NCBI GenBank assembly: GCA_027603065.1
Contig: JADGJP010000046.1
Location: 120,743 to 184,742 of the forward strand
Direction: 5' to 3'
DNA from: Geranomyces variabilis
Taxonomy: Eukaryota > Chytridiomycota > Chytridiomycetes > Spizellomycetales > Powellomycetaceae
Length of the DNA: 64,000 nt
Each line of letters starts with the position of its first letter. The stretch's first letter is position 1. Below the pieces are notes generated by a model that was given only the letters and a program-made list of their open reading frames with translations, made no database searches and had not been told where the DNA came from. Of the stretch, positions 1-64,000 are shown piece by piece. The translations under genes and the position numbers were made by a program.

Positions 1-1
1 G

Positions 2-691
2 TACGAAACCGTATCTCTTCCCGCTCTAGCCAAAGGCCAAGACCCATTTGATCTCGAAAACCGCATGCGGGTGCAAATGAACGCACTGTTTACATCCGCG
101 GGCGTCAACCGCGACGACTGGGTGCTAATGACCGACACGGACGAAATCCCATCATCGCATACCGTCGCACTGCTCAAATCGTGCACAGATGTGCCGTCTC
201 CACTGCACATGCAGCTCGCAAGCTACATGTACTCGTTTGAGTTTCCGTACGGGAACGGAATGGACTCATGGCGCGCACAAGCGCACCGCTTCACGCCGGG
301 AGAAACGTTCTACCGCCACTCTCGCGCGGGCGACGACTTGCTCGCCGACGCCGGATGGCACTGCTCGTTCTGTTTCCGGCAACTCGCGGATTTCATATTC
401 AAAATGACAGCCTACTCGCATGCAGACCGTGTGCGCTCCACGGGGCAGCTTGATGTAACGCGGATCCAGCGGATCGTGTGTGAAGGGAGCGATATCTTTG
501 GCATGTTGCCCGAGGCATACAGCTACCGCGAGCTGTGGACAAAGTGGGGCAAGCTGGACAAGTCCGCGTCGGCGGTGTACTTGCCACGGCATGTGGTGGA
601 AAACAAGGATCGGTTTGCGTTTTTGCTGCCTGGCGGGTGCCAAAGACCCTCCTCCTCTTCCTCCCCCTCTGTCGGCGGAGGCGGCGCGTAG
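2..691 (+). CDS. Glycosyltransferase family 17 protein (GnT-III-like), 5' partial
   Basis: The frame is open from base 2, so the gene starts outside the window; the first visible ATG (base 65) is internal. The protein matches the family 17 glycosyltransferases, whose best known member adds the bisecting beta-1,4-GlcNAc to N-glycans in the Golgi. Visible hallmarks are the acidic metal/sugar-nucleotide motif MTDTDEIP (near base 127) and the conserved GWHCSFCF block (near base 352), followed by the helical AYSHADR segment. The tail ends in a Ser/Gly low-complexity run. The visible part is about 230 residues; the signal anchor and N-terminal half are missing. The family assignment is firm. The exact sugar transferred by a fungal member is inference. 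Confidence 0.85.
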   Translation, partial: YETVSLPALAKGQDPFDLENRMRVQMNALFTSAGVNRDDWVLMTDTDEIPSSHTVALLKSCTDVPSPLHMQLASYMYSFEFPYGNGMDSWRAQAHRFTPGETFYRHSRAGDDLLADAGWHCSFCFRQLADFIFKMTAYSHADRVRSTGQLDVTRIQRIVCEGSDIFGMLPEAYSYRELWTKWGKLDKSASAVYLPRHVVENKDRFAFLLPGGCQRPSSSSSPSVGGGGA

Positions 692-1176
692 AGCGCGACC
701 TTCACGCGTCACACCTTTTCGTATTCGAAGTCGCCCGCGCGCAAAACTCATACGCACGCACTTACACCGCACGCAATTGCATATGTGCGGCATGACCATC
801 AGGGCGCATGCCCGGCGTGCACACAGACACTCTCATAGTGGCACGCATTCATGGGTGCCGCTTTTTGGACATCTAATATACATTCTCAGACCGCAGACAA
901 AGAGCGAAGGAGATGGATATTTAGAAGATAGAGAGGCAGAGAAAGCGAGAAACAGAAGAGAGGATATAAGCACCGGACTGGTTGTATGATTAAGAAAATT
1001 ACCGTTGCTTACAAGGGTTAAACAACAGAAACACAAAAAAAAAACGGAGTAAAGTAAAGGTAGAAAGGAGTGACGGAGGGAGGGAGAAGGAGAGGAGAGA
1101 CAGAAAGAGAAGAAAGAACTATTTTCTAAAACATACAGTGTATATATCATTATAGTCCTCAATTTATGTTCATCGT
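692..1176. other. Intergenic, 3' ends of two convergent genes
   Basis: This 485-base gap lies between the ends of the convergent GT17 gene and the secreted-protein gene. It is purine-rich near 1040-1120 (runs of A and GGGAGA-like repeats). I see no coding sequence, RNA gene or repeat family in it. Confidence 0.6.
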
Positions 1177-1831
1177 CTACATGTACAAAACGGCGGCGGC
1201 GAGCGCGGCAGCGGATGCGCTGACCAGGCCAACAAAGTTGGAGACCTCAGCGGCACCGTTCTTCGCAGCAGCAGTTGCAGCGGTGGAAGGCGAGGCCGAG
1301 GCGCTTGCCGAGGCGGCGGCTGCCGCGGCGCTAGAGACGGCTGCAGGAGAGGCGACGGCAGAGGGGGTTGGTGTGGCAACTGCGACGGCGGCGGTTGTGG
1401 TGGTACCGGCCAACCAGGGTGCAACGAGGGGAAGGGCCGCAGGATTGAGACCCGCAGCCGCGCACAGCTGCGTCTGTTCTGGCAATGCGTGGCCTGCAAG
1501 GTCGGCGGCAACAGTGGCGTTACCGGTGCAGAGCGGGTAGCATGTCTGGACCTATGAGCAAGAGAGTGCGAGAGAGAAGAGGAGAGCGTTAGGACACCAA
1601 AATCGTGGCGAGAAAAGAAAAAATGGCCGAAGCCTGTCTCTCTCGTACCTTCTTGGTCTGGGCAATGCAGAGACAGTCGTTGTAGAAGGTAGTGTTTTTG
1701 CTCTGCAGCGGGGTGCAGGTGGAAGTCTGAAAGTCGGTAATGTCAGAAAGGCAGCGCTCGTACGACGGCGTGTCGCAGGCCTGAGCTGCGACGGCGGTGG
1801 CGAAGGCAAGAACGAATGCGGCGGTCTTCAT
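1177..1831 (-). CDS. Small secreted cysteine-rich protein, probably GPI-anchored
   Basis: Model: complement(1177..1551, 1649..1831), one 97-base intron with GT..AG borders, 185 residues. The start at 1831 gives a clean signal peptide (MKTAAFVLAFATAVAAQA). The mature domain has eight cysteines in about 70 residues (C..C..C..CLC..C..C..C). Then come a long Ala/Ser/Thr-rich stalk and a hydrophobic C-terminus (SASAAALAAAVLYM), the layout of a GPI-anchored cell-wall or surface protein. Eight cysteines and an NTT glycosylation site recall CFEM-like fungal surface proteins, but the spacing does not prove CFEM. A longer upstream ATG at 2026 would bury the signal peptide, so it was not chosen. The specific function is unknown. 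Confidence 0.75.
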
Positions 1832-2485
1832 TTTGGAGAGGTAGGTTGTGCGAAGGAGTTGGACTTGAGAGTGGCCGGGGTTTGCCTGATAATGAGCTTT
1901 TATGCGAAAAACGATGGGCGGGATGGGCAGGAGGAAAAGGAAAGCGGCAGTTTGCGGCGGTGGCGCTTTCCAGAAGTCAAACGGTTTCGCACGCACAGCC
2001 ACCCGCCGCTCGACGCAGTCAGGCATTCACAACGCTCTCCGAAACATACCGTTTTGAGCGACAAGAATAACAACGGAATGGAAGGAAGGAAGGAAGGAAA
2101 CGAGATGGAAGGATGGATGCGACATGCCGGTCCATGTGCTGCAAGTAAAAACACGAAGGTCTGGCGCCTAACTGCGCTTTGCTAGTTTGCCAAACCGCGA
2201 GCAAATCTCGTAACAAAAAAGCAGAGGCAGTACAGGGGGAGCAAGTGCAAATGATGTGCAGGTTGCGATTAGGACGTGAGAGCCTATGCCGTTTAGCTTC
2301 TTAGCGGAGCGTTGGGGCGTTGTTCACGATAAAATGCTGTCAGAAGTAATGGTTCGAATGCATGTGAAGGCGCTGGCTTGATGGGCACCCGGCTGGTTCG
2401 TCGTCGAGTGCGAGGACCCACAGCAACCGGATTGCGCCGGCCCGTGGCAATTTGACATCCTCCCGTCTGCTCACTCAACTTTGCA
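1832..2485. promoter_or_regulatory. Divergent intergenic region between secreted-protein gene and ATP4
   Basis: The two genes are transcribed away from each other from this 654-base gap, so it must hold both promoters. Open frames here lack splice logic and similarity. No specific operator can be named by eye. Confidence 0.4.
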
Positions 2486-3752
2486 ATGGCTTCTAGGCTC
2501 ATCTCGTCCAAGACCGCTCTCGGTAAATCCCTCGCCATCACCTGGGCTGCAGCTCTGATTTTTTGGGCTCAGAATTCATTCTTGCTAACCTATGACATAT
2601 AATTTGTTCTTTTTTTCCTCGTCCGGCCTTAAATACAGCCCTCAAGCAGACGCTTGCGCCCAGCGCATCCCGCCAGCTCGCTGCTGGGTATGTCATTTTC
2701 TCTTATCAGCGCAAAAAACTGGTTGAGAAAACGAAAGAAGTGACCGGAAACGCTAACCACATCGTTGCCATTTCACAGCTTTGCCGCCGCTCGCGTGCAG
2801 CAGCGTCAGATGTCGAGTACGTGACAGTGAGAGTGGATGAGGAAGGAGGAGGAAGAGGAGAAGACGAGAAGAAAGATTTTTGGGCTATGCAAAGGAGAGC
2901 TATCCAGCTGACCAGAGCTTCTTTTGGCTTCTCCAGCTCGTCCCGACCCCAAAGTCGCTGCCGAGTCGCTCATCAACATGTTCCCTGGCGAGAACCTGGC
3001 TGCCAAGTCCAGCTCTGTTCTTGTCGGCGCTTCCATTGCCGCTTTCCTGATCTCGAAGGAAATCTACCTCGTCGATGCCGAGGTCTTTGAAATGGCCTGT
3101 ATCTTTGGCGCATACGGCCTGTGGTTCTGGGGAGGAAAGGACGGTGCTATCGAGTACTTCAACGGCAAGAAGGCGGTACGTCGAAAAAATCGCGCATGCG
3201 CTCTCACACGCACGCACAAGCCGCGCCGCGCCGCGCTCATGGGGATGTACTAACCTTGCATGGGCTTATGCCATTCTACCCTCCTGCAAATAGACCATCA
3301 AGAACGTCCTCGAGCAGGCCCGTGGCGACCACAAGGCGGTCGTGCAGGAGCGCATCCAGCACATTGGCAAAATGTCCGACATTGTCGACGTGACCAACGG
3401 CCTTTTCGAAATGTCCAAGGAGATTGCCAAGCTCGAGGCCGAGGCCTACGAGCTCAAGCAGAAAGTCAACTTTACGCAGCAGACCAAGAGCGTGCTTGAC
3501 GCCTGGGTCCGCCACGAGGCCTCAGTCCGTGAGTCGCAGCAGAAGGACCTCGCCGACTCCGTCATCAACAAGGTCAAGGGTCTTCTTGCCAACGACAGGA
3601 CGCAGGCTGACATCCTCAAGCAGTCGCTTGCTGACATTGAGAGTGCGTATCAGGGATGCTATGAAGGGGCGTGTGCCAGTGCTCCTATTACTCACTTTCG
3701 TGCGTGTCTCCTTTCAATTTTCTCCATTACAGAGATTGCGTCAAAGGCTTAA
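2486..3752 (+). CDS. ATP4: F1Fo-ATP synthase subunit 4 (subunit b), mitochondrial
   Basis: Model: 2486..2522, 2639..2687, 2779..2816, 2937..3175, 3294..3642, 3733..3752; all five introns are GT..AG and phases match. The product is the long coiled stator stalk subunit that ties F1 to the membrane a-subunit in the inner mitochondrial membrane. An Arg/Ser/Ala-rich presequence (exons 1-3, ending near RQMSTRP) precedes the family signature PDPKVAAESLINMFPGE. Next come two short membrane segments around SSSVLVGASIAAFLISKEIY and FEMACIFGAYGLWFWGG, then the charged helix of exon 5. The last exon adds only KIASKA. Total is about 244 residues, normal for fungal subunit b. Splitting the presequence over three tiny exons is notable. 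The assignment is confident. Confidence 0.93.
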
Positions 3753-4037
3753 ATATGTAAAACGCCCCGCGACTAGATGTATCGCCCACCATCTCCGCCC
3801 ACACAAAAGCACACATTTCCGTCCGTGCTTTTCCCCCTCTTTTTTCTTCTTCAATTCGAAAACATAGATACCGCTATCTCATTAAACGTTACTTACCAAA
3901 CGCCGGGGGTATATGACCGAATCGCTGGTGTTTAGCCAGCTCTTACATATCTGCTCTACGAGATCACTTTTAAGAGTGCGCTACTACTAGGCGTGTCGAG
4001 GACAAAGTGGACGGGTGTCTGACGTGGATAGCTATAG

Positions 4038-5678
4038 CTATACTGCTGCTGGAGACTCGTCGTTTGACGGAAAGCTCATGGTCTCGTGTGCGCCCAGGTA
4101 CAAACTCCGCTCGCCCTGCACAAACTAACCTCGCGCGTGAGCCATCTCGAAAACAGCAGCAGCAGGCTCGCCCTAAATGTCGTTGGCTTACCTTACGATG
4201 CGAGTTCCCCACAACAACTTTCCGTTTCGCAAGCGCCATAATCATGCCTTTACTGTTCTCGTACGAGTGGACTTGCGCACTATCTTGGCTCTCCCTTCCG
4301 GTAGCCAAAGGGGCAGTACCGTCGTTGTCGTCGTCGTCGTAATCCGGCGGCGTGCTAAACAGAAGACGCACGTTGGGTACAAAGCTCCACGCTGTGCCTA
4401 GCGCCGGTTTGGTTGCTGTTCGATACGTTTGCAGGCTGCGCCGACTATAATTGTTGTTGTTGTTGTTGCCGTTGAAATCTGATTGGACGGCGTAGTTGAT
4501 GGTCTGAAGAGGTGGAACAGTGGGAGGGTATGAATTGAGCAAAAGGGATGAAGCAGCTAAAATTCACGCCGTTGTTTGGCCCTAACCAGTACTGCGAAGC
4601 GATGCCGTAAAGCCATTTCTTTAAGCATGTAGCCAACTGTCATCATCATCACATATCCTGTTTTTGTCGCAAACCAGTCAGTTGGCGCGTGCGCTCCATC
4701 CATGCAAAAGATGAAACGGCGCCCGCTGCTAAGGAGGGCTGTTAACGACTGCCATTACCTCGCGTCTGACCAAATCCGACCAGCGGAGAGAACAGCGCGC
4801 CGACCGAGTCAACTACGACAAATTTCAGTCGGTTGAGAAACGAATCCGACTGTGCGAAACAAAGCCCGGGCGAGACGGGAAAGAATAGGTTAGGAGGAAA
4901 TATGCCACGAAACCTCCGCTACGCAATTTTTACTCCGCACCTGCTCACTGAGCTTTTGATCAACGTCCTGCAACGCATCCAGCAGTTCGCAGGCGTCAAA
5001 GCATTTTACGCATTTAATTCGCGACAAAATGAATGCAGCACTCTAGAAACGCGCACAGTGAATCTTGCCCGTAGTCTACGCCATTTTTTTTCTGCCCACA
5101 CCTCTCTTCTCCCTCTCACCATCTCGGGCGTACGCGCAAACTCAAAGCGGTCGCTATTGCAAAACAGCTCGCTAATCCGCGCGGGCGAGAACGAGTTGCT
5201 CGAGTCGATGTACAGCACCGTGGCGAGCGGGTCTGCGGCGACGGTGGTAATCGCGGTAAAGAACGCTAGCTGTCCGGGTCCGTAGAGATGACTCGGTGGT
5301 AAACAATCCCATTGCAAAACATCCGCCGTGGTACCCGCGCGGCTGAAAACCGCCAGATGCTGAACTTTGCGCTCCCATACCTGAGTTTTACCCGTTGCCG
5401 GGGCTCCAGCAAACTCGGTCATTTCTCCCACCACACATCCGCCGTCCAGCAGTTCATCAATCCTGAGAATGACCGGGAATAACCCAATAGTTTGTCAAAA
5501 ACCCAGTCTTTTGATATATCCGGCCAAAATCTCCCACCCCCTCCCCAGAACTCGCATACCCTGGGCATCCAGTCGATAGAAACGCCTGCATTTCACGTTC
5601 TTCGTCGAACGCCTCGTCGCCGGCGATAAGCGGGCACGCGAGCGAGTCGGCAGCTTGCGCGCGGAGCCGAACGACAAT
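4038..5678 (-). CDS. RAD51D: RAD51D-type DNA recombinase paralogue
   Basis: Core model: complement(4038..4115, 4192..4503, 4587..4657, 4759..4849, 4941..5042, 5120..5269, 5381..5462, 5560..5678), phases consistent, about 334 residues. Rad51 paralogues promote homologous recombination and replication-fork repair in the nucleus. The order of motifs is diagnostic: FLSTGCPGIDELLDGG, the Walker A loop GAPATGKTQ, the helix SRIKCVKCFDACELLDALQ, Walker B LKFVVVDSVGALF, TINYA, and the C-terminal ALGTAWSFVPNVRLLF block typical of RAD51D. An acidic Asp run lies in exon 7 (GTC repeat near 4320-4342). The N-terminal helix-hairpin-helix exon(s) upstream of 5678 are unresolved; a frame reading RDFLLKDP (near 5770-5840) is a likely part. 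The last exon (ending PAAV) is the best of several alternatives. Confidence 0.85.
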
Positions 5679-6062
5679 CTGGCGTTTGACACACGCACGC
5701 ATACACCGCCTTAACAAAAAAGCCCAATACGCCAAAACAATGTCATATGTCCCTCACATCCTCGCTCAGTCCATCCCGAAATATTGGGGAGCGCGGGTCT
5801 TTGAGCAAAAAATCGCGAGCTGTTACAAAACGCGGGTGCGGGTCAGAAGCCAAGGAGACAATATATACACTTTATATGCAGCTGCAAGAGGAACAGAGAT
5901 GGATGCATACGCCGTGTCACTCCTCTTGCGACGAGCTTTGCGGTAGCGCGGGCCAGACGCTCGTCGAGGAGTGTGGATGTCGGGCCGGCCTGAGGATGGG
6001 CCATATGATGAGCAAAAAGCTGAGGGAACTCCGCTCTCGACTTTCTTCCCCATTTCGCGAAC

Positions 6063-7428
6063 ATGTCGGCAACATCCTCTCCAACAACGGCAAGGCGCAG
6101 ACTCAACAACACCACGCCATCAAAGCCAAGAAATGCACCTCCATCTGCCGCTTCATCAGCAACATCATCGCCCGCGCGCCGCGCGCCGCGAGCAGTTAGG
6201 GCGCCAGCGCCTGCTTTTTCGCTAGATTGGCTTCGCGCGCTGTGGACGTCGCTCTGGGTGTTCCTTGGCGCTTATCTTCACTACGGATGGCTGCTCTTAA
6301 ATATTGTGAGGAGAAGCATTTGATCGTTCATTATCCTTGTGGACGTCCGCATTGCTCACTTTTTTTGTAAACTCAAAACTATAGCGTCTGAATGCTCGCG
6401 TGGGCGCGCAGACAAAACCGTATCTCAAATACCGAAATCAAATCGTCGTCATTGGTACAAAGAGAGTTGCGAGTGCATCTGCAGGTGCCGCTACCTTGGC
6501 TCTGAAGGAAGCTTACCTTTGTCCTTCTGTCGATAACAGGCGACGACACGGCGTTTGGCTACGGCGATGGTCTGCAGCTTGGCGGGTCCCCAGGCATTGC
6601 CGGACAATTACGCCGCGCTCTTCAGAGTGAGCGATATAAGCTCAGGCAGTCGTGGGTCATTTACAACCGCGGCATCTTTGGCACAACGTCGGCAGACTGG
6701 CGGCCAAGCGAGGTGAGAGCAGACCAAATGACGGCGCGTATGAGGCAAGGGATCATGGCGAATAGGCAGGATATACTTAATATTTTGCTTCAGCCTGGAG
6801 CAGCAAAAACAAAGTTTGAAGCCGTTTTTGACGACCCTCTTTACGAAGCGGCCGAGATTGTCATTCTTCTTGTGGGATTCAATGATGGCCGGTGAGAGTA
6901 ACGTTTCCCATGCAAATAGTCACGATGACAGGTGACCAACCATGTTTATAACCTATCGCCCACCCGCTAGCGTCAAACCCGAGATTTTGCCAGAAGACAG
7001 TGTCGCAAACATCAGTGCAACGTGCCGCGCGTTGCGCAAACTAGGCAAAGAAGTCTGGGTATTGACAGTTCCCACAAACGGCGACGAGAAAAAAGGCGAC
7101 CACTTTCTTGAAATGAACGTCCGGCGCAACGAGATTTTGGTCAACTGGCTCGAGACGTGTAATGATGAAGGGATCAAAGCGGGCCCGCGGCTGGATACGC
7201 TTCATTCCGAGTACAGACACAAGGCGTTTTACACAACCGATGGCGAGCATTTTTCTGCGAAGGTATGGTGGAATTGTCCTTCCGATCTACCGCATGCAGA
7301 ATATTCATTGATGCGATGAATGTACCTAGGGATACCGCAAAATCGCAAAAGACTTAGCAGATCTCATGCCAAGCAGCTTGATCAAGAAGGAGTTTGCAAA
7401 AATGTCAAAGGATCTCAAATTCCATTAG
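6063..7428 (+). CDS. SGNH/GDSL-type hydrolase with N-terminal membrane anchor
   Basis: Model: 6063..6305, 6385..6454, 6540..6891, 6971..7262, 7330..7428; all introns are GT..AG and in phase, 351 residues. The N-terminus is Ser/Pro/Arg-rich and then has one hydrophobic segment (ALWTSLWVFLGAYLHYGWLL, about residues 60-80), probably a signal anchor. The catalytic domain shows the SGNH blocks in order: block I IVVIGDDTAFGYGDG, where Asp replaces the usual nucleophile Ser (GDS to GDD), block II NRGIFGTTSADW, block III VGFNDGR, and block V DGEHFSAKGY with the Asp-x-x-His pair. A lost nucleophile would argue for a non-hydrolytic or altered activity, and is the odd point of this gene. Fold assignment is confident; the substrate is unknown. 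Confidence 0.8.
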
Positions 7429-7551
7429 AATAGGACAGGCATGCAAAGCTTAGTTTTGTAACAGGCCGGGCGTACTTGCATTCGTGACAGATGGGCATCC
7501 TTGTGTGTAAACTTGAAACTATATATTACCTCCTTCTTCAGATTTTACATT

Positions 7552-10500
7552 TTATTCTGTTCCTGGTTTGTCGCCTCCCAATTCAATCCGCAGCTCGCTC
7601 ATCGCGGTAATCAGGGTCTGCTGGTCAAGAAACTCCTCTTCATTCGCCTGTCGAAGCGCCGTTTCGTCAATCTCGGCCACTGCTCGCGCAAATCTGCAAA
7701 GCGTGGGTGCCGGTGACACGGAGTTAGTACATGCCTAACAACCCGAAGCACAAACACCTGGCACACCGAACTAACTTTTTCAACGCGGGCAGAGACGTTG
7801 AGCCCTTTGGCAGCGACCGCATCAAGCTGCTCGTCAATTCTGCTATGCGCGTCAGCTTGTCTGCGTCCGCGCACTCTGCAAGGTGCAGCCGGCTTAATAG
7901 CTGACACCACAGCTTTTCGATAGCTGAGGTGGTAGGAGAAGAAGGAACCGTATTGCGGGATTAGCACTTGATCGGCACAAGCAAACATCGTATTGTCAAG
8001 CACGTATTACCGAGATCTTGTTCCTCCTTGGCCGCTTCCAGCAGTTCCAGAGCAAGAAGAGCATGCAGATCCTCGCCAGCGCTTTCCTCATCGCCGTCAG
8101 GCTTTACAACTCGCCGCACGTCGACCCAGTCAATCAGCTGGCCACCAATCTGCAGCGGCGCAACCATGTTCTCCTTGCTTTCAGCATACTCTTGCGCAAG
8201 GATCCGCAGCGAGGGCAAAATGATTGTCTGTAGCAACGCCTGATTCGGGTGCGCGGCATGTGCAAAGACTGGCAAGAAATACGACAGACATTGTCGCAGT
8301 CGGTTCATGCTGCGTGTATGCGGGTGGTAATAGAGCACGATAATTTGCTGCAAGACCTAATAGAACCAGCCCAAAATAAGGCGTGTGAGTGGAACTCCTC
8401 GAAAAAGTATTTTTTTGGCATCATCGTTTTCTTCTCTCACCAACTCGTCCGCCATGAAACTCAGCATCATCAACTTTGCCGAGCCTTCTACTGCGAGCGT
8501 GAGCAGATCCTCTTTATCACACTGAAGCGTTTCCGAAATGACTTCCGTCAGGAGCTGGAAATAGACAAGTTGCGTCGTGAGCAACGTAGAAAGGTGTGGC
8601 AGCATTTCGCTCACGGAAGTTCTCACCCCTGGAGTGAGCAGCAGGTCAGGGCCGAACAGCACGCTGAGGTCAAAAAAGACCTGACGTTTTGATAGAGTGA
8701 AATTAGGTCAGTCAGCTAGTGAACCGGACGGTTTGCTTGGCGTGATTTTTCTCACCTTTAGTGCCAGACTAGAAAGCTCCGTCCGTTGATCGTTGAATGC
8801 GCTCGTGAACAGCTGAATATGTCGTTGCGCCAAGGTCTGGCGAATTAAAAAAAGAATTAAATGACAAGCTTAGAAAACCGTTGAACTGCTCCCTAAAATT
8901 CGCCAACAAATCACCTTGTCAAGCAGGCAGGCGAGGGACAAGCAGTGCAGCGCCGCATAATTCGTCGCAGGGTGTGGACTCGTCAACGAGGGCAAAACAA
9001 AACTATCCAAAATGCCTGTCAAGGACGCATTTTCTTGCAAGTTCGCTTCCGCGCACTCCAGGACGCAGCAGATAACGTCCATGCACTTGAGCATGAGGAT
9101 AGATCTCTCAATATCCTCCTCTGTCACGTCTTCGGGTCCACGTGGCACATTATTCAAGTCTTGCGATTCCGATCCCTCGATGTCGTAGATTGTGTAAAGG
9201 ACCTCAATAATCATTCGAGTGAAATCGCTTTCGCTCGAAGCCCAACTCTTCATGATTCGAACAATGATGAGAATGTTTTCTTTCCGGAGGTCAAGCGAGC
9301 TCAGCATGTCCCGCAGAATTAGCAGTAAGTCACGCCGTCCCATTTCATCGGCATAGTCTTGCACCTCAGCAATCAGCAGTAGCTGCCGAAGGATAAAATC
9401 GAGAGAAATCGCTTCGTCCTCGTCTTCCGTTTGCGCGAGAAGAAGTCCATATCGCTGGAGAAACTCGGAATGCTTCAAGAGAGGAGGGAGCGCGTCTTCG
9501 AGCTCGTCGTGCATCTGGTTCTCCGAGTAGAAGGTTATGGCGGTACGCAGGAAAAACGCTTCTTCAACGTCCAGATTGTTCCACATTTCCTCGTCAAACG
9601 AGATCTTGAGCGGGGGTATAGAGTCGTCGCTCGAGTTGGTCACGGACAACATGTACGCTTTTGCGGCGGATTCGGCCGCAGTCCCGCTCATGACGTCCAT
9701 TTTGTGAAGCAAATTCAACAATTTGTCGCCGCACTCTGGTATCCACCGCTCGCACAGCATCGCAACAGCGGCCTTTTGCACATTTGCCTCGCGGTCCGAG
9801 AGGCCGCTGTTCAGCAACATGTCCCGATCTTCAATGGGAATCATGCCCATTTTTTCCACGTCCTCCATGATCTTTCGGAATGCCAGCTTCCGAACATGGG
9901 GGTCGACGTCGCGCGCGCGCTCCAGAATGTACGGCAGAGTGATGCTGTTGACGGAAATGTTCCACAATACGGCTTTCCGGACGTCACTACGCGTGTTTTT
10001 CAGGGCATTAGCAATCCAGCAAAGTATGCAGAGCTTCTCAGCAGCTACAAAAGATCACTTACACGCTGGTGTCATGTTGCAGCATGTTCAACAAGCATTC
10101 GCGCACCAGCTCGTCTTCCTCCTCGTCCCCAACGTCCTGCAACCGCGATATTGCCGATGCCGCCTGGGTCCGGACTGCAGCCTCTTTATCCTTCGAGCGA
10201 AGAAACAGCTCGTCTCGTACCAAACAGAACGTCGCGTCACTGTAAAGCGATCGACGTCAAAATCCGTCAATTCCCTGACGTTTTCTTCCGCGAAAGCTTG
10301 GGCGCGAGTGCACGGGGCTCACTCACTCCAGTTCCTCCAAATGGTTGAGCAGCAACCAGACGACCTGACATGTCCGGAAGCGCACGTTTTTGTCTTTTGC
10401 TTTGAATCCTCTGAGCACCAGGTTCAGTAGCTTGCCGACCAGCCCGTCCAGTATGGCTTTTCCGACTGATCAAAAGGGCACTCATAAGGACACGCGTTCA

Positions 10501-10771
10501 CGGGCAAAATACCGCATGCAACACACAAACAATTCGCACCTCCTTCATCTCCCTCCACTTTGAAGCCCTCGAGATACGCGGCAAGAAACAAGATAATGCG
10601 TTCCGCCTCCGGGTGACCCTTCTTCACGGGCAAGATGCGGGCGACACAGCGACAAAAGTCTGCTTCGAGCGCGTGTCCTTTGCGCAGGTGGATCTTGCGC
10701 AGGGCCACGACGTTCTTGCGGTGACTGGTTGCCGTCCGTGCGGCATCTAGGAATATTGCTGCGACGGACAT
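7552..10771 (-). CDS. YCG1: Condensin complex subunit CAP-G (non-SMC HEAT subunit, Ycg1/Cnd3)
   Basis: Model: complement(7552..7693, 7776..7923, 8011..8356, 8396..8680, 8756..8836, 8915..9986, 10063..10239, 10327..10465, 10540..10771); nine exons, all phases agree, 873 residues. The protein is a string of HEAT repeats. It opens with the N-terminal block in which VALRKIHLRKG is followed by LRGFKAKDKNVRFRTCQVVW. The centre has SDVRKAVLWNIS-type repeats (VDVRKAVLWNIS here), and the C-terminal condensin block contains LRQCLSYFLPVFAHA and then a QLIDWVD segment. It pairs with CAP-H to bind DNA in mitotic chromosome condensation. Length is close to fungal homologues. The intron at 8357-8394 is only 39 bases (8357..8395), at the lower limit, yet is needed to skip an in-frame TAG. 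The start at 10771 is the first ATG with continuous similarity. Confidence 0.93.
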
Positions 10772-11526
10772 TTGACTCGGCCGGCCTGGGAGTTGGTTGG
10801 CTGTGCAGGAGAGATGTCAAGGTGTCGGGATGTCCGGCATGTCCGAACCGCGGCGACTTGAAAAACGCGTCTCTCGACTCGCCGGCAGCCCGTCCATCAT
10901 CTCCCCATCTCAAGCGCATCGGGAGGGGCAAGCCAGTGAGCCTAAGCTTCATCACCCAGCCACCCACACGCTCTCCCACAATCAACGAGGTGCGCCGCAA
11001 CCGGGCTGCAAAATCAATTGGCAGAGGTAAGTCTCAAGCACCTTTCATAGCCAGGAAACGCGCGATCTGCCAGCTTCAGATCCGCGCCGGCACGACCACA
11101 ACCGAACGCGGCGCCGAAGCTTACCGTCTAATCATCTCGCGCACTATCCCATTAGTTCAAGGTATTTGCACTTCGCTCACAAGTCCGAGGCATGCGACTG
11201 CGCATTACCACGCCATTACGTGCGAACCGCTCAAGAAACAAGGTCCGCGACTATGCTTCCAAGTGCTCCAAGCTCCATTCGATCAGCGTCTCGCGCAAGA
11301 TCGCACAAATGCAATGCAAGTCCAAGGCACGTTGTAGCCTCTGCCCTATTTACACTCTCAAGGATCGTTTGCGTTCAAGCGCGCGCTGGGTTTTCCCGCC
11401 CACAGTCAAGTTTAAGGTAAGCAATCTACGTGTATCTCCTTGCGAAAAATTATACGAATCCCGTGCATGGATAGCCTAATCTGCTGTGATGTTGCTGTTA
11501 CAGGGCCCAGTACGCTTCTGTGGTCA
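10772..11526 (+). other. Start of accessory island; possible small spliced gene, unrecognised
   Basis: No family is recognisable. An open stretch from 10830 to about 11030 ends at a good donor (GAG followed by gtaagt at 11028). A Cys/Lys-rich open stretch near 11251-11415 (VRDYASKCSKLHS, then RCSLCPIY and a donor gtaagc) looks exon-like. Joining them is speculative. It may be a decayed gene at the border between the condensin gene and the minisatellite. Confidence 0.25.
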
Positions 11527-12590
11527 AGACATACGCCGGGGGGCGGTCAATGGTGGCTCATTCTCATCCACGTTTGGCCCTTGGATGTTGCATCGGTGAG
11601 GTCTCTGACCTTGGTGCAGCGGTGTCCAAAATGCCACACGCCGGGAGGCGGGAGTCAATGGTGACTCACTCTCATCCATCTTCCTTGGACGTGGCATTCA
11701 ATGAGCTCTTTGGGCTTCGGTGCATGTCCGGGAGGTACGCCGGGAGGCGGGAGTCAATGGTGGCTCACTCTCATCCATCTTCCTTGGACGTGGCATTCAA
11801 TGAGCTCTTTGGGCTTCGGTGCATGTCCGGGACGTACGCCGGGAGGCGGGAGTCAATGGTGGCTCACTCTCATCCATCTTCCTTGGACGTGGCATTCAAT
11901 GAGCTCTTTGGGCTTCGGTGCATGTCCGGGAGGTACGCCGGGAGGCGGGAGTCAATGGTGGCTCACTCTCATCCATCTTCCTTCGACGTGGCATTCAATG
12001 AGCTTGTTGGGCTTCGGTGCATGTCTGGGAAGCCTTACGCCGGGAGGCGGGAGTCAATCGGGCTCAATTCTCTCATCCATCTTCCTTGACGTGGCATTCA
12101 ATGAGCTCTTTGGGCTTCGGTGCATGTCTGGGAAGCCCTTACGCCGGGAGGCGGGAGTCATTCGGGCTCAATTCTCTCATCCATCTTACTTGGACATTGC
12201 ATGTCTGGGAAGCCTTACGCCGGGAGGCGGGAGTCATTCGGGCTCAATTCTCTCATCCATCTTCCTCGGACATTGCATGTCTGGGAAGCCTTACGCTGGG
12301 AGGCGGGAGTCATTCGGCCTCAATTCTCTTATCCATCTTCCTCGGACATTGCATGTCTGGGATGCCTTACGCCGGGAGGCGGGAGTCAATCGGGCTCAAT
12401 TCTCTCATCCATCTTCCTTGGACACTGCACTCAATGAGCTTTCGGTGCAACAATGTCTGAGATGCTTTACGCCGGGAGGCGGGAGTCAATGGTGGTTCAC
12501 TCTCATCCATTTGTGGCCCTTTAAACGCTGTATGGTAAGGACGCCGTCTGACGCGGGAAGGCGGCAGTCGATGGTGGCTCACTCTCACTC
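11527..12590. repeat. Minisatellite, about eleven units of 76-104 bp
   Basis: The motif ACGCCGGGAGGCGGGAGTCA recurs at 11638, 11737, 11836, 11935, 12037, 12141, 12217, 12293, 12369 and 12469, with diverged copies at about 11525 and 12550. Spacing is 99, 99, 99, 102, 104, 76, 76, 76 and 100. The first half has 99 bp units ending in a CATTCAATGAGCTCTTTGGG segment. The middle four have lost about 25 bp of that segment. Because 99 is a multiple of three, two frames stay open for long distances, which explains the long apparent reading frames here. I regard these as a by-product, not a gene. Confidence 0.9.
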
Positions 12591-12674
12591 ACGGTGGCTA
12601 ATTCAAATCCTTCTTTTCGCCTCCTCAGATGTGCTCCGGACGTGCCGCCCGGGAGGGCTTCTTCGGCTTTGGGG

Positions 12675-12724
12675 CATCCGATCTGCAGCTACGACGCGGT
12701 GAGTTTTGCCGCTAGCCCAAATCG
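12675..12724 (+). repeat. 50-bp dispersed repeat, copy 1 (exon-intron-like)
   Basis: Bases 12675-12724 match 20973-21022 with only about six differences. Both read CATCCGAT.TGCA, then a TAC.ACGCG|gtgagt junction and a TTTTGCCGCTAG tail, so each looks like the end of an exon plus the start of its intron. Translated, the exon ends read GIRSAATTR here and TIRFATTTR in the other copy. This suggests two decayed copies of one gene family. Confidence 0.6.
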
Positions 12725-13168
12725 TCCTCACCGCACTGTTTTTCGCTAATGGCGTACAAATATTCTGGACTTGTAGGCAAGCAGACACGCGGACGTCTCT
12801 TCGAAGGATGCTATGGAACCCCCTGCCATGCAGGTTTTGGTAATAGGAATTAAAGGAACCGAGGGCGCCCATGTCAAACCTGCTAGAGACTTAGTGAGCT
12901 GTCGTTTAATCTGAAAACAGATACCGCAGCCTCGGAGATAAATAAATGAGCTACAAAACGTACTGTTTTACTATTTAAACAAGGGAAACGAAGTAACATA
13001 GGGGAGGGGATCGAAAAAATATAGAGCCTCGGTTGACCAGTCGCGTTTCATCACGTCGAAGTTCTTCTATTCCATGCTCTGCTCGGACGTCCCGGCACGT
13101 ACTTGAGCTGTTGTGGCGACTTCTTATGAAAAAGCGCAAAGAGAGCTTTTTTAGTTCTCCTGTTTCCA

Positions 13169-13479
13169 TTAACCGCCGAACACGAGGGGTTTCAAGCACT
13201 TGGTGGTCGTACCTCTTTCCTGATAGGCGGGCAGTTGCGTTGGGATCGGTATATCTCCATTCATTAACTGCTCAACAGTTCCGAGCGCTTCTTGAAGCTC
13301 CATTGCCTTCATATACGAAGACACTGCAAGCCCTGGCGCCTGAGAGCACGCGGGAGTAAATGTCAAACCTTCACCACCATTTGAGCCCTGGGTTCGTCGC
13401 ACGTCTCGCAGCGCCAAGGAATGGCACCCTCGGCGGCAAGTTGCCGCTTAAGCTCGGCAAAGCGCTGCGAAGGCGCCAT
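13169..13479 (-). CDS. Small hypothetical protein with a CxxC motif
   Basis: Model: complement(13169..13339, 13369..13479), 93 residues; the intron is only 29 bases (13340..13368), so this splice is doubtful. It starts MAPSQRFAELKRQLA and car­ries a CETCDE metal-binding-like motif. The start resembles the repeated exon at 14900-15060 (MPNQPFLALQEQM then CAHC), so it belongs to the same local family. No known domain is seen. It could be the 5' part of a larger, broken gene whose other pieces are scattered over 13.5-15.3 kb. A longer or different intron is possible. Confidence 0.35.
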
Positions 13480-13814
13480 GTTGGCTTTAAGGAAAACCTG
13501 TAGAGGGTGGCTCGGCCTCGGCCGCAACTCGTGTGCCTACACCCTCAGATGAGGGATACGGGATCTGACGGTCTCCGCAAGGGGGCGTCGCACGTGCGCA
13601 GCTTGACGATTGGTCCGCGCGGTGACAGCAGGAAACGAGATCAACTCACTCGTACGATTTCATGCGGTGCGAATTTCGATTGTACAGCCAATGGGCAAAA
13701 GTTGGAGACCCCCACCTTCTTTGAGGGCCACGTTCAGCCGCTCGCGGAAATGGTGGCTGCCCAGTAGCTGCGCGGGGCTCCGAGCCGTTCATGAGGGAGG
13801 AGTTGCGAGGGCTT

Positions 13815-14400
13815 ACGCCGAGCCAACGCACACGTATATGCGCTTGAAGTTTTACACGAAGGACACGTCATAGCGATACGCGCGGACAGCGTCCGCGTCC
13901 GCGATGCTCAAATAACCGAGCACAAGGTGGGTTCCCGGCGTGGACGCGTTCTGTTTCAAAGGAACGGCACGGTTTCTTTAGAATGCAATGCAATGCAATG
14001 CACTCTCGAGAATAAGGTGAAGGGGGGAGGGCTTAGGCGGAGCCAACGCACACATAGATGCGTTTGAAGTTGAAGACAAACGACACGTCGTGCGGATAGG
14101 CGCGGACTGCGTCGGCGTCGGCTGTGCTCATATACCCGAGGACGAGGTGGGTCCCGGCCGTCGACGCGTTCTGTTTCGGAGAGACGGCACGGTTTCTTTT
14201 AGAATGCAATGCAATGCGATGAGGAGCGGATCGACGCACGCACTACTATTCTACCTTGTATTGGCCAAGCGGACAGCGTTTGCGTCCGCCGTGCTCATGT
14301 ATCCGAGGACCAGGTGGGTTCCCGGCGTCGAAGCGTTCTGTTTCGGAGAGACGGCACGGTTTCTTTTAGAATGCAATGCACTGCAATGTGATGCGGAGCG
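13815..14400 (-). pseudogene. Three tandem decayed copies of a gene 3' end
   Basis: On the minus strand, three related segments occur at about 13815-13960, 14030-14215 and 14290-14400. Each encodes a version of GTHLVLGYMSTADADAVRAY. The first two continue to NFKRIYVCVGSA and a stop. The first copy has an in-frame TAA just before NFKRIY, and the third diverges after VR, so at least two are broken. The DNA between copies is also repeated (TTTCTTTTAGAATGCAATGC runs). No known domain is recognised. The second copy (complement 14033..14239 region) is the most intact. Confidence 0.6.
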
Positions 14401-14860
14401 GATTGACGCACGCTCTACTATTGTACCTTATACCGACCAAGGGCGATGGCGCGCGGCAGGCCCGCCAGGGCAAGGACGTCGTTAGCGGCCTGACGGGCGG
14501 GCGCGTAATCCTCCCTTTTCAGGGTACCCTCGGCCCGAAGGAGCCAAGTTCGCGGGCGCTTTGTTGCCGGCATAAACATGGCCTGCGGCGTCAATTTCTT
14601 GGTAAGCTTCTCGTACGCTTTGCTATTTTTAGGTACAACGTTTCCTTACCGGGCTTCGCGGCGGTGCGGGCGAGGGAACTGGTCCTCGCGCGGGCACCGC
14701 AGGCACCGCCGGTACCGCCGCAGGCGCGGGTACCGCTACCCTCAGTTGGGCGCGGGCGCGCGCGAGCTGCGCGCGCAGGGACTTGACCCAGTCGAGCGCT
14801 CCAACTCGACGTCCTGTCAAGCAAAACACTATAAGCTCTACGCCCCATGCGGGTTCACCA
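14401..14860. other. GC-rich degenerate sequence, no clear gene
   Basis: The stretch 14680-14760 is an irregular GGTACCGCCGCAGGC-like low-complexity run. On the minus strand it is preceded by a possible short coiled coil (LDWVKSLRAQLARARAQL). It probably belongs to the same decayed family as its neighbours, but no model can be defended. Confidence 0.3.
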
Positions 14861-15265
14861 GAAAATAACGAACACACCTTTGCTGCGAGCTCCGCGTCCT
14901 GTTCAACAGACTTGCTATTAGCAATGCGCTCATGGAAGGGTCGCCAGACAAAAACAAGCACACCTTGGCTTGTAGAAGCAGATCCTTTTCTCCGCAGTGC
15001 GCGCAGTCATTCGCGGCATGCATTTGTTCTTGCAGCGCAAGAAAGGGTTGGTTGGGCATGATTGAAAGTGCAAGGAAACACTATTTCGGCGATTTCTGCA
15101 TCCTGTTCAACAGACATGCCCTTAGCAGTGCGCTAATGGAAGGGTCGCCAGACAACAACAAGCACACCTTGTCTGCGAGCAGCATATTTCTTTCCTGACA
15201 TTATCGCAGTCATTGCCGGCGAGCATTTGTCGTTGCAGTGCGAGGAATCGTTGGTTGGGCATGAC
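14861..15265 (-). repeat. Tandem duplication of a ~200-bp exon-intron unit
   Basis: Bases about 14861-15062 and 15063-15265 are diverged direct copies. Shared landmarks are CTGTTCAACAGAC, GAAGGGTCGCCAGACAA.AAC, AAGCACACCTTG and GGTTGGGCATGA. On the minus strand the first copy reads as an exon, MPNQPFLALQEQM..CAHC, with a donor after QAK. It is followed by a second mini-exon (DAELAAK) behind a TTGAACAG acceptor. The second copy has lost the second cysteine of the CxxC pair. This looks like unequal duplication inside or between members of an island gene family. Confidence 0.6.
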
Positions 15266-15739
15266 GGGAATTGCAAGGAAAGGACAAGCGTGCACTCACT
15301 CGCTGGTGGTCCTGCCCCCTGTTTGTTGGTCGGTCTCTGCCTTGCACTGCCCCGGCCCCCGCACCGCCCTCCCGCCCACAGCCGGTACATCCACAGCGAG
15401 GACACCCTCGAGACCGTCGACTACGCGCACATGACCGAGTTCGTTAAGCTTTCTCACGGGCTTCGCTGTCAAGCTGGGTCTCACCAAGTAGGAAGCCTCT
15501 GTGTTGCTTGCCCCGTGTACATACGTCGTGCCTCTCCGCCCGCCCCACATATTCCCCCGTTGTTTGCATGTTGGCCAAAACCTGCGTAAGCATATGCCAG
15601 AATATTATTGCCTACCGATGTCCGACTATTCGATCTGCGGTCTTCCAAAAAAGGGCGGAGAAATGTCGAGTGGTCCGTCGCCAAGCTGCTGCGGCACTGC
15701 TCGGGGTGAGGGGGTGTGTGGCCCACAGAGAAGAGTAAA
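15266..15739. other. Gene-poor stretch downstream of the F-box-like gene
   Basis: Short frames overlap on both strands but none has convincing domain similarity. A plus-strand frame near 15381-15480 (SEDTLETVDYAHMTEF) looks protein-like and ends near a weak donor. It may be an exon remnant. Confidence 0.25.
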
Positions 15740-18442
15740 TCAAGGTTCGCAGATCATCCAGAAGCCCTCGGTGAGTTCACGCTCGGCCGCCACCACACCG
15801 CACTCCAGGCGACTAAACAGCCCGTCCGCCGTGGCGAACGCCCTCTTGAGTTCGCGGTGTGTTTCCTCACGCTCGGCTGTCTTTACCGCGGGATCCTTCG
15901 GGTGCCCGTCATCTCGGAAAGTCACCCGTAGCTCGAGTTTGTCGCGGACGGCCTGCAGACCCGAGAGCGCTGCGGTCGCAAAACTTACAGCAAACTCAAT
16001 GTAAAATCGTAAGCTGGCGTGTTCAGTGATGTGGACGCAAAGTGCACGGTGCCGGTGCCCAGTAGGGCGAGCCAAAATCATCGAGACCAGATCCTGGGGG
16101 GTTCCTATGAGATGCAGTTCGCGAAGAGCAGGAAGATTGCGCGCGAGAGCCGAAATCGTAGCTTTTTCAATAGTGTTATCGTTAATGCCGACCTGCTCCA
16201 CGGTGATGCGATAAAGAACCGGGCATCCGGCCGCAATGCGCTCAACGAGGGTGGGAATTGCACCCTCGTCTTGCCAGCTATCGGGTACAAACATGGTGAG
16301 GGAGGCCAGTTTTGGACACATGGCAGGCGCCCCGAGAACGTGGTGAATGGACAGCGACCGAAGAAACGCGTTTTCATATATCTGGCCGAAGTGCATATCG
16401 AGCATCTCTGGTTTAATTCCAGAGGCATTCCAGATATCCAATGCTTCCGCAGCTGCATCCGGGAGAAACATGCCAAAGTCGATAAAACGCAAGGACGAGC
16501 ACTTTTGACAAAACAGCCGCCAAGGCTCGTGCCACAGTTCATCAAACTTCAAAACGCCGTACTCGGGTCGGCCTCTCTCATTGCCCGAATCCGGACGCGG
16601 AACGACATCGAACTCCTCGAGTTGGGGTGCGTGAATGGCTAGCCCGCCCAGAACCCCGCAAGAAACAAGAGGAGCCACCCGTAACAAGTGATCACTCAGT
16701 CTCAGCACCCGCAAGTTCTTGTGTCCCTTCGCTACGGAAATAAGATCTTGCTCGGTGGGTCCACTGACGGGGTCCAGGATTGGCGCGCTATAATCCTGAT
16801 CGTATTTCATTTGAGTAGTCCGTGGATTGTGTAGAAGCAGCTGCTCGAGAAGCGGGCAATTGCCTTCCAGAGCCGAAAACCATTTATGGTCGATCGGGAA
16901 TTCTGTCCTGTACGTGGTTCGCTGATTTCCGGGAACGTATCGCGGACACACCACGTTGACGGTAATCGAGAGTGTCCGCAAGCGTGGCATGCTGCTGAAT
17001 ATCTGCTTCCAGTTGTCCAGGGAGAACCGCCATCGAGGATAATGAAGCATATCGTTTTCCACCTCCGCGTAATGGAGCCCAGTCAACATACTGGACCCGC
17101 TTCCAATATACTCAGCCTCGTTGGTTCCATAAGCTAAAGAAATCCGAAGAGATCGGATGTTTTGACCTTGGTATGCCGTAAACGCAACCAGCTTCTCTTC
17201 CGAGAGGTTTGGAGCAGATGCTGAATTCAGCTCCATCTCAGAAAATATCCCAGTCGTCGACCGTATGACTGTGTTCCACCAGCGATTGACGCGCATGAGC
17301 CCAATGGCAAAGGGAAGGAAATGATCCAGTGCCATCTGAGCTCGCAGCAGGAGGAGGATCTCGATAAATATACCGGCAGGAACTTTGGAGGCAAGCGACG
17401 GCCTACGAGGGTCTGAGGCCCCCGGCTGAGCAGCAGCAGCGATGGTGGTGGCAGTGTTAGTAACAGCGGCTTCTGTGTGCTGAACGCTTGCGCTTCGCGC
17501 TTTGGATCGCTGAAGCTTTTCAGCACGGCCGCTGGCCAACCAGGCCAACGAGTACAGCCGCCGCAATCGCTCCTTTATATGCTTCCCTTGGACGGTCTCG
17601 TGCCGTGGCGAGACCTTGGGTATGCCATTACCACTGTTCCGAAGCACTTGTAATTGTGACAGGTTCCGAAGCTCAAACCAAAGCTCCATGTCCTTTTTAT
17701 TTTGGTTCTCGGAAGGCAAATCTGACTGCAAGTTTGGCTTCCGGAGACCGAACTGACGAAGCGACAACCCTTTTTCAGGAAGCTCCTGACGAAGCACAAG
17801 CAGTTCGGTCACTTTGATATGCTGCGTCTGGACCTGTTGATCCATCTGCTGTTGCATTTGCTGGATAAGGTGTATTTGCTGTTGCGACATGCCCGGTGCG
17901 GCACACTGTTGCCCAGGCGGCAGCAATTGCCTCATTTGCTGTTGCTGCTGCATGACCATCATATGCTGTTGCTGCATCCACTGCTGCTGCTGCTGCACTG
18001 TTGAAGACCCGGAAGGGTCAGCCTGCTGATGAGCAGTGCCCTCGAGCCGCATCTGCATCTGCTGAGGCGGCAGCATTTCCATCATATACTGCTGCATCTG
18101 TCGTTGCTCGTGGCCAGCGGCTGCAAGCTGCATCTGCATCTGGTGCCTTTGCAACCTTTGCTGATGCTGTTGCTGCATCGTCTGCTGGATGATCTGCTGA
18201 TGCGCTGTCACAGGCCCGAAAGTCTGAGCCTGCAGAAGGGCAATGCCCTCGAGCCGCTTCGACACCTGCTCCATGTGCTGATGATGGTGCTCTCGTTGCA
18301 ACACGGAAGGCTGAGCCAGCTGACGGACAGGGACTTCGAGCTGCTGCTGCTCCAGAACGGTCTCGATGAGCTGCGCCTGCTCAGTCGCCGCCTGAAGTCT
18401 TTCAAGCAGCTGTATGTTGAGTTGGATGGCATTGCTGTCCAA
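15740..18442 (-). CDS. Q-rich F-box/LRR-like protein
   Basis: Single open frame of 900 residues without introns, unlike most neighbours. Residues 1-230 are a Gln/Met/His-rich coiled region with many Q runs. Residues about 355-400 (VPAGIFIEILLLL and VNRWWNTVIRS) resemble an F-box or F-box-like helix set. Residues about 470-880 hold irregular leucine-rich repeats (LRTLSITVN, LEQLLLHNP, LRVLRLSDHLL, LRFIDFGMF, LRELHLIG), the usual substrate-binding side of fungal F-box proteins. By family logic it would recruit a target to an SCF ubiquitin ligase. The Q-rich head is unusual and may mediate self-association. The start at 18442 is the first ATG of the frame. The F-box is weak, so this is a moderate assignment. 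Confidence 0.65.
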   Translation of the reverse strand: MDSNAIQLNIQLLERLQAATEQAQLIETVLEQQQLEVPVRQLAQPSVLQREHHHQHMEQVSKRLEGIALLQAQTFGPVTAHQQIIQQTMQQQHQQRLQRHQMQMQLAAAGHEQRQMQQYMMEMLPPQQMQMRLEGTAHQQADPSGSSTVQQQQQWMQQQHMMVMQQQQQMRQLLPPGQQCAAPGMSQQQIHLIQQMQQQMDQQVQTQHIKVTELLVLRQELPEKGLSLRQFGLRKPNLQSDLPSENQNKKDMELWFELRNLSQLQVLRNSGNGIPKVSPRHETVQGKHIKERLRRLYSLAWLASGRAEKLQRSKARSASVQHTEAAVTNTATTIAAAAQPGASDPRRPSLASKVPAGIFIEILLLLRAQMALDHFLPFAIGLMRVNRWWNTVIRSTTGIFSEMELNSASAPNLSEEKLVAFTAYQGQNIRSLRISLAYGTNEAEYIGSGSSMLTGLHYAEVENDMLHYPRWRFSLDNWKQIFSSMPRLRTLSITVNVVCPRYVPGNQRTTYRTEFPIDHKWFSALEGNCPLLEQLLLHNPRTTQMKYDQDYSAPILDPVSGPTEQDLISVAKGHKNLRVLRLSDHLLRVAPLVSCGVLGGLAIHAPQLEEFDVVPRPDSGNERGRPEYGVLKFDELWHEPWRLFCQKCSSLRFIDFGMFLPDAAAEALDIWNASGIKPEMLDMHFGQIYENAFLRSLSIHHVLGAPAMCPKLASLTMFVPDSWQDEGAIPTLVERIAAGCPVLYRITVEQVGINDNTIEKATISALARNLPALRELHLIGTPQDLVSMILARPTGHRHRALCVHITEHASLRFYIEFAVSFATAALSGLQAVRDKLELRVTFRDDGHPKDPAVKTAEREETHRELKRAFATADGLFSRLECGVVAAERELTEGFWMICEP

Positions 18443-18837
18443 TTCACGCGTTTGCAGTGGGAATTGGTCAATGACGGCGTGCAGACGGGATTGGTCAACG
18501 ACGGCCTGCAGACGGGCCAGGCGGTCCCGCAGCAGCTGCTCAGGAAACGTTTAGGACTTTGCCGGGTCACCGCTGGGGTTGCTGGTGCTGTTGTCGCTGT
18601 GCATGCCTATATCTAGCTTTCAGGAATGGCCGTTATCACCTCCAACCATGTTGCCTTGATAGTTCGCATTTCTGCAAGATCAGTTGACGGCAGGTGCTTT
18701 CTTCGCGAAAACATTGGCGTCCCTGGATGTCGTGCGCAAGCGCGCTCTCAGCGTGAACCCATCCCGGGTTTGAGGCCGCGGCTGTACCACGCCGCCACAT
18801 TCTTCCGGTAGTGGGGAGGTCCGGAGAATTGTGATCA
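18443..18837. other. Intergenic between F-box-like and Hsp20-like genes
   Basis: The two genes diverge from this 395-base gap, so it should carry promoter function for both. CAG/CTG-rich remnants near 18470-18550 resemble the upstream coding bias of the Q-rich gene. No gene seen. Confidence 0.35.
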
Positions 18838-19446
18838 GTGGCAAGAACATCAGTGTCAAGCCCAGTGCTCAACAGCCAGCCTGTCCAGTACGCGGTAAGA
18901 ATCCACCTGATCATTTCCAGAGCGAAATATGCGTCTGATTATGCTTCATTCCAGGACCCAGGCATTTTGACTGCACCAGAGCCAGAGGTGCCAGGCAACC
19001 AGCCCCACCTTCCTCGCCAACCCAGGCGGGGCTCTGGTGTGAGGACCTCTCACCAGATGCGGCTCCTTCAAACCGAGTAGGTCCTTTATCACGTGCTTCG
19101 CCCATCTCATTTCTAACTTGTTTGTAGGACGATGTACCAAATTAAGATTCAAGTGCCAATGCTTGTGGAGGATAGCCTGGTCATCGAGGTGGAGGACGAG
19201 CAAAAAGTGACAATTACTGCAGAATTGCAGGACATGGAAGCAGACGGCCTCTTGTATTCCAATGAGGCCGAGCGCTTGTCTGTCCTCGTGCCTTTGCCTA
19301 GCAAGGTCTTGGAAGGCGAAGCCGAATATGGGTTTAATCACGGCATCCTAACAATCGAGGTCACGAAGAAGCCGGTGGAAGTGCTTCGGCAGCTGATTCG
19401 TGAGGGCACTCAACCATCGCGCACATTCCTTCATTATTATGCCTGA
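18838..19446 (+). CDS. Small heat-shock (Hsp20/alpha-crystallin-like) protein
   Basis: Model: 18838..18894, 18955..19076, 19128..19446, phases consistent, 165 residues. Intron 1 can also be read through in frame, so isoforms are possible. The C-terminal 100 residues look like an alpha-crystallin fold. A beta strand (YQIKIQVPMLVEDSLVIEVE) leads to VTITAEL, an acidic loop, the ER.SVLVPLPSKV strand and the GILTIEVTKK strand that ends the domain. Such proteins are ATP-independent chaperones that hold unfolding proteins. The N-terminus is Pro-rich and not conserved. The usual C-terminal I-x-I motif is not seen. It sits inside the accessory island. Confidence 0.6.
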
Positions 19447-19626
19447 CACCGACTGCAACTTTGGAAGGAGGAGAGGCCAGGCTACGCAGCACGCCGTGCG
19501 AGCGGGTCGCGGCCGCTCGCAAGGAGAAGCCGCCGCATGGGGCCGAAGCGGTCGCCCACCACGAAGCAGCCGATGGTTGTTGTTTGGGACAGCGTCATAT
19601 TTAGGGTGATTGTTTTTGGTTCGCAG

Positions 19627-20742
19627 CCACGATCAACACAAACGACGTGATCCACAAATATGCCCGCAAGAAGAACACCATTGACGTAGAGGGCTATGTA
19701 AGCCCACCTATAGCAGCATGAGCTACTCGAGCAACCAATTGAATCGTGCGCTCTCCTCTCTCTTTCTCTCACAGCTGGAATATCTGGATGAGATTGAAGC
19801 AGTCTTCAACGAGACGAAGAAACCGGCTTCAGAGGCACAGGCCAAGGACATATGCGCAAAGGTCGCGGCACGACGGCGATTGGGTGGGGGAGAAAATCCC
19901 CATCGATGACCTTTCAACCGAAGAGTTTATACACATCGGAGAACTGGATGCGCACCGTATCGGCATCATTTTGTAAGTAATTAACAGCCATGGACACCTT
20001 TCACTCGCTGGGCCGTCTTACTCATTCAGCCATTCGCCTAGGAAATCGCTGCAAGACTGCCGAGCGTATGACCAGCTCAAACAGGTCATAATCGCCGCAA
20101 ACGTAGCCAGCAGCGCGACAAAGTACGGCATTCTCGATGGCGCCCATCGAGTCGCCACTGTAAAAAAAATATAACGAAACTGAGGCGTACAAAATCAATC
20201 AGGTAATTAGGACGAAAGCATGCCTTCAGAGTTCTCCGGTAGAGAACTCTGAAAATTTCCACTTCTCTGCGGGAGAACTCAAAATTTCCGTTCAGATTCC
20301 CGCAGTGGTGCTCGGAAATGAAATCGACCTATTGCAATGTGCACTGCTGGCAACGGCTTTCAACTCCGCCACCCAAGCTACGTCCAAAGACAAATTTACG
20401 GACCAGATGATCACGCTCGCTCTGCATTCTAGTATTGCGCCGACGCTCACGGTGTTCTCTGTCGTGTTTGGCAATCGCTTCCAATCTGCGGTGACAGCCG
20501 ACCGGGTGTATGGAGACAGCACGCTCGGTGTACGAAATGGTTGCCGAGACACGCGCGCACGCTTCACCTTCCTCGAAATCGTGGACCGAGGACATACCGG
20601 GCCGCACTTCATTCTGGGCCTGGCTTGGACGACACGCACGCACGCGTGGTCTGCATGCCGAGCCGAGTGTGGCGACGAGCAGAACCACCCACCTGGGGCC
20701 CCCATCGGCACCGCTTTATGGCCTCGTTTTCGTTTTTGGTGA
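19627..20742 (+). CDS. ParB/sulfiredoxin-like domain protein, ends unresolved
   Basis: Exon-like blocks in order: 19627..19697 (reads NTNDVIHKYARKKNTIDVEG), 19775 to about 19860 (EYLDEIEAVFNETKKP), about 19865..19972, 20042..20159, then 20203 onward. The junction inside 19840-19880 needs a frame change and is unresolved; it may be a real break. Block three has EKIPIDDLSTEEF. The next exon has KYGILDGAHRVAT. The spacing and sequence fit the ParB/Srx-like fold, where an I-P-L-x-x-L entry and a D-G-x-H-R (or G-x-x-R) motif form the nucleotide site. The last block (IPAVVLGNEIDLLQ and on) is protein-like but unassigned. Eukaryotic ParB-like proteins are uncommon and their roles are unclear. Confidence 0.45.
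20227..20251. repeat. Perfect 10-bp inverted repeat (hairpin)
   Basis: CAGAGTTCTC, a 5-base spacer CGGTA, then GAGAACTCTG. A related half site (GAGAACTCAAAATTTCC) follows at about 20270, repeating the GAGAACTCTGAAAATTTCC next to the hairpin. It falls in the proposed last exon of the ParB-like gene, so it may be only coding sequence. Confidence 0.7.
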
Positions 20743-20765
20743 CTGGACAACACGCGCGCGCGCAG

Positions 20766-20819
20766 CTGCCTCATCAGCAAAGTGAACGCGTTAACCACCC
20801 TGCTTTGCTGATGGGGCAG
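20766..20819. repeat. 17-bp imperfect inverted repeat
   Basis: CTGCCTCATCAGCAAAG at 20766-20782 pairs with CTTTGCTGATGGGGCAG at 20803-20819, one mismatch pair, loop 20 bases. It could be a terminal pair of a tiny non-autonomous element or a stem-loop. No target-site duplication is obvious. Confidence 0.65.
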
Positions 20820-21309
20820 AAGCGCGCGGAGCTGTCGGCACCCCGATGACCCCCGGAACCCTCTTAAGGACGCCAGTTGGCGCACCCTCGAAAACGCGAT
20901 CAATGCTATTGACGATATCAATTGACCTTGCTCTTTAAGAGGCGCACACGACGCGAACGTTTTACTGGGAACCATCCGATTTGCAACTACCACGCGGTGA
21001 GTTTTGCCGCTAGCTCAAATCGCCGGTTATCCATCGAAATCGCAGAGGGTGCGGCCTTGGCGCGTGAGAGCGTCAACGGTTGACATGGACCAGGGTGGTG
21101 ATATCTCCAGCGAAACGGTGCGCGGATGATAAAGTTCTACCCGCTCCAAAATACACTGTTTTCCCTGCCCAAATACACTGTCCTGTACAGTATCGCTTAC
21201 AATGGTGGAAAGTCCACTCCTGTCTCCAGTGCTGCTGCTACTTCAGGAAGAAGGATCTCTCCCTGAAGCATGATAGGGGGGTTGCCAAACCCTCGGGTGG
21301 TTGGGTAAT
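20820..21309. other. Gene-poor stretch with second copy of the 50-bp repeat
   Basis: Contains 20973-21022, the partner of 12675-12724. Just upstream a plus-strand frame reads GAHDANVLLGTIRFATTTR and ends at gtgagt, so this is probably a stray exon. The rest (21023-21309) shows no domain; it is the likely promoter of the endonuclease-kinase gene. Confidence 0.4.
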
Positions 21310-22767
21310 ATGATAGGTCGATGGTACATGGACACTCTACGCCCCGGTGGCTTGCCAGTCCACTTGCGTGTCTTGTTCAACCTTTCCAACCACAAATACT
21401 CGAGTATAAGATTCACAACCATGCAAAGTGTGTACACTCTGATACAGAACTGCCCGCCGTTGCTGCCGCTCAACAAGGATACAGGCTCGCTAAGCTCCAT
21501 AACCACGACCACACCAAAGTACCCGCGCACCGACCTTGACACTCTCGCCACATGGCACACCTTCCCGACAGAAATTGACTCAGTCCGCCATATCCTGCGT
21601 AATTCTATGGTCCCGAGCTCTACAACGCTCGGCCCCTTTGACTTCGGCGCCGACGTCAACGACGAAACGGATGTCCACAGCATTATTCGGCAAGTTATGT
21701 TTGTCTCTCTCAAAAAGTGCTTGTCTAGCCTCGACGTCGTCCAACCAAAATTCACCGTTGCGGCCGGCAACAAGGATGTAGTCGGGCAGCCAGACTCTCT
21801 TTACAAGTCCGGGTCTTCCACAAAACCCAAAATTGTGGTGGAAGTGAAAACAGATTGGGCGTTTCCACAGGTATGTTCAAAATTTTTGATGTTCTGCGGC
21901 GGAGTTGGGTTTTTTCAGCAAGACTGACGCTTTTCCGACCTACCATCGTCCGCCGTTTTAGCTCGGGTGTATTGTAGCAGAATGGCCTGCCGCTCAACGT
22001 AACCCCAAGTCAAAGCTCGCGCGTGTTATTCATCAAGTTTATGGATACATGACCTTCAATCACTTGCGGTATGGGGTCCTCACCAATTACGAGAAAACCT
22101 GGTTTTTACGCCGGGTCGATGTCCCACAAGGAGGGCAGCTCGAAATCAGCGATCCATTCGCGTATTCGTCGACATCGACGCTGTTCCAGGCATGGGTAAC
22201 AATCACACTTCTTGCCGAGAACAACTGGTTCTACAGCTCGCCGACGACCTCACCATGTGCCACCAGTCTTTCCGCACCACCAGCACCAGCACCGACCTCG
22301 GACCCGTACATTTTGCGATCAACCGACTTTTCAGGAATTGAATCACGCAGGGCATCGCTCGCAGCCGAATTGGTGTCGTTGTCCACGGAACGTACTACGG
22401 CACCTCAGTTGCCATGAAGGTTGTCGATGCATCAAAAGAACAATGGGCCAGCGAAGAACTTGACCACGAAGTGTCAGTCTACTCAGCTCTTCGCTCACTG
22501 TCTGGCAGCACAATCCCGCGCGTCATAGCGTATATTGAAGTCCGGGATATGCTGCGAATTCTCGTTTTGGAGGACTGTGGCATCAATCTTCGAGCTTACC
22601 AGAAGCAAGGAGGAAACCTGTCGACCGTCCGGCACTTGTGCAACGTTCGTTTAGCCGAACTTAATGCGTTTGGATACATGCACAATGACGTGAAGGAGGA
22701 GAACTTTATGTTTGACAGTGGATTTGTTCGTCTCATCGATCTGGGTCAAGCTTCGCAAGGTATGTAG
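21310..22767 (+). CDS. PD-(D/E)XK nuclease - protein kinase fusion (Crinkler-RHS-type effector-like)
   Basis: Model: 21310..21870, 21962..22195, 22237..22305, 22351..22767; introns of 91, 41 and 45 bases, phases consistent, 426 residues. The first half ends in a restriction-endonuclease-like core (DVVGQPDSLY, then IVVEVKTDW with the ExK pair). Next is the segment GYMTFNHLRYGVLTN typical of this family. The second half is a compact protein kinase. It has a glycine-loop-like VVVHGTYYGT, the ATP lysine in VAMKVVD, the catalytic loop MHNDVKEENFMF and DLGQAS in place of DFG, so the catalytic residues are kept. This nuclease-plus-kinase order is known from CR effectors and related fungal proteins. 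The start is uncertain. The end is abrupt after the DLG motif; a further exon may begin at 22828, where a TIR element follows. Confidence 0.7.
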
Positions 22768-22862
22768 CGGCAGGACAACCGGCAGCGGTTCATAAATGTT
22801 GGCTAATTTGAAATGCTGCTCGGCAGGGACCGCAAGCGAATCCGTGAACTTCTGACCTCTTA

Positions 22863-22964
22863 CAGCCAGTGGACAAAAGTCGGGGCCCCCCCTCAGAGCC
22901 GCCACCCAGCGCACTCTCTCACAGTCAAAACTTTAGGAGCTCTCCGACTTTTGTCCACCGGCTG
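22863..22964. mobile_element. MITE-like element with 21-bp terminal inverted repeats
   Basis: Left end CAGCCAGTGGACAAAAG.. at 22863-22883 and right end 22944-22964 are inverted copies with one mismatch in 21 bases (sixth base A/G). The whole is 102 bp and has no coding capacity. The left end is preceded by TA, as expected for TA-targeting Tc1/mariner-type transposition; the right side is followed by AT, so the duplication is not perfect. Related solo ends occur at 13685 (three differences) and 62160 (two differences), each also preceded by TA. It lies just after the kinase gene and may have cut its 3' end. Confidence 0.7.
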
Positions 22965-24586
22965 ATGAAGGTGCACTACAATCCCGACAGCGGGGACCGG
23001 GCCATGTCTGCCTACCCAAGGACATGGCAGTGGAGTACGTCTTTCGCGGGGGTGTATGGCACCGCTCGCGCGGCAGGCTTGTTGGCAGTGGGAGGCAAAA
23101 CCGGCACCCGAGGTGCGAATGGAAACGACCTGTCAACATCGGTCGTGACAAGGTCTGAAATGATGGTCCTGGCTCGCGTCACCGGGACCTCGCAAAAATG
23201 AAATGAGGTCCAGGGTGTCCATGACTCGCTGATTCATATCTCTGTGCGCCAAGTGGAAGGTGTGCGGGTGCACAATCTCGGCGTAAAAGATCCGGCCATT
23301 GTCGCGGGATGGCCGCAGTTCTTTAAACGAGATCGACTTGTCAGCCACCAAGTCCGACAAAGATGCCAATCTTTGACAGATCCTCGTCATTGTCACACCA
23401 TCGCGCAACAAGCGAGTTGAGCTCGTAGACTGCTTCGGAGGTAGCGACGAGGTAGTCTTTGTGGCTCCGGAAGGCGTTCACATCGAACTCTGTCATCAGA
23501 AATGGGAGTGCTTCCTGAAAAGCGGCGATCGGGAATCATCGGTGACGGTTGGTATGATAAGCGTCACATTGGCCAAACTGCTTGCGAAGCCGGTTCACAA
23601 ACTGGTCTTCGCTCTTGCGCGCCAGACGTAAGGCCTCAAATCGGCGGCGGCGCCATCGGGTGGTTGCAGCATAGCAGTTTTCAAATGCCAGGCGATGCTG
23701 CACTTGAAATGCCAGCTATTGATTGAAATTGATGGCCTAGCAGAAAAAAAAAATAGAAAAAATAAATAAAAAAAGTTAGTTACCGGTGACTGATGTTGAA
23801 AACGGCACCGCGTCACAGCATCACAGCATCACAGCATCCACCATGCAATCCAGCATCGCGCATCTCAGCATCCGCCGTGCACCTCAACATCTGCATCGCG
23901 CATCGCGCATCACAGCATCCACCATGCAATCCAGCGGCACCGCGTCACAGCATCGCGCATCTCAGAACTACCGCCACTATAACTTACCAGCATTGACTTG
24001 TGCCCTAGCATTGTTGCCTCTAAACTTCCACCACCCGGCGCTGGCAAGTTGCGAAGCCGGTCCTTGTTGCACTCCTTAACACGCTCGCGAGCCTTTGTTT
24101 CCTTCTTCGGCTGCGACGGTCATCGCCGAAAAGTCCAAACGAGTTGATCTGGCCGCAGCATGGCCAGGGAAAGTGTGCGTCATTTCCCACAGTGGCACAA
24201 AACGCGCATCGGGCAGCTTGATACACTTTGAAAGGACGTCGGCCCATAGCTCAGTCTTGACGTGAGATTTGTGCGGAAGGCTTCCTGCACCCCGGACTGG
24301 TGTGGGCAAGTAAGTGGCCACGGCCAGAGCGGACCGGACCATGTCTGCCTACCACAATGGACGTGGCAGTGGAGGTGCGTTTCAATGCAGATGACACGGA
24401 ATGTCCTCCTCCCTGGTCCTCCTCGTTCACTGTCCCAGTGGCTTGTGAGTTCATTTGCGCGACAGTTGCCACGGCAATTGTTCATACCCGCCTGGCTGCC
24501 CTCACCCACACGCAAACGCAACCCGGGCATCCCCGTCGACGCACTCCCGTTCTCCTCCCTCCATCCCCCGCCGTCGCTACCAAACA
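22965..24586. pseudogene. Scattered remnants of unrecognised genes, mostly minus strand
   Basis: Minus-strand exon-like pieces occur near 24060-24250 (KCIKLPDARFVPLWEMTHTF), 23580-23640 (KSEDQFVNRLRKQF), 23400-23510 (FLMTEFDVNAFRSHKDYLV) and 23220-23350 (NGRIFYAEIVHPHTFHLAHR). They cannot be joined without stops or frame changes. A 40-base block is present twice, at about 22996 and 24329 (ATGTCTGCCTACC and GGCAGTGGAG shared). I cannot name the family; this looks like decayed accessory coding DNA next to the endonuclease-kinase gene. Confidence 0.35.
23808..23965. repeat. Irregular CATC/ACAGCATC tandem repeat
   Basis: Runs of CATCACAGCATC alternate with ATCCACCATGCAATCCAGC (twice, near 23836 and 23916) and CATCGCGCATC. 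It begins after an A-rich tract (23740-23775). Low-complexity, no coding logic. Confidence 0.75.
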
Positions 24587-25510
24587 ATGTTCTTTGCAAG
24601 GACCGTCGCAAGGGCCGCTCCCGTCGCCCAGGTTTGCCTTAATGCAAGTATCTTTTCAGGCAGCTCAAAGAAACGCTAAAAGCTTTATTTGCGTTTCCCC
24701 TTCCAGCTTGCCCGCTCGTACGCCACGGCACCCGCCGCCCAGGCCGTCAAAGTGCCGCTCTCCTTGCACGGCATCGAGGGCCGCTACGCCACCGCGCTGT
24801 ACTCTGCCGCTGTGAAGAAAAACCAGCTCGAGGTTGTCGAGCGCGACCTCGCTGCCGTTGCCGCCGCGCTGAAGAAGGACGCCGAACTCAAGTTCAACCT
24901 CGAGTCGCCCATGGTCAACAAGCACCAGAAGAAGGCCCTCGTCGCGAAGTCGTTCAAGGGCATCAATGAGACGACCAAAAACTTTTTTGATGTGCTTGCG
25001 GAGAATGGACGGTTGGACCAGACCAGCAAGGTTCTTGCGTCCTTCACCGAGCTGATGGGCGCGCACCGCAAGGAGGTTTCCGTCACCGTTATTTCCGCCA
25101 AGGTGCGATGGGAGAAAGATGGCGCACGCAAAAATGATGGCCATTTGTGCAGGGCGGGCGCTAATTCAAGGAATTACCTGTGTCGTGTTCCGCACATTGT
25201 AGGAGCTCGACTCGTCCACGTCAAAGAAGCTCCAGGCCATCTTGTCGAAAAGCAACCTGATTGAGAAGGACGCTAAGCTCATCGTGAACAACAAGGTAAA
25301 GAGAAAAGAGGGTGACTCTTTGATCTTTTTTTTTACAAGCGTGCCTTTCGCGAGATACCATGTTAACGAAATACCGTTTTTGCTGACTGAACCTAGATTG
25401 ACGCAAGCATCCTCGGTGGTCTCGTCATCGACTTTGGTGACAAGACTATCGACCTGTCTGTTGCCTCGAAGATCAACAAGCTCAACCGCCTCCTTACAGA
25501 GGCCATCTAG
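24587..25510 (+). CDS. ATP5: F1Fo-ATP synthase subunit 5 (OSCP), mitochondrial
   Basis: Model: 24587..24631, 24707..25102, 25203..25295, 25397..25510; all phase 0 introns, 215 residues. OSCP caps the F1 head and joins it to the peripheral stalk in the inner mitochondrial membrane. Exon 1 plus the start of exon 2 form the targeting presequence (MFFARTVARAAPVAQ then LARSYAT). The N-terminal helical domain shows GIEGRYATALYSAA. The C-terminal part shows the family ending GGLVIDFGDKTIDLSVASKI in a slightly split form across exons 3-4. Length is normal. ATP4, its partner in the same stalk, is 21 kb away. Very confident. Confidence 0.95.
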
Positions 25511-25758
25511 AGAAAAATATTCGCCCTATTGTGGTCACGAGAGTGCGGAAATAATACCTTATGGAGAAATAAAACACATCATCATCACGTTTGCAACCGC
25601 TATCCGCCCCGCGCGAGCTACGAGAGCCTCATTCTGTTCTGACATGCGGATTTTGAAGGATTGTGTATCGGACCGGCGTATCTGTGATCCACCTGGTGAA
25701 ATTAAAGTACAATGCTGTTCTTGGTTTGTTTTGGTTTTACATTGGTGTCTTCCCTTTA

Positions 25759-28103
25759 CTAATATGCATTCTCCTCCGCAACGTCAATATCCGCGCCTGC
25801 CTTGTCCAAAAACGCAATGATCTCGCACACGCGGTCGCGATTCCGCGTTACTTCAGCTTCGTGCGTTTTTTGAATGATTGTTTCGAGGTCCTTTGCTACG
25901 CCCGTAACTAGTGCGTCCTCCTAGAAGGGTTTAAGATGAAAAGGTGCAAGCAGCTGTCAAAAATGATGCACTTTGCGCTGTCGAAAAGTTTGACAATCGC
26001 GCGCTGCCCGCCCGCGCGAGGTTACCTGGTGATCAAATTTCCCCAACCGGTAGTCGTGAGAGCTGTTGATGGCGTTCATGAGGACATCTTTGTCGCTGAT
26101 GATCTATCAAAAAAAAAAAAATGGGCGAGCACGTCAAAACCGAAAACCGCCGCTTGTGGTGTTTTCTCCATTCGACTCACATCTCTTAACTCATCCTCCA
26201 CCTGATCCAACCCCATCCCATCCTTCTCATCCTTCTTCTCCCCACTCAAATCCCCCTTGATGAACCGATCCACAGCCGCCACAACCGCCTCACTCAACCG
26301 CTCATGGAACTCATTCTCGAACTCTCTCAGCCTCGCAAACGCCCCACCGCCCGTCTCGGTAATCGTCGACGACAGCTCCGTGTAGTTGCGTTCGAATTCT
26401 TTGAGCACTTCTTCGAATTGCTCGACGAGGGTCATTTCTTGTGCGATGAGGTGGTCGGAGAGTTGGAGAACGGCGTCGCGGAGGGTGGTGAAGAGAGATT
26501 GGATTTCGGAGGAGGTGTTGGATTGTTGTATTTGGATTATTTGCTAAAAACGAAACGCAAGGAGAGGGACATGAGCGGAAATGAAGCCAGCGGGTTTTGA
26601 GTATCTCTAGCCTGTTCACGGACTCGGCATTTCACTATCTGCCCCGTTACCTTTTTCTTCATCGCATTGAACTTCTTGCACGCCGTCCAAGACTCCGCAT
26701 CAATCTTTCCCTGAGCCTCCTTCAGACATTTCGAAAACATCGCATGCTCGTCCTTCTTCTCTGCCGCGCGCTTGAGCACAAAATGTTTGAGCTCGTTCAC
26801 CACGACCGCGACTTTAGCGCCATACTCATCCGACAGGTCGTGGAACGGGTCGGGGGTGATTATTGGCGCAAAGCGTTGGAAGTCCGGGTCTTCGGCGAAG
26901 AGATTGTGGAACAGGGAGTCTAGGCCGGGGATGTGCGCTGACTAGAAATCACAAAGGGGAAAGAGCCCTGAGGCATCCGTCAGTTCTTATTTTCGCTGTT
27001 TTTCAGGGAACGTCTGCGGCGCTGACCTCATAAAGCTCTGCCTGCTCGCGAGCAGTCTTATCGCTCTCCTTTCGCGCCGCAACAATCTTGTCTTCCTCCT
27101 CCTGCGCAATAATGTCGTCGATATACTGCTCTTTAGCTGCAGCCACCTAAATCCAAGTCAAAAAAAAGCGAATCGTTAAGAACGTCCGGTGCTAAGGTTA
27201 TACAGCCCTGCCCGGTCTTTTTCCGCATTTTTACCGATTCGTCATCAACCAACCGGTAATCCAAATACCGCAACCCGCGAATATGCGCCAGAATATAATT
27301 CCGATAATTAACATGCTTGGCAATCTGGTTGCCTGACAGATTCAACACTCTCAAATTCTCAAACTTGGACAGATAATTGACCTGCCAAAAAGAAAGCGAT
27401 CATGAGCATTCCCCCGAAAATGAAAGCCTGCCTCCCCCGTTTCTTTCTTTCGTCTCGCACCCGCTCACATTTTCCAAGATCGTGAGTTGATTATTTCCCA
27501 AGGACAGCACATTTAGATTCACGAGATCATCCAAGTTTTCCAGCTTTGATATCCGGTTGTTGTACAGCGTTAGGTCCGTCAGCTTAGTCAGGCCTTCCAG
27601 CCCTTCGATTTTTGTGATATTGTTGAACGACAGATCTGAACGGGGGGTATCGAGGTAAAGGAAGAGTGAGCTAAAATGAGAAGCGACAGAGCTGGGGCCT
27701 TTCGTTTCCTTTTTTGCGCTCTTTTTTCTTTACCAACCCAGCCACTGGAGATTCTTCAAGAAACTGATCTTTTCAATCTTTTCAATGATATTGTTATCCA
27801 GCTGCAACTTTGTGAGGTTGCCAAACATCCACAGATTGTCGATTTTAAGAATATCTATTTCATGAAAAAGTGGCAGTCAGGGCCTGCAAATCCCTTTCTC
27901 TCTCTCTGTCCCTCTGTCCTCCAAAGGAACGGCTTCTGCAACACACTTTTATAATCGAGTCTGAGCAGACTTGTGACGTCGACCGGGTCTATTCCCTCGC
28001 GGCGCGCCACGTCCGCGATTTCTGGCGCTACTTGGTCGTTGACGGCTTTGCGTAGGAGGTCTTCATCTATGACTGTTGGTTCTATTGCGTTGTATGTGCT
28101 CAT
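25759..28103 (-). CDS. DRC3: Dynein regulatory complex subunit 3 (LRR protein of the axoneme)
   Basis: Model: complement(25759..25920, 26026..26103, 26181..26543, 26651..26941, 27027..27146, 27235..27381, 27469..27635, 27738..27854, 27947..28103); nine exons in phase, 533 residues, close to animal DRC3. DRC3 is part of the nexin-dynein regulatory complex that links doublet microtubules in motile flagella. The N-terminus [14 protein letters not shown] is family-typical. Leucine-rich repeats follow ([47 protein letters not shown]), capped by [13 protein letters not shown]. The rest is coiled coil ([16 protein letters not shown] and on). Its presence argues for a zoospore-forming fungus, since flagellum genes are lost in non-flagellate fungi. 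Confidence 0.93.
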
Positions 28104-28324
28104 TGCGCTTGCGTGTGTGTGTGCGTGTGTGTTTGTGTGGGGGTTCTTTTTCGATAGCTCCAGGACGAGAGAGAGCGAAACCCAAGCGCTTACGTTTTTC
28201 TCGTGGCTTGTCGTTGCTTGTCTCGACGACTTTTTGACATTTCTCTCCCGCCAGCAATTTGGGCATTTGACATTGCCCCCATCCCTCACCCACCAAAAGG
28301 AGACTGACTATAAACGATCACAAA
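28104..28324. promoter_or_regulatory. Bidirectional promoter, DRC3 / ZPR1-like
   Basis: 221 bases between two divergent start codons. It contains a GTGTGTGC repeat close to the DRC3 start and a pyrimidine-rich part near 28290. No named factor site is assigned. Confidence 0.45.
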
Positions 28325-29221
28325 ATGTCCGACTCTGACTCGCACCACCAACCCGCAAACGCAACCGCAACATCCACAACCGGCACCTCCGAAATGGACA
28401 TCATCATACCCCGCCCGTGTCCATCCTGCCACGCAATGGTAAACGGCAAAGCCTCGTTACTCGAAATCCCCCACTTCAAAGAAGTCGCCCACCTCATCCT
28501 CGACTGCGGGAACTGCGGCACAAAGACCGAAACGTACAAGAGCGGACATCGCGTAGAAGATCACGGGCAAAAAATCACACTGACAGTCGAAAACAAGGCC
28601 GATCTTCGCAGGCGGTTGTTAAAGGTAAAAACAAACAAAAACATGGTTCATCTCCCTTTTTTTCCTTTGCTAATGCATGTACCATCCCCCTACTCCCGCT
28701 TGGAAAAAAAAGGGCGAAAACTGCACAATCGAAATCCCATCACTCGGCCTCGAAATCCCCGCCGCAACGCTCCCCGCCCGCTTCATGCCTCTATCCGATT
28801 TCCTGCACCAAACGCTCACCGACGTGCTCCGCCACGCACAGGCTTCCGGCCACGCCTCGAACCCGGAACTCAAAGCGTTTGTGCAGAAACTGTTGGGATT
28901 CATGGATGGCGACGGGTTACCGGCGACTATGATTTTTGATGATCCGGCGGGGAATACTCATGTTGAGGTAAAAAAAAAAAACAGAGAGCAGAGAGAGGCG
29001 AAAAACGTCTGGGATGACAGAGAGAGAGAGGGAGGGCAATGGGGATTTTTGGGCCGTGGAATACTGATACGCCACGCCCCGCCTTTTCTTTTCGTTTTTT
29101 TTTTTTTTCGCAGAGCTTTTCGGCACCCGAGATCGATTCCACGATCGTAACAGAGCTCTACGAGCGGTCAGCAGAGGCCGAAGCATTGGTGGGGCAGAGC
29201 TACGAGCGTACGCCGATATGA
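28325..29221 (+). CDS. Single-domain ZPR1-type zinc-finger protein
   Basis: Model: 28325..28624, 28713..28967, 29114..29221, phase 0 introns, 220 residues. Normal eukaryotic ZPR1 has two zinc-finger/beta-domain modules and about 450 residues, and acts with the elongation factor eEF1A. This gene has one module, closest to the C-terminal one: CPSC..IPHFKEVAHLIL, CGNCGTKTETYKSG, ITLTVENKADLRRRLLK, CTIEIPSLGLEI, IFDDPAGNTHVE, then a short tail rich in Glu. No N-terminal module is seen upstream within the 221-base promoter. The acceptor at 28712 is weak (A-rich before AG), but the phase and similarity support it. It may be an extra paralogue beside a full ZPR1 elsewhere. Confidence 0.85.
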
Positions 29222-29638
29222 CCAGAACCCATGGGCATAGCATAGCGTTTGCAGATATTGTATATAGCACATGTAGATGGTGGTTTTTTGCTTTTGATAG
29301 CGCAAAGGCGAATGATTCTACAACCGCCGCCCCCTTATCCTAACAATGGCGGCCCATATGCTATTTTGCCAAAAAGAGAAAAAAAAAAGAAAAAAGAAAA
29401 ACAACTAATCCACACCACCACCTATGCCGCTGTTGTCGCAATATCGCCCATCCCTTTGTTTGTCGTGATGCTTCCTAAATCCCTCAACTTTTGTCTCTTA
29501 TTTGCTTCAGTATGGCGCAAAATGGCCGCGGCGACCGCTGTTGAAAAATTCAAGAAACAAGATGGAAAAAGCATGAGCAAAAGTTGAGGTTTTCTCACAA
29601 AACAAGATATGACGCATGCCCCCGGTTTTTTCTCTCAC
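29222..29638. other. Intergenic, convergent 3' ends
   Basis: A 417-base gap between the ends of the ZPR1-like gene and PAB2. It has an AAAAGAAAA-rich tract near 29370-29400 and no coding logic. Confidence 0.6.
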
Positions 29639-30716
29639 TCACCGATACGGCCGTCCGCGGTATCCCGCATGTGCCCCCCGGTAACCTCGGTACCCACCCC
29701 GGAACCCACCACCTCGGTATCCCCCGCGGCCGCCCTTCATTCCAGGAATGTTTGTTCGCTTTGCCACGACCTAAGGGAACAGAGGGTGAGTGTCGGTCCC
29801 CCACAACATCAAGACCCACCCTTTTCTCGATAGCGCCATTACCTTGATAGCTCTTCCTTTGAACAGCGATTCATTCAACACCAGCGCGTTGTTGACGATC
29901 GCTGGGTCTGCGAATTCGACATACGCGTAGCTAGAAACAAAACAAACAAAAATTGACATTAGCATATTTAGCCAAGATCACATTTGTTCTCTCCATTAGA
30001 TGCATTTGTGTACATACCCCTTGGGCTGGCCTGTCCATTTGTCGCACAAAATAGTGACTCTGTTGATGGTACCGCAAGACTGAAAGTGTTGCTGGATTTC
30101 CTCTGGAGTAGAGCTATAGTCCACCTGTAAAGCGAAAACGCGGAGGGCGAGCGAATGGTGCAGTTTCAGTAACAACAAAAAAGGCGTCTCCAACAAGGAA
30201 AATTGCTCTGCTTCTTTGGTGGTGTTCTCACATTTCCGATATAAATCGATCGACTATCTACATCCTCTTTGCTGTCATCGCCAACGCCGTTATGAGCTCC
30301 ACCGTTACTCTTTTCCTCAGCTTCCATTGCCTCTTTTTGCCATCCTGCGAGCTGGTTCGCTTCTGCCTCCATTTCGGCAATGCGTGCCTGCATCGCAAGA
30401 AGTTCCTGGTCGATCTCCTACAAGCGGCAAGGGGCGGGGGATGCGGGTGTTTTAGTTTAGTGTAGTGTAGGGGGGGGGGAGTGAGACGTTCTCTCTCTCA
30501 TCCCGGGCATTGTGAGACAACTTTGCCAATTTCCGTCGAACCCGGGGGGCAACAGTAGAGTAGCACTACGGCAACGGCAGCAGGCAGTGGGAATAGCAGC
30601 ATTTTTTTTACCTGGTCTTCGCCTGTAGCATCGTCGGTTGGAGGAGCAGCAGCGGCTGTGGAAGTAGCAGCGGCGGCGTGGTCGTCGACTTTGGCGTGGT
30701 TTGCCTCCTCCGTCAT
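29639..30716 (-). CDS. PAB2: Nuclear poly(A)-binding protein (Pab2/PABPN1 type)
   Basis: Model: complement(29639..29770, 29843..29930, 30018..30124, 30232..30417, 30612..30716), in phase, 205 residues. PABPN1 binds growing poly(A) tails in the nucleus and supports RNA 3' processing and turnover. Order of parts: an Ala/Thr-rich acidic start; a coiled helix ([20 protein letters not shown]); one RRM with RNP2 [10 protein letters not shown] and RNP1 KGYAYVEF interrupted by an intron; the family-specific tail [11 protein letters not shown]; and an RGG/RGY-rich end ([17 protein letters not shown]), a usual site of arginine methylation. Size and order fit fungal Pab2. Confident. Confidence 0.93.
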
Positions 30717-31095
30717 AGCTGGCGGTGATGTGTAAGAGTGGATGAATGTGAGAGTGGCGAAGGGGAGAAGCCAAAGAGCCTCAGAGGGAGTGGGTGGAGT
30801 GTGCGTATGTAGTTGGGGATGCCCAGGTTGGGATTGTTGGGATGTTGGTTGTCGAGTCTCTTTCTTTCCGTTCGTTTCGTGAGTTCACGTGCATTTCTCA
30901 ACGAAAGGAAGGAGCCTGCGCGTCACTTCCCAACCAACCAACCCACTCTCTCTCTTACTCTCCTACTCTAGCCTCCGCATTCGTCTGTCCACTTAGCTAT
31001 ATAATACTTCCTACTACTCCCGCAAGCCTCTGTCTGCTCTCTCTCCGCCTGTCTCCCCGTCTCCCTGTCTCGTTCCATAGTCCACACTCCTCGAA
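30717..31095. promoter_or_regulatory. Bidirectional promoter, PAB2 / SNX3
   Basis: A 379-base gap between divergent genes. It has CT-rich runs (30945-30975 and 31030-31075) directly upstream of SNX3, a common fungal promoter feature, and TATATAATA near 30999. Confidence 0.45.
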
Positions 31096-32258
31096 ATGTC
31101 AAGCAGCGTCAACCCTTTCGTCAGGGCGTATGGTAAACTCACAAACCCCCCCCACTATCCCGCCACAACTGCATCCAACGTAACTCACGTACGAGCAATC
31201 GCTTTCCCTTCATAGACGTCGAAAGAGTCGATTTCCGCGAACAGGTACGGGTGGGGGGGCAGTCTGTCTCGAACCTGCACTATCTTGGCGGTCTCGCACA
31301 GCCTCGTTTTCCACAACAACCAGACCTTTCCCCCTCGTCCCCCAGGGAACTGATATTTTTTTTCTCGTTTTCCCTTTGTGCTTCGAACAACAGACAGCAG
31401 AAGAGCGATATGGTGTTCCCGAAAATTTCCTAGAGATTGAAATCTGCAACCCACAGTTCCACGGCGCCGGGCGAACCAAATATGTCGACTACGAAATTGT
31501 TTGCAATGTAATTCACGAGAGAGAGAGAGAGAGAGATAGGAGAGAACAAAAAGAGAAGGAAGAGCGCAAAGGGGAGACGAAAAAAAGACAAAACAATCGC
31601 ATTATTGGGCGCGCGCATGGGATGGCAGGAAAGAAGTGAATGGAAGGGCCGTCGAAAACACCAGCGGCGGGGCAGCAAGGGATCTTTTTGTTTTTTGCCA
31701 AATCCGCCCCGCCTGAAGAGGAAATTGCTGACGCTGTTCCTTTTATCACTACGTGCCTTTCCCTCCCTGCGTAGACCAACATCCCGGCCTTCAAATTGAA
31801 AGCATCGACCGTTCGACGAAGGTTTAGCGATTTCGAGTGGTTCCGCGACGCGCTGGAACGCGAGAGCACGCGAGTCAACATCCCGCCGCTGCCGCCAAAG
31901 GTGTATTTCAACAACCGGTACTCGGATGAAGTGGTTGAGCAGCGACGGCAAGGGTTGGAGAGGTTTTTGCAGATGTAAGCCGCGCGGGCGCGGGCGGGGG
32001 ACGGCGGCGGAGCCGTCAGGGACATTATTGCTTATTACTATGTTTCCATTGTTTTGCCACCACATACAGAGTCGCCGGCCATCCTCTTCTCCAAACAGGA
32101 TCAAAGGTAAAACAGAAAGGACTGCAAAAGCGCGCGGTCGTATATGTACGAACCGTGTACCATGTTTTTTGTCTGAAAGCTGAACCAGCACTCCATGCAT
32201 CTTCTAGATCCTCTGTCCATTTATTCAAGATCCCAATTTCTCCCGCGATCAGTATTAG
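31096..32258 (+). CDS. SNX3: Sorting nexin 3 (PX-domain, retromer cargo adaptor)
   Basis: Model: 31096..31132, 31216..31244, 31394..31507, 31775..31974, 32070..32106, 32208..32258; six exons in phase, 155 residues. SNX3/Grd19 binds PI3P on endosomes through a PX domain and works with retromer to recycle cargo. The PX landmarks are [33 protein letters not shown], the basic [17 protein letters not shown], the proline loop [12 protein letters not shown], and LERFLQIVAGHPLL. The end [12 protein letters not shown] is typical. A (GA)n microsatellite lies in intron 3 (31517-31536). Size is near yeast and human SNX3. Confident. Confidence 0.95.
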
Positions 32259-32559
32259 CTGGTGGTTTTAGCAATGGTTTTTTTTTCCTTTTCTCTTCTT
32301 GGCAAATGTTCACCCCCCCTTCTTCTCCCGAGTCCCTGAGGCTCGAGGCTGTATATGCAAAATCCCTTACACCCGCACCCGCACCCCATCCCGCACCCTT
32401 CACATATTGATTTCTTTTTTTTCTTTTGTTATTGATAGTGTTTGAAAAAAGAAGAAAAAAAAACTGTAGATCAGCACAGCCGAACGCAACACTTGTATGG
32501 CACACATGGCCCCCTTTGTGGGGACTATTTTAGTTGTCGTCGTCGCCCGCCCCGCTCGG
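32259..32559. other. Short intergenic, convergent 3' ends
   Basis: About 300 bases between the SNX3 and MGM101-like gene ends, T-rich and A-rich tracts (32403-32470), no gene seen. Confidence 0.6.
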
Positions 32560-33393
32560 TTACTTTCTGGCCCAAACCTTCTTCTTTTTCTGCGTCGCTT
32601 GATCAACAACCCATTTCTGCTCAAACACCTGCGCGCGTAACCCATTTACCGTTCGCGGATCCCACAACTCGGACGCAATGCCCAAATCCTTTCCACACCG
32701 CACCAGCGCCACATAATCACACCTGCGTTTCGCTTCCTCCACATCATCAGCATCATTGACATTGACAATCGACGCGTCGCCGATCGCCTCCGACACAAAC
32801 TGGTTGTTGACCAGCAACGAATAGGCGCGATAGATGGTTTTGCCTGTCGATGTGGTGTGGAACGGCGATAGTGGGATGAGCTGCCATGCCGCCACACCGT
32901 CGTCGTCGTCGTCGTCGTTGGCGCCAAATGCCGTGTTGAGGAGGGTGTGGTATGCGGGTTCGGAGAGGTAGAGGTATCCTTTCTGTTGATCGATTTCGAG
33001 TTCTGTGGTGGAGACGGGACGGGAGAGGAGGGCGGCGGTGTGTGGGGCGAATGGGGTCGTGGGTGGTGTGGAGTAGAAGGTGGTGGTGTGGAAGCGGGTG
33101 GTGTCGGTTGGCAGTGGGTGGAATTCTCGTCGCTTTGGCGAGGACTTGTTGGGTTTTGATGCAGGCGGATTGGATGAAGCGCGGGAGGAGAAGGACGAAG
33201 AGGAAGAGGAGGAGGATGAGGATGCGTATGCGAGGGTCCGGCGTAGGGAGAGGAGGAAAGCGGAGGTTGGACAGCAGCAGCCGCACTGGCGTCGCAGGCG
33301 CGGCAGGATGCGGTGATGGCTAATGTTGACAGACATCACGTTGGCAGGTTTGGGCGGCCCGACATGCGCGCCTCTGGCGGTTATGCCTGTCAC
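32560..33393 (-). CDS. MGM101: Mitochondrial genome maintenance protein (Mgm101-like, Rad52-related)
   Basis: Single exon of 277 residues; a start at 33336 (MSVNISHHR) is also possible and gives a more usual presequence. Mgm101 is a Rad52-type single-strand annealing protein of mitochondrial nucleoids needed to keep mtDNA. The N-terminus is Arg/Ser-rich (mitochondrial). After a Ser run come the family elements: an FYSTPP segment, LEIDQQKGYLYLSEPAYHTL (usual: EIKPDGYLYLPEIKYR), KTIYRAYSLLVNNQFVSEA, then the core VRCGKDLGIASELWDPRTV, very close to the canonical CCKDLGIASELWDP. An Asp run (DDDDDDD, GTC repeat) is inserted in the middle. Overall it is a diverged member, but the core is decisive. 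Confidence 0.88.
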   Translation of the reverse strand: MTGITARGAHVGPPKPANVMSVNISHHRILPRLRRQCGCCCPTSAFLLSLRRTLAYASSSSSSSSSSFSSRASSNPPASKPNKSSPKRREFHPLPTDTTRFHTTTFYSTPPTTPFAPHTAALLSRPVSTTELEIDQQKGYLYLSEPAYHTLLNTAFGANDDDDDDGVAAWQLIPLSPFHTTSTGKTIYRAYSLLVNNQFVSEAIGDASIVNVNDADDVEEAKRRCDYVALVRCGKDLGIASELWDPRTVNGLRAQVFEQKWVVDQATQKKKKVWARK

Positions 33394-34045
33394 TCCGCGC
33401 TCGTTGCTTTTGTGAGTTGCTTTGTGAGTTGCTTAAGTAGCTCTCCACCCACAACAACAAGGCCGTCCGTCTCTCAGCGATTCTCCCTCTGTCTCTCTCT
33501 CTCTCTCTCTGTGTGTGTGTTTCTCCCTCGCTCTCTCCCTCTCTCCCTCTTTCTTGATCGTTTTGTGAATAGAAAATAGAAAATGTAGGTACCTTTCGGA
33601 GCGCGAACCATTCACATCCGCCGAGGCGTCGAGGCCGCTTCCTATAAAGGCACCAGTAGTCATTCATCTTGCGATGCGCAGAATCACGTTGTGATTCCTG
33701 GCAATGCTGCTCCACGAGGCCCATACGAGCCTGGTGCAACACTGTGGCTGCATGCTTTGCTTTTTAAAAGAAAACCGCAAACGGGGGATGCGCGGTGGGG
33801 CCCGCCTTTTATAGTCTGCAGAAGGGACAGAAAGAAAATGGAACGTGGCGCAGGACTGTGGCGCGCGCATCACGTGAAGTGGTCAGCTGACTAAGCGATT
33901 ACGCGAGCTGCCAGCAAATGTCACTGTCACTGTCAATGTCGCTGTCACTATCCGCGCCCCCCCGCCCTCGCCCGCGCCATTCTTTCCCAATGCTGCTCAA
34001 GCATCTCGCATTTACACTGCAACTCCACACACACCCTGTCGAATC
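33394..34045. promoter_or_regulatory. Divergent region between MGM101-like and OS-9 genes
   Basis: A 652-base gap. It contains a CT/GT microsatellite (33492-33520). A minus-strand piece, 33592-33670 (MNDYWCLYRKRPRRLGG then a donor gtacct), looks exon-like and could be a very small gene, but no partner exon or family is clear. Confidence 0.35.
33492..33520. repeat. (CT)n(GT)n microsatellite
   Basis: Twenty bases of CT repeats followed by ten of GT repeats, in the divergent gap upstream of MGM101-like and OS-9. Confidence 0.9.
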
Positions 34046-36484
34046 GTGATGTTGCTTCCAGCAGCCGCCGCACAAACCGCAACCGCGCTGCCTTCCGTCT
34101 TTGCCGTTGCCGCCGTCGCAGCCGCCGCTCTGACGCTCGCCTCCAACCCCGTCGCCGCCTCCTCCTCCTCCTCCTCCTCCTCGTCGCCAGGTGCAGCTGC
34201 CGCAAACTTCAACCCGTACGCGGACCTCTTCGCCGTACCACAACACCAACTCCTCTTCACAAAACCCCTCACAACACCGTCCCAAATCCAACTCCTAAAC
34301 ACCACCACACAACAATCCGGCGGCACAGCCCTCACAATCAAAACCCGCCACGGAAAAGATTTCATCTGCGCTCTTCCAGAAGCTCAAAAGAAGAAGCAAA
34401 AGGCCGCATCATCATCTCACTCGTCATCATCACAAGTCTCAACCGCAGACCCCGCGCAACGCCGAGACCTTGCCTTGCGCTCCGCCCAAACCGCACTCTC
34501 GCCCGACAACTACCCAGGCTGCCTGCTGTTTTCCCAAACCGGTGGCTACTGGACATACGAGTTCTGCCCATACCACCATGTCCGGCAGTTTCACGCGATC
34601 AGCGAAGCCGATGCGGCGAAACTGACGGTCGCGCAGCGCAAAGAGCGGGAGGCGCAGAATTACTATATCGGCCGGCGCCAACAGCAAGCGGCGGTTGGGG
34701 AATCGCTGGTGCAGCCGAGGGCGGAGGATGGAGAGTTGGTGGTTGTGGAGCATGAGAATCCGGCGGGTAGGAAGAGCGCGTATGTTAGTCAGAAGTGGGA
34801 GGGTGGCACCGCGTGCGAGGTCAATGGGGTGGTGAATGGGGAGAGAAGTGTTGAGATTCAGGTATGTGTGCGAGCGCAAGCGAGAGCGCGGTGCGCGCGA
34901 TGAGCGCACATAACTGAACCGTCTTCTTCTCAATTGGCCTTTTTCTTTCCATGCTTTTAGTACTTTTGCAACCCACAAGCAACACACGACATCATTTCCC
35001 AAATCCGAGAAACCGCCACCTGCAAATACCTCGTCACGGTACACACATCGCGCCTCTGCAACGACCCATTCTTCATCCCGCACTCATTGCACGGCGAAGT
35101 GGACGTTCGATCCATCCACTGCCACCCGATTCTCCTCGCGAGTACTAGTCCCCCGTCGTCGTCGTCGTCGTCATCGTCATCACGACCCGCTGTTCAGTCC
35201 GGGGTCGACATCAATGAGGAGCTTGAGCAAAAAATGGTCACTGCCGCGCGAGACCATAATCTCGAGAACGTTGCCCTAAGTGCGCTGTTCAATTGGAAAC
35301 GACAGCGACAGACCCAACTACAACAGCAGCAGCAGCAAACGCGAATCATAAACGCCGCCGCTGCGACAAGTCCCGTAGACCGAAAAAGCCCCACACTCGC
35401 GGAGTACAAAGCCGCGTCATCGTCCTCGTCCAAAGATGATTCGCCAGACACGGTTATAGCGTTTAGCAATGCGTTGAATGAAGCCGTTGAGAGTTTGACT
35501 AGTTGGTGGCTTGCGGATGATGGTGATGGTGATGATGACAACGATAACGAGACTGGCAAAGAGAGGAGCGAGGAGGATGACGAGAGGGTAACCGCCGCGC
35601 TGTTTCAGAAAAAGATTGATGATATTGTTTCCCGGCTTGCGAAGCAGATCCCTGCTGCCTCTGGTGGTGGTGGTGGAGGTGGAGCGAGGCGGGACGCAAA
35701 CGCAAACGCAAACGCCGGCGCTGGTGCTGGAACGACTGCAGGTGCAGGCGGCGGCGGCGGCGGCGCGACCGCAAAAGCAAAACCCGTCAAACCCGTCATC
35801 CAGCAAAAGATCATTCAACTGAAACCCCACCAAAAACCTCTCACCACCACCGACAAACAACAACAACAACAAAAACAACAACAACAACCCGCACGCGCAA
35901 ACAACAAGCCCAAAATCATCTTTGCCGACGACGAGGCTGATGCGAACGCTGCTGCGGGTGGAGTAGTCGTTACGCCCGAATACGTTGCTGAACGCGTCGC
36001 GGAGCTGTTTGGCGATGTATGGGGTGATCACCACCAACAACAGCACACCGACGGTGATCGAGACAAAAAGAAACCGAAATCTGACGCTAAAAAGGAGAAC
36101 CAGCAAACGCAGACGCAGAAAAAGAAGAAGCCCGCGGCGGCGGTGGTTAAACCCGGCGTGACGTGGCGGATGACCTATGGCGGCGATGGAGGTGGCGGTG
36201 GCGGTGGCGGTGGTGATGGTCCACAACAACAGCAGCAACGGCAAAGGGTTGTTGTGCAGACCGGGTTTAGCGATGGGCGCAAGAAGCAACCTGTTCCCGC
36301 GGCGGGGGATGGGCAAGGAGGAAGTGAGCAGCCGGGTAAAAGAGCGGGCGAGGACGACGGGCGGCCCGTGGCGACGAGTAAGCGTAAGCAAGCGAAACCG
36401 GCTGGAGGTGGTGGTGGTGGTGGTGGTGGCAGTGGTGCGGCTAAAGACGGGGAGCGCAAGAATGTTGTTGTCGGACGTCTCTGA
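34046..36484 (+). CDS. YOS9: ER lectin OS-9/Yos9 with MRH domain
   Basis: Model: 34046..34861, 34961..36484; one intron in phase, 779 residues. Yos9/OS-9 reads trimmed mannose on misfolded glycoproteins in the ER lumen and hands them to the Hrd1 ligase (ERAD). A hydrophobic start (LPSVFAVAAVAAAALTLAS) acts as signal peptide. The MRH domain is complete: GGYWTYEFCPYHHVRQFH, the sugar-binding QKWEGGTACE, RSVEIQYFCNP, and ETATCKYLVTVHTSRLC. The remaining ~450 residues are low-complexity, with Ser, Gln, Gly (GGN repeats) and basic runs. No HDEL-type retention signal ends the protein (it ends VVVGRL), unlike yeast Yos9. Length exceeds human OS-9. The lectin assignment is firm. Confidence 0.9.
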
Positions 36485-36783
36485 AAAGACGAAACGATAC
36501 CATCTGGCCAACGTCCCAATCCCTTTTTCTGCAGACAACACACACACACACATACACACACACACATAAAACGCAAATCTGTACATCTACATACCTGCCT
36601 CCATGTACGTTGTCAAAAAATTACTGAATCAACCCCTCCTTTTTTTTTTGATCAAAACAAATTATTGCAATTCTATGTAATATCACTCAACCACTTCCAT
36701 GTGTTTTTGTTTTTTGTTATTTTGTTTTCTTTCAGGCCTTTCACAACTCCCCCCCTATTCCTTACACGCCCCGCGCTTACGCT
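36485..36783. other. Intergenic with (CA)n microsatellite
   Basis: Bases 36538-36566 are a CACACA run with two ATAC interruptions. The rest is T-rich, between convergent gene ends. No gene seen. Confidence 0.75.
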
Positions 36784-37057
36784 TTACCGCCCATACCCAA
36801 TATAAACCTTCACGCCCGTCGCGCCCTTCTTGTTAACCCACACGCTTTTCGCAAAATCGACATACGCACCACCGACATTGCCGGTGCCCAACCTCCCATA
36901 CGCAAACCTCTGCGTCGACGACCGCGTGCCCCTCCGTCCCGTGACCTCGATTCTGAAGCCCGTGATTTTGCCCAACTGCGTTTGCTTTGAAAGCGCGGGT
37001 GAGGGGAGGTGGATGTGCCGGGTTAGGACTGTGGGTAAAGGGATGTCGCGGAGATAC

Positions 37058-37106
<49 letters not shown>

Positions 37107-37509
37107 GCGATTGTTGTGATGGGGAGGAGGGAGAAGCGCTGAGTGAGTCGAGGGCGGATTGGGTTGCGAGACCGGATTTGGCGTAGAGTTCTGAGCGTTG
37201 GCGTAACGGGATGTTGTGGAGGGTGCTTGCCGATGCCGATGCTGATGCTGATGCGCTTGATGATGCAGAGGCTGATGGTGCTGATGATGGCTGGTTGTTG
37301 TGGAAGGGCGTGGGCACAAACTTGTCAAAGTTGTACTGCTTTGGCACCTTGCCCTATTTGCGAGGGTAAGAACACAAGAGAGTGAGTGTGAGAATCACTG
37401 ACTGACAGCCCGATGCATGGAGACCAAGCGCAGGCATGCATACCTTTGGGGCGAGGGCGGTGACGTGGGCCAGCTGCTTGAGGAACTTTGCGTAGGTTTC
37501 CGCTGCCAT
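36784..37509 (-). CDS. Mitochondrial small-subunit ribosomal protein uS3m, nucleus-encoded
   Basis: Model: complement(36784..37353, 37444..37509), phase 0 intron, 211 residues. The C-terminal 60 residues match the mitochondrial S3/Var1 family end: LGKITGFRIEVTGRRGTRSS, YGRLGTGN, then KGATGVKVYIGYG. The protein would sit at the mRNA entry of the mitoribosome. Exon 1 (MAAETYAKFLKQLAHVTALAPK) resembles a mitochondrial amphipathic lead. The middle holds Ser/Ala and a long Gln run from a GTT repeat (about 37058-37107). In many fungi this gene is still carried by mtDNA, so a nuclear copy with introns suggests an established transfer. It is head-to-head with TIM17. Confidence 0.78.
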
Positions 37510-37727
37510 TTGAGGATGGTTGACTGACGGGGAGAGCGACGGAGAGAAGATCGACGAGTCCCTTTCTGCGTGCGCTTACGCGATGCATTTGCTAAGCGCA
37601 TAGAAACGTCCTCTCTCTCGCTCTCTTTCCTCCGCACAGCCAGTCAGCGACTACTCGAAAGGCAACCAGCACAACACAACACAACACACACGACCCCCCT
37701 CTCCAACCCCCTACTCGGATCCTCGCA
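37510..37727. promoter_or_regulatory. Bidirectional promoter of uS3m and TIM17
   Basis: Only 218 bases separate the two start codons, both of genes for mitochondrial proteins. The region has a CTCTCTCGCTCTCTTTCC tract (37611-37630) and an ACAACACAACACAAC run (37670-37690) just before TIM17. Shared control is inference. Confidence 0.5.
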
Positions 37728-38393
37728 ATGACAAAGGGCGCAGACCACAGCAGAGACCCCTGCCCATACTCCATCGTCAACGACATTGGCGTCGGCTTCT
37801 GCATGGGCGCAATGGGCGGCTCCGTCTGGCACGGCTTCAAAGGCTACCGCAACTCCCCGCGCGGCGAACGCTTCTCCGGCTCCCTCTCCGCAATCAAAGC
37901 CCGTGCGCCCGTACTCGGCGGGAACTTTGCCGTCTGGTCCGGCCTCTTCAACGCCGGCGACTGCATGATTGCCTCCGTGCGCGGCAAAGAAGACGCTTGG
38001 AACCCGATAATGGCTGGTGCTGCGACCGGTGCGATCTTGGCAGCACGGAGCGGGCCGAAGGTTATGGCGATTAGCGCGGTGTTTGGTGGTGCGATCTTGG
38101 CGGCGATGGAAGGTGTTAGTGCGATGATTACGAGGATGAGTGCGGATTCGTATACGCCGCAGGCGCCGGCGTTGCCCGCGGATTTCCAGCCTGCGACCGC
38201 GCAGGAGCAGCTTGCTGCGCTTGGTGGTGGTGGTGCATCATCAGGATCGTCGTCTACAGCGTTCCCGTCGGAAGCGCAGCAGCAGCAAGCGTTTCAGCAC
38301 CAGACGCCGGACGCCTACCAGGCGCAACAACAGCAACAAGCGCCGCCGGCACCCGCGCCCATAAAACGGGGCCTGTTTGGGCTCTCCGGATAG
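37728..38393 (+). CDS. TIM17: Mitochondrial import inner membrane translocase subunit Tim17
   Basis: Single exon, 221 residues. Tim17 with Tim23 forms the presequence translocase (TIM23 complex). The start MTKGADHSRDPCPYSIVNDI and the first membrane segment FCMGAMGGSVWHGFKGYRNS are near-invariant, including the conserved DPCP and cysteines. Three more membrane segments follow (APVLGGNFAVWSGLFNAGDC, IMAGAATGAILAARSG, MAISAVFGGAILAAMEG). The tail after residue 145 is Pro/Gln-rich and longer than in yeast Tim17 (158 residues). No introns, unlike most neighbours. Confident. Confidence 0.97.
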   Translation: MTKGADHSRDPCPYSIVNDIGVGFCMGAMGGSVWHGFKGYRNSPRGERFSGSLSAIKARAPVLGGNFAVWSGLFNAGDCMIASVRGKEDAWNPIMAGAATGAILAARSGPKVMAISAVFGGAILAAMEGVSAMITRMSADSYTPQAPALPADFQPATAQEQLAALGGGGASSGSSSTAFPSEAQQQQAFQHQTPDAYQAQQQQQAPPAPAPIKRGLFGLSG

Positions 38394-39032
38394 AGAGCGC
38401 GGATATTCGCTCACTTTTGGCGCGAACAGTCAGAGTCATCATGGGGGCTTTTGACACCTACTACTCCCACCTCTTTCGGGCAACGTTCACCAAAATCCCG
38501 GCCGAAAACGAGGACGCCTCCAATCGTACATAACAGCAGTCCTTTCACATCGTCTCCTTGCCTATACAACTGACATCTCTGTTCTTCATTACGCACGCGA
38601 GGGGGCACCACCCACCACACACCGCTCTCACGCTTCGAAACCGCCTTTCCCACATTCCACTTTCTGTGCATAGTGATCGTCCATTTTTCATTCACGTCTC
38701 TCTCCTCCCTCCCTCGCCTCCCTCGCGGCGTGCGCACACGATGATCTTTAGATATGTTTTTTCCGTAATATTTAGAAAAATCCACAATGCGTCAGTATTT
38801 TTTTCTTTTTTAAGTTTGGACTTTTTTCGGACACAGGGCAAGCGGCTGCGCTTTCCGCGCCTTGCGTTGGCTGACAGGAGGCCGGCAGCGCGGCAGGCCT
38901 CTGCGGGGAGCCAGCTAGGTTACTAGAAGCATGTGTACGAGATGACCAAACTGGTATTTTGTTGAATATACGCCAACTACAAACTACCGCTATATACACT
39001 TGCTGTTTGCCGCTAAAGATGCACCATTCATT
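38394..39032. other. Intergenic, convergent 3' ends
   Basis: A 639-base gap after TIM17 up to the end of the next minus-strand gene. Frames here have no family similarity or splice logic. Nothing else is seen. Confidence 0.5.
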
Positions 39033-39907
39033 TCAAGCCTCCTGCGACGGCCATTCGGGGATCTGAGCACGTTTGTCGCTGGGATCATATTTGGGAATCG
39101 GTAGCTGGATCTGAAGTGAAGGTTGCGGTCGATGTAAACGTAGTCCTGTAACGCCAAAGGCGGACCTCATTACGTACCATCTCGAGCAAGTAATCATGCA
39201 GAGAGTTCAAACGAATGATAGCTTGATCGATCCTGACAGGGTCGGAAGAGATAATTCTGATGTCCTAAAGCAATGAAAATCACCCATTGAACAAGATTTT
39301 TAGATGGAGTTTTACAGCATGCGAGACGCCAGCAAGCGAAAGTATACGTATTCCGCGTGGTCGTAAAACATGCAGGTTTCGGTATCATTTGCAACCTTCA
39401 GTGGCCAGTGTGACAAAAAACCGAGTGAGAACCAAACTGAAATGAGAAACAATTCCTGACCAAGAAAGTACCGACCCTACTGAGATAAAAGATGAGGTCC
39501 CGTTCCTCCAGAGGCGAGAGTCTGTCCAGCACCTGCTCCTCAAATTTCCATCCTCTCTCGTTTGCCCTTAAATGCTGCTGCTGTCCACGAGTGCACTCCT
39601 TGCACCCGTGCATTTTGAAGATCTTTGACCGCAGCCTCAGAGACGGCGACAGCATGTTTTCGGCGTAGAATCTGACGTCCGATGACATAGTGGTGGGTTG
39701 GCAGGCGGAGGCAGCTTGCGACTCCTCCCAGGTCTCAAGCGGCAGTTCAGTCTGTGTTTCGTCGACGGGAGGGCCGAAGCTGATAGACTCCTCCAACTCG
39801 TCGCACTCTGTAGTGGCGAGTACGGCGGGAGAGGGCAGCGTGGGGATGCCGTCGTCAAACACAGACAGTTTGCCTGCTGTGTCTTGCCTGTTGTTGTTGT
39901 TGGACAT
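39033..39907 (-). CDS. Hypothetical conserved-looking protein
   Basis: Model: complement(39033..39110, 39178..39264, about 39316..39395, 39476..39907). Exon 1 has MSNNNNRQDTAG and a later core MSSDVRFYAENMLSPSLRLR, with a KMHGCKECTRGQQQH Cys pair. The next exons read CMFYDHAEYVYFRLLASRM, RIISSDPVRIDQAIIRLNSL and IQLPIPKYDPSDKRAQIPEW, well-behaved protein sequence. The 3' border of exon 2 does not fit in phase when cut at 39316; cutting at GTATAC (about 39348) restores phase but removes the VYFRLLASRM part, so one border is wrong. No known domain. An upstream ATG at 39973 is possible. Confidence 0.6.
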
Positions 39908-40063
39908 GTCGGAGTGTGGGGTGAGCGAAACCGACAGCTTTCCGTCCGAAACGAGACGACCAGCGAGACACACATTTTAACTTCCTCCTCCAAGCAGCGC
40001 AAACAAGCATCCCCCCTGTCCAAAGCAAGCGCCCCACACCCCTCATACATATACCCGACACAA

Positions 40064-40399
40064 ATGGACGATGACTTTGATACCGGCCCAGCAGCCGCAG
40101 AAGAGGATCTGTCGCTTCCAAAAGGTTGAAAATCCAAAATGAAAAACGCTCGCCTCAAAACGAATACTTTGAGTTGACATGGGGGGTCGTTTTTCTTGCA
40201 CACCCTTGGCCCCACCCTAAATAGCGACAGTAACAAAACTCATAAACGAGATGCTGCCAGAGGATATCAATTGCGCCAAAGAGGCACGGGATTTGATTGC
40301 GGAGTGTTGTGTTGGTGAGAGAGCGAGCGAGGCCGTTTGATTTTTTTTTTTCGCGGCTTTTTTAAACTGAGAGAACGTAACCCCTTCCTATTTTGTGTG

Positions 40400-40430
<31 letters not shown>

Positions 40431-41068
40431 TCCGGTTCTTCTTATTCGATTCAGAATTTATACACTTGATTTCCACACAAGGTAGAAACAAAAGAGCAGG
40501 GCGGGGGCGGGGATCCCCTTTCCTCGTTTTGTCAAAGGGGGTTTCCTAATCCACTGCACAATCACCCCTCTTCTTTATATTCAAAAGCCAACGAAGCATG
40601 CGAAAAGGAAGCGAAAAAGACGATCGCTGGGGAACATGTTATCACTGCTTTGCAGGTGAGAGGGAGGGGCCGGATATCAAGCAAACACTTCTTCCTCTCA
40701 TTCATGTTTCTGTTTTTATTCCCCGCAAACAGGAATTAGGTTTCGAGTCGTACATTCCCGAAGTACAAGAAGCGTACGATGAGCACAGTAAAGCGACAAA
40801 GGTAAACACCCCCCCACCCCACGCGCACATGCCACAAGTTTCTTTTTTTCATTGTTTTTTTTTTGTCCGCCACCCCGCACAGGACCGCGTTAAAGGCGCA
40901 CAGAAGAAGGAATCGCAGCATACCCCTGAAGAGCTTGAAGAGATGCAGGCTGCGCTGTTTGCGAAAGCAAGGGCGAGGTTGAATTCGGTTTCGGCTGCTG
41001 GTGGTGGTGGCGCGGGGGCGGCTGCAGGGGGTGATGGTGCGGGCGATGCAGGCGCGTCGTCCGGTTGA
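40064..41068 (+). CDS. DR1: NC2 beta (Dr1), TBP-associated repressor with histone fold
   Basis: Model: 40064..40124, 40225..40314, 40455..40481, 40588..40655, 40733..40801, 40883..41068; six exons in phase, 166 residues. NC2 beta pairs with NC2 alpha, binds TBP on promoter DNA and regulates RNA polymerase II initiation. The histone fold is complete: DLSLPKATVTKLINEMLPED, then CAKEARDLIAECCVEFIHLI, KEAKKTIAGEHVITALQ and LGFESYIPEV. The tail is Ala/Gly-rich. Exon 3 is only 27 bases, a micro-exon confirmed by phase and similarity. A (CT)n tract (40401-40424) lies just upstream of it. Confident. Confidence 0.95.
40401..40424. repeat. (CT)n microsatellite in DR1 intron 2
   Basis: Twelve CT units directly upstream of the 27-base micro-exon; such a polypyrimidine tract could help define that small exon. 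Confidence 0.9.
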
Positions 41069-41317
41069 ACAGCAAAGGTTGAACAGCAAAAAGCGCATTC
41101 ACCCAGACGAGAGAGAGAGAGAGAGAGGGGGGGGCGGAATGCGCAGAGAGAGGTGGAGGACAAACAAACACACAAGCTGAAAAATTTTGTATATATAAAT
41201 GAGGGGGAGAGATGAGCTATGTATGAAAAGAAATGCTAACATTATTTGAGATAAAAATGAGGAGGAATGAGGATAGCGGGTTGGTCATCTACCATAATGG
41301 AAAGGCGCAAGGTCTAT

Positions 41318-43739
41318 CTACTGCCGGCCCATCGCCTTCCTCTCTCCATCCTTATACTTGACAAACGCAACCAAATTCAACAAAGCCTCCTCGGCGCGTT
41401 CCCTCATATCCCTATTCTTCCGCTTATCTACCTGCCTGCACCTGATCCTAAAGCCCGCCACAAATTGTCTCAACACGTCATTCATCCCACCGTCGACATA
41501 GACACAGTCGGTCGGATCCGTCGCCGCGTCCGCGAAAACGTCGTAAAACGCGTTGAGGATGTCTGTGGCCAGGGCGACGGACGCGGTATGGGGTGTAGGT
41601 GATGGATTCGTGGGTGTGGGTGGTGGCGGGGTGCCTGTCAGGAGAGCGAGGAGGGTTGTCATGATGTGGGCGGTAACGGGGATGGATGTGGTGCGTTTCG
41701 CGAGATAGGAGAGGACAGTGACCAGTTTTGAGAGTGTTGCGTGTGGGAGATGCGTGGTTGATGTTGATGATGATGTTGGGTTCGTAGCGTCAGTAGTTGG
41801 CGAGGATCCCGCGACGAGGGCATTGACAAGCGCGCCAATATGGTCTTCAGGCACGTTGACCACGAGACTCGCATTCCCGCGCGCGGATGTGTTCGTGTCC
41901 GCAACGCGCAACACGCCAAGCAACGCTCCCAGCGCAGCATCAACAAGCTCCATACTACCACGAGCCTGCGCAGGGCCCAGTATCAGAAACAATGCATGCC
42001 ACAACCGGTCGGCATCCCCTTCCGCAGGCAAGATCCTCGGCGCGACGTTTGTCGCCAACACGTTTGTCAAACTCGCCAGCGCGCGCGTCTGCACAATCGT
42101 GAGATGCGCACACAATTCTGCTGGTGGGGCCTGCTGCTGTGCGTCATCGGTGATATGCGCCGTGTTGATCAGCGCAAGGACTTTTCCAAACAGTGTTGGA
42201 AACTCATCAGCGAGCATCGCTAACACGGGGTCGAGATCGTCGGGCGAGTAGTCATCACCCATGGCGTTGCCAGACTCTTCTTTGATCGTACCCGCGATTT
42301 CCGCATCCGCTTCCATCATTGCGGCCGCATCGTCTTCATCCTCATCGTCGTCATCACCGTCGTCGCCATCCTTGACGTCCAGATTCTCCCACCCATCGCC
42401 TTCTTCCACCACAACAACATTCGCCAACAACTCAAGCGCAAGCTGCACCGTCTCCAAATTCCCTTCCAACACCGCCATCCTCCCACTATCCCTCTGCACC
42501 AACTGCTGAATATCCACACTCTGACCATCCTCAACGGGCGGCACCGCACTCGCAGTGCGCTCCATCGCAGCCTCAATCTCCGCACCGACAACCAGCGCCT
42601 CCCTCACATCATAATCCAACGCCGCGGTAATCGAGTTGAATATCGACCCAAACAGGACATGCCCCGCGAAATCGGATTTGTCGAGAAGCGCTTCGCGGAT
42701 GTTGTACAAGATGTTGCCGCAGAGTGGGCGGAGCAGCATGCGGTTGTCGTCCCAAGTAGAGTAGCCCGAGACGGCGCCAGAGGCGATTGCGGCGAAGCGT
42801 TCGGCGTATTCGGGGCGGGAGGTGAATATGGGATAGCAGGCTGGGTTTTCGTCCGTTAGTGTGTTTAAGCATTGCCCTAAGGGAGTTGAGAAAGAGGGGG
42901 TCAGTGGGGGGTTTTTTTTCTTGGTGGAAGACACATGTAGGGTTTTGTTCTTTTTTGGCTAACGCTTCCACTCCGCATTTACCGGCAATTTGAACAAGCT
43001 TCCACGGCAAGTCATGCTCAGGATTGAGCAACTCCATCAAAAACGGAAAAACGGTCCACGCCTGCGTAATCACCCTCACGGCGTCATCAAATGCCTCCGC
43101 CAGCGACCACAAGACCGCAACAAGCTGCTCTGCAACATCAAAGCACGCCGCGCGGTTCGCAACATCCTTCTTATCCGGCAAAGCTGCAACAACCTCACCA
43201 GCTGCCACCCTCTTTTCATCCGCCAGCCGCGCAGAAATCCAACCACTGACACGCTCCAACAAGGCCAAAAGCGCGGGGACGGCCGTGCCAGTGCGGACGA
43301 GATCCCCGCACGCGTCTTCTCCGCCCGCGACAACGAGGTTGCGGAGCGCGCCTGTGGCTTCGACGACGACTTCGGCGTGCTGGTCGGCTAATAGAGCGAG
43401 GAGTGGCGGGAGGACTTGCGCTGCAAGTAGCTTTTTACGCATTTCCGGGTCGAGAACGAGGTTGGAGAGCGCGGTTGCGGCCCAGGCACGGTCATCGATA
43501 GAGTCAGAGGAAAGCTAGGAGAGCCTTAAGATGAGGAGTCTGAAAGCCGTGCGGCCATTGCTTTCTACTCTTTTTATCGGAGTTTTTACCTTTTTGACGA
43601 CAGGAAACACTTCTGGTTTTGGTTGCGTCGGCGGCACGAGACCCGCCGCGGCGACAGGACCATTGAGGTCGGCCAGGCCCGTGGGGTCGTTCCTGCGTGC
43701 GCGAGCGGCGGCCCGTCCCTTTTTGTTTGCCTTTCCCAT
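41318..43739 (-). CDS. SYO1: Symportin Syo1/HEATR3, ribosomal-protein import adaptor
   Basis: Model: complement(41318..42876, 42983..43514, 43590..43739), in phase, 746 residues. Syo1 escorts uL18 and uL5 into the nucleus for 5S RNP assembly. The N-terminus MGKANKKGRAAARARRNDP is a basic nuclear-targeting motif typical of the family. Then come ARM/HEAT repeats (AWAATALSNLVLDPEMRKKL, VVEATGALRNLVVAGG, VAVLWSLAEAFDDAV) and an acidic loop (DGDDGDDDDEDEDD), another Syo1 hallmark, before the C-terminal repeats. A basic residue run ends the protein. The ATG at 43739 is preferred to 43829 because it starts the conserved motif. Confident. Confidence 0.9.
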
Positions 43740-44577
43740 TGTGGTGAAGGTAGGAGCGAATGGCAGCAGCAGCTGTAAGCTGGCAACGTCTGCTGGGGGC
43801 AAAAAAGAATAAACTGCTGCGCAAAACAAGTCACTTCGCCACTATTGTGTAAGCTGTCGATTGTCGATTCACTGTCCCCCAAGTCCCCGTTGTCTATCTG
43901 ACGCTATTGAGCATCAAGGGACTTGGAAGGCAGGCTGAGGGGTCGGCGAGACGAGAGTGCAGAGGGAGGCTGCAAGAGATGTGTCTTTGCGGGCCGCAGT
44001 GGTCGGGCGCATCACAGTGTTGTTCTTTGAAAGGACGTCGGAATCGAGGCTGACAGACTCTCTCAACCCCACCAGCGCTGACAGCGGGGGGAATAGAAGC
44101 TTGGAATGCGTAGGAATGCATGACGTTGCGATTTTCCGGGCTATTCGAAAAACCCCGCAAGCCCAGTCCGCCCGAACATGAAAACGTTAATTCGGGTTTA
44201 AATGTGAGCCTTGCGTGTGCGTGTGCGTGTGCGTGAGTAAGTAATCCGCCCACTGGCCCCCCCATTCGCTGCATTCGCTGCCCCGTCCCCGCCCCCTGCC
44301 TGCTCTTTTGCAACGTCTTTTTGCCTATATACTATCATACTGCGGGTTGCTGTCGGCCTTGTTGCGTGCTGTTGCTGCAGCTCTCTCTTCCGAGTCTCTC
44401 GCGGGTCCCGGCATTTTCCTTTTTGCGCGCCCGCCGCTCGCAGGCGCTATATTTACTGTCTGCCTTTCAAGAGTTTCTTGCCCGCCAAACTATCCGCCCC
44501 CGCCTTGTCCCCCCGCCAATACACTCTCGCCCCCCCTCTTTCTATTCTTCTGATACTTCGCAAAAAAGTATTTATTA
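43740..44577. promoter_or_regulatory. Divergent region between SYO1 and the histidine kinase gene
   Basis: An 838-base gap. It contains a (TGTGCG)n-like run (44215-44236), TATATACTATC near 44326 and a long pyrimidine-rich leader (44460-44560) before the kinase start. No gene or RNA recognised. Confidence 0.4.
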
Positions 44578-47500
44578 ATGCGTCCAAGCCTGGTGGTCAC
44601 GGCCCCAAGCGCTTCGCGCAACAACCACCACAGTCCGCCAGAAGTTCCACCAGCCGCAGGACCAACATTTGCACCATCAAGAGCAGCAACAGGCAGAGGA
44701 GGGAACGGCGGAAGCAACCAAAAAGTCTCGTGGAAAGTCGGCGTCACCTGGCGCCAGGTTATCCAATGGTTCAAGCAACTGCATATCGCAAACTCGGCGC
44801 CATCAGTCTCGCGCTCGAATTCAGAGTCGGAAACGTCATACACGGGCCCTGTGAGGAGAAACGGCGATGTACCACCCCGTGGAGGCGCTGGCCAGCGGAC
44901 TCCAGGTGGTGCTGGCGGTGGTGATGGGATGGACAGCGACGACGATTTCGACGAAGCGGACGAGATCATTGTCGAAGGCGAGGCAACACAGCCCGTGTCG
45001 AGCATCGGCAGTAGACACCACTCGATAGATGGCAACAGCGTGGCGTCGATGAGCCAGACGGTAACAACGCAGGATGTGGACGGTACCCTTTCAGAGTTCT
45101 CTCATGTATCAACCGCTGGTCGATGGTACTGGTTTGGCTCATATATGCGAAACTCCAGAGCCATTCGCCGCATAAAGGCCTACTTTAACCAAAAATTCCT
45201 GGACGAAAACATCGAGCGCATTTACCAAAAGGAGACGTGGTGGCTGCGGAAACCGCTAGCGCTGCTCGCAGCAGTCTATATCGTGCTCAGCTGGATTCTC
45301 GTCATTGCCCTCGTTCCGAAACCATGGTCCATCTACAACTACTGGTCATATATCGGACTAAATGGCTTTTTTTCACTCGCATTGCCGATAGCAGTCATCG
45401 CCGACGTGCCTCGCCACAGCACGGGCCGGTGGCAGCTGCAGCTATGCATCACAACCCTCATGTGGCCCGTCATCCTCGCCATCGAGCTCCGCGTGTGTGG
45501 ATTCTACCGCAACTTTCCCGGCTACTTTGGCGGCGGCGACTGCGGCGACAAAGACTTCCAAACCATGATGTTTTACGCCGCGTCGTTCCAAGTCATCGCT
45601 CTTTTCGCCTTGAAACAAACCCGGCTGTGGGCTTGTATCACGACCATCGTATACGTGATCGTGTATTCGATCACGGTCCTCCCCGACCGCATATTCAGCA
45701 TCCGCAACATTTTCGTCTATTTCATGTTTGGGGTTTTCCTAAACTACATGAACTATAACCAGGAGCGGCTGGATCGCAAAATTTTTCTGATGCGCGATGA
45801 GCTGAAGCGGCAGTTTAAGGCGACACAGCGTGCGCGACATCTCGAGTTCAAAGCCGGCGACTCGAAAAAGCGGTTCGTGAGCTACATATTTCATGAGGTA
45901 TAGAACGTGGGGCAAATGCCAAGGCGTTTTACTAGTCGACCTCTTCTGCCCGCGGCACTATTGACCGGCGCCACCTCACACCAGCCAATCGAACCCGTTT
46001 TGGTCCCTTTTTTTCACTTTTTTTCACTTTTCGTAGGTCCGCGTCCCACTTAACGCCGCCTCACTCGCCGTGCAAAATCTCGAAGCTGAAGGCCTTTTCG
46101 AAACCTGCGGCCAAGACCAACGCGACGTTGTCGACGCGCTTCGCGGCTCGCTCGGCATGATGGCCAAAGTCCTCAACGACGTGCTCGATTTCAACCGCAT
46201 GGAGGAAGGCAAACTCGTCGTAACGCACAACTCGCTCGAACTGCATAAAGTTATCCGGTCGTTGCTTGTTAGCGCGCGCGTGGTCGCGCAGACGCGGAGT
46301 ATTGCGATTTGCATGCGGTTGGATCCGAAAATTGATAAGCTGCAGAGGAAGAAATTGTTGGTGGGCGATGAGATGCGGTTGAGACAGGTTTTGTCGAATT
46401 TGGTCTCAAGTACGTGAGGAAGAGTCGGCTTGCGGTTTGATATGGATGTGCTGACCTTTTTTTGATTCGCGATCAGATGCGTCCAAATTTACGAATCCGG
46501 GCGGCACGGTTACGGTCGTAACGCAATTGCTTGACCCGTCTATGTACGGAATATCATCCACATCAACAACGCCGAGCGGGTCGCAATCAAATATCAATGG
46601 CGGGAACGACGACATGCTGCAAATCAACGTCGATGATCCGAATCCCACCCGCTGTGTCATTCGTAAGCGTGTCCCCCAAGTTTTCGCGAAATAACGTTAT
46701 AAGCCGCCAGTAAGATTCACCGAATTGTCCCCCTCTCCCCACCCTATTGTTCTCAGGACTCGAGGTACAGGATACCGGTGTCGGAATTCGTCGCCAGGAC
46801 CTGGTCAACAACCGACTCTTCTCCCCATACGTTCAAACCGACGAAGGCCGTCGGCAAGGCGGTAAAGGCACCGGCTTGGGTCTCGCGCTCGTCCGACACA
46901 TCGTCAAACTCTCTGGTGGGCGGCTCGGCGTCAAGTCTACGCGCGGCGTCGGTAGCACCTTTTGGGTCGAACTCCCCTTTGAGCTTAAAGACGAAGAACG
47001 CACACCCTCGGTCGACTACTATCCGGGGAACGACGACGGGCAGTATGCAGACGCGTCAGCTGCAGGAGGAGAGCAAGCCATGTCATCATACCCGCAAGAT
47101 CCGATTATTCGCGCGCAGTCGAGCGCGTTTAATTCCTTGAATCGGGATGGTGTTGCGGGTGGTGGTAGCACACCGACGGGCGCGGTGGGAGTGAATGGGA
47201 GGCCGAAAAAGAAGGTGCAGATTGCCGATGATGATAGTAGTGATGACATGAGTATATCGGATATTTCGGTGCCGAGTTATCCGCGGACGGAGGCAAATGC
47301 GGAGGCGTTGAGAGAGACGTTGAAGGATTTTGGAAGGGTTTTCAGCTCTGGCGCGAAAGAGGCGTCCTCGTCAATTCCGATGCATGCTTTGAAGGACCGA
47401 ATTGGGTTTATAGGTACGAGCGTGCCAAAAAAACAGCTGGGGGGTTGCTCTTTCGTGATGGCTCAGCGTCCTAACCTTTGCGGCCATGTCATTCTTTTCA

Positions 47501-48632
47501 CCCCGCAGTTGACCCCTTGAGTGCCAGCACATCCTCCTCGCCTTTGAGTCGCCCACCCGTAGTCGCCGCCCCCGACTCGTCACCCAACAGTCCAACCTCT
47601 CCAATCCCATCCACAATCGACCCGCTCGGCACCGCAGAATTCCCCTTCCCCGAATCCACCGCGCCACCAAATGCACCGCGATCTCAACCACACACCAGCC
47701 CACACAACACTGCGCTCTCACTATCCACCACCATCCACCCACTCGCACTATCTTCAGCCCCTGCATCATTATCACACCCATCATCCCCATCAACACCAAT
47801 CCCGCGCACCCCACCAACTCCTTCATGCCCACAACCACCGCAGCCCAAAGCTCACGTCTTAATAGTCGACGACGACAAAATCACTCGCTTGCTAATGTCT
47901 CGCATGATATCCCGGATGGGGCACACGATTGCGACGGCGGAGGACGGCGCGATTGCGCTGCAGAAGTTGACGGATGCGTTGCGGGATGCAAAGATGGCGC
48001 ACAATCCGACAATTGGGCAAAAGACGTTGCAGCATACGCAGTCGGCGCCCGGGATGTTGAATGGTGGAGATGGTGGGTCGGTGCGGAATGGGTCGGTGCC
48101 GGAAGTGCTTGTTGGGCCCTTGGGTTCAATGGCAGGTGGGCCGGCAGCGAGACCGTTTGATGTTGTGTTTTTGGATAATCAGATGCCGGTAAGGAAGCGT
48201 CACGCCTGCAGGAGAGTTCATTGCAAAACAGGAAAAGAAAATTTTTGCTGATCATTTCCGTCGCGCCCACCCCTACAGGTCATGACCGGCGTCGAATGCA
48301 TTCGCGAAATCCGCCGGCGCGACATTCCTGTCTGGGCGTGCGGCGTCACGGGCAACGCCATGATTGAAGACCAGGACGAGTTTTACGAAGCGGGAATCGA
48401 TCGGTAAAATATACCAATGCGTTTCCGAAGGGGTGAGGTGAATAGGAAAATTAATACTTTCTCCTGCCCCCCTCTCTCCCTCCACAGAGTATTGACAAAA
48501 CCGGTAGTAGAAGCAGACGTGAAAACGATGATTGCCATGGCGATGGCGCAGAGCGAGCCGGATTATTTTGGACGCGAGACGTGGCGCAAAGTCATCAATA
48601 CGCCCGTGGACAGCGAAAGCGGGTCTCGATAA
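44578..48632 (+). CDS. Membrane-bound hybrid histidine kinase
   Basis: Model: 44578..45897, 46037..46409, 46477..46662, 46757..47413, 47509..48188, 48279..48403, 48488..48632; in phase, 1161 residues. Residues 1-210 are low-complexity. About 225-390 hold six hydrophobic segments (for example PLALLAAVYIVLSWILVIAL and IRNIFVYFMFGVFLNYM). The H box FHEVRVPLN (about residue 438) spans the first splice site. The HATPase domain has N box NLVSNASKFT, G1 QDTGVGI and G2 GKGTGLGLALV. A receiver follows a ~200-residue linker: VLIVDDDK, phospho-acceptor VFLDNQMPVMTG, GVTGNA and LTKPV. No extra phosphotransfer domain is present, so it should signal through a separate HPt protein. The stimulus is unknown; no PAS, GAF or HAMP domain is obvious. 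Confidence 0.9.
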
Positions 48633-50605
48633 AGGGCAAAGGAACGGCGCTCAGGAAACAAAAAACGGCTCCGGCTTCCTATGGCAATATCGGTACTCCC
48701 CGGTGATTCCCCACCCTTCAATGCGATTGCGCGCGCGCGCCGATGGTGATTCACTCCCCCCGCGGGAGCCGACTTCACACACCTGTTGGCAGGCGCAGGG
48801 TGGGGCGGCGGGGCCGGCGACGGCGCCGTTTCCCCGCATTTTTTTCTTTTTGTTTTTACCTGCCGCGGGTTTTGTCCTCGCGCGCCGACAGCTGAAAGAA
48901 GTGATAATCGTCGCAGTATAAAAAAGAGGTTTCGTTCTCCATACCCCTCTCCCCCTCCCCCATTTACACCTGCCACCCTCTACGATACACCCATGTTTGT
49001 GCTTTTGCTGTACATAATCCTGTTGTTTTTTTTTTAATATTCATCCAGCTTTTTTCGGGGGATCGGCGCGCGGGACGGCAAAGGGCAAAGGACACATTGA
49101 ACCCGGGAAATACTCTGTATACGAGACCATCTGGACTGACAAGTTTTTGGATAGTGTGATCGACCGCGCTGGACACATTCTGCGCGGGAGGATTTGGGGG
49201 AGCCACTCACCCAGGCTGGTCGCGGCCAGCAGCAAGTCCTGCCATGAGGTGAATTTTATCCATCTTCAGGTTAGCAAGGAAGGGCGCGACGGTTTGACTT
49301 TATACACTTGCTTCCATTGCCTACTAACAGCGCGAAAACGAGCCAGGACCAGCGGCCCGGCTCAGGAGCATGCGGCGACGCTGGAGAAGCTGGAGCGCAG
49401 GCGATCCGTCAGAGGAGATATATTTCCCCGCCAGCAATCGCCCCACAGCAGTTTGCCTCTCTCGCAAAGCAAACGTCAGTTGCTCCTAAGTGTTGCCACT
49501 CCCGCCAAGCCAACGTCACTTGCATTAAATGCCGCCAGCACTCCAGCGGCGGCGTACAGCATTGCTCTGCCCGCTGTTCTTTCTATGCAGGTTAATGGGC
49601 CTGCTCCTACCACCGACTCAGTCGAGGATCAGTTTTGCGTGGAGCCCCGCCTTCACTGCCCATGCGGTTCTCCAAAAATGCTGCAGCTGACATTGGCAAC
49701 ATTGGCCGTCGCATCCCTTGGCTGAACTCCAAGGTCTCTGGGGTTGTCACGCGATGCTATCAGCGGCACAGTACCGCTCGTTCATAACGTATTTAAACAA
49801 AATTGGCAAGAGCGTTTGTAAAGTCGAAGGCAACGTTGTCAAGCTCATAAAAGGTTGCCAAAGCGAATTTTCGGCATTTTGGGCGGCAAACCTTGGCGCA
49901 AGTCTTCGACACCACGCTTTTTCATTACATGCACTAGAAAGCAGGCCGTCGACGCCTCGCATACCGCCCCGGCTAACCGCAGTGGTTAAACTACACGTAC
50001 CACACCAGTCAGGAGCCCACGTCCGTGCGCAACCGCCGTGGGAGACGTTTCAGAACTCTGCGGATAACGGGAAGCGATGGAGAGAGCCGCGGGACGGCTT
50101 TTCTCTCGTCCATCACGCATGCAAGCACGCAAGCACGCACGCGCAGCAGCAGCGACGGCGACCGACCAATGCAAAAACACAGATTGATCCATCCTACGGC
50201 GTTTAGACAAAGTCCCGTCGTCGCGACGCGGCGGAAATATGCATCCGGCGAGCGGCTCGTCGTCCGTCATTGTTCGTCCATTTTCAGGCTCTTCGGCCTC
50301 GTCCACTAAACCCGGGCTACAAAGCGTCGAGCAGCGGAGGAGCGACCTTTCTTATACCAGTGTGGCTCACGTTAGTGTTCTTGGGCGGGCGGTGGGATAC
50401 CTCGTGGCCGTGTAACTGTTGTCTTTCCACCGTCTCGAATGAGCCATGTGGGCACAAAACTGACAGCTCGCCACGTGACTGGAGTGTGGCGCAGCGGAGT
50501 GGCTGGTTCGAATGCTCGTCTCTCTTGGGAAGGCGATTGTCCATTTCCCACAACCCAGTCTCACCGGCATCTCAGAAACGCATAACACACAATTAAAGCA
50601 CAGCG
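48633..50605. other. 2-kb stretch without a recognisable gene
   Basis: Several exon-like frames occur but none gives a family. On the plus strand 49070-49260 reads KGKGHIEPGKYSVYETIWTD then KFLDSVIDRAGHILRGRIWG and stays open to 49725. Near 49860-49980 another frame reads KPWRKSSTPRFFITCTRK. On the minus strand 50306-50180 starts MDEAEEPENGRTMTDDEPL with KRRRMDQ after it. Any of these could be a fast-evolving gene. An inverted T-rich tract ends the histidine-kinase side (48838-48855). Confidence 0.3.
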
Positions 50606-51196
50606 ATGCTTTCCACCACCACCGCAACAACCGCCCGGGCAGCATTGCTCTCCGCAGCCGCACTACTATCTACATCACCAGCAGCAGCAGCGCCCACCTT
50701 CATCCCACGATCTCTCCTCGCTCTTCGCACATTCTACACCTGGAACATACCCACCACAACGCCCCGCACAACCCTTGACGACGGCTCCCAGCTAATCCAC
50801 CGCACCCAACCCACAACCACCACGCCATCACCATCGTCATCTGCATTATCATCACAAACAACCCCACCACCGTCAATCGAGTCCCTACCCCCGCGTCTCC
50901 GCCCATACCGCCAGCGCTCAACACTCACCGCAGACCAAATCTCCACCCTCTGCTCGCTGCGCGCTTCAGACCCGGACACATGGACAGTGGTCCAGCTCGC
51001 GAGGCGGTTCGATGTTGCACCGGCGTTTGTTATGCGGGTGACGAATGCAAACAATAGCGCAGGAGGAGGCGATAAGGAGGCGATCAAGGCGAGGCGGAAG
51101 GTTGTAGAGGAGCAAGAAGCGCGGAGGTTTGAAGGCTTGAGTGTGGGCAAGAAGATGCGGGCTGTTGACCGGATTAGAAGGAAGGCTCTTTGGTAG
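50606..51196 (+). CDS. MRPL20: Mitochondrial large-subunit ribosomal protein mL58 (Mrpl20-type)
   Basis: Single exon, 196 residues. The N-terminal half is Thr/Ala/Pro-rich with an Arg-bearing presequence. The conserved part is LPPRLRPYRQRSTLTADQIS then LRASDPDTWTVVQLARRFDV and APAFVMRV, which matches the fungal Mrpl20/mL58 signature in which a Leu-Thr-x-x-x-I motif, an E/S-DP-x-TWT motif and a K/R-L-A-x-K/R-F-x-x-x-P-x-F-V motif follow each other. A Lys/Arg/Glu-rich C-terminal helix ends the protein. It acts in the mitochondrial large ribosomal subunit. The family is diverged, so confidence is moderate to good. Confidence 0.78.
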   Translation: MLSTTTATTARAALLSAAALLSTSPAAAAPTFIPRSLLALRTFYTWNIPTTTPRTTLDDGSQLIHRTQPTTTTPSPSSSALSSQTTPPPSIESLPPRLRPYRQRSTLTADQISTLCSLRASDPDTWTVVQLARRFDVAPAFVMRVTNANNSAGGGDKEAIKARRKVVEEQEARRFEGLSVGKKMRAVDRIRRKALW

Positions 51197-51508
51197 TCTT
51201 GGAGATTGCGCCCAGAGGGACAACAACAAAACGGAGGTTTGGGGTAATACATTTTGTTGTAGTGGGTGATTTTTACATGATCAGAAGTTGTGCAAACCGT
51301 TTCTTTAAGGCGGGGCTGTTCGATTTTGTTTTTATTTATTTACATATTTACATAAGTAAAATGCGTGTAGAGCAGGATGTGTTGCAGGGGGGGTATTTTC
51401 ACACATCGTGCGAGGGCGAGGGCGAGGGCGACGGCGCGGGGTCTTTCCCACATCCGCGACTGCGTTTTCTTGGCGAATCACATTTTGTTTCTTTCTTGTC
51501 GGTGATGG
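51197..51508. other. Short intergenic, convergent 3' ends
   Basis: About 312 bases, T-rich (51325-51360), then GAGGGC repeats (51411-51435). No gene seen. Confidence 0.6.
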
Positions 51509-53904
51509 TCAGTAAATCAGATCCTGCAGGTGCTGCACTCCGACCGTGAAATCCCAAATCACAATCTTGCGATCCTAGACAAAAGCAAAACAAAGCAGAA
51601 ACGGAGAAAACATGTGAGCACACAGGGCTGAAACCCCGCTCTCTCTCTCCTTCTCTCTCTCCCTTGCTAGGTGATATCGCTTTCGCTCTCTTACCTGACT
51701 CGCACTAATAATCTTGCCTCCATCCAACGCAACACTAAACACCCAACTCGCATGCGCGTCCTTCAAATCCACCACCAGCTCCCCACTCGCACGATCCCAA
51801 ACCTTGATCGTCAAGTCATAACTCCCACTCACAATCCTCCGTTCATCAAAACACAGCGTGCGGACAAGCGCCTCATGGCCCTCAAGCACGCGCACACATT
51901 CGCCCGTCGCCGCATCCCACACTCTAATCGTTTTATCATTCGACCCGCTAACGACGGTCTTGCCATCGAACTGCACACACGCGAGCCCGCGCGTGTGGCC
52001 CGCGAGAACGCGGATCAGCGCGCCGGTGGTGATGTCCCACAGCTTGATGCTGCAGTCGCCCGACGCAGAAACAATGGTGTTGCCATGCAGATGGATCGCG
52101 TTAACTGCGGCTTGGTGTCCACACAGCGTAAACAAACACCTCAGGCTGTCCAGATCCCAGACTTTGATCGTGCAATCCTTGGAACAGCTCACGATCCGCG
52201 TTTCGTTGAAGCGGATATCAAGCACCGCGAGTGTATGTTCTCGCAACGTTGCCAATTTCTTGCCGGTGGCGAAATCCCAGACAATGATGGTCGTGTCGGA
52301 GGAGCCTGTGATCATGTATCGCGGATCGTATTGAAGGCAAAGGACGGACCCTTCGTGGCCCTCGAATGTGCGCACACAGCGCTGCGAGGCGTAATCCCAG
52401 CACCGGACAGTGTTATCCCTCGATCCAGACAATATCCTCTCGCCGTCAAACTGCAAGCAGTAAACGCTATCCGCATGGCCGTTGATAAACCGCGCCGCGA
52501 CGTTTCCTTCCCGCCAGTTGCGTTCGAGGAGGAGCCGGTTGGCGTACAGCGAGATCCAGTCGCGCTGGGCGCGTTGCAGGGTTTGTAAGGTGCGTGGTGG
52601 TGTGGCGTTGCCCCAGTGCGTGAGGTAGAGGGGTTTCCAGACTTGGTCGTCACGGGAGACTTGGAGCCAGCGCTGGGAGACGAAGTTAAGTTTGGAGATT
52701 GTGCGCAAGTCGGCGATGGCGAGGACAATTTGGATTGCGAGTTCGAAAGGTAGGTTTGCCAAGAAATCTATGGGGGATAGAAAACAGAGAACGAGTCAGA
52801 ACTAAGCAAGAATAAATATGATAGATGTTCCCGCTCCTCCATTAGTTTTTTCGGCCCCACTTTACCAATGCGGTCAGCGACAACATCCTCAACACCACAC
52901 GCAGAGTCCGTCGCACTACAACAGCTTCTCGCATCATCTTGCGACTGCGATTGCGAATGCGAATGCGACGACGCCACGACAGCCTGTGTCGTCGCAGCAG
53001 CAACAACCGCTCTACTGACACTCCCACTAGCACCACTCGCTTCACCTCCAGCAGAGGCGGTGTCATTCTTTGCATTCGCAAAAATCGCAAGATTCACAAC
53101 AGACTGATTGGCATGATGATTCGGCCGCCAGCAGTTGCGCGAGCCAGCAGGGTAAGCGCCACCACGACCATTCGTCGTGCTCGCAAGCAGAGGCGTCGAA
53201 GCCGTAGCAGCTGGGGCATAGTGGTGGTGGTGGACAGCACTGCTAGTACCACTACTACTACTGGTACCAGAACTCGTCCTACTAGCGCTAGGCGATATGA
53301 CCGCACTGTCGCGAAAGGACGAAAACGATGCCGACGACGAAACACTATTGCCGTGCGTTGAAGAGTTGTTGCCTGGTGGTGGTGGTGGTCGTGGTGATGG
53401 TGGTAACGGCGGGAGGGAGGCAGTGGACGCATTAGCATTGTTGGTGCTGTTGTTGTGGGCGCGTCTGCGGAGGAGGAGTTGGGAGGAAGGAGGCAGAGCC
53501 GGAGAAGAAGAAGAAAATGGAAAGGAAGAAGGAGGAGACGTTGGCAAGTTCGAGTCACTGTGGTTGTTGTTGTTCGTGTTGGATCCAGCTTCTGTTCCTG
53601 CTCCTGCTCCTGCTCCTTCTCCTGCTCCTCTTTGTCTTGAGCGGCGAGACCTCCAGGAGGCAGCGGCCGACTTGAAGAACATTTGCAGCGAGAAGCGACA
53701 AGCGTGAGCGAGGGTGGGAGGTTGGGGGGAGAGGTGGGCCCTGCCTAGTGTCGTCTGTGGATGTTGGTTGGTATAGTTGGTAGTTGGTGGTTGGTGGTTG
53801 CGCCCGTTGTGAGTTAGTTGTTGACGCAGCGTGCGTGGGAGGCGGCGGACAGTGACAGTGCGCAGTGACAATAGTGGGGGCGTGTGAATGGATTGCACAG
53901 CCAC
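51509..53904 (-). CDS. F-box/WD40 protein (Cdc4/Met30/Pop class)
   Basis: Model: complement(51509..51574, 51695..52767, 52866..53904), in phase, 725 residues. An F-box (DFLANLPFELAIQIVLAIAD, then VSQRWLQVSRDDQVWK, about residues 347-390) links to the SCF ubiquitin ligase. A WRQ.NW-like region leads to seven WD40 repeats (GHADSVYCLQFDGERILSGS through DRKIVIWDF) that form the substrate propeller. The last repeat's final strand comes from the tiny exon 51509..51574. The first 346 residues are almost wholly low-complexity (Ser, Asn, His, Ala runs); an internal start at 53682 (MFFKSAAASWRS) is possible. Which F-box/WD40 class it is cannot be settled by eye. Confidence 0.88.
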
Positions 53905-54014
53905 TTGTGCAACCAGCGTGACTCACAAATTCATCAACAGCCGCCCGCACCGCACCGCACGCAGCATCTCTCTGTCTCTCTCTCATCTCTCTCTCCCACC
54001 GCAAGCAAGAAAGA
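53905..54014. promoter_or_regulatory. Very short bidirectional promoter
   Basis: Only 110 bases lie between the starts of the F-box/WD40 gene and the dienelactone hydrolase gene. It includes CTCTCTGTCTCTCTCTCATC (53967-53986) near the hydrolase start. If the internal start at 53682 is used, the gap is 332 bases. Confidence 0.4.
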
Positions 54015-55126
54015 ATGTCAGACCTACCCGACTGCTGCAAGACGGGCTACCTGCACGACCCATCGCCCTCCGGCGGCCTGCGCGGCACCGAACTCGTCCG
54101 CCACGGCCTCAATGTCTACGTCTCCCGCCCTGCGACTGCTGCCACTGCGACAACCACCACCACTGCCTCCACTCCAACGCCCGAAAAGAAAAAGGCCGTC
54201 ATCCTCCTCTCCGATGGTAACTCATTATTTATCTATCTATCTATCTGTTTACTCTAACCCCAAAAGCACAATGAACCTTACTTGCCTCACCCCTTTCCCT
54301 TTCCCTTTCCCTCCGCTTTTCAGTTTTCGGCTGGAAATACCCCAACACCCGCATCCTCGCCGACCGCTTCGCCCTCGCAGGCTACACTGCGTTCCTTCCC
54401 GACATGTTTGACGGCGGCGCTCTGCCATACGAATCCTACACCCACATCATCGCAAACCCGGAGCCTCCAAAAGGTCTCGTCCAACACCTCGTCCGCGCTA
54501 CGCATTTGATCAAAGCAGTGCCGACCGCGGTCCCCTTCTTGTTGAAGTATGCGCAGAAGCAGCCGTTGGGAAAAGTGCAAGCTTTTGCGCGCGGGCTGAA
54601 GAGTAGGAAACCACGCGAGTCGGGTGGTGATGATGACGGGACTGCTGATGATGATTTTGATGTGGTTGTGGTTGTGGGCTACTGTTTTGGCGGGCGGTAT
54701 GCTGCTCTCCTCGCTGCTGCTGCAGGCGCAGACCACGACGAAAAGGACAACAAAGAAAACACTGCGTCTTCTTCTTCTTCTGGTGGCTCACCAGCCCGCA
54801 CACCCCTCGTCTCGGCCGCTTGCGTCGTCCACCCCGGCGAAATCAAGGTCCCCTCCGAAATCACACCCATCCGCACACCAACACTCTTTCTCCACGCTAT
54901 CAACGACCCGTTCTTTGCCGACCGCAAGGCTGCCGAACAAGCCCTCGCCGACAAAAACGCAAAAGCCGATGGCGGTGATGACACTCAAAAGATCGTTTAT
55001 GAGTTTGTTGATTATGCGCGCCCGCATGGGTTTGCGTTGCGCGCAGATGTGGAGGAAGGAGAGGCGCGAGAGGCGATGGAGGATTCGTTGAGGAGATGCT
55101 TGGAGTGGTTTGATAGGTACGGTTGA
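54015..55126 (+). CDS. Dienelactone hydrolase family protein
   Basis: Model: 54015..54216, 54324..55126, in phase, 334 residues. The alpha/beta hydrolase of the DLH type shows the nucleophile elbow GYCFGGRYA (Cys, about residue 188), the acid in INDPFF (about 261) and the base in RPHGF (about 301), the full Cys-Asp-His triad. The early strand VFGWKYPNTRILADRFALAG is family-typical. Typical fungal members are about 250 residues. This one is longer because of a Thr-rich insert (after residue 45) and Asp- and Ser-rich loops around the nucleophile. DLH proteins open cyclic lactones or esters; the true substrate is unknown. Confident about the fold. Confidence 0.9.
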
Positions 55127-55377
55127 ATGGGGATAGAAAGGGCAGCGAGAGACATATGAGCGAACAGTAGTGGCAAGTAGTTATCCCTTTTATATTAGTT
55201 AAATCCTATAAGCGAGAATTTAATGTAGAATGTAATGTAATACATGGTTGTTAGGGAGAGACAGAGAGAGAGACGTAAAGAGCGAACGGAAAGTTGGGAC
55301 AGGTGTCTTTAGCGCGCTCCTTCCTCCATCGTTCTCCATCACCCATCTTGCCACAACGCAAAAAAACCCTGCAAGAA

Positions 55378-56074
55378 ATGACACACTCACAGCACTACAT
55401 CCCACCACTGGTGAGACGGAGGAGAGATTGCTTTAGCTAGCTCATCTCCCCCACCTTCTTCTTAATCTCTCCTCCCTAACGTTTTCGTTATTGTGCGCCA
55501 GAACTTTGGCCTAGTCGAAGAAAACCTCTACCGCTCCGGCCAACCCAACGACCTCAACTTCCCCTTTCTCGAAAAACTCGGCCTGCGCACCGTCGTCTAC
55601 CTCGCCCCCGAAGTCCCCTCCCAACGCTTCCTTAATTTCATTGAAGACCAAGACGCTACCCTGCACCACATTGGCGCAACCAACAACAATGCGCAATCAT
55701 CACTAGGATCGACTTGGGACCCGGTGTCGGAGGAAGTGGTGTTGGAAGCGCTAGAGAGGATACTTGACCCGGCGGGGTATCCGTTGATCGTGATGTGTAA
55801 TTTGGGGAGGCATCGAACTGGTACAGTGGTCGGAAGCCAAAAAAGGAAAAAACTCCTTTCTTCTTGCTTATCCTTCTTTCTTCTTTTTTCTTTTTTCATA
55901 GGCACGGTAATCGGATGTCTACGCAAACTCCAGCGATGGAATCTCACAAGCATATTTGAGGAATATCGCCGCTACGCAGGGCCCAAAGTCAAAGTCCTGA
56001 ATGAGCAGTTTATCGAGCTGTTTGACACCGACTTGGTGTCGTCGGTTCCGGGAAAGCCGCCCTCTTGGCTTTGA
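55378..56074 (+). CDS. Siw14/Oca1-type dual-specificity phosphatase
   Basis: Model: 55378..55410, 55502..55820, 55902..56074, in phase, 174 residues. The plant/fungal atypical phosphatases of this group act on phosphotyrosine or inositol pyrophosphates. The start PPLNFGLVEENLYRSGQPND and the strand LGLRTVVYLAPEVPS are hallmarks. The active-site loop reads VMCNLGRHRTG, a C-x5-R loop (Cys, then Arg), split by intron 2. The usual general-acid loop is near TLHHIGATNN. RKLQRWNLTSIFEEYRRYAG follows, as in Oca proteins. In yeast the Oca/Siw14 group responds to oxidants and caffeine. The exact paralogue is not settled, but the loop identifies the group. Confidence 0.9.
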
Positions 56075-57139
56075 ACAAAAGAGAAATCTCTCCCGGGGAG
56101 AGGGCAAAACGCATGTAAAAACGCGTTTTACGCTCAGTGTGGGGAGACCAAAAAAAAAAACTATCCCCCACCGGTTCATACGCAGGGCGGAGAAACCGAA
56201 GGGCGGTTCAAAAAGTTGCTGAAATGAGGCGCGCTGCAGTCGGATGACGGAAATTTGGTGCATTCGTCGGTTTGCCGGGAAAAAGCCTGTCTTTCGCAGC
56301 CTTTGAAAAATGACAACAGAGAGGGGGAGAGAGAGAGAGACGTTTCACGTCTACGGTCAACGGGTGGACAAACTCGTGACGAAAGCCGTGGGTCGAGGAG
56401 AAACACCCGCCACGCTACACGCTGGGAGCGTCCGACGGGGTGCCAAACGTTGCTGAAATGAGGACAAAAGGTTTATCGGCGCCGGGGACATGACAACGAT
56501 GGTTTTGCTGTTCATGGATTTGCCGGGAAACCGAGCCGCGCCTGCTTGGCTTGGAGCATCGCGGGAGAAGGAGAGAGAATGAGGGCTAGCTGGGGAGAAG
56601 AAAATGAGGAGGAAGCTGGCAGGGAACTCCGGCGGCCGCATCTGCGAAACAAAGAGACAGCCCCGCGACGCTGGAAAAACACAACACGCAACAAAGCCGT
56701 TTTCAAAAGTTTTCGTCGGTGCGCCTCTGCGTGTCTTTCAAGGAAAACGAGAAAGAGAGAGAGAGACCGAGGAAGCTGTACGCAAAAACGAAACCCGGTG
56801 GAACGAAAAGCCCTGCCGAGCGCCTCGCGCTCGCTGGCGCAAAATCGGGTTGAATACCACAGCATCCACCCACCAACGCCGCGTTACAAACGAACGGCGC
56901 AATTTTTTTTGTTGGGGGCCGTATGGCTCAACCAAGAGACGGGCGACGGCTTTCTTTGTCCGCGTTGCAACGCCTTACTTTCCGTGTGGTCAATGGAGTC
57001 GCATTCATGTAGTTTATCAAATGCTATGTAGTTGAGATTCCGTCCTTCGCGCTTGAAGTAATATAATACATTTTAAAATGGAGATTCCTCGCGGTGACCA
57101 GCTTGCGCGGTAACAACTCTTTCCCATTACGACTGTTTG
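56075..57139. other. 1-kb gene-poor stretch with a diverged direct repeat
   Basis: Two related segments occur: about 56215-56290 and 56450-56545. They share GTTGCTGAAATGAGG and a TTTGCCGGGAAA block, about 235 bases apart. The region is GA-rich on the plus strand (56320-56345, 56560-56600). A plus-strand frame 56546-57031 is open but has no family. No gene is claimed. Confidence 0.45.
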
Positions 57140-57763
57140 CTACTGTCCCATCATGTGCCGGTACACGGTTTCAGCATGTACGCCTGCCCAAACACTCGAC
57201 CGCTCCTGCACAACAGCCATACTCTCCACGAAATACTCTTTCAAAAATTTTGGGTCCAAATTCATTTCGCCAAGCTGCTGGCGAACGCTGGTTGGGCTGC
57301 GCGAACCCCTTTGTAACTGTAGGCGGGGTATTTGACTGTCACCCTCCCACGGGACACTTCCCTCACGTCCGTTCGCGGCGCTCCGTGCTGTGAAGGCGCC
57401 GTTTAGTTGAGGAGCGGAATTAGTGTTGTGAAAAAACCGCCCGTTGCTGCTGCTGCTTTCACCAGGCGTCCAGCAGGCAAAATCGTCAACCCCGCGATGC
57501 TTATTGCCCGTTGAAGAGTCGGTAAAGCTACGCTTGAATTGCATGTCGTCCTGTATACAACGCCATCAGCTTCACCCACTTGTAAAAGACATCGTCCCTC
57601 GGTAGCTAGTGCGCGACAATACCAGTTCTGGTGAAGGCCGAGATTTTCGTACCATGGGCGTGCTAACTGAGACGTGGGTTGCGGAATCCGCCGTCCTTGA
57701 TTTTTTGCGCGATAATGGAGGGCGGGGCTCAACGTCCGAAATCCGGCGTTTTAGATCTCGCAT
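57140..57763 (-). CDS. Hypothetical Ser/Arg-rich protein, borders unsure
   Basis: Minus-strand blocks 57572..57763 (MRDLKRRISDVEPRPP and on) and 57140..57544 (MQFKRSFTDSSTGNKHRG through to EMNLDPKFLKEYFVES) read as protein. Joining them in phase fails with the obvious donor and acceptor, so one border is wrong or two transcripts overlap. A preceding acceptor (ttttcag at 57784) offers AELQFKMRDLK, so the block could also be an alternative last exon of the JmjC gene. Basic and Ser-rich; no domain is recognised. Confidence 0.35.
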
Positions 57764-57840
57764 CTTAAACTGGAGTTCGGCCTGAAAATATTTCGAGGCG
57801 CGGCGGCTTGAGCTAACTTTGTCAGTGATGCTAATTGCAA

Positions 57841-60227
57841 TTATGAAGTGATGCGCACCGGAGGGTCCTCGACCAGATATTGGTTATTTTTGAAAACGGG
57901 ACCGCTTGGATATTGCTTGTCAGAGAGGAGAACGTTGCCGTGACGGTGCTCCACGTAATGTGGCTGCTCGCTGAGTAGCACCATATCCCCTGCCGGCACA
58001 GGGAAGGGTAACTTCTTGGACGGATCCCAACTTTTGAGACAATTGAGGCAGTTACAGATCCCTTTCGTAATGAGGATTCCACGCTCAGTGCATGCAAAAG
58101 TCGCGTTATCAGCGTGGTGTACTCACCTCTGCATTTTGGACACTTCCAGTCTCGGGTCTGCGGACGTAAGGGAAAGGTTGTGAGAACGCACGCACCGTCT
58201 CGCTTCTGACCGCCAACTCGGGTGTACCTTTTTTATGTCGAACAAGCGTTCCCCAAATCTTGACCATAAACATCTCGCGCAAAACGGAGTCCCGCATTCA
58301 TCGAATACCAAGGTCCTGCGGGCGAGTGAATGTTAGTCGCGCTCTCGAAAAGTTTCGTACACCACCGTGCTCTTACCAAGCCGGCATATTACTAGATCGG
58401 CAAGCATGGCAGCAATGGGACTTGGTTTGCACTTGTATGTTCTGAAAAACGTTACCCACTCACGTCAGCTATGAAGGAGTATAAACCCCGCAAAGCAGAG
58501 ACGTATACCTTTGCACGTCTGCCAAAAAGTTCAGAAGCAATAGTGGCCGTAGGTACAGTCGGACCTGAACCGTCGTATAGCTCAGTAATCGACGCTTGGG
58601 TGATCTGCTCTCCTGGTTCCAAGCACATGGCGTTATATGCGTTGACTGCGACGGTTAATTGTTTGCTAAGAGCGCGCATGGACACGTATTCGTGAAAGTT
58701 CATTGATCTCTCATGCGGGCAGCTACGTCCTTGCGCATAACATTGTAAACACACGTCAAACTCGTCTTCGCCCTCTTCCGGTAAATCGTGAGGGCACGCG
58801 GGCTTAGAGACAGGGGTGGCCGGCGGGGAAATCGTTTCCGCGTTTAACTCCGCACTGACAGCTTTGACAGGGGACGCTTGTTGAGACACCGAGGCCAAAT
58901 CGTTTGCTTGCCGTTCGCCATGAGAATTTTCCGCCGGAATGGGGCGGCTTTTGCCAGCAGAAGCGCAAATCTTGCAGTTAAAGCCACGATTCCAAATATC
59001 CGCCCGGCAAAAATCACATATTCTCATATGTGGTTCACCGACGTCAGGCCACGGCGTCGGTAGGCAGCTACGACCAGGTTCGCCTTCAATCCACTCATCT
59101 CTTACTATTGTGGCAAAAGATGCTATCACGGAGCGAAAATCCTTCATAAACTTTGTACGGGTCGACGGATCGCTGTCTGTTGACCACTCTACGGCACTTG
59201 CTGTCATATGTCTTACAGTCTGGTGAACAAGAGTCTTAATCCGGTATATTTCGGGGCGCATATGCATCCGATACTCGGAAAGTACGCGCTCGACGCAGCG
59301 TTGAAGCGAATCCACGGTTACGCGATTCCAAGAGAGCTTCATGTTGATTCCACCCTTGTTGTAGACCTGATGTGCGGTCTCCGGAGGCACTATGACAAAG
59401 TCGCCCAACTTTTGTTCGATCACAAACACATCGAATGGTGCCGTCTGTAGCACTTCCATGGATGCGAAATAGTCGTCGCCGTAGATCGACTGGCCCTGCG
59501 CTTTCCAGAAACGTGAGACCTGGCCAAGCGCGGCAGACTCGGCGAGAAACCAGATCGCCCGAGCCCCATCGCCAGCGTACACCATTAGATTGTGACCAAC
59601 AGATCCGCACAAGTCCGTGTGTCCTGGAGTCAGAGTCCCCTCATTGCCGACATAGATCATCAGGTTTTCCGGTTGCAACTCCGTGGGCAGCAAGGAAATG
59701 AGGTCGTTATTCCCTTTGTATTTGAAAAAGTCGGGGATGCACTTCATAGCACGCTCCGACCAGGCGGGCGGACAGCTAATGTCCTTTCCGTAAAGAGTGT
59801 TTTTCTCGGCTTGGCGTTCCGCGGGAGTTTTCTCGGCTAGGTAGTCGAGGAAACCCCCCATGGTACTGTCGACATCCTCCCCATTGAATACGTTTCTCAG
59901 CTGTACAGTCTCGTCGCGGGCGTGCGCGCGTAGCCACTCCAAGCTGAACAAAGCGGCATCCGAGTCTGCCCCCAACGGCTTTGACGTATTGCGATGGAAC
60001 CATGCTTCCAAAGAGTTTTGTATCACAATCGGAATGCCTCTGCTGAGAGTGACTTCAACAGCCGCGAGCACTTCGGCCTCGGAGGCGGATAGAGCGTCGA
60101 TGGTTCTTACGGCCTTGAACGGACCAGCTGTCCCACTTGCGGCCAGACGCGCGAGCAGTTCGTCAATTTTCTCGTCGGGAAGTGGCGGAGGCGCCGGGAC
60201 TGTCAATGACGGCTGACTTCGCAGCAT
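57841..60227 (-). CDS. JmjC-domain protein with two zinc-finger modules (incl. 4CXXC-R1)
   Basis: Model: complement(57841..58061, 58127..58157, 58228..58315, 58377..58441, 58509..60227), in phase, 707 residues. JmjC enzymes are Fe(II)/2-oxoglutarate oxygenases, often histone demethylases. The iron triad is seen as TPGHTDLCGSVGHNLM (H-x-D) and PPETAHQVYNKGG (second His). A zinc module follows (ICDFCRADIWNRGFNCKIC then DVCLQCYAQGRSC). The C-terminal exons code a 4CXXC-R1 type finger: SHCCHACRSSN, ECGTPFCARCLWSRFGE, DWKCPKCRGICNCLNC. A 65-base intron at 58442-58508 avoids a stop in the longer single frame. The architecture (JmjC then zinc finger then 4CXXC-R1) points to a chromatin role. Substrate unknown. 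Confidence 0.88.
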
Positions 60228-60522
60228 GGTGGCGTAGCACGCAATCCGCCGGAATGTGAGGTCTCTCTACTACCACTCGAGTTGGGCGAGTTGGGTTGCC
60301 GGGGACAATGTCGATTGTAGCGATCAGAAGATTCAGAGCGAAGTCATCGAAACACATGGACGGAGCGGTCGGAGCCATGCTGTGACCGCAGCGACTGAAT
60401 CATTTTTTTGGACAGTTCTCTCCGCATCCCAAAAAACACTTCTTGTGGTATTAAAGTGATCTAGGAACTGGTCTTTGCAACAATATCCTCGCTGTCTGGT
60501 TCTACACTACGCACTTCACGGC
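60228..60522. other. Intergenic between JmjC and paraoxonase-like genes
   Basis: About 295 bases; both genes are on the minus strand, so this is the 3' side of the paraoxonase-like gene and the promoter of the JmjC gene. Nothing else seen. Confidence 0.5.
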
Positions 60523-61809
60523 TCAGTTCTTGAACGCAGCGGGCACCTGGCAGCGGACAACTCCCGCCTTCTGGAACACTCCAGACGCGAGCACGACGTT
60601 GGACGCCACATCGACCTCAAACACGGTGGATGCGGCGAGCAGCTTGCCATCGTCAGACCAGATGCGCTTCGTAGTTCCGTCCGCATGGATTACATCCACC
60701 CAGGACGGCGCCGTGGACGCAAGTCCGGCGCCGAAAGCCTGGAATACAAGGCCCTGCGGGTGGCCCGCGGCCGTGAAGCTCCGAGTTGTAGGCTCAAAGG
60801 AGAGGTTGTCGGGCAGATAATCCAAGTTAATCCGCTTGGAAATCGTGAGTGTATTGTCGACGTTTCGGGTAAACCCGACTATATCACCACCAAGCGCCTC
60901 ATTAGCCCAGACGAGACTGTCATCTGTGTTCATTCCGTTGGCGCCGCGGAGCCCTTCGGCTGCTTTGATGCAACTAACGGATGAAGTCAGCGACGAGAAA
61001 TCGCAGTACGTGATCCAAGATGTGGGTTGCTGGGTGTACTCTTCGATGCTGCGTGCGACGCCGTCGCGATTCTGGTGGTCGTTAGAGACGTAGAAGGAAG
61101 TCGGGCTGATCGGCACGAGGTTGTTCGGTGTCCAGATCAAGGGATCTTGGATAGTCCTGATATGCTGCAGCGACGTGGTCGAAACTTTGCGGTCGTACTT
61201 CAAAACTTCAACGACAGAGTAGAGTCCGGCTGGGTCATACGGGACCTGCGTACGGTGATTCACGACAAACAAGAGCGTGGAGCCGTCGGCTTGGGCCAAG
61301 GTTTTGAGACCGTGCGGGTGGAAGGAGGCAAGCGGGGGCGTAATCGTCAGCTTGGTGGTTCCAGCGCCGGTGACTAGCGAATCTTGACCGTACGCATAAA
61401 CGAAGATGGATCCATTTCCTTTCGCACCATAAGCTGCATCCAGAAAGCCATTGCCGTTGCCAGGCATCCAACCGCCGGTGGCGCCAACTTTAAGACGATA
61501 AGGGTCGGAGCCCATGAACGCAATTTTGTTGGTCCGGTCCATAACAAGATCTTCTACCATGACTGGCTTCGTTCCGTCTACTCCCACGGCGCCCGTCGGC
61601 AGGACCTTGCAGCCGACCTGCCCCACATTGGCGACGTAGAGCCGGGCAAGTCCGAGGTCCACTGCTGTCTCGGACTTGTACTCTGCGTTGTCGGTGGGTC
61701 CGAGAGCCGTATTACTGACGGGACCTAAGAGCGTGTCAAATTGAGCAAAAGCGCCGGCGGTGAGGGATAGGGCGGTGGCTGCAAGGAGGAGCGGCCTGGG
61801 GACGATCAT
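60523..61809 (-). CDS. Secreted paraoxonase/arylesterase-like protein
   Basis: Single exon, 428 residues with a signal peptide (MIVPRPLLLAATALSLTAG, cleavage near AFAQ). The fold is a six-bladed propeller: FHPHGLKTLAQADGSTLLFV (compare MHPHGIS.. in paraoxonases), the calcium-site type motif YVSNDHQNRDG (compare ATNDHYF), and blades such as GANGMNTDD. Paraoxonases are calcium-dependent lactonases/arylesterases. Cysteines are few and no membrane anchor is seen, so it is probably exported or kept in the secretory path. The activity is inference. Confidence 0.82.
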   Translation of the reverse strand: MIVPRPLLLAATALSLTAGAFAQFDTLLGPVSNTALGPTDNAEYKSETAVDLGLARLYVANVGQVGCKVLPTGAVGVDGTKPVMVEDLVMDRTNKIAFMGSDPYRLKVGATGGWMPGNGNGFLDAAYGAKGNGSIFVYAYGQDSLVTGAGTTKLTITPPLASFHPHGLKTLAQADGSTLLFVVNHRTQVPYDPAGLYSVVEVLKYDRKVSTTSLQHIRTIQDPLIWTPNNLVPISPTSFYVSNDHQNRDGVARSIEEYTQQPTSWITYCDFSSLTSSVSCIKAAEGLRGANGMNTDDSLVWANEALGGDIVGFTRNVDNTLTISKRINLDYLPDNLSFEPTTRSFTAAGHPQGLVFQAFGAGLASTAPSWVDVIHADGTTKRIWSDDGKLLAASTVFEVDVASNVVLASGVFQKAGVVRCQVPAAFKN

Positions 61810-62899
61810 ATTGAACTACAGCTATCAGTGAGTGTGGTGATCCACGGCCCGGGTGAAGCAAACTTCTGTCGTTTTATACCAATGTGGGAGGGAGCTCTTG
61901 CTTGTATCCAAAAGAGGCGACCAAGCCATCGTGGCTAGAAAAATAGGCACCGCGGCGTTGTCAAGCTTCAGCTGTCGGGTCCGCCATCGAGGCGGCAACG
62001 CCGTAATGTTAGCGTTTGTGGCACTGCAGCAAACCATATAACGTTGAAAGCTTCCAGGTCGGAAATTGCTATTTCGAGCCGCACGTGTGCCTGTCCGTGG
62101 GTCGCCATTTTCGATAGCTCACCCGCGCGCCACGCGATAATTGCCGCCGCTGTACTGTACAGCCAAGGGACAAAAGTCGGAACGCCAACTGCTTTCTCCC
62201 CTCTCCGCCACTGAAGCCCGCACTAACGGTGGAACGCCGCTCTGGATGCTGGCCACACTAACACAAGTGACATTACATAAATGTGTTGATCATTTCGGAC
62301 CTGTAGCTGCGCCACACCATGTAAGCATGCTGCGCCACTTCGATCGATCGAGGTGCAATCGTGGCGCTTGCTAGGGATGATGCTTGCATTGCAGTAAGGC
62401 ACGGTGTTGTGGGAGTCCTGAGCTGGGGAAGATTGTTCTCCAGTTATGATCCTGGGAGCTTTGCAGAGGTTGAGCAGTGTAAGAGCGACAGGGCTTTGAT
62501 GACAGTTTTGTGAGAGTATATCGACTTTGATGAAATCACAGACGCGACACGTGACGGCCACGACACCGAGAAATCTCTGCCGCCACCTGTCAAAGTCTAG
62601 TCTCCACCCCTTTTCCTATTGTTAAACATCACCTTGCCAGACCGCCCTCATCGTCACAATCTGCATGTGATTGCATGATCTCCGCATGGCCTATCCAACA
62701 CCGAGTAGCCTCAACGGATAAACCATCCTAAGTCTTTCTATATAAATAGACAAGCAACTGGTGCGAAAATAAACAACTTAGACTCCTTCCATATATCTTT
62801 CTTATCACCTCTATCAGTCTTTCTAATACCATCCCCTTTGCGCAAAAAAATTCCTAAGTGCTTAATCAGCAAAAATACAGGCCTTCTTTAGACCTCTAG
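61810..62899. other. Gene-free right flank, part 1
   Basis: About 1.1 kb without a gene. A solo copy of the terminal-repeat motif (TACAGCCAAGGGACAAAAG at 62158-62176) lies here. The sequence becomes AT-rich at 62740-62880. Confidence 0.5.
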
Positions 62900-62900
62900 A

Positions 62901-62930
62901 GAGCTCCCGGGAGCTCCCGGGAGCTTCAAG
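62901..62930. repeat. 10-bp palindromic tandem repeat GAGCTCCCGG
   Basis: GAGCTCCCGG occurs twice plus GAGCT; overlapping units form the palindrome GAGCTCCCGGGAGCTC. Confidence 0.85.
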
Positions 62931-62982
62931 TCCAAGTGACTTCGGCCGTCACTACGGTTATTGCAAGTGGTGCGCAAGGGCC

Positions 62983-63070
62983 GTGCACGTGACGTGCACG
63001 TGATGTGCAAGTGACGTGCAAGTGACGTGCAAGTGATGTGCAAGTGACGTGCAAGTGATGCGCAAATGTA
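62983..63070. repeat. 11-bp tandem repeat, eight units
   Basis: Units read GTGCACGTGAC, GTGCACGTGAT, GTGCAAGTGAC (twice), GTGCAAGTGAT, GTGCAAGTGAC, GTGCAAGTGAT, then a diverged GCGCAAATGTA. Period is exactly 11, so the E-box-like CACGTG of the first units lies on one face of the helix roughly every turn. Confidence 0.9.
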
Positions 63071-63075
63071 AGAGG

Positions 63076-63200
63076 GTCACCTAGGTATGATCGCGGGTAG
63101 ACCTAAGGGTTACCTAGTAGGTAAACCTGAAGGTAACCCAATAGGTAACCCCGCGGGTGAACCTATGAGCTTAAGGGTTACCTGGCAGGTAAATTGCAAA
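63076..63200. repeat. GGTAACC/GGTTACC-rich interspersed repeat
   Basis: Short inverted and direct motifs (AGGGTTACCT, GGTAACC, TAGGTAACC, AGGTAAA) recur about ten times in 125 bases. The frame on the minus strand has SPAGLPIGLPSGLPT-like pseudo-repeats, a result of this structure. Confidence 0.75.
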
Positions 63201-64000
63201 GTGCCGCTCGATAGGGGCCCTTTTATAAAGTGAAAAGCAGAGGAGTTGAACCTCCCTCGTCCTCGGGGCCGTCCTCTCTTATGTGGAAGAAGAGCGGGCG
63301 GCACATACAGCATCTAGGACCGCCTAGATATAGCAGTGCTGCGCGCAGCAAGAGGCTCGCGCAGCTGCGCAGCAAGCGCAGTAACGGTACCGATACCCCC
63401 ACATTACACCCCCCTCAGGTTCGACTCTACAGGAGCTAAACCTTCTAGAGGTGCGGTACCGGCCCGGAAGGATGCCACACAGGCGCCGCTCAAGCTACAG
63501 GCTCGTTCACCCATGGGGCGCCCCGTGGGCGGGCATTACCAGTGCCCGGGTCGCTTCAGGCGACCAAGCTTGAAGTCTTTTTATGGTTTGCAGTGAGACC
63601 CTCACGCACGGCTCAACTACAGGTCGAGCCCCGTCGGCACAACGGGTGCCGAGGCTTTACGCGGCCAACCGCCTGGACTCACTGGTCATCTCGGGCCGAT
63701 TGCCTAAGCCCTGGAGTTCGCGAGCAACGCTCAGCAGCCCTCCATTGCCCTACCTAAGGTAACTCCGGACCTTGTGTCGAGAGATATATGCACAGCAACA
63801 GGTGCTACATTAGGGTACTATAGTGGCGCTGGCAGTCTTAGTGCCGGCGCTATATAGATAGCGCTAAGCTCTAGCGCTAACCGCCTTAGCGCTGACATTA
63901 CGTAAGCGGCGCTAGGCTACAAGAGTGCCGTCTGTTGCTTACGTCAGCTTGGGCGCCGAGTCCGGCTGCGCCACGTGGCACCCGCACTTCATTATGCCCT
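63201..64000. other. Gene-free right flank, part 2, possible retroelement or repeat unit
   Basis: GC-rich at 63300-63540, then a part with repeated AGCGCT motifs (63825-63930, at least five: TAGTGGCGCT, GGCGCTATA, ATAGCGCTAA, CTAGCGCTAAC, TTAGCGCTGAC). Short inverted pairs such as TTACGTAAGC with GCTTACGTCA lie close by. This looks like the edge of a repeat family (for example a long terminal repeat), but no reverse transcriptase or transposase is visible. The window ends inside it. Confidence 0.4.

What the first reader, a model, noticed from the sequence alone, without database searches (positions are those of the whole stretch)
21310..22767. PD-(D/E)XK nuclease fused to an active-looking protein kinase
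One spliced frame holds an ExK nuclease core and a kinase with its VAMK lysine, HND and DLG motifs intact. This arrangement is known for Crinkler-RHS-type effectors and related fungal proteins, which are thought to derive from selfish elements or act in conflicts. The lost fold before the kinase and the abrupt end next to a MITE make this copy worth a careful look.
Basis: partly seen in the sequence, partly recalled or inferred. Interest (0 to 1): 0.75.

Follow-up and report, generated by a model that had tools for sequence, protein, structure and literature searches.

The report
Chytrid nuclease-kinase fusion gene family
This soil-fungus gene joins a DNA-cutting-type domain to an unusually short protein kinase; the pair is conserved in distant fungi and resembles known conflict proteins, but the copy read here changes frame between its two halves.

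Summary

Three corrections. (1) The 'abrupt end' is native: relatives stop 7-44 residues after DxG; this gene ends at 22855 after an intron, 7 bases before the MITE. (2) The 'intron' at 22306-22364 is probably not one: relatives code through it and the window changes frame there, so this copy is probably broken or mis-assembled. (3) No Crinkler header, NTPase or obvious secretion signal was found.

Best reading: a compact nuclease with an attached minimal kinase, working like the nuclease-kinase class of Crinkler-RHS-type proteins, but a fungal family without a Pfam model of its own and with its own 'YPRTDL' N-terminus. New variant of a known kind; activity, target and secretion are untested.

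The parts
21421..21870 (+). Exon 1: conserved N-terminal module (MQSVYTLI...TTTPKYPRTDL..L..W) and first half of the PD-(D/E)xK nuclease; D 21793-21795, E 21841-21843, K 21847-21849
   Evidence: start chosen from P0009/P0010; sites aligned
21871..21961 (+). Intron 1, 91 nt, GTATGT...TTTTAG
   Evidence: Sequence; removed in P0008-P0011
21962..22305 (+). Exon 2: second half of the nuclease (Q 22034-22036, YGYMTFN motif) and start of linker
22306..22364 (+). Disputed linker: an intron in NCBI model HDU88_006568, coding in other relatives; the window changes reading frame inside it
22365..22759 (+). Kinase exon (kinase frame open from 22342): K 22417-22419, HND 22681-22689, DLG 22738-22746
22760..22826 (+). 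Last intron, 67 nt, GTATGT...CGGCAG
   Evidence: Sequence; tail shared with P0008-P0011
22827..22855 (+). Last exon, ends TASESVNF and stop
   Evidence: (P0008) and sequence
22863..22964 (+). MITE, 102 bp, ends CAGCCAGTGGAC; about 160 copies estimated in the genome; begins 7 bases after the stop codon

Best explanation
A gene of a fungal family of compact two-domain proteins: a short conserved N-terminus, a metal-dependent PD-(D/E)xK nuclease, a variable linker and a minimal kinase that stops just after the DxG motif. Inferred mechanism: the nuclease is the acting part and cuts nucleic acid; the ATP-binding kinase, which lacks most of the C-lobe that normally holds a protein substrate, gates or tunes it by autophosphorylation or nucleotide-dependent contact. 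The protein serves in conflict, either against an outside organism or as an internal killing or genome-defence factor. Shown here: both domains, catalytic residues kept in most members, joint inheritance of the two halves, copies that vary and decay. Inferred: enzymatic activity, gating, target, place of action. The window copy is probably non-functional as a fusion because of the frame change in its linker; intact copies exist in other strains.
Against: No activity, expression or localisation data. Foldseek alone gives no nuclease match under E 0.001 (best BpuSI 0.025). No signal-peptide program was run. Some members look nuclease-poor: in one subfamily P0003 has PN and ExR and P0006 ExR; in another P0004 has QxK, and P0001 and P0004 align no D at the PD site. 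The third residue of DxG is G in only 18 of 32 and E in 10; P0009 has DLD. The Mantel correlation follows from shared descent and shows joint inheritance, not a joint mechanism.
Confidence: 0.55

Rival explanations
1. Delivered effector: the protein is exported and acts inside another cell (prey, host or competitor), as proposed for Crinkler-RHS-type proteins.
For: The same nuclease-kinase pairing is reported for about one-sixth of CR C-termini (PMC5289972 passages); the family is present in nematode-trapping fungi; a short conserved N-terminus precedes the nuclease.
Against: No LxLFLA[KR] motif and no strong hydrophobic N-terminus in 20 proteins (best 11-residue mean 1.94); no Pfam Crinkler match; I recall Geranomyces as a saprotroph, not a parasite (no call). 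Against this point: CRN-like chytrid genes mostly lack signal peptides too, only 2 having one (PMC5364385 passages), so their absence is weak evidence.
Confidence: 0.25
2. Intracellular factor: the nuclease acts on foreign or mobile DNA or kills the cell itself (non-self recognition, genome defence), with the kinase as sensor or brake.
For: No export signal seen; at least 4 of 9 family loci carry a MITE inside, overlapping or within 20 bp, against 0.07 expected; weak PADLOC hits to PD-T4-6 kinases (best E 5e-7, P0016) and to PD_DExK (E 0.021, P0009).
Against: The MITE test was made after seeing the pattern, and tolerance of insertions in dispensable genes explains it; the PADLOC kinase hits are short stretches round the catalytic motifs, as expected for kinases in general.
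Confidence: 0.35
3. Relic: the window gene is a decaying copy with no function in this strain. This does not exclude the readings above for the family.
For: Frame change in the linker, where P0009-P0016, 8 of 8, read on; fragments elsewhere in the genome, such as C27:233 kb and C43:55 kb.
Against: Catalytic residues all intact and 89-92% identity to P0009 in each of the three pieces; an assembly error is not excluded, as no reads are at hand.
Confidence: 0.5
4. Chance juxtaposition of an ExK-looking frame and an ordinary kinase fragment.
For: Pfam finds no nuclease family in the window exons.
Against: Full-length relatives across several fungal groups and the nuclease fold match of a relative.
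Confidence: 0.01

Closest known systems
Crinkler-RHS-type (CR) proteins with a REase-superfamily nuclease coupled to a protein kinase (such as the CRN8 class)
   Same: Nuclease and kinase in one chain; patchy, duplicating genes with broken copies (PMC5289972, PMC3426532, passages)
   Different: No Pfam Crinkler header, LFLAK motif or NTPase found here; own YPRTDL N-terminus; kinase ends 7-44 residues after DxG in 30 of 31; CRN8 is described as an RD kinase, whereas here the motif is HGD or HND in most
FunK1 fungal kinases (Pfam PF17667)
   Same: Fungal, expanded; the catalytic-motif region scores weakly; 3 of 7 hits carry the label in the database
   Different: None of the family proteins I scanned reaches the curated cut-off (best 23.9 against 24.1, P0003); the word nuclease does not occur in the FunK1 paper searched (PMC3203195)
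Type IIG and type I restriction nuclease domains (BpuSI, DrdV, HsdR)
   Same: Fold of the nuclease half and a D...ExK...Q arrangement
   Different: A kinase is attached; no methyltransferase or helicase match in the Pfam scans
Minimal bacterial effector kinases such as OspG (recalled; weak Pfam OspG_kinase hit, E 0.07, for own-genome locus L011)
   Same: Kinase fold cut short after the catalytic core (recalled for OspG)
   Different: Bacterial, no nuclease; relation by descent not shown

Membership tests
PD-(D/E)xK nuclease superfamily | D...ExK catalytic motif | tested here: met
   In window exon 1; D 23 of 26, E 25 of 26, K 23 of 25 proteins with a residue there
PD-(D/E)xK nuclease superfamily | alpha-beta-beta-beta-alpha-beta core | tested here: met
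PD-(D/E)xK nuclease superfamily | Nucleic-acid cleavage | not testable with these tools
   Needs protein
Protein kinase superfamily | Lys, alphaC Glu, HxD, Asn, DxG | tested here: met
   Window exon and relatives; Pfam Pkinase 34.8 bits on the window exon. Third DxG residue is G in 18 of 32
Protein kinase superfamily | Complete C-lobe after DxG | tested here: not met
   Tails of 7-44 residues in 30 of 31 proteins with a residue at that Asp; the 31st, P0029, has I there and 86 after it. Stops seen in own-genome DNA. A downstream search at 6 own loci found no C-lobe, but its profile hardly recognised these loci's own kinase cores either (E 0.004 to 1.2 at 4 loci, nothing at 2), so it is weak
Crinkler / CR effectors | REase nuclease coupled to kinase | tested here: met
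   class described in PMC5289972 (passages)
Crinkler / CR effectors | Ubiquitin-like Crinkler header (Pfam PF20147, LFLAK) | tested here: not met
   No Pfam hit in the scans; no LxLFLA[KR] in 20 proteins. A genome search for PF20147 found nothing, but no control genome rang
Crinkler / CR effectors | One of the other alpha-helical CR headers | not testable with these tools
   Models not held; the defining paper is not held
Crinkler / CR effectors | P-loop NTPase (in about a quarter of CR C-termini with a REase, per the review) | tested here: not met
   No Pfam NTPase hit
FunK1 (PF17667) | Score over the curated cut-off | tested here: inconclusive
   Best 23.9 against 24.1; database labels 3 of 7 hits with it

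The most novel reading that the evidence does not exclude
A fungal family, without a curated model of its own, of compact nuclease-kinases in which the kinase has naturally lost nearly everything after the DxG motif and the nuclease domain stands in for the missing C-lobe, so that ATP binding or autophosphorylation switches nucleic-acid cutting directly; it acts inside the fungal cell, against mobile DNA or in self-killing, and not as an exported effector.
Probability: 0.2. Interest if true: 0.7.

Novelty: new variant of a known kind. Interest (0 to 1): 0.45.

Why it matters
Nuclease-kinase proteins are thought to be conflict weapons, yet how the kinase relates to the nuclease is unsettled. 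This family offers small versions (about 420 residues) with a kinase reduced to its core, present in chytrids and nematode-trapping fungi, in which the gating idea can be tested directly. It also shows such proteins in a fungus that I recall as a saprotroph, which loosens the link between them and parasitism.

Tried and rejected

Rows dropped: one search used 20 of 34 proteins, leaving out 14 that were partial, odd or mis-annotated (P0002, P0005, P0006, P0007, P0010, P0015, P0023, P0024, P0026, P0027, P0029, P0030, P0032, P0034). One search left out P0027 and P0030, which lack most of the kinase. The MITE count used nine loci and left out the short fragment at C23:81 kb. One search lists only the first 100 places, all exact, ending on contig C43, so MITEs near the later loci were not all checked and 4 of 9 is a lower bound. 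Protein searches scored only about 8000 candidates sharing short words, so the distribution is a lower bound too.

Full report
Where it is. Own-genome contigs C41 (184742 bp) and C50 (111341 bp) have the lengths of the contigs of HDU88_006568 and HDU88_007299, Geranomyces variabilis, and the kinase rows of window and P0008, and of C50 and P0002, are identical. G. variabilis is a chytrid of the Spizellomycetales. The window gene is HDU88_006568 (P0008). That 620-residue NCBI model begins with about 225 residues that the relatives lack; part of them matches frames at about 19.6-20.5 kb in the window, so the model seems to join two genes.

What the sequence shows. Exon 1 (21421-21870) ends in VVEVKTDWAFPQ before GTATGT; exon 2 starts at 21962 after TTTTAG; the kinase frame is open from 22342; a last intron 22760-22826 leads to TASESVNF and a stop at 22855. 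P0009 (90% identity), P0010 (82%) and P0011 (74%) share this tail or a variant of one or two residues. Over 22306-22364 NCBI's model has a 59-nt GT-AG intron, but P0009-P0016, 8 of 8, have residues there, and the window changes frame within it. By eye P0031, P0032 and P0034 also have residues there; P0024 aligns poorly and was not counted. The window copy is therefore probably broken or mis-assembled there; intact copies exist in other strains.

Is it a real pair. Three protein searches returned 7, 17 and 21 proteins, 34 different ones: G. variabilis strains, G. michiganensis, Powellomyces hirtus, Borealophlyctis, Blyttiomyces, Phlyctochytrium (kinase half), Hydnum rufescens, Arthrobotrys, Orbilia, Dactylellina, and five with no organism named. 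No oomycete or bacterium was among the named ones, but the searches reach only relatives sharing short words. Catalytic residues hold in most members (counts and exceptions above). The identities of the nuclease halves and of the kinase halves co-vary over 190 pairs of 20 proteins (r 0.96), as expected if the fusion is inherited as one unit.

The short kinase. Among 31 proteins with a residue at the DxG aspartate, 30 have D and tails of 7-44 residues; P0029 has I and 86. Own-genome copies show stop codons soon after this point in the DNA. A profile of five own kinases found no C-lobe downstream of six family loci, and found C-lobe pieces in two control kinases, but it scarcely recognised the family's kinase cores themselves, so a diverged C-lobe could have been missed.

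Copies and MITEs. Nine family loci were seen in the genome: C41 (window), C27 at 114, 233 and 236 kb, C43 at 55 and 66 kb, C30 at 11-12 kb, C50 at 14 and 72 kb, plus a 36-residue N-terminal fragment at C23:81 kb. A tree of 38 kinase rows puts the window copy with P0008-P0011, the C43:66, C27:236 and C30 copies together, and C50:72 with P0002, P0003, P0005 and P0006; several rows have long branches, whose places are unsure. The repeat CAGCCAGTGGACAAAAGT occurs 157 + 160 times with up to 2 mismatches against 2 + 2 for the reversed control, about 160 elements if each has two ends. Of 16 elements that I chose from the listed ones and fetched, 14 have TA on both sides and are 88-146 bp long; the window one does not have TA on its right. 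At least four of nine family loci have one inside, overlapping or within 20 bp; 0.07 expected, Poisson P about 1e-6. This test was made after seeing the pattern, and fragment ends made by an insertion count toward it. In C27:236 kb the element lies inside the open frame, in the linker.

Relation to known kinds. A review states that CR C-termini with a REase-superfamily domain coupled to a protein kinase are about one-sixth of the set, and that the kinase is thought to regulate the nuclease (PMC5289972, passages). CRN-like genes occur in saprobic chytrids too (11 in Homolaphlyctis, 6 in Spizellomyces), and 25 of the chytrid CRN-like genes have kinase domains (PMC5364385, passages; found through the listing); whether those include this family I do not know. 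CRN8's kinase is of the RD class (PMC3426532, passages). The FunK1 paper does not use the word nuclease (PMC3203195, passages and word counts; listing). RiCRN1 passages were also seen (PMC6131194). The family lacks a detectable Crinkler header and NTPase, and has its own conserved start, TTxPxYPRTDLxxLxxW. It works like the nuclease-kinase class but is not filed as a Crinkler. That no paper describes this exact family was not searched for beyond.

Mechanism. Shown: fold of relatives, residues, joint inheritance, short kinase, copy turnover. Inferred: metal-dependent cutting of nucleic acid, control by the kinase through ATP, use in conflict. I lean slightly to action inside the fungal cell, since no export feature was seen, but no localisation evidence exists.

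Noticed in passing
window 22863-22964 and genome-wide: A MITE with CAGCCAGTGGAC ends and TA target duplications, about 160 copies estimated; 14 of 16 fetched copies (88-146 bp) have TA on both sides.
   Followed up: partly
L013 1182-1281: The same MITE, flanked by TA, lies inside the open frame of a paralogue, in the linker between nuclease and kinase.
   Followed up: partly
window about 19600-20540: NCBI model HDU88_006568 seems to join an upstream gene to this one; relatives lack that part.
   Followed up: partly
window about 24590-25500: A spliced gene that looks like the ATP synthase OSCP subunit (recalled from its sequence, not searched) follows the MITE; the larger frames of the window look like ordinary genes (by eye).
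   Followed up: no
L010 1366-1653: A kinase N-lobe fragment, 52% identical to the window and 61% to P0013, directly abuts a MITE.
   Followed up: partly
L014 1222-1500: The paralogue at C30 has repeated linker segments (WRDRQPHWKAGKLAQ-like) between its nuclease and kinase frames.
   Followed up: no
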